Translations under genes and position numbers: made by a program
Virus record (IMG/VR): IMGVR_UViG_3300035670_005687
Location: 1-22,323 of that record
Length of the DNA: 22,323 nucleotides
Direction: 5' to 3' (one strand)
Source of the DNA: a virus
The notes under the pieces: model-generated
What the model was told of the DNA's origin: nothing
What the model saw: the letters and a program-made list of their open reading frames with translations, nothing else
Database searches by the model: none
Shown: one piece after another, positions 1-22,323 of the stretch
Layout of the letters: every line of letters begins with the position of its first letter
Position numbering within the stretch: position 1 is the first letter of the stretch

Positions 1-21
1 GGCTGATGCACTGCATCAGCC
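1..21. repeat. Perfect palindromic hairpin at the window edge
   Basis: GGCTGATGCA and TGCATCAGCC are separated by one base, so the transcript could form a stem of about 9 bp with a 3-nt loop. It lies 28 nt before the first tail gene. It is not followed by a T-tract, so it is not a standard intrinsic terminator; a processing site, partial attenuator or the 3' end of the preceding gene are possible. Its core contains GATG and CATC arms like the palindromes near 17.6-18.0 kb, but with a 5-nt spacer. Confidence 0.5.
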
Positions 22-48
22 CCGGCGCAACCTAACAGGAGTTCGAGA

Positions 49-519
49 ATGAAGATAAATGGTAAAAAGCTCGACCAGCCGTATACGAAAGTAATCGCCT
101 TCCCACGTGAAGGAGAGGATCTGGTTTTCGTAGCAACAGCTATAACAAGTTATGATGAGTTCCATCGGCTTTGTCCTGAGCCTAGGCCAAAACTGGAGAC
201 TAAGCCAGGAATGGCACCTAAGCCACTGTTCAATGATCCGAAATACGTGGCTGAACATGACAAGTGGTATTCACGTAAGGCACAGTGGATGATTATCGAA
301 TCACTCAAAGATAGCCCTGGGTTAGAGTGGGAGTCAGTTGATAGACTCGATCCAGAAACTTGGAGCAATGTATACGCTGAGTTGGAGTCTGCCAAATTCA
401 CAGATATCGAACAAGCCAAACTGACCAACACCATCTTCGAGGTTAATGGCTATAGCGATTCCGCGATTGAGGCAGCGAAGCAACGTTTTTTCGTTGGTCA
501 ACAGGAGAAAGCACAGTAA
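49..519 (+). CDS. Tail assembly chaperone, short (G-like) form
   Basis: A 156-residue soluble protein starting at ATG 49, with an AGGAG ribosome site at 37-41. No enzymatic motif or membrane segment is visible. The assignment as a tail assembly chaperone rests on position (upstream of the tape measure gene), size, acidic helical character, and a canonical slippery heptamer near its 3' end that leads into a second reading frame. In siphoviruses the G and GT proteins bind the tape measure protein and recruit tail tube subunits during tail assembly. The unshifted product ends at the TAA at 517-519. The sequence itself is not close to a family I can name, so the function is inferred from context plus the frameshift. 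Confidence 0.75.
   Translation: MKINGKKLDQPYTKVIAFPREGEDLVFVATAITSYDEFHRLCPEPRPKLETKPGMAPKPLFNDPKYVAEHDKWYSRKAQWMIIESLKDSPGLEWESVDRLDPETWSNVYAELESAKFTDIEQAKLTNTIFEVNGYSDSAIEAAKQRFFVGQQEKAQ
486..492 (+). promoter_or_regulatory. -1 ribosomal frameshift slippery heptamer T TTT TTC
   Basis: In the frame of the gene at 49 the codons read CGT TTT TTC, so the heptamer T TTT TTC fits the X XXY YYZ rule for simultaneous -1 tRNA slippage, with good re-pairing of Phe tRNA in both sites. It lies nine codons before the frame-0 stop, close to where siphovirus G/GT shifts usually occur. I did not identify a strong stimulatory hairpin directly downstream. Confidence 0.75.
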
Positions 520-707
520 GTTCAGCACCTATTCCATCGTACAGGTCGCAACTGTACTTGGAGTTCAGGTCAGCAGAGAGGTTTGGGATGAAGCCGCCAG
601 GAGTCAAAAATACGAATTGGGACAAGTTGGAGATTCCTGAGAAGGTTATGTTGGTGGCATACGAGTTAATAAGGCAGCAGGAAGAAGTGTCATGCCGATC
701 AGTATAA
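492..707 (+). CDS. T domain of GT-like chaperone, reached by -1 frameshift
   Basis: After the slippery site at 486-492 the -1 frame stays open for 71 codons to the TAA at 705-707. A -1 slip therefore gives join(49..492,492..707), a 219-residue GT-like fusion. The extension has no plausible start of its own near its beginning; its first ATG, at 588, has no good ribosome site. The translated extension contains ERFG, then a proline-rich turn and NWDKLEIPEKVMLVAYELIR. This pattern of a small aromatic/proline segment followed by an amphipathic helix resembles the T part of other siphovirus GT chaperones. It overlaps the next gene, which starts at 692, by 16 nt. The shift is inferred from sequence. 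Confidence 0.72.
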   Translation, partial: RWSTGESTVSSAPIPSYRSQLYLEFRSAERFGMKPPGVKNTNWDKLEIPEKVMLVAYELIRQQEEVSCRSV

Positions 708-1240
708 GAACATCACGGTCACACCGTACTTGGGGTAAGATGGCTCCGAAAATGGTTGCTAGACTGCACAAGGATGCAGTAGCACATTTCAAATACTCAC
801 TCGGTGAAGGTCTGCAAGCTGCTGTCGACGCCATACCAATAGATACTGGTATGGCTGTCAATTCGCTGGTTCCTGCTATGGAAGAAATAGGTGTTTTCTC
901 CGGTACGCTAGCTGGTGGTGGTGTTAAAAAAGGTTACACTGACATAGATGGACAGTATGACCCTGACGCATACAAGTCACCGAAACACGGCAAGCAACTC
1001 GGTAAACATGCTTTCAGCATCAGTTATGGCAGTCCACGACGTAACGTGCAAAACTTCGAGTATCATATACAAGTTGGTCATTGGCTTTTTCGTGAGCGTG
1101 GCGATTTTCAAGGTGGTCCATTTGGTGCGTTGGAAGCTATGCGCGATGCATTCAAAGAAGCATACAGTGACGTAGGTGACAGGTTGGCAAAAGCCATATC
1201 CAATGTTATGGATGAGAACATCGTACTTACTAAGGACTAG
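692..1240 (+). CDS. HK97 gp10-like tail/neck completion protein
   Basis: A 182-residue protein starting at ATG 692 with AGGA 9 nt upstream. The N-terminal part is basic and helical (residues 1-45), followed by IPIDTGMAVNSL, a form of the PvdTG.l..s motif of HK97 gp10-like and other minor tail/neck proteins. The later part has a beta segment with tyrosines, HWLFRERGDFQGGPFGAL and a C-terminal helix, also typical of this group. Such proteins join head to tail or cap the tail tube. It overlaps the frameshifted chaperone by 16 nt and ends 8 nt before the tape measure gene. A position between GT and tape measure is less usual than upstream of the tube protein. Family assignment is by motif and context. 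Confidence 0.65.
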   Translation: MPISIRTSRSHRTWGKMAPKMVARLHKDAVAHFKYSLGEGLQAAVDAIPIDTGMAVNSLVPAMEEIGVFSGTLAGGGVKKGYTDIDGQYDPDAYKSPKHGKQLGKHAFSISYGSPRRNVQNFEYHIQVGHWLFRERGDFQGGPFGALEAMRDAFKEAYSDVGDRLAKAISNVMDENIVLTKD

Positions 1241-1248
1241 GTGATAAC

Positions 1249-4200
1249 ATGACCGTATACAATGATACATACACGATGACCGCGGATTTGAGTTCATTTG
1301 AACCTGAATTCAAGCGCGTAAACAAGCTGTTGGCCGACAATGGTGTCGCATTCGAGAAAGCCAATAGAGTCGCCTATGAATACGTACAAGAAGGCGAGAA
1401 CATAGTCAGGAAGCTACGTAGCATAGAACTTCAATTAAACGAGACTACCCGTGCACAATATAATCTAAATCGTGAACAAGGCAAATTTTCACTTGGCAGT
1501 CGTTCTGTATATCCTTCGTCACCATCATCTGGACAAGATCAACTGTTAAAACAGTATAATGATTCCATGGGAAGCAAGTTGCCGTCGTATATTACGGATA
1601 CAACCAAGTCCATGGATAAGTTGACGAGATCAACCAAAGACTTGGATGGTGCATCACAGTCCGTGCTGATTTCTTGGAAGTCCATTGGTCGGTTGCTTGT
1701 TGTTCAGACATTACATAGGTCAATCGCCTCCACTGTTTCCGCTCTACGTGACGGCTTCACCGCTTCACTTGACTTGCAAAGCAAATTTCTGGAAATCAGA
1801 GCAATAAGTCAGGACATACCACTGTCTATACAGACCTGGGCAACAGAACTAGCCAAAGTTTCCAGCAAATGGGGCGCGGATTTGTTCGATGTCACAGAAG
1901 GTGCATATCAGGCACTGTCAAATCAGGTAGCCAAAGGCCGTGATGCAATTCTATTTGTCGATGAGGCCATGAAACTTTCTGCTGCAACTGCATCAACAGC
2001 TACAGAAGCTGTCAATGCGCTATCGTCAGTTCTTAACGCATACGGCGAAAGTTCCAGTTCTGCTGCTAAGTACGCTGCACAGCTATTCAAAACGGTAGAA
2101 CTGGGTCGTGTGCGTCTCGGTGAAATGTCAAACAACCTTGGTGACATCGTGATTCTTGCATCAAACCTCGGCATACCATTTGAAGAGGTTGCTGCTGGCA
2201 TCACAATGATGACCAATCAGGGCATGAAATTCAATAAGACGGCTACGCAAATACGTGGTGCACTCAATAAGCTGCTGAAACCAACAGAAGAGATGCAGGG
2301 ACTATTTGATAGTTTCGGTGTAAGTTCTGGTGAGGCACTTGTTAAGCTGATAGGTTTCCCTGGTATCATAGAATCTATCAAGGACGAAACTGGTGGTGCT
2401 AGTAATGAAGTAGCCAGATACTTCAATACTATGCGTGGTATGTTGTTCGGTGTGGCAGTTACATCTGAACGTACGTCCGAACTATACAAACAGTCTATTG
2501 ACAAGATCAAAAATAGTATGGAGACCTATGAGGCAGCTGCCAAAGAGCGACTTAACTCACCGCTTGTGCAATTCCAAAGTAGGATGAAGGAAGTACAGAA
2601 CATGTTCCGTGTGGATTTCGGTCCAGCGATAATCAACACTCTAGCAGAGATATCCACACACTTCACAAATCTTGATTTGGTAGTTAAGAGCTTCACGCAG
2701 ACGTTACTGGTAGCTGGTACTGGCATGGGTATGTTGGCACTGATCAAAGGAATCAAATTCCTGGCGTTCGAGTCAGCCAAATACAATGCTGCGCTAGCAG
2801 CTGGCCTGGCGATATATGCAACGCTAACTTTCGCTGCCAACATGTACACCAAGACACTAGTTAAAGAACTAGACGGTGTGCGTGAGGAACTAGCGGCAGT
2901 CAACAAGGAATATGATCGTACACTGTCAGCTATGGCAGCTGTAGACGCTGACTTGATGAAGGAGCTTGAACGCCCGCTACTTACGATGGCCGCTAGGACC
3001 AATGCTGTGTTATCGCACGGTATGGAAGGTCTGATGGGCCAGAATGAGCTTCTGAAGGAGTCATACGAAGGCATATTCAAGAAGGCTGAGAGCGGTGCCA
3101 AGGACTTCGAGGATGCATACAAGGATGCGATAGATAATATCCGCGATGGTATCAAATCTCTTGATGGCGACATCAAGAATCAAGGTAACATAATCGACGG
3201 TATCAACAAGGCCATAATTGAATCAGGACGTGAACTGAAAGAAGTTCTGCTTGATGCATCGCTAGATGGTCTCGATCCGACAGCAGGTATACAAAAACTT
3301 GATCGCTATATCTCGCAAATGAGAGAAGCTGCTGCTAAGGCAACTGATCTTGAAACACACAATTACTACACGTCACAGATCAAGTCGGCGATCAAAGAGA
3401 AGAATTCACTCGCAACAGAGATTAACGAGAAAAACAAAGAGATCGACGAAGAACGCGCAGAGATAGCTGATCAGATCACTGAGTCAAAGCAGAAACTGCT
3501 AGATCTTGAGCGCGAATACCAGAATACACGTGAACAGGACAAGAAGAACGAGTTATTCACAGCGCGCAATGAGCAAGTCCGTGAGCTAGGTAAGTTGGAA
3601 GCTGAACTCAAAGGTAAGGTCAAGACCGCAGTACCGGACTTCAATTTATCCAACGAGTACGCGTCAGCTATAGCAGAACAGCAAGCACAACTTATGAAGA
3701 TGCGTGAAGCAGCACAAGCTGAGGAACTGCGTCTGCTTAATGAGAAGCACAACAGGGAAATCGCACTCAAAGAAGCTCTGTTAAAGCTTGATCTTGCCAA
3801 TATCCGCAAGAAAGCAGAGTCAGAGCGACAAGAGAACCTACTGACCGCCGCTCGCAAGAATCTCGATGCATTCGACCTAGAAAAAGCACTGCCGTCTGTA
3901 CGTAACCAGCAAAGTATAGATGACATCATGTCCATGAGGTATCAATCTGCTGCTAGGGTCAAAGAAGCAGGTGCTACAGATCAGCAGATGGCATCGGTAT
4001 TCGCTAGACTTGCTAGCGAACAAAACTACCTACAGACTCAGTTACTCAAAGTAGAAAATACAAATCGCAGAGACAAAGTAACAGAGGATCTTAAAGCAGT
4101 TGATGCTACACTTGAGAAACTACGACTTACAGAGGCTGGTTCTACCAAAGCTGTTGGCAAACTAGATATCCAGATCATATATTTAAATGATAAAATTGCA

Positions 4201-4890
4201 GAACTCACATCTGAATTAGCTGACATGGGTTTCGTTGAAGGCAAACTCATACCACAAGTTGGTAGACGTAACAGGGATGAGATAGACGAGAAGGAGAGAG
4301 ACCTAAATGAATATCTGAAACTTAGGGATTCTGCTGAACGTGCAAAAGACAAGTACAGAGAACAGACTATCTCTGCTAGTATGGCTAGAAGTGATTATAC
4401 GGCGATGGCTGCCGGTATACTCAAGGCGTTAGTTGATGCTAACGTGGATATCTACGGGATTAAGACTCAGAGCAAGGAACTAGATGCACTAAAGACCGGT
4501 CCAACTGTTGTAAGAACACAGGAAGAAGAACTGAAACAGCTTACAGCGAACGTACAGAGCCTAGTAGAGAGTACGGCTAACATCAAGAGTGCAGCTGAGA
4601 AGTATGGTGAGACTTTCACACAGGACAGCACAATTCGTGATATGAAAAATGCTGCTGAGTCATATGATTTCTTGTCTAATCTCATAAAGAACCAAGCAAA
4701 TAGCACTGTCAGTGGAGCAGAAGTGATCACTGCATCACAGATCAAAGCACTTGCCGAGAACGCCAGTGACATATACAATGATAACCGGGATATCAAAACA
4801 ACAATCAATGCAAATCTTGACTTGAGTGTTGTCAGACAGGCCGTCAATGATGTTATGAAGACAAATGAAAGAATGGGACCAAGGAGATAA
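1249..4890 (+). CDS. Tail tape measure protein
   Basis: The 1213-residue protein starts at ATG 1249, preceded by AGGTGAT at 1239-1245. Residues about 140-400 have the alpha-helical core of the phage tail tape measure (TP901/PhageMin) family, including the segment around IPFEEVAAGITMMTNQGMKF and the following ATQIRGALNKLLKP. Two hydrophobic stretches at about 484-504 and 513-533 may be the membrane-active part used in DNA ejection. From about 538 to 1050 the chain is Lys/Glu-rich and heptad-like, consistent with long coiled coils, as at about 710-790 and 812-865. I see no lysozyme or peptidase motif. With the usual 0.15 nm per residue, the length predicts a tail of about 180 nm. Long open frames on the opposite strand are shadows. 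Confidence 0.95.
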   Translation: MTVYNDTYTMTADLSSFEPEFKRVNKLLADNGVAFEKANRVAYEYVQEGENIVRKLRSIELQLNETTRAQYNLNREQGKFSLGSRSVYPSSPSSGQDQLLKQYNDSMGSKLPSYITDTTKSMDKLTRSTKDLDGASQSVLISWKSIGRLLVVQTLHRSIASTVSALRDGFTASLDLQSKFLEIRAISQDIPLSIQTWATELAKVSSKWGADLFDVTEGAYQALSNQVAKGRDAILFVDEAMKLSAATASTATEAVNALSSVLNAYGESSSSAAKYAAQLFKTVELGRVRLGEMSNNLGDIVILASNLGIPFEEVAAGITMMTNQGMKFNKTATQIRGALNKLLKPTEEMQGLFDSFGVSSGEALVKLIGFPGIIESIKDETGGASNEVARYFNTMRGMLFGVAVTSERTSELYKQSIDKIKNSMETYEAAAKERLNSPLVQFQSRMKEVQNMFRVDFGPAIINTLAEISTHFTNLDLVVKSFTQTLLVAGTGMGMLALIKGIKFLAFESAKYNAALAAGLAIYATLTFAANMYTKTLVKELDGVREELAAVNKEYDRTLSAMAAVDADLMKELERPLLTMAARTNAVLSHGMEGLMGQNELLKESYEGIFKKAESGAKDFEDAYKDAIDNIRDGIKSLDGDIKNQGNIIDGINKAIIESGRELKEVLLDASLDGLDPTAGIQKLDRYISQMREAAAKATDLETHNYYTSQIKSAIKEKNSLATEINEKNKEIDEERAEIADQITESKQKLLDLEREYQNTREQDKKNELFTARNEQVRELGKLEAELKGKVKTAVPDFNLSNEYASAIAEQQAQLMKMREAAQAEELRLLNEKHNREIALKEALLKLDLANIRKKAESERQENLLTAARKNLDAFDLEKALPSVRNQQSIDDIMSMRYQSAARVKEAGATDQQMASVFARLASEQNYLQTQLLKVENTNRRDKVTEDLKAVDATLEKLRLTEAGSTKAVGKLDIQIIYLNDKIAELTSELADMGFVEGKLIPQVGRRNRDEIDEKERDLNEYLKLRDSAERAKDKYREQTISASMARSDYTAMAAGILKALVDANVDIYGIKTQSKELDALKTGPTVVRTQEEELKQLTANVQSLVESTANIKSAAEKYGETFTQDSTIRDMKNAAESYDFLSNLIKNQANSTVSGAEVITASQIKALAENASDIYNDNRDIKTTINANLDLSVVRQAVNDVMKTNERMGPRR

Positions 4891-4892
4891 AT

Positions 4893-5288
4893 ATGACGTT
4901 CAGCTATCTATCTAATCCTATTGCTACACTTCGCGACCCTGAACTAACCGAGGAAGATCTGCGTAAGCTCGCGTGTATCGCTAGGCGCACACGATCAGGT
5001 GAAGCAATAGTGTTTACTGCATCAAACTGGGTGCAGCAACGTACACTTAGTATTCTCAGCACACTTAACACCAAAACCGAGATTGACAAGCTGAAAGTCA
5101 TACTAGCAGCAGCACAGGGTAAGGAAATAACCATAACTTTCCCTACTAGCATGAGTATCGAAGAGCCAGAAGATGCAGTAACACCAGATACGTTACTGGC
5201 AATCATAACAGATGATGTCGAAATCACAGCAGAGCACCCAGGTGATTGTAGCTATGCTATAAGTCTCAAGTTGCAGGTGACACAATGA
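4893..5288 (+). CDS. Small minor tail protein, paralogue of the next gene
   Basis: A 131-residue protein starting at ATG 4893, two bases after the tape measure stop; AAGGAGA at 4881-4887 overlaps the end of that gene. The pattern NPIATLRDPELTEEDL, then IARRTRSGEAIVF and a later CSYAISLKLQV strand, matches a group of small beta-rich tail proteins encoded between tape measure and hub in many phages, where the fuller motif is PELG...RRTRGGdl..f. The next gene product has the same plan, so they look like tandem paralogues. A distal-tail or baseplate role is inferred from position. No enzymatic residues are apparent. Confidence 0.7.
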   Translation: MTFSYLSNPIATLRDPELTEEDLRKLACIARRTRSGEAIVFTASNWVQQRTLSILSTLNTKTEIDKLKVILAAAQGKEITITFPTSMSIEEPEDAVTPDTLLAIITDDVEITAEHPGDCSYAISLKLQVTQ

Positions 5289-5656
5289 TAGCATTCAGGT
5301 TTCCGTACACAACACCAACTCAGACGTTCACATTCAAGAATCCAGAGTTGAATGATACCGATACGTTGGTTGTAAAGACGATTCTTCGACTTGACATGTC
5401 AGGTAAGCCACACACGTTCGTGGATGGGCCAATGAATCGTCTGATAACGTTGAAGTTCAACTTGTTCGACACAGACAAAGTGGATTTCGTCAACGCGATG
5501 CATGTAGCTGATGACGGCGCAGCGTTCCAGTATGTAGAGGATTACGGCGGAACGCCAACTATTAACAAGGTAAAACTAACCTCTCCTGATGTTGTCATCA
5601 GCAGAGACTCGAGGTCGATAGATACAGTTCAGATAACATTGGAGATTGTACCATGA
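5285..5656 (+). CDS. Small minor tail protein, second paralogue
   Basis: A 123-residue protein whose ATG overlaps the previous stop as ATGA (5285-5288), pointing to translational coupling. It begins with FPYTTPTQTFTFKNPELNDTD, then KTILRLDMSGKPHTF and a final strand VQITLEIV. This aligns by eye with the previous protein (PEL block, SG turn, C-terminal beta strand), although the Arg-rich turn is lost. A beta-sandwich tail component next to the hub is the most likely role; the exact position in the virion cannot be told from sequence. Confidence 0.7.
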   Translation: MIAFRFPYTTPTQTFTFKNPELNDTDTLVVKTILRLDMSGKPHTFVDGPMNRLITLKFNLFDTDKVDFVNAMHVADDGAAFQYVEDYGGTPTINKVKLTSPDVVISRDSRSIDTVQITLEIVP

Positions 5657-6117
5657 ATATGAAGCTAGTTGGTGTATACAGATGCAGACACATCAGGGAT
5701 GGTGTAGTTCTACGTGAGTTCGAGGCCAAAAATGCCATCGTCAATGACGGCAAGAATGTAGCACTAGGTATTCTGTTCGGAACAACAACTAAGATATCAA
5801 CTTGGTACGTGGGGTTGATGGCTACTGCTACAACTTTGTCTTTGTCTGACACACTCGCATCACATACTGGCTGGACTGTATGCTCAAATATGGGTGCAAG
5901 ACAGGCACTATCAATGGGCACTGCTACCAGTAACACGATTAGGTCATCTGCCAACACTACACATACAGCAACTGGCGCTGATACTATCATAGGTGCGTTC
6001 ATAGCTTCTACTACAGATGACACTGGTACATTGTGGTCTAGTGTAGAGTTCGATGACTCCATCAATGTAGTTTCAACAGACACGTTCCAAGTCTCGTATT
6101 CCCTAACATTCATATAG
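5653..6117 (+). CDS. Small phage structural protein (VNxGxN...WYVGL type)
   Basis: A 154-residue protein starting at ATG 5653, again in an ATGA overlap with the previous gene. Residues 20-60 read AKNAIVNDGKNVALGILFG...WYVGLM, then SHTGW. The end reads FDDSINVVSTDTFQVSYSLTF. I recognise this architecture from a widespread group of phage structural proteins with the pattern vN.GlN.lld..F......WYvGLi...HtGW, usually encoded in tail, fibre or decoration-protein regions and without an assigned biochemical role. It is Thr/Ser rich and beta-rich, with no signal peptide. It is probably an exposed tail-tip or decoration component. Confidence 0.65.
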   Translation: MNMKLVGVYRCRHIRDGVVLREFEAKNAIVNDGKNVALGILFGTTTKISTWYVGLMATATTLSLSDTLASHTGWTVCSNMGARQALSMGTATSNTIRSSANTTHTATGADTIIGAFIASTTDDTGTLWSSVEFDDSINVVSTDTFQVSYSLTFI

Positions 6118-6124
6118 GTGTAAC

Positions 6125-9100
6125 ATGGCTAAGACGCTAACTGCAACTGCTATCACATCTTCTACTACCGCACTCGGAACTGATCCCTGGATCATAGCCA
6201 AGATTGATTGGCCATCTGGTACTATCTACTACGGTGACAAGACCAAAACTATCGGTGCGATTTCCGTGGTCGGTGCAATAACTGACTTCGCTGAACTGCA
6301 ACACAGCATCAGAACCAACGTGCTAGGCGAATACGCTGCGTTCACGATAACACTCAGTGACCACGATGGCACGTTGAAAACCATCTACAATGGTGACACT
6401 ACAGCCAACGTCAAAGCCACTATTTACCAGCATTTCGAGGGTAATGCATCAACTGACCTAGTAGAACTGTCTCGTGGTGCGGTAAGAGATTGTACCTGGG
6501 ACGAAGGCGAGCGTATACTCAAAGTTGATATCGAGACCGTCATGTACTCCGGTATAATCGGGTACAAGATCACTGAAACAACACATGCTGACATCAGCGA
6601 CTCCGCGGTGGGGTCGGTTATACCGATGTGTTTCGGGTCCGTGTTGCATGTGCCGGCTATATACGCCATCAAAGCTCCGCGAGCAACTGTTTCTGAGAAA
6701 TTCTCATATTACGACGTTGACAGTTTCAAAGTTGATGTGGACCCGGATCGCCTACCTTCTGATGTTGAAATCACGGTCAGAATCGGCCCGCTTAGAACGA
6801 CAGGCTCTATTATTGGTGACACATTCTATATCACAGCATGGAACCTGCCATACTACACTGACATCACACCTGTCTCGTACATTGGACCAAACACGTATAT
6901 GAACAGGCGTGATGTCACAGTTCTGCCCATGTCCAATAACAAATACACAAACATGTATTTCCTGCTAGAAGATAGTAGCGGTAAGCAGTTCGTCAACAAG
7001 TGTATCGGGCAGGTGAAGTACACTATGGCTGGTGGATTAGAAGGTGTAGTCTGCTTCATGCAGAAATACTGGTACAACAACTACGAAGACAGATTTATCG
7101 TTGTGAATGACACGTATACTGTTAAAGAGGTAGCACCATGTGTCAGATTGAGTTGGCCAGCGTACTCGACAGAGTTAATTTTAACAGAATCAACTAGAGA
7201 TACTGGACCAAACTATACGGCATTGACATCCACATTTGGCTATAACATACCTGCTGGCGGCATGGTGATGGCATCAGTAGCCAACAGGAAAGATATAACG
7301 ATATTGCAAAGTGCTAAGGTCGTACTGGAACGTGATGATACTAGTGACTACTACTTTTGCAATCTGTATCCCAGTGCACGAATCGCTGGTGTTTACGCCT
7401 TTCGTGACGATGCAGTCACTGGAATGAAGATCTTCGCTGTTGTGCCATCTTCATACTACACGAAACACTTGAACATGTCTGTGGATGGTAACAGCATCAC
7501 AGCACTGGAGTTCGTTGAACCATTGGAGTTCAAGAACGAGGGTTGGGACACACAGATATTCGTGTCGATGCAATCATCCAAAGGCAACAACACTGCTGAC
7601 ATTCTCAAGTTTCTGATTAACACTTACTCCACAATCACAGCTGATTCAACGTCGTTCGCTACAGTGGCCGCAAAACTCGGAGCGTACCCGTCAAACTTCG
7701 CCCTGTTTGAACAGCATGACACAATCAATATCTGTGAAGATATTGCTTGGCAGGCACGTTGTGCATTGATAATTCGTGGTGACATTGTTTACATCACATA
7801 CCTATCTGAGACCAAAACGCCCTCCTTCACAGCAGACGAAGATAATACCGAGTACAAAACACTGCAGATGTCTCAAACCAGTTTCAATGATCTCAAAACG
7901 AAGATCAACTGCAACTGGCGCAGAAGTTACGCGGGCCTGGATGGTGTGTACAAGCTTAACAGCTACAAGTTCAACTGGCGTGCTACTCGGTATACCCAAG
8001 GTGATAAAGATCTTCGTATGTTGATCCAGTATTCCTACGCGCAGTTGCCTACCAAAGCCGTAAATTCAGAACATGAGCTTGTCTATATGCAGAACACTGA
8101 CACCTACGGGTTATTTGAGGATAGTTGGGATTTCTTCATCTATAATCATGAGATACTAGTGAAGAAGTCACTAGCGTGGTGGGGATCGAAACGTGCTAAC
8201 ATGTGGCGGAAGTTCACATCTAGACATTTCCTGGAAGCGTTGCCAGCGGAAGTGTTTGATACGATTGCATATGACGTGGCACAGATCGGTGGTAATATCG
8301 TGCATGGTATGGTCACTCAGATGTCACAGAATACCGATGACAACTCCATATCCATAACAACAGACGTGTTCGCGTATGCCGGGTCAGACGGAGTAGATGA
8401 CGACGATGATATCGTCGATACCGATGATGCAATACACGGCGATCAAGATAATGTCGATAACATTTCCGGCGACGAGACTATTGTCGGTGATGATGAAGAC
8501 ATCTGGTTTATAGATGGTACTATTGTACACCCAGATGATAAGCCACCTACCGACAATCCACTAGATGAAGTAGAAGAACTGGACTACGACGTTCTAACAC
8601 AAGTTGAAGAAGATGTTGATCTACCAGATGAGGAAGAAGAGGAAGAACGTACATTGGTGGTTACCTGCCCTACGGTTTTCGTCAGGGATACGCCAGGAAC
8701 TATATTCTGTGAAGTTCACGACGACAAGGGTAACATACTAGCACAAAGAGTCACCGTCTCACTCAGCGCCGTACTCAGTGACGACAACGACGAAATCGAC
8801 ATCAATAGGATAAGCATATCCACTGATGGCTTCGCTACAGGTTCCGATGATGCAACTATCACAGGTGGATCAGGTGACGATGATACAGGAACACTCACGT
8901 TCAGTGCAGACTTATGTCCAGATGTAGTCAAGGAGATCCTAGTTGTAGACACACAAGGTGAGATAGTTTGGACAGACGTACCAGTGTATCCAGTAGCTCG
9001 CGGTGAAGCTTTCAGTGTGGCATTCACAGGCGCGCCACCATCAGGTGCAGTTGACATTTCATTGGTAGCGTCACCGTCAGGTGATAAAGTGTATAATGAT

Positions 9101-10642
9101 GATGGTCGCGTCAGGTCGGTTGTAGCTGACGGCAGCGGTGAGTATACAGCATCAGATTGGTATGCCAATGGTGGTGACTCCACCGCTACAGCTTTCTTTA
9201 TCGCCCGCGCACATGATACTACATACAAGGAGGGGACAAGCGATAGCTTCCAAATCACAGGAAATGCTATATATGATTACGCTGACACCATGCGAATGTC
9301 TGATGAACTTAACGGTTCATCGCTAACTCTTGTTGTGGCCTTGCCAAGTAGAATAAGAGATAACGAAGAATTCGACATGGAAATGGATACAATGGAAGGT
9401 TCTACACAGTATGACTATGACGGTTTCTGTAAGGTCACTATCTATGACTGTAACGAGGATACTGTCGGCATCATGTGGCTATATACGCCAGACGCGTCAA
9501 TAAATGGTTCTATGGCAATCATAGCTATGTTAAATGGCAACTACGACAGTTTGGATCTTACAGTGTTGCGACTAGATATAACGACTTTAGTTAGTCCACT
9601 TCGATTCAAGTTCGAGATTGAAGAACATGGACTAGTTGTTTGGAAAGAAGCAGATATTAACCAGACTTGCTTCAAGATAACGATCAGTGATGGCTACAGC
9701 ACAGCATATGTTATCAGTAGAGAGACAAATTACACGATAACTATAACAGCTGTCGACAGTACAGGTGCAGCTGACACAACATATGTGCCAGCTGGTATAG
9801 TTAGACCGTCACTAGTGCTAACAAGCATCTATGATGAAGGCATTGGATTTGACGACCTGACAGCAGCAGATTTCACTGACGGCGTAGCTACACAAGTGAT
9901 TTCTATAGAGGGCGGTACTGGTGTTGGTCTGTTAACTGCGACGTATACTGACCTAGAAACGCACTTGAATGGCTGGATTACTGTACCGATAGAAGGAACA
10001 GATTCAAGCACACGAACACCTACTGACGCCTACATCAAATCTGGTACCGGATACGTCACATGGGCCACTAGTGGCGGGTGGATCAATGTGGAAGATAACG
10101 CTGCTTCAGCGCACAATACTGCAAAAGCAGCATGCCTACTTGGGTCATACAGTGCAGACGGATATGGTATTATGGCTGTTCACAGTAATACTCGAACGTA
10201 CAACGGTAACTACACCATGTATTCGCTACAATATTCTGTGAAGTACGCATATGGCATATCTGCCGCAGCACGTTCAGGTGCAGAAAAATGCTACCTTAAT
10301 ACCGGTTTCCCAAGTGGCACGCATGGGTATGTTAAGTCAGACCTAGTTATCTATGCCAGCGAGACTAGTTACACTAGTATGGGCGGGGCTATCGCGGCTG
10401 CGTCATATGTGGCTACTGTCCCGATAACTGAAGAACAACTTGGTCTAATAGAGATACCGTTAGCTATCATATCCGGTATGACAGGTACGACACTATATCT
10501 GTATATGTACATCAACATGCCAGATACAACACCTAGACCACTTGTACCGATGTCACCACCAGCAGTTGATTCAGATTATACTAGATATCACCTGATGACT
10601 TTCGGCAGTAAGTCATATTGGGCACTGACAATAGTTAAATAG
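6125..10642 (+). CDS. Giant tail hub/baseplate protein with acidic linker and Ig-like C-terminus
   Basis: The 1505-residue protein starts at ATG 6125. Residues 1-200 are beta-rich, with the FGSVLHVPAIYAI strand typical of phage tail hub proteins. At about 490-560, the stretch from NTADILKFLINTYS through IAWQARCALIIRGDIVYITY resembles the gp27-like hub segment of siphovirus baseplates. Residues about 757-844 form an extreme Asp/Glu-rich linker (DDDDD, DEEEEEE). The rest looks like repeated Ig-like or carbohydrate-binding beta-sandwich modules, with segments about 845-980, 985-1060 and onward, plus a Gly/Thr/Ser-rich C-terminus. The fusion suggests that the receptor-binding fibre is built directly onto the hub. 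No endosialidase, lyase or peptidase motif was recognised. Confidence 0.85.
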   Translation: MAKTLTATAITSSTTALGTDPWIIAKIDWPSGTIYYGDKTKTIGAISVVGAITDFAELQHSIRTNVLGEYAAFTITLSDHDGTLKTIYNGDTTANVKATIYQHFEGNASTDLVELSRGAVRDCTWDEGERILKVDIETVMYSGIIGYKITETTHADISDSAVGSVIPMCFGSVLHVPAIYAIKAPRATVSEKFSYYDVDSFKVDVDPDRLPSDVEITVRIGPLRTTGSIIGDTFYITAWNLPYYTDITPVSYIGPNTYMNRRDVTVLPMSNNKYTNMYFLLEDSSGKQFVNKCIGQVKYTMAGGLEGVVCFMQKYWYNNYEDRFIVVNDTYTVKEVAPCVRLSWPAYSTELILTESTRDTGPNYTALTSTFGYNIPAGGMVMASVANRKDITILQSAKVVLERDDTSDYYFCNLYPSARIAGVYAFRDDAVTGMKIFAVVPSSYYTKHLNMSVDGNSITALEFVEPLEFKNEGWDTQIFVSMQSSKGNNTADILKFLINTYSTITADSTSFATVAAKLGAYPSNFALFEQHDTINICEDIAWQARCALIIRGDIVYITYLSETKTPSFTADEDNTEYKTLQMSQTSFNDLKTKINCNWRRSYAGLDGVYKLNSYKFNWRATRYTQGDKDLRMLIQYSYAQLPTKAVNSEHELVYMQNTDTYGLFEDSWDFFIYNHEILVKKSLAWWGSKRANMWRKFTSRHFLEALPAEVFDTIAYDVAQIGGNIVHGMVTQMSQNTDDNSISITTDVFAYAGSDGVDDDDDIVDTDDAIHGDQDNVDNISGDETIVGDDEDIWFIDGTIVHPDDKPPTDNPLDEVEELDYDVLTQVEEDVDLPDEEEEEERTLVVTCPTVFVRDTPGTIFCEVHDDKGNILAQRVTVSLSAVLSDDNDEIDINRISISTDGFATGSDDATITGGSGDDDTGTLTFSADLCPDVVKEILVVDTQGEIVWTDVPVYPVARGEAFSVAFTGAPPSGAVDISLVASPSGDKVYNDDGRVRSVVADGSGEYTASDWYANGGDSTATAFFIARAHDTTYKEGTSDSFQITGNAIYDYADTMRMSDELNGSSLTLVVALPSRIRDNEEFDMEMDTMEGSTQYDYDGFCKVTIYDCNEDTVGIMWLYTPDASINGSMAIIAMLNGNYDSLDLTVLRLDITTLVSPLRFKFEIEEHGLVVWKEADINQTCFKITISDGYSTAYVISRETNYTITITAVDSTGAADTTYVPAGIVRPSLVLTSIYDEGIGFDDLTAADFTDGVATQVISIEGGTGVGLLTATYTDLETHLNGWITVPIEGTDSSTRTPTDAYIKSGTGYVTWATSGGWINVEDNAASAHNTAKAACLLGSYSADGYGIMAVHSNTRTYNGNYTMYSLQYSVKYAYGISAAARSGAEKCYLNTGFPSGTHGYVKSDLVIYASETSYTSMGGAIAAASYVATVPITEEQLGLIEIPLAIISGMTGTTLYLYMYINMPDTTPRPLVPMSPPAVDSDYTRYHLMTFGSKSYWALTIVK

Positions 10643-10650
10643 GAGCCAGA

Positions 10651-10911
10651 ATGCGGAAAATAGGTGAAAATACACTCGTGTTCCCACATAGGGGATCACC
10701 ACCAGTTGTACCTGATGGTTTCGTCAGATCAGACAATGACCCATACATCCTGGTTCGCCGCGTTGAATGTGTCAATTTGGGAACCACAACTATACAAAAG
10801 CAATGTTGTGGTACAGTAAACGTGATGTACTGCAACAGATTCAACAGAGTGACTAGTCGGGATAAGTGTACCGAGTGCCTTAGAGAGATACAACTAACAT
10901 TTGATTGGTAA
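10651..10911 (+). CDS. Small Cys-rich protein, putative zinc-binding
   Basis: An 86-residue protein starting at ATG 10651, with AGGAGCC at 10641-10647 overlapping the previous stop. It has six cysteines at residues 40, 52, 53, 61, 73 and 76; the pattern C-x11-CC-x7-C and a terminal CTEC fit a zinc ribbon or knuckle. In my memory, proteins of this type (C...CxxC...C...CxxC) sit next to glycosyltransferase genes in phages, as here. No catalytic motif is seen. Role unknown: a metal-binding accessory to the glycan genes or a small DNA/RNA-binding factor. It ends 7 nt before the next ATG. Confidence 0.7.
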   Translation: MRKIGENTLVFPHRGSPPVVPDGFVRSDNDPYILVRRVECVNLGTTTIQKQCCGTVNVMYCNRFNRVTSRDKCTECLREIQLTFDW

Positions 10912-10918
10912 CAGTAGT

Positions 10919-11785
10919 ATGAAAACGCTGATAGTAAAAGCAAGAGCCGGACTTGGAAATAGATTGCTTGGATTGACAGCTGGTATAACGCTTGCCAAGG
11001 CCGCACAACGAACACTGTATGTCGATTGGAGTGATGAGACATATGCCGATAACGGTATGAATACATTTTACAAGTATTTCTCTTTGTCAAATGTTGATTT
11101 CATCGATCTGATGCCAACATCAGGGTCGTACTTCCCGAAATGCTGGGCGTTACATCCACGTCAGTCTCCGGCAACGTTACTTCATAACACACACTTCAAC
11201 AGGCAGTATGATACGCGTATCGGCCTGGACGACGTGCACCGTAGTGAAGATAACTTAGTGTTCTGGTCATATGACAGTATGTACGACGAACTGGCTAAAA
11301 AGTACTTTTATCAGCCTGAACATGATGTATTGAAACAGATGTTCAGCAAGCATATCCAATTCGATGACGAGTACGAACAGAAAGCCGCGTTGTTCATGTC
11401 GAAGTTCAAACCCTGTATTGGTGTCCACTACAGGCACATGGATAGACGTACGCTAACTGATGTCGAGGACATATTCGATATCATAACTACGTTCGAGCAG
11501 TTGCCGATCCTGGTATGCTCCGATAACATTGATGTAGTGATCAAATTCCGGGATCGCTTCGGTAGTCGCGTGTTCACGCTACCGAAATGGTATCCACCGG
11601 CTGTGGAAGTTAGTATGCACAATAGTGTGTTGTGTTCAAACCGTGAACAGAATCTGCAAGAAGCTATCATGGACGTGCTTGCACTGTCACACTGTAGATA
11701 TCTGATCAGAACCAAAGCGTCGTCATTCTCACTGATACCTGAGTTGATAGAAAACGCAATAGAGAAGGTTGTGAGGGTCCCATGA
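10919..11785 (+). CDS. NodZ-like fucosyltransferase-type glycosyltransferase
   Basis: A 288-residue protein from ATG 10919. An upstream TTG at 10901 is in frame but overlaps the previous gene, and the ATG product starts right at the expected family N-terminus. Residues 1-40 carry ARAGLGNRLLGLTAGITLAKA and YVDWSDETY, the N-terminal signature of NodZ/O-fucosyltransferase-like enzymes. HYRHMD at 170-175 matches the HxRxxD motif that binds GDP-fucose in alpha-1,2/1,6-fucosyltransferases. The C-terminal NLQEAIMDVLALSHCRYLIRTKASSF is also family-like. The likely role is adding fucose or a related sugar from a GDP donor to a host surface polymer, phage protein or glycan. Donor and acceptor cannot be read from sequence. 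It overlaps the next gene as ATGA. Confidence 0.8.
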   Translation: MKTLIVKARAGLGNRLLGLTAGITLAKAAQRTLYVDWSDETYADNGMNTFYKYFSLSNVDFIDLMPTSGSYFPKCWALHPRQSPATLLHNTHFNRQYDTRIGLDDVHRSEDNLVFWSYDSMYDELAKKYFYQPEHDVLKQMFSKHIQFDDEYEQKAALFMSKFKPCIGVHYRHMDRRTLTDVEDIFDIITTFEQLPILVCSDNIDVVIKFRDRFGSRVFTLPKWYPPAVEVSMHNSVLCSNREQNLQEAIMDVLALSHCRYLIRTKASSFSLIPELIENAIEKVVRVP

Positions 11786-13116
11786 AGATAGTCACGTTTG
11801 CAACGATAGATACGATGTATGAGGCGGCAGCCGAGAACTTGAAGAAGTCCTGTATAGAGTTCGGGCACGACTGCACAATAGTCAAGGTGCCGGACAAAGG
11901 TAAGTGGCTGGAGAATATCCAGTACAAGGCAGGTGTGATCCTGGATTTCGCCAATACTTTGGAAGAAGGCGAAGTGTTCATGTATCTGGATGCTGATGCA
12001 GTGATCAGAAAACCTGGATTAGAGAATGTTCTGAACCAAAGTTGTCAATTCGGCGCACACATCCGTGTTGGCGGTGAACTTCTGAGTGGCACGTTGTTCA
12101 TACGTAACTGTGCCAAATCGCGTGAGATTCTGACACTGTGGAAGGCTGAATGTGCCAGTAATCCAGGGGTATGGGATCAGATTACCTTGCACAATGTGAT
12201 CAAGGCAAACAGTGAACGTATAGGTCTGTCCATGCAGAACACTGGCTACGAGTTCACAAGGATTTTCGACCGTGGTAACGTTGAACCTGTCGTCGAACAC
12301 ATGCAAATGAGCCGCAAGACCAAACGACTAGAAGCACGTAGACAGATATCACAGGAACAGGTGAAACAAGATAGGAAAGTCCTAGATTTTCCTGGATATA
12401 GGTACCCAGACATGCCACATGGCAATATTTCACGTGTTGCTGATGGAACATACAGATGCAGGCGGCATGTTGATAGCGACATCGCATATCTAAATGCTTT
12501 CGCTGTCAAACGACCACGCGAATTGGTTTGGGAACCAGTACAAGCACCGCACGTCAATCACAATGTCATATTCGATCTGGTACAGAACGAATGTTACATC
12601 GTAGGCAAGGGACCGTCACTTGATAAGGTTACGGCTGAGACGTTCACAACGAATTCGCCAGTGATCTGCGTCAACGACTCGATTCACAAGATTGAGTCAC
12701 TAGATATCCCTAACCACATCATGTTAATCCAGCATGACCATTCGTTGCGTGATACTTGCATCCCAACCAAAGGTGGATATGCACTTATCTTCGAGCAACT
12801 GGTACACTGGTTCGCTGCCTACCCGAAGAACTTGGTGTACACGCATCAGATGTACGGTATGATTGGAAGTTTCACAGCGCTGTCTGCTATACAGATCATG
12901 CGACATTACGGCGTGGACACGTTCAAGTTCATAGGCTTCGATGCAGTCACAGATAGAAATTATGACTACGCCGAATCAGTTGGCCCAAATACCAAGAATA
13001 AAGAGCGTTTCGCGGATCACAGAGCAAAGATGATCGCTGCAACTGCAAACGTAAAGGCCACCTTCCTCGTTTATAAGGAAGATGGCCCTACGTGGATAAC
13101 ACTTACATCAAAATAG
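11782..13116 (+). CDS. Two-domain glycosyltransferase with DxD domain and GKGPS Rossmann-like domain
   Basis: A 444-residue protein coupled to the previous gene by ATGA. Residues 1-175 look like a GT-A nucleotide-sugar transferase: YKAGVILDFANTL, then VFMYLDADAV with DxD (D70, D72) for the metal, and WDQITLHNVI near 145-155. Residues 176-265 are a linker. Residues 270-444 form a second domain starting CYIVGKGPSLDKV, then VICVNDSI and GFDAVT. This GxGPSL pattern with a following conserved Asn is typical of a Rossmann-like MAF/DUF115-type domain found in surface-glycan genes. The fusion could synthesise or modify glycan in two steps. The 3' end overlaps the convergent exonuclease gene by 14 nt. 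Confidence 0.75.
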   Translation: MKIVTFATIDTMYEAAAENLKKSCIEFGHDCTIVKVPDKGKWLENIQYKAGVILDFANTLEEGEVFMYLDADAVIRKPGLENVLNQSCQFGAHIRVGGELLSGTLFIRNCAKSREILTLWKAECASNPGVWDQITLHNVIKANSERIGLSMQNTGYEFTRIFDRGNVEPVVEHMQMSRKTKRLEARRQISQEQVKQDRKVLDFPGYRYPDMPHGNISRVADGTYRCRRHVDSDIAYLNAFAVKRPRELVWEPVQAPHVNHNVIFDLVQNECYIVGKGPSLDKVTAETFTTNSPVICVNDSIHKIESLDIPNHIMLIQHDHSLRDTCIPTKGGYALIFEQLVHWFAAYPKNLVYTHQMYGMIGSFTALSAIQIMRHYGVDTFKFIGFDAVTDRNYDYAESVGPNTKNKERFADHRAKMIAATANVKATFLVYKEDGPTWITLTSK

Positions 13117-13738
13117 GCGATGCAAGCAGTTTCCTATACAGATTCGCGGTTGCAAGTGCATCGCTAAGTGCATCATGTTTCATTAGCTGTGTAACTCCAG
13201 CTTTGGCACACATGGAACCTAACGACGACCTGTTGAACGTCTGATCTTCACAGTTCATCTCACACCAGTCAACTATGAATTGGCGTGTGATGAATGTATC
13301 CCTGCATTCGTAGTGGAACAAGTCCTCGTACCACTCATCGCCAAGCCATTTGCCGATGAACTGCTTGTCAAATGACACGTAATTGTGTCCAAGTGGTATG
13401 ATCTTTTTCTGTATACCAGACGGTGTATAAGTCAGACCTAGCTTGTTCTCCTTCCACTCTGTTAAGATGCTTTTCGCATCTTCAGGATCGACACCGTGAT
13501 GTATTGCTCTGTCAAGCAAGCCTTTGGTTGCGACGAATGCACCATGTTGAACACGCTCTGGATGCCTTGGTGTGATGAGTATTTCAAGTGGCAGTACATC
13601 ACGTCTAGGCTCAATGTTGGAGTCTAACGGTACAAGTGCTATTTGAATTATTTCATGCACACTGGGCAACAACCCAGTCGTTTCGATGTCGATAGCGCAT
13701 AACTGATGCTCATTCCAAGGTACCATCGTGAGTGCCAT
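13103..13738 (-). CDS. DnaQ-like DEDDh 3'-5' exonuclease
   Basis: A 211-residue protein read leftward from ATG 13738. Exo I motif AIDIETTG gives D17 and E19; Exo II is HNYVSFDKQF with D124; Exo III is HDALSDALAT with H188 and D193. This is a complete DEDDh set with expected spacing, so a metal-dependent 3'-5' exonuclease acting on DNA or RNA is likely, as proofreading or nucleotide-salvage enzyme in phage replication. No polymerase domain is attached and no separate DNA polymerase lies in the window. Its start shares one base with the previous stop (TAATG), so translation is probably coupled to the upstream 54-codon gene. It is the last gene of the leftward unit in the window. Confidence 0.9.
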   Translation of the reverse strand: MALTMVPWNEHQLCAIDIETTGLLPSVHEIIQIALVPLDSNIEPRRDVLPLEILITPRHPERVQHGAFVATKGLLDRAIHHGVDPEDAKSILTEWKENKLGLTYTPSGIQKKIIPLGHNYVSFDKQFIGKWLGDEWYEDLFHYECRDTFITRQFIVDWCEMNCEDQTFNRSSLGSMCAKAGVTQLMKHDALSDALATANLYRKLLASPILM

Positions 13739-13902
13739 TATTCAACCTCCACTATGCTGAATCGCGAGTCATTGACACACTTCTTGGTTTTGGCATCAAA
13801 CGTCATGAACGTGCAGGATATTGTTTTATCGTCCTCCCACAGCACGAACGTCAGCCGATTATAGTTGTTTGGTCCCACAACCCTGTATTGTTTGGTACTC
13901 AT
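13738..13902 (-). CDS. Hypothetical 54-residue protein between methylase and exonuclease
   Basis: A short leftward gene of 54 codons plus stop. Its ATG at 13902 overlaps the methylase stop as ATGA, and its TAA overlaps the exonuclease start as TAATG, so it fills exactly the gap between two well-supported genes. The product begins MSTKQYRVVGPNNYNRLTF, then VLWEDDKTISCTFMTFDAKTKKC and ends FSIVEVE. It is small, charged and probably a beta-fold, with two Cys at 30 and 42. No similarity is recognised. The double coupling is the main evidence that it is real. Confidence 0.75.
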   Translation of the reverse strand: MSTKQYRVVGPNNYNRLTFVLWEDDKTISCTFMTFDAKTKKCVNDSRFSIVEVE

Positions 13903-14801
13903 GCCTTGATCCATACCCTTTCCGTTGTTGCGATACGTGTCTTGTCCAATCCAATCTTGTTACTTGTTACAGCAGCCGGGTCAAGTGATCCGAAACCTGT
14001 GTAATCAATCTTGTTTGTCCAGAACGTCTGCTTGTCGTACAACTCACAAGGATACCCCGAAATGGCCACGAATCCTTCGAGTTCGCCGATGCGCTGCATC
14101 AACTCGACGTGATCATTGTCAGACATTTCACACGTATACGCACCAGGCTGCGACAGCAGATACGGTGGGTCCATGTAAAAAACTGCATCAGGGTTATCGT
14201 ACACCTTGAGAATAACACGCCAATCCTCGTTCTCTATCTGTACACGCGACATGCGTTCATGTATAGCAGGGAACTCTTTCAACTTCGATTGTATCCTGCC
14301 AGCCATACCTGATTTAGCAATAGTTCGCCCCCAATTCCGGCCAATACTTGCGAATGACGTTATCGTGATGTAGTACCATCTAGCAGCACGTTCAACGATA
14401 TCTTCGTGATTCCAGTTCTTCCAAGCCTCGAATAGCTCCCTAGAATGAACGGTGACTTGCAACCGATCAATCAATCTCGTATACAGTTCGGGGTTAGCTA
14501 GACACATGTAGAAACACGCAACGCCACCGTATGCATCATTGTAGACTTCTAACTCATGTGTTATCGGTTGCCTTGCCAGTAACACTGATGCTGCACCACC
14601 GAACGGCTCAATATATGACTTCCGGTGTGGCAGTAATTTCACGATGTTATCAGCGAGCCTCTGCTTGCCACCTGGATACGAGAATGGTGCTCGTAACGGG
14701 AAGAACTTGGTTTCGTCCATTGATTCAAGTTCGTCTAGTGCATCAAGCAAACTCTGATCGCCAGTGTATTGTGTGAACTCTTTCATTCCGCTCTTACTCA
14801 T
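13899..14801 (-). CDS. D12-class DNA adenine-N6 methyltransferase (Dam-like)
   Basis: The gene is read leftward from ATG 14801, chosen because it forms an ATGA overlap with the primase stop and has AGGA at proper spacing. A TTG at 14852 would add 17 residues but lies inside the primase gene. The 300-residue product has PFSYPGGKQRL at about 39-49, EPFGGAASVLL (motif I, S-adenosylmethionine site) at 65-75, and DPPY (motif IV) at 211-214. Order and spacing are those of the D12/Dam family, which methylates N6 of adenine, often in GATC. The exact target is not known. Probable roles are protection from host restriction or marking replicated DNA. GATC occurs many times in this window. Confidence 0.92.
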   Translation of the reverse strand: MSKSGMKEFTQYTGDQSLLDALDELESMDETKFFPLRAPFSYPGGKQRLADNIVKLLPHRKSYIEPFGGAASVLLARQPITHELEVYNDAYGGVACFYMCLANPELYTRLIDRLQVTVHSRELFEAWKNWNHEDIVERAARWYYITITSFASIGRNWGRTIAKSGMAGRIQSKLKEFPAIHERMSRVQIENEDWRVILKVYDNPDAVFYMDPPYLLSQPGAYTCEMSDNDHVELMQRIGELEGFVAISGYPCELYDKQTFWTNKIDYTGFGSLDPAAVTSNKIGLDKTRIATTERVWIKA

Positions 14802-17548
14802 ACCAATCCTAACTCCTTTTTCCAGTCTGCTGGTGCATCTTGTTTGATCCAACCTTCATAATACCTGAACTTACCTTTGATTATTGGTTCACTTTCCTCA
14901 TCTGCCCATCTTACGTTTCCAAGGTAAATCCTTGTATCACCTTGGATGAGTCCAGCTTGTAACCTACCTTTCGGAAGTTTCGATGGAAGCATCACTTCCA
15001 CGTTTTGTTTAGACAATACATCGAATCCTTCTTCCTCGAACCAGCCACGAATATGTCCGTAGAACTCGTCGAAGTTGATAGCATGACCGTCACTGACAAC
15101 GCATTTCTCACAGATGTATTTCTCCACCGGAGTCTGACTTCTCTGCTGTGCAAGTGTTTTCTCGTAAGTGTCCACAACAGGAACCAGTAATCTGGAACCG
15201 GATGGCGGTATCTCCTTTCTCATAACATGTGCTAGGAAGTCTGGTGCTTCCTTCTTCAAGTTCTTCAGCAACGTGTCTTTTGGTATCTCATGTTGTAACT
15301 CTGGTACATTGATCATAACGATGCGTGTATCACCCATGTTCACTGGGCAGTATTTCGGATCGTTAGCGCATTGTATCCAGTGTGTAGTGTTTGGTATATC
15401 ATACGGGGTCTCGCGTTTCGTGTGTATCTGTATAGTCTTCGCTGTGACCCAGTTCTTGATGCGATCATACGCCTGTTTGTTCTGTTGAAGATTGACTTCC
15501 TCAACTACACACAGGACGGCACCTTGAAGTTCACCATTAAAATGCGACTGACTAATCAGAGCCTGATCTGCCATCTGATATCCCTTAGTCATCAGCAAAC
15601 TCAGAGCTTCATGAAACGTCGATTTCCCGCTGTTCTGATCGCCATACAAGAACAAGTATGGTATCTGACTGAATGGTCGTTGAAACAAGCCAGCAGTCCA
15701 TAGTAACAGATACTGCGAACCCGTTGTAACGCCATTATCTCTACACCAACTGTCGTTCTTGATGGCTTCATCGAGACCTGAACCACAGTGATCTAACACC
15801 AAATCCCAGGTCGGGTGGTACAACTCATCTTTGTCACTTGGATCAAATGCAAGTTTCGCACCGTACCTGTTCCATCGTCTGTCACCAGGGAACTCAGCAT
15901 CAAATGGCAAGTTGACAAGTCGCCAGTTCATATTGATGGAACCACCAATAATTGAAGCTGACTCCTTGTTACTTACACCTTTGAAGTTCAGGAAATCCCT
16001 GATATCGGTCTTGGGTTCATTTACCCATCCACAGGATGTGTTAGCTACCCAAATACTGCCTTCATTGTTAGGTGTAACTACATGCCTGATGATGTCATCC
16101 AAAACCGGAGATATAATCTCTGGCTCACGAATCTCTTGGAACTGATAGCGTTTGGTCCACTTCTTGCCGGTGGAGTGCCATCCCTGCATTTGGTCACCCA
16201 AATCGCCAGTATCGCCATCCATGTCCACCAACAATCGTCCATCTTTCTCAATCGAAAGTCTGGTTTTGCGGGTGCTGTACCCAGGATGGTACTTCATGAT
16301 GACACCGATCAACTGTGCGGCCCGTGATGCTGTCTCCGCTTCCTTGAACTCGAATACACCGAGTTTGTTGGTTTCTACGCCACCACAGGCACGCGCTGCT
16401 TCAGCTAGTGTCATATCACGATTTAGGTAACAGTACGTCCAGCCTGATGCATCAGTTGACCATGAATCGGCTTCCTGAATACCTCGCGTGAAACGCCTGA
16501 CTGACCATTCGCCATTGACCATCGGGAAACAGAAACAGTTCCAATCATGGCCACGATCACGACCAGTTGAAAGTGTCTTGAAGTATCCACGAAAGCTCAG
16601 TGCATCATGTGCTTGCTGCAAGTCGTATGTATGTGCAACAAGCATGTGTCTGTCAGTATTCCACTCTGCATAACCACCAACGTTCTTCACGAACTCGATT
16701 AGCTCTCTGTGTTTGTCATCAAGCTGTATGTGCTGATGTCCTCGCGCCAACTGCTCGAAGAAACTGAGTGAGTCTGACGATTCCTCAATTTCACTTGGCG
16801 TGGCATGATTACGCTTGCGGCTGACTACACTGATGTGGTCACGCCAGTTCTGCGGTACTTCCGATGCCGGCATCACCGTACCATCTTGCACTAGACGCAG
16901 ACCGTCGTTCTCAATGGTCATCTTGCGATGCCATATCCACATATTTCCGCCACAAACATCAACCTTGGCTTCTAGATTCTTGCCAGTGAGAAACGCCATC
17001 TTGCCTAGTATCGCACGGGCTAATGCAGCGTGCTCATTATGGTTGCGTGTAGGTATATTATTAAGGAAAACATACAAGTGCAAGCCGCGCCCGCCTGTGG
17101 ACTTGCGTATAGATACCCACGGTATGTCCTCTACCGCGTGCTGTATCTCCAGTAGCTCGTCCTCAGTGAGTTTATTGCTGTGTGCATCTGAGTGTCCGAT
17201 GATTGCATCGAAATCGAATGCAACCCAACAACTGACCTTGTTCTCCCAATCCCAACCCGTCAAACCTATCGCTTCCGCGTAGGTTTCGAGGTCATAAGAC
17301 ATCGGTACGTCAGTGTATTCTGGTTCTGTTGATGCATTCCGCGGAATACGGAACGCCTTCCATGTGTTGATTCCATCAGTCCACACATAGTATTTGTTGC
17401 CCATGTATTCACGCTCTGCGCGTTCGCCATCAAGCGGTAATACATTGACCTGACACTCCATATTATGCCCGTATAACTCGGACAAGTCTTTGTGTGTTTT
17501 GCGGCTTAAAAAAGCCTGAATCGCCTCAGTACGTAGTGGTTTTGCCAT
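14798..17548 (-). CDS. AEP primase-polymerase fused to SF3 helicase
   Basis: The 916-residue protein is read leftward from ATG 17548 with AGGGG shortly upstream. Residues about 45-230 form an archaeo-eukaryotic-type primase: WVAFDFDAI gives the catalytic DxD pair D112/D114, RKSTGGRGLHLYV gives the S-T-x-GRGLH nucleotide-binding motif at 150-157, and KVDVCGG supplies a third acidic residue near 197. A linker with Cys/His-rich and helical parts follows. The C-terminal ATPase has Walker A GDQNSGKST at 636-644, Walker B GAVLCVVEEV, and ANDPKY with a following DTRIVMINV, a motif C/arginine-finger plan of SF3 (D5/DUF5906-like) helicases. Such fusions prime and unwind at phage or plasmid origins. 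Confidence 0.9.
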   Translation of the reverse strand: MAKPLRTEAIQAFLSRKTHKDLSELYGHNMECQVNVLPLDGERAEREYMGNKYYVWTDGINTWKAFRIPRNASTEPEYTDVPMSYDLETYAEAIGLTGWDWENKVSCWVAFDFDAIIGHSDAHSNKLTEDELLEIQHAVEDIPWVSIRKSTGGRGLHLYVFLNNIPTRNHNEHAALARAILGKMAFLTGKNLEAKVDVCGGNMWIWHRKMTIENDGLRLVQDGTVMPASEVPQNWRDHISVVSRKRNHATPSEIEESSDSLSFFEQLARGHQHIQLDDKHRELIEFVKNVGGYAEWNTDRHMLVAHTYDLQQAHDALSFRGYFKTLSTGRDRGHDWNCFCFPMVNGEWSVRRFTRGIQEADSWSTDASGWTYCYLNRDMTLAEAARACGGVETNKLGVFEFKEAETASRAAQLIGVIMKYHPGYSTRKTRLSIEKDGRLLVDMDGDTGDLGDQMQGWHSTGKKWTKRYQFQEIREPEIISPVLDDIIRHVVTPNNEGSIWVANTSCGWVNEPKTDIRDFLNFKGVSNKESASIIGGSINMNWRLVNLPFDAEFPGDRRWNRYGAKLAFDPSDKDELYHPTWDLVLDHCGSGLDEAIKNDSWCRDNGVTTGSQYLLLWTAGLFQRPFSQIPYLFLYGDQNSGKSTFHEALSLLMTKGYQMADQALISQSHFNGELQGAVLCVVEEVNLQQNKQAYDRIKNWVTAKTIQIHTKRETPYDIPNTTHWIQCANDPKYCPVNMGDTRIVMINVPELQHEIPKDTLLKNLKKEAPDFLAHVMRKEIPPSGSRLLVPVVDTYEKTLAQQRSQTPVEKYICEKCVVSDGHAINFDEFYGHIRGWFEEEGFDVLSKQNVEVMLPSKLPKGRLQAGLIQGDTRIYLGNVRWADEESEPIIKGKFRYYEGWIKQDAPADWKKELGLV

Positions 17549-17613
17549 AGTGACCCCTGGGTGATGATTGTTGGAATAGTGGGTGGATGTAATAGAGAAA
17601 GGAAGGATGTGAC

Positions 17614-17625
17614 GATGATAGCATC
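17614..17625. promoter_or_regulatory. Palindrome GATG-ATAG-CATC (left leader, outer)
   Basis: A 4-bp-arm palindrome in the primase leader, 28 bp from the next one at 17642. It fits the GATG-N4-CATC plan. Candidate operator half of the mirrored set. Confidence 0.45.
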
Positions 17626-17640
17626 ACTCGCAGGGCAAGT

Positions 17641-17654
17641 TGATGGAACCATCA
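17641..17654. promoter_or_regulatory. Palindrome TGATGGAACCATCA (left leader, middle)
   Basis: A palindrome with 6-bp arms around AA, containing GATG-N4-CATC at 17642-17653. Read outward from the divergent centre it is GATGGTTCCATCA, nearly the same as the middle palindrome on the right side. Confidence 0.55.
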
Positions 17655-17665
17655 TGAGCAAAGCT

Positions 17666-17690
17666 CAAATGATAAATCATCATCTTCACA
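17666..17690 (-). repeat. 25-nt leader element, left copy
   Basis: On the minus strand this reads TGTGAAGATGATGATT, then ATCATTTG after one variable base. It matches 17905-17929 with one mismatch in 25 and lies about 41 nt past the leftward -10. It contains the palindrome ATGATAAATCAT at 17669-17680. A possible 19-codon leader peptide starts at its ATGATG, but without a good ribosome site. Confidence 0.8.
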
Positions 17691-17719
17691 TGGATGTTTG
17701 GCTATAGTGCCGTCATACT

Positions 17720-17741
17720 GTTACAGTCTAATTTTACTTAA
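17720..17741 (+). repeat. 22-bp inverted repeat, left arm
   Basis: Perfect reverse complement of 17852-17873. It begins GTTACAGTCTAA and ends ACTTAA. It contains the -10 hexamer of the leftward promoter. The matching arm is 110 bp away. Confidence 0.95.
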
Positions 17742-17761
17742 ATCTTATTCGATAGGGTCAA
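17731..17761 (-). promoter_or_regulatory. Leftward promoter for the primase unit
   Basis: On the minus strand, TTGACC at 17761-17756 is followed after 19 bp by TAAAAT at 17736-17731. Start of transcription would be near 17725, giving an untranslated leader of about 175 nt before the primase ATG at 17548. The 19-bp spacer is a little long for sigma70. Support comes from the mirrored copy on the other side, which shares both hexamers. Confidence 0.55.
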
Positions 17762-17832
17762 AAAGTTTTGTATATAGTGTATGGAAAATGAATTAACCTT
17801 TTCCTTATATAGGCACTAAGTGAAAAAAAGAT

Positions 17833-17862
17833 TTGACCCATACCCTAAAAGTTAAGTAAAAT
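17833..17862 (+). promoter_or_regulatory. Rightward promoter for the ParB-like unit
   Basis: TTGACC at 17833-17838 and TAAAAT at 17857-17862, spacer 18 bp. Start of transcription would be near 17869, leaving a leader of about 170 nt before ATG 18043. The sequence from just before the -10 through the presumed start point is the same as in the leftward promoter (the 22-bp repeat). Confidence 0.55.
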
Positions 17863-17873
17863 TAGACTGTAAC
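17852..17873 (+). repeat. 22-bp inverted repeat, right arm
   Basis: Perfect reverse complement of 17720-17741. It begins TTAAGTAAAATT and contains the -10 hexamer of the rightward promoter. Further inward the similarity between the arms weakens but returns at GGTCAA/TTGACC, the -35 hexamers. Confidence 0.95.
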
Positions 17874-17904
17874 CTATTGCAAGGTACCATAGACAAGTGG
17901 TGGG

Positions 17905-17929
17905 TGTGAAGATGATGATTCATCATTTG
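17905..17929 (+). repeat. 25-nt leader element, right copy
   Basis: Reads TGTGAAGATGATGATT, then ATCATTTG after one variable base; one mismatch to the left copy. It lies about 43 nt past the rightward -10. Its core ATGATG-ATT-CATCAT (17912-17926) is a perfect 6-bp-arm palindrome. An eight-codon frame from its first ATG ends at TGA just downstream. Confidence 0.8.
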
Positions 17930-17934
17930 GCAAA

Positions 17935-17950
17935 TTGATGATTCCATCAA
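17935..17950. promoter_or_regulatory. Palindrome TTGATG-ATTC-CATCAA (right leader, middle)
   Basis: A 16-bp palindrome with 6-bp arms, the best copy of the GATG-N4-CATC motif. It is 6 bp beyond the 25-nt element, and its sequence GATGATTCCATCA nearly matches the left middle copy. Probable operator for a dimeric DNA-binding protein; an RNA tetraloop hairpin is the alternative. Confidence 0.55.
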
Positions 17951-17995
17951 TCCCATCAGAAAGGAGTGTGAAACACTGTAGACGTATTGTGTATA

Positions 17996-18009
17996 TGATG
18001 GCTCCATCA
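17996..18009. promoter_or_regulatory. Palindrome TGATGGCTCCATCA (right leader, outer)
   Basis: A 14-bp palindrome with 6-bp arms containing GATG-N4-CATC at 17997-18008, 34 bp before the chosen ParB-like start. Two in-frame ATG codons (17995, 17998) lie at its left edge, but they lack a ribosome site at normal distance. Confidence 0.5.
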
Positions 18010-18042
18010 AAACGAACAAGACAAGAGAAAGAAAGCTACACT

Positions 18043-19083
18043 ATGAGCGGAACACTTAAAGTTATCGGACTGGCTGAGATTCGGCGTAACAAGGTTGCGT
18101 TGCGCGATGTTCTGAAGGATACGGAGACGTATCAAGGACTTGTTGATTCCATCAAACAAGTCGGCATCATGAATCCCATCTCTGTCCGCGAGAAGGTTGA
18201 CGAGCTTGGTGTCAAGTTCTTCGAGCTGGTTGATGGATTGCATCGTTTCTCGGCGGCCAGTGATGCTGGCCTCACTGAGATTCCAGTGCAGATCGTTGAC
18301 CTCGATGATGACATGATCCTGGAAGCGCAGTTGATCGCTAACATTCACAAGCAGGAGACGCGTCCTGTTGAGTACAGCAATCAGCTTCGTCGCATCATGG
18401 CACGTAACGCCCTGATGACTATCTCTGAGTTGGCACAGCGCATCAGCCGGTCGCCCACGTGGATCGAGCAACGCCTGTCGCTGAACAAGATTGACAACCC
18501 GCAGTTGAAGGAACTCATCAACAGTGGCCGTATCAACCTCACGAACGCGTTTGCGATTGCGAAGTTGCCCGCTGATGAACAGACGGACTTCACCGAGTGG
18601 GCGATGACTGAGCCGCCTGAGACTTTCGTTCAGCGCGTCAAAGGTCGTCAGAAGGAACTGCGTGAGGCGCGCCGCACGGGTGCTGAGTCTCCGGCTCCTG
18701 AGTTTGAAGCGAAGCCGCACATGCGGAAGCTGAGCGAGCTTTGTGATGATGACGGCATCAGGAAGGCAGCGGTCACGTTGGCTGGTGAACTTGATTCTGC
18801 GGTCGATGGTTTCATCATGGGTGTGAAGTTTTGCACCAATCTTGATCCTATCTCCATCGAAGCGAGCAAGGCCAAGTTCGATGCGCGTCAGGCTGAACTG
18901 TCGGATAAGCGTCAGAAACGCAAGGTTGAGGCGGCTGCACGTAAGGCTGCCAAGGCCGAGCATATCCAGAAGGAAGCAGCTAACGCACAGGCCGAAGTCG
19001 AAGGTCGCCCGTTGCCGTTCCCGAACCTGGGTAAGGCTCCAGTTGAAATCAGCGAGGACATTGACGCTGACGACGCGGAGTAG
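18043..19083 (+). CDS. ParB-like DNA-binding protein
   Basis: A 346-residue protein from ATG 18043. Upstream in-frame starts (TTG 17935, ATG 17995/17998) fall in palindromes and give a non-conserved basic extension; the ribosome site for 18043 is only a weak GAAAG. Residues about 5-110 are a ParB/Srx N-terminal domain: ISVRE, then ELVDGLHRFSAASDAGLTEIPV with GLHR in the place of GERR, and ANIHKQETRPVEYS in the place of ENIxRxDLxPxE, the parts that bind CTP in ParB proteins. Residues about 125-150 (MTISELAQRISRSPTWIEQRL) are the ParB helix-turn-helix. The C-terminus is Lys/Ala-rich with an acidic tail. No ParA is present in the window. It may bind the flanking palindromes and regulate both units, or act at an origin or centromere. 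Confidence 0.85.
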   Translation: MSGTLKVIGLAEIRRNKVALRDVLKDTETYQGLVDSIKQVGIMNPISVREKVDELGVKFFELVDGLHRFSAASDAGLTEIPVQIVDLDDDMILEAQLIANIHKQETRPVEYSNQLRRIMARNALMTISELAQRISRSPTWIEQRLSLNKIDNPQLKELINSGRINLTNAFAIAKLPADEQTDFTEWAMTEPPETFVQRVKGRQKELREARRTGAESPAPEFEAKPHMRKLSELCDDDGIRKAAVTLAGELDSAVDGFIMGVKFCTNLDPISIEASKAKFDARQAELSDKRQKRKVEAAARKAAKAEHIQKEAANAQAEVEGRPLPFPNLGKAPVEISEDIDADDAE

Positions 19084-19122
19084 TTGAAGTCAAGTTATCC
19101 TAGTTGATGGTTCACTCTAGTT

Positions 19123-19134
19123 GATGTATTCATC
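19123..19134. promoter_or_regulatory. Palindrome GATG-TATT-CATC after the ParB-like gene
   Basis: Same arm sequence as the palindromes in the divergent region, 40 bp beyond the ParB-like stop and 1 bp before the folded RNA candidate. It could be another site for the same DNA-binding protein. Confidence 0.4.
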
Positions 19135-19135
19135 G

Positions 19136-19218
19136 GGCGGCACCACGGAACTTGCTTACGGAACTAAGGGCAAGTGAAACGGTACTCTCACTGACGAGAG
19201 TAGGTTCGCCCTGCCGCC
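19136..19218 (+). ncRNA. Candidate structured RNA, three-way junction
   Basis: The outer stem is GGCGGCA (19136-19142) with TGCCGCC (19212-19218), 7 bp. Inside are CTTGC (19151-19155) with GCAAG (19170-19174), and TACTCTC (19183-19189) with GAGAGTA (19196-19202), 7 bp with a 6-nt loop. The octamer ACGG(A/T)ACT occurs three times, at 19145, 19158 and 19179. GAAC in the junction or second loop could pair with GTTC at 19204-19207 as a pseudoknot. It does not end in a T-tract and does not fit tRNA arm geometry. It may be a cis-regulatory leader, processed RNA or ribozyme of unknown type. Strand is inferred from gene direction. Confidence 0.45.
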
Positions 19219-19310
19219 AGATGTCTACAAACAAATAGAGAACTGTATCAAACGTAAGATGGCCACGTGTAGTGTCATCCAAACAACAGACAGAAAAGAG
19301 AGTTAGTCAA

Positions 19311-19994
19311 ATGGTAGAAGAAACACAGGTTCCGGCAGTGATGGGTGAGACAGGTATCGCAGAAGTCGCAAATGATCAGGCAGTCGCGTTGGCTGTTGGG
19401 TCTGGCAGTGGTGGTTACCTGGCTCGCTTGCAGTTAATGACATCAAACAGTCAGCCATGCAAAGATGGCCTGTTCCCGATTAACCACTACGCGATTGTGG
19501 ACAATGGGAACTTCGATGACCTGGGTACAGACGTACAGGCACACGTGCTTGCATATCGGCCCCTGGCATTGGACTTCAGTGATGATGTCGTAGCAGTCTA
19601 CGACCCGATGCTTGATAGTAAGAACCAACCGACAGGTGAGTTCGCACGTATCAAGGCGGCTGCTGATGCGAGTTCGGAAAGCGAGTGCATGTATGGTGTG
19701 CAGTTCCTGCTGTACATCCCAGCACGTGATCGCTTGGTTACACTGATGCTTGGCACCAAAACGGCTCGCCGTGAAGTACCAACAATGGTGAGTAAGCGCG
19801 GTACAGACGTTACTCTGAGTGCGAAGAAGATCGAGACGAAGAAGTACACGTACTTCTCCATCAAGATCGACAAGTGCACAGAGGAACTTGATGTTCCCAT
19901 CAGTGAAATTGCTCCTGAGATCGAGAAGTTCTGCCATCCGAAGGCAATTGAACGCACTCCGATCGAACAGGCATCACCTGATCGCGAACGGTAG
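19311..19994 (+). CDS. Conserved phage protein of unknown function, DNA-metabolism region
   Basis: A 227-residue protein from ATG 19311; an upstream GTG at 19272 lacks a ribosome site, while AAGAGAG lies about 8 nt before 19311. Visible landmarks are GGYLARLQLMTSNSQPCKDGLFPINHYA near residues 33-60, a YDP turn, CMYGVQFLLYIPARDRLVTLMLGTKTARRE at about 125-156, and TKKYTYFSIKIDKC with a C-terminal acidic stretch. I recognise this pattern as that of a widespread phage protein (LARLQLMT..S..CK.G.FP..HY, CMYG.efl.wiP, G.KsARRE) without an established function. The alternation of beta strands and position beside replication genes would suit a ssDNA-binding or recombination accessory protein, but no diagnostic motif proves it. 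Confidence 0.75.
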   Translation: MVEETQVPAVMGETGIAEVANDQAVALAVGSGSGGYLARLQLMTSNSQPCKDGLFPINHYAIVDNGNFDDLGTDVQAHVLAYRPLALDFSDDVVAVYDPMLDSKNQPTGEFARIKAAADASSESECMYGVQFLLYIPARDRLVTLMLGTKTARREVPTMVSKRGTDVTLSAKKIETKKYTYFSIKIDKCTEELDVPISEIAPEIEKFCHPKAIERTPIEQASPDRER

Positions 19995-20008
19995 AAGTTG
20001 AGTTGGTT

Positions 20009-20048
20009 TGGCCGGGTGGGTGAAACTCCCACCCGGCCAGTATTTCAT
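20009..20048 (+). terminator. Strong intrinsic terminator-like hairpin
   Basis: TGGCCGGGTGGG (20009-20020) pairs perfectly with CCCACCCGGCCA (20028-20039): a 12-bp, GC-rich stem with a 7-nt loop. It is followed by GTATTTCATT, a modest T-rich run. It lies 14 bp after the stop of the 227-residue protein gene and overlaps no gene. It should stop or reduce transcription into the next unit, although the next gene has its own ribosome site only 11 bp further on. Confidence 0.8.
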
Positions 20049-20059
20049 TGGGGAGTATT

Positions 20060-20500
20060 ATGCAGGTACAGTTGGTAGGTATTACATCATTCAGCCATCA
20101 GGATATCATCAAGTTGTACAAGGAACGAACTGGTGAATCACCGGCTCGTGGTATAGACTCTGTTGACATGAATGCCAAACTACCAAAAGGCATAATCTCA
20201 ATAATTGAGGGTAAAAATAACCCGCGCCCCAATCTATTCAATCCCAACCTACTAAGATTCGTACATGTTTGTTTCCTAGTTGTCAATGATGACCGCATCA
20301 TTGGCTCATCGCTACAGTCTACTACGAACTTGGATCTGTATACATCACAGGTTGGCGATGATTACTTCACCTACGTTTCAGGGTCGCTTGAACAGTGGTA
20401 CTTGTTCGGGCGGATGAAACCATCAGATAATATGAAAGCGTTCACGTCCAAGGTGAATGACTTCTTCGTCAGGCTAGCAATACCGGAGATTATGCTATGA
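20060..20500 (+). CDS. Hypothetical protein upstream of the helicase
   Basis: A 146-residue protein from ATG 20060 with GGGAG at 20051-20055; an in-frame TTG at 20048 lies on that ribosome site and is rejected. The product starts MQVQLVGITSF, has a basic middle with NPRPNLFNPNLLRFVHVCFLVVNDDRI, and ends with YVSGSLEQWYLFGRM and an amphipathic helix. I cannot assign a family. Its stop overlaps the helicase start as ATGA, so they are probably produced together; a helicase partner or regulator is possible but unsupported. Confidence 0.7.
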   Translation: MQVQLVGITSFSHQDIIKLYKERTGESPARGIDSVDMNAKLPKGIISIIEGKNNPRPNLFNPNLLRFVHVCFLVVNDDRIIGSSLQSTTNLDLYTSQVGDDYFTYVSGSLEQWYLFGRMKPSDNMKAFTSKVNDFFVRLAIPEIML

Positions 20501-22323
20501 AGGTTATGTTCAATGGTAAAAAGTATAAGGTTGAAGGCAACCTTCGTTTCGATGGTGAACGCATATTCATCACCACACCATTTGATCGGAAACTGGTGGA
20601 CGAGTTCAAGCAGATGGAAGGCGCACACTACTGTGGTTACGATACGCCGCCACTCAAAGCCTGGCGCATAAGTAATACGCTACGTAATCAGTTCCAGTTG
20701 AACTTCCTGCAAGGTATTAACGTCTATGCCAGGTATGATGCCGTCATCACCGACGAGTACGTCAAGACCGTGATGGGGAAAGCAAATTACCCACTTTACT
20801 CGCACCAAGGTATTATGACAGCACATATGCTGTTACGCAGACAAAGTATCTCGGCCTGTGAAATGGGATTAGGCAAGACGCTTTCAGCAATAGCTGCACT
20901 TGAAATACTGAAGATACCATCACACCTGATCTGGTACATAGGACCACGCGCTGGTGTACGTGCAGTCAAACGTGAGATAAGCAAGTGGAAGGCCAACATC
21001 TATCCGAACTTCTATACATATGAGGAAATGACGAGATACCTCAAACGTGATGAGTTGAAGGATTCGCTGGTTCCACAGGCCATCATATTTGACGAGTCAT
21101 CCAAGGTCAAGACGCCCACAGCACAGCGTTCGCAGGCGTCATTACTTGTGGCTAATCGCTGTAGAGAGAAATACAAGGATGATGCATACATCATAGAGAT
21201 GACTGGAACACCGGCTCCCAAGACACCGATTGACTGGTGGCATCAATGTGAAGTAGCGTGTCCAGGGTTTCTACGTGAAGGAAGCATTCAGAAGTTCAAA
21301 AACAACCTGAGCATTGTTGAACAGCGACAGTCTATACAGGGTGGCATGTATCCGCATCTGATCACTTGGCTTGATGATGAGAGCAAGTGTGCAGTATGCG
21401 GTATGCCACCTGATGGTGAGCGGCATACAAGTCCAGAGCTGATGATTGCAGCAGGACTGGATGCGGAACAATACCACGAGTATAGACGATCAGTGAATGA
21501 GGTAAATCGCCTGTACAAACGTCTGAACGGGCTTGTATTAGTACAGTTCAAGAAGGACTGCCTAGAGTTGCCGGAGAAAACGTATGAAACGATTGTCATC
21601 AAACCAACAGTCGAAACAATCCGTACTATGCAACTCATTACTAAAACAAGCCCAAGAGCAATCACCGCTCTTACGCTTTGTAGAGAGCTTTCGGACGGGT
21701 TCCAGTATAAGGAAGTCGATACCGGTGATGAGATCATCTGTAAAGTATGTCACGGTGCAGGAACGTGCAAAATGGCAGACGAGGTTGAGGACACGTTTGC
21801 GCCGAACACCGGTGACTTACCAGCTGACGCTTCAATCGGTATTTGTGATAAATGCGGTGGCTCAGGAAAAATCCCAAGAAAAGAAAGGATACCAGAGTTT
21901 TTCGGAACGCCTAAAGATGATGTTCTCATCGAGCTTCTGGACGAACATGAGGAAGTAGGTAGGATCATTGTCTGGGGTGGGTTCACAGGAACTATTGATC
22001 GACTAGTCCGTATAGCACATGACAACGACTGGGCTACAATACGTGTTGATGGTCGTGGTTATCGAGCAGAACAACCAGACGGAACATGTATCAGTTCAGA
22101 GATATGCCTAAGTGCGATGGATGCATCACAACCAACCAGAGCACTGTTACTAGATAAGATACCGAAGTTAGCATTTGTCGGACATCCGAAAGCTGGCGGT
22201 ATGGCGTTGACGCTGACAGCATCACCGACCGAGGTATTTTACAGTAACAGTTTCGATGGCGAAGCTAGGATGCAGGCAGAGGACAGATTCCATCGTGCAG
22301 GAATGGACACTAATCGTGGTGCA
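20497..22323 (+). CDS. SNF2-family helicase-like ATPase with zinc inserts, 3' end cut by window
   Basis: Read from ATG 20497 (ATGA overlap) and open to the last base: 609 residues, no stop in the window. Walker A CEMGLGKTLSA gives K127/T128, motif II is IIFDESSKVK at about 197-205, and motif III is MTGTPAP at 235-241. The last part, VGHPKAGGMALTLTASPTEV and QAEDRFHRAG at 593-602, gives motifs V and VI of SNF2 enzymes. Between them are cysteine sets C298/C301, and C415/C418/C424 with C450/C453, the latter as CxxCHGAG and CDKCGGSG, like DnaJ zinc-finger repeats. Residues 1-100 form a HARP-like or DNA-binding N-terminal domain of unclear type. Likely a DNA translocase for replication or recombination. 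Confidence 0.9.
   Translation, partial: MKVMFNGKKYKVEGNLRFDGERIFITTPFDRKLVDEFKQMEGAHYCGYDTPPLKAWRISNTLRNQFQLNFLQGINVYARYDAVITDEYVKTVMGKANYPLYSHQGIMTAHMLLRRQSISACEMGLGKTLSAIAALEILKIPSHLIWYIGPRAGVRAVKREISKWKANIYPNFYTYEEMTRYLKRDELKDSLVPQAIIFDESSKVKTPTAQRSQASLLVANRCREKYKDDAYIIEMTGTPAPKTPIDWWHQCEVACPGFLREGSIQKFKNNLSIVEQRQSIQGGMYPHLITWLDDESKCAVCGMPPDGERHTSPELMIAAGLDAEQYHEYRRSVNEVNRLYKRLNGLVLVQFKKDCLELPEKTYETIVIKPTVETIRTMQLITKTSPRAITALTLCRELSDGFQYKEVDTGDEIICKVCHGAGTCKMADEVEDTFAPNTGDLPADASIGICDKCGGSGKIPRKERIPEFFGTPKDDVLIELLDEHEEVGRIIVWGGFTGTIDRLVRIAHDNDWATIRVDGRGYRAEQPDGTCISSEICLSAMDASQPTRALLLDKIPKLAFVGHPKAGGMALTLTASPTEVFYSNSFDGEARMQAEDRFHRAGMDTNRGA

Follow-up and report, generated by a model that had tools for sequence, protein, structure and literature searches.

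A predicted branched stem-loop between a ParB-like gene and its downstream neighbour in a tailed phage, and hairpins at the same boundary in related phages

Folded RNAs associated with phage genes have been described in several systems with which the element reported here can be compared. Intrinsic terminators between phage early genes are GC-rich stem-loops that follow a stop codon, the early genes of T7 have RNase III processing signals between them that are unbranched stems, and phage tRNAs fold with a 7-bp GC-rich closing stem. The operator of T4 gene 32 combines a pseudoknot with a less structured leader (PMC535899). The element examined in this study, a predicted stem-loop of approximately 125 nt between a ParB-like gene and a downstream gene (g2) of a tailed phage, has something in common with each of these. 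Like the intrinsic terminators, it is a GC-rich stem-loop after a stop codon, and it lies in the gap where related phages bear U-tailed terminators; unlike them, it is branched, has a longer, mismatched outer stem and lacks a U-tract after that stem. Its long imperfect intercistronic stem, with about two helical turns and internal mismatches, may be regarded as analogous to the T7 signals, although the T7 sites are unbranched and cleavage of this branched element by RNase III would be hypothetical. With the gene 32 operator of T4 and RB69 it shares a folded element and then an unstructured, A-rich leader upstream of a gene for an OB-fold, SSB-like protein, but the T4 pseudoknot measures ~28 nt (PMC535899), as opposed to a branched stem-loop of ~125 nt with a 4-bp pseudoknot at chance level. 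Compared to tRNA genes, finally, it has the 7-bp GC-rich closing stem and occupies a gap that holds tRNAs in three relatives (L036, L038, and L054), but it possesses no D, anticodon or T arms and matches neither ARAGORN nor Rfam predictions.

The window, i.e., the whole stretch of DNA analysed, is a 22,323-base IMG/VR virus record of an uncultured tailed phage (Table 1), in which the ParB-like gene and g2 belong to the replication module. The start of its ParB-like gene was placed on the basis of homologues, and its stop codon is separated by a gap of 227 nt from the ATG of g2, for which an in-frame GTG at 19272 is another possible start codon. The first-pass annotation placed the core of the element outside any gene, and it indeed sits between the ParB stop and the g2 start codon; the only ORFs within the element are a TTG frame of 28 aa on the plus strand and one of 50 aa on the minus strand. 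A DNA similarity search with positions 17900-22323 found no nucleotide relative in phage records, the g2 protein had no relative in phage records, the primase obtained only distant matches among them, and a search of bacterial genomes for prophage relatives found none.

Table 1. Positions of the features discussed; coordinates are those of the window unless a related locus is named.
Feature	Position	Strand	Description
Tape measure, D12 methyltransferase, SNF2-type helicase	window		tailed-phage genes; tape measure is PhageMin_Tail
Primase	window	-	with DUF5906
ParB-like gene	18043-19083	+	upstream of element; ParB_N and HTH_ParB
g2	19311-19994	+	downstream of element; OB-fold, SSB/RDF-like by structure
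Core as first reported	19136-19218	+	83 nt; 7-bp outer stem and two inner hairpins
Full element	19115-19239	+	~125 nt; outer stem prolonged outward, 23 bp in all, symmetric mismatches
Hairpin 1	19150-19175	+	ACUUGCUU/GGGCAAGU, two G.U pairs
Hairpin 2	19183-19202	+	UACUCUC/GAGAGUA, loop ACUGAC
ACGGWACT	19145-19186	+	three copies, at 19145, 19158, and 19179
GATG-N4-CATC palindrome	19121-19136		TTGATGTATTCATCGG; left boundary of core
Post-g2 hairpin	20008-20040	+	strong, weak U tail
25-nt inverted-repeat arms	17666-17690/17905-17929
22-nt perfect inverted-repeat arms	17720-17741/17852-17873
56-nt pseudoknot module	L016 3801-3856
56-nt pseudoknot module	L034 3860-3915
56-nt pseudoknot module	L149 2237-2292		same in L150
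56-nt pseudoknot module	L151 6007-6062	-

The 7-bp GC-rich outer stem and the two inner hairpins of the first-pass annotation were predicted here as well, with pair probabilities mostly >0.9: 0.99-1.0 for the outer stem GGCGGCA/UGCCGCC (0.71 for its innermost pair), 0.64-0.94 for hairpin 1 (19150-19157/19168-19175), and 0.73-0.96 for hairpin 2 (19183-19189/19196-19202). The extent of 83 nt, however, has to be revised, the core being the apical part of a longer element in which further helices (CUCUA/UAGAG, UUG/CAA, UGUA/UACA, and CAUC/GAUG), separated by symmetric 1x1, 1x1, 2x2, and 1x1 mismatches, reach outward to 19115-19239. The palindrome reported as the left boundary of the core is present, and its CATC half also belongs to the extended stem. 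The threefold ACGGWACT was likewise recovered; it occurs nowhere else in the window, and three such 8-mers (with at most one mismatch) were found in 8 out of 1000 shuffles. The possible GAAC/GUUC pseudoknot, on the other hand, was dropped as being at chance level, since shuffling of the loop and junction sequences leads one to expect such a 4-bp match in 14% of pairs.

The significance of the folding energy of the element alone is modest. The 83-mer has a minimum free energy of -31.1 kcal/mol, with a z-score of only -2.4 to -2.6 versus shuffles, and when the window was cut into 125-nt tiles, 12 out of 295 others, mostly coding ones, had a z-score below that of the tile at 19126. This is consistent with an incidental origin, in which a GC-rich, locally duplicated intergenic stretch beside a GATG/CATC palindrome would fold by accident, without any function of its own. 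The chance expectation of the 4-bp pseudoknot and the absence of any detected homologue of the element (see below) also agree with this, and the outermost CAUC/GAUG pairs may be favoured because GATG and CATC are in genome-wide excess. With comparative support lacking for the element itself, incidental folding has to be taken seriously as a rival. However, the extended element reaches a z-score of -4.0 as RNA and -5.2 as DNA, and in three quarters of the relatives the corresponding gap contains a significant hairpin, so that we regard a chance fold as rather unlikely.

The first-pass annotation had called for an Rfam search and a covariance model, and both were run. The Rfam 15 covariance models gave no match in positions 19050-19320, either at the gathering threshold or up to E = 10, which agrees with its failure to match a hammerhead or HDV-type ribozyme; with no Rfam 15 family match, identity with a known self-cleaving ribozyme or riboswitch was rejected, and nothing beyond the fold speaks for a ribozyme. 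That the element is neither a tRNA nor an intrinsic terminator could also be corroborated: ARAGORN called no tRNA or tmRNA at the element and the Rfam tRNA model did not match it, and a plain intrinsic terminator does not fit, given the absence of both a terminator call and a U-tract, as neither AGAUGUCU, 3' of UGCCGCC, nor AACUGUAU, 3' of the extended stem, is one. No promoter was called at the element either. The covariance model of the single window element (R1) matched just this element among 77 loci, and in 40 whole phage records it found, besides itself, one chance-level match (E 4.0). In viral contigs, motif scans gave three chance-like matches, none recognised by R1, and a scan with a 21-mer gave none. 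The ParB-g2 gaps of relatives do not align with that of the window.

Protein-guided searches did reveal that the order ParB then g2 is conserved in ~70 distinct IMG/VR contigs, with ParB proteins 40-50% identical to that of the window and gaps of 10 to 832 nt. For 51 of these gaps and two coding controls, the most stable 50-nt fold was compared with 60 shuffles, and a hairpin was counted as significant when equalled by at most three of these. Significant hairpins were obtained in 75% of the gaps versus 10 and 20% of the coding controls (median z-scores of -3.9 versus -0.3 and -0.6), and the gap of the window is among them (equalled by 2 of the 60 shuffles). The hairpins differ in sequence among relatives, and they may be analogous rather than homologous to the element of the window. 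At least four T in the next eight bases followed 19 of 35 strong gap hairpins versus none of 96 coding hairpins, and many of the former are, therefore, plain terminators; the gap of L129 likewise holds a simple terminator. The non-Watson-Crick positions of the gap stems, read on the sense strand, comprise 20 G.U and no A.C (p 2e-6), versus 25 G.U and 19 A.C in coding stems, which indicates selection on the sense RNA and not on the DNA. The ParB-g2 gap is thus under selection for a sense-RNA hairpin, largely regardless of its sequence. The gaps of L009, L011, and L096 contained no structure at all in the 50-nt fold test. In the 100 nt after g2, hairpins are similarly enriched in relatives (61%), and the window has a hairpin of the same kind as these post-gene hairpins directly after its own g2.

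The wobble bias of the clade also bears on the idea that the element acts as DNA, i.e., as a decayed palindrome in duplex or extruded form, for instance within a replication origin or a centromere to which ParB binds. The element has two G.U pairs in hairpin 1 and its reverse strand folds equally well, its z-score as DNA is -5.2, and it abuts a GATG-N4-CATC site beside a ParB-like gene. Nevertheless, the G.U pairs of the clade point to RNA, and the GATG-N4-CATC sites are spread across the whole window, through coding and non-coding DNA, and not concentrated at the element; a role as DNA is, therefore, very improbable. There are 27 of these sites where 1.4 would be expected; their number peaks sharply at a spacer of 4, and they are densest at 17614-18010. 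They also occur in L028, L036, and L038, and a sister palindrome, GATT-N5-AATC, is present in L003, L009, L020, L022, and L026; the palindromes of relatives have TGAT half-sites, a spacer of 4-5 and a density similar to that in the window. The dispersed palindromes are probably binding sites of the ParB-like protein. The divergent primase-ParB gap (17666-17929) contains nested inverted repeats (Table 1) with GATG-N4-CATC sites just outside them, and is a candidate origin or control region.

The nature of the g2 product bears on a further alternative. Its sequence matched nothing in Pfam, PHROG or PDB, and its predicted structure (pLDDT 86) was most similar to the PhiC31 RDF (Z 7.7, rmsd 5.4, 155 aligned), with the gp32 cores of RB69 (Z 6.2, rmsd 4.3, 137 aligned) and T4 (Z 5.9, rmsd 3.9, 134 aligned) also matching, although scores of 5.9-7.7 are below the level that shows kinship. 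The best matches overall (Z 5-8) were to the PhiC31 RDF, HIN domains, gp32 cores and other OB-fold proteins; absence of a family from the match list was not taken as excluding it. The model suggests that g2 is probably the SSB-like protein of the clade. This, together with the A-rich sequence of the last 30 nt before g2, most of which is unpaired (0.67 in the window), allows a gene 32-like autogenous translational operator, in which the element would be the folded nucleation site, the leader over the ribosome-binding site would stay unstructured, and the g2 protein would bind this RNA once single-stranded DNA is saturated, by analogy with T4, whose operator has the same two parts (PMC535899). 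However, Z-scores below 8 may reflect a mere shared OB arrangement, the pseudoknot is at chance level here, many relatives carry U-tailed, terminator-like hairpins instead, and some gaps lack any structure. We consider such an operator improbable and, by a small step less probable still, one that serves a new family of OB-fold SSBs and has the element as its folded portion. Such a circuit would resemble that of T4 gene 32 but would have evolved with an RNA fold, and in a lineage of phages, unrelated to those of T4.

The ParB-g2 gap hosts other RNAs in relatives. ARAGORN identified tRNA genes in the gaps of L036 (5138-5210), L038 (5122-5193), and L054 (5176-5263), a further, tRNA-like sequence was recognised by eye in that of L090 (about 4025-4100), and each of these four lies downstream of a post-ParB hairpin. 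At about 3655-3830 of L028, a tRNA-like 5' half (GTTCCTGTGGTGTAGGGGTAGCACAC) and 3' half (GAGGTTCGATCCCTCGCATGGAACA), called by neither ARAGORN nor Rfam, flank a structured sequence of well over 100 nt, which gives the impression of a tRNA with an insertion. The gaps of L090 (3976-4402) and L121 (3979-4299) contain short basic or proline-rich ORFs (MAKP...), a further sign that this gap is a cargo site. The gap of L016 (3511-3943) contains GTGGATTAGATACCCAC, which includes GGATTAGATACCC, the sequence of the universal 16S rRNA 790-loop; it is also home to a 56-nt RNA module that is common to L016, L034, L149/L150, and L151. The module has the layout AGA-N6-N4-N7-CUAGGUGUG-N6-CCCGYUAGAGGAA-N-N7, of which CUAGGUGUG and CCCGYUAGAGGAA are conserved, and its fold combines a 7-bp stem with a 6-bp pseudoknot. 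Both sides change in 11 of its 13 pairs, 94% of cells are paired versus 55% in shuffles, and sliding the register by 1-3 positions abolishes the pairing signal. Its copies in L016 and L034 sit in the ParB-g2 gap, and those in L149 and L151 lie within a tRNA-like frame, where they take the place of its anticodon arm. The module has no Rfam match, GTDB genomes scanned for the exact motif contained none, and no fitting description of a comparable tRNA-like pseudoknot RNA from phages emerged from a literature search. As an RNA it has better support than the element of the window, which it does not explain.

Since the gap hosts tRNA genes and pseudoknot RNA in relatives, an independent non-coding RNA has to be considered, i.e., the element could be a stand-alone small RNA gene, structured or tRNA-derived, at a phage cargo site, as the tRNA genes in three gaps, the tRNA-like sequence in that of L090 and the covarying module in two others would suggest. 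The element, however, matched neither a tRNA nor, at E<=10, any Rfam family, it obtained no promoter call and no relative in any search, and the model of the pseudoknot module (R2) found no match in the window; we give this possibility little credence. Of the structured RNA proposed by the first-pass annotation, the fold is retained but its status as a separate RNA seems less likely, because relatives share the position and some strong sense-RNA hairpin, which favours a local mRNA element over a separate structured-RNA gene.

The explanation that we prefer, tentatively and with a little less than even confidence, is that the element is a cis-acting intercistronic stem-loop of the ParB-g2 transcript that sets the boundary between the messages; on this view, it represents the post-ParB hairpin of the clade in a branched form specific to its lineage. 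The stem-loop would form in the sense mRNA downstream of the ParB stop codon, where it could stop or pause RNA polymerase or be both cut and protected by host RNases, and as a result ParB and the SSB-like g2 would be expressed at different levels. The analysis shows the fold and its position and, for the relatives, the enrichment of hairpins and the wobble bias of the sense strand. From these we infer that the element of the window does the same job as the hairpins of its relatives, and also which of these activities (termination or pausing, processing, or protection) it has: because there is no U-tract, processing or 3'-end protection seems likelier here than simple intrinsic termination. Counting against this explanation are the branched form of the element and its lack of a U-tract, unlike most relatives, and the absence of a sequence homologue (R1, 77 loci, 40 records).

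If this explanation is right, one intercistronic boundary in this phage clade nearly always bears a strong RNA stem-loop, the sequence and shape of which are free to vary, with simple terminators at one end of the range and branched folds and cargo that includes tRNAs at the other. It would also imply that a striking fold of a single sequence in a phage gap need not mean a new RNA family.
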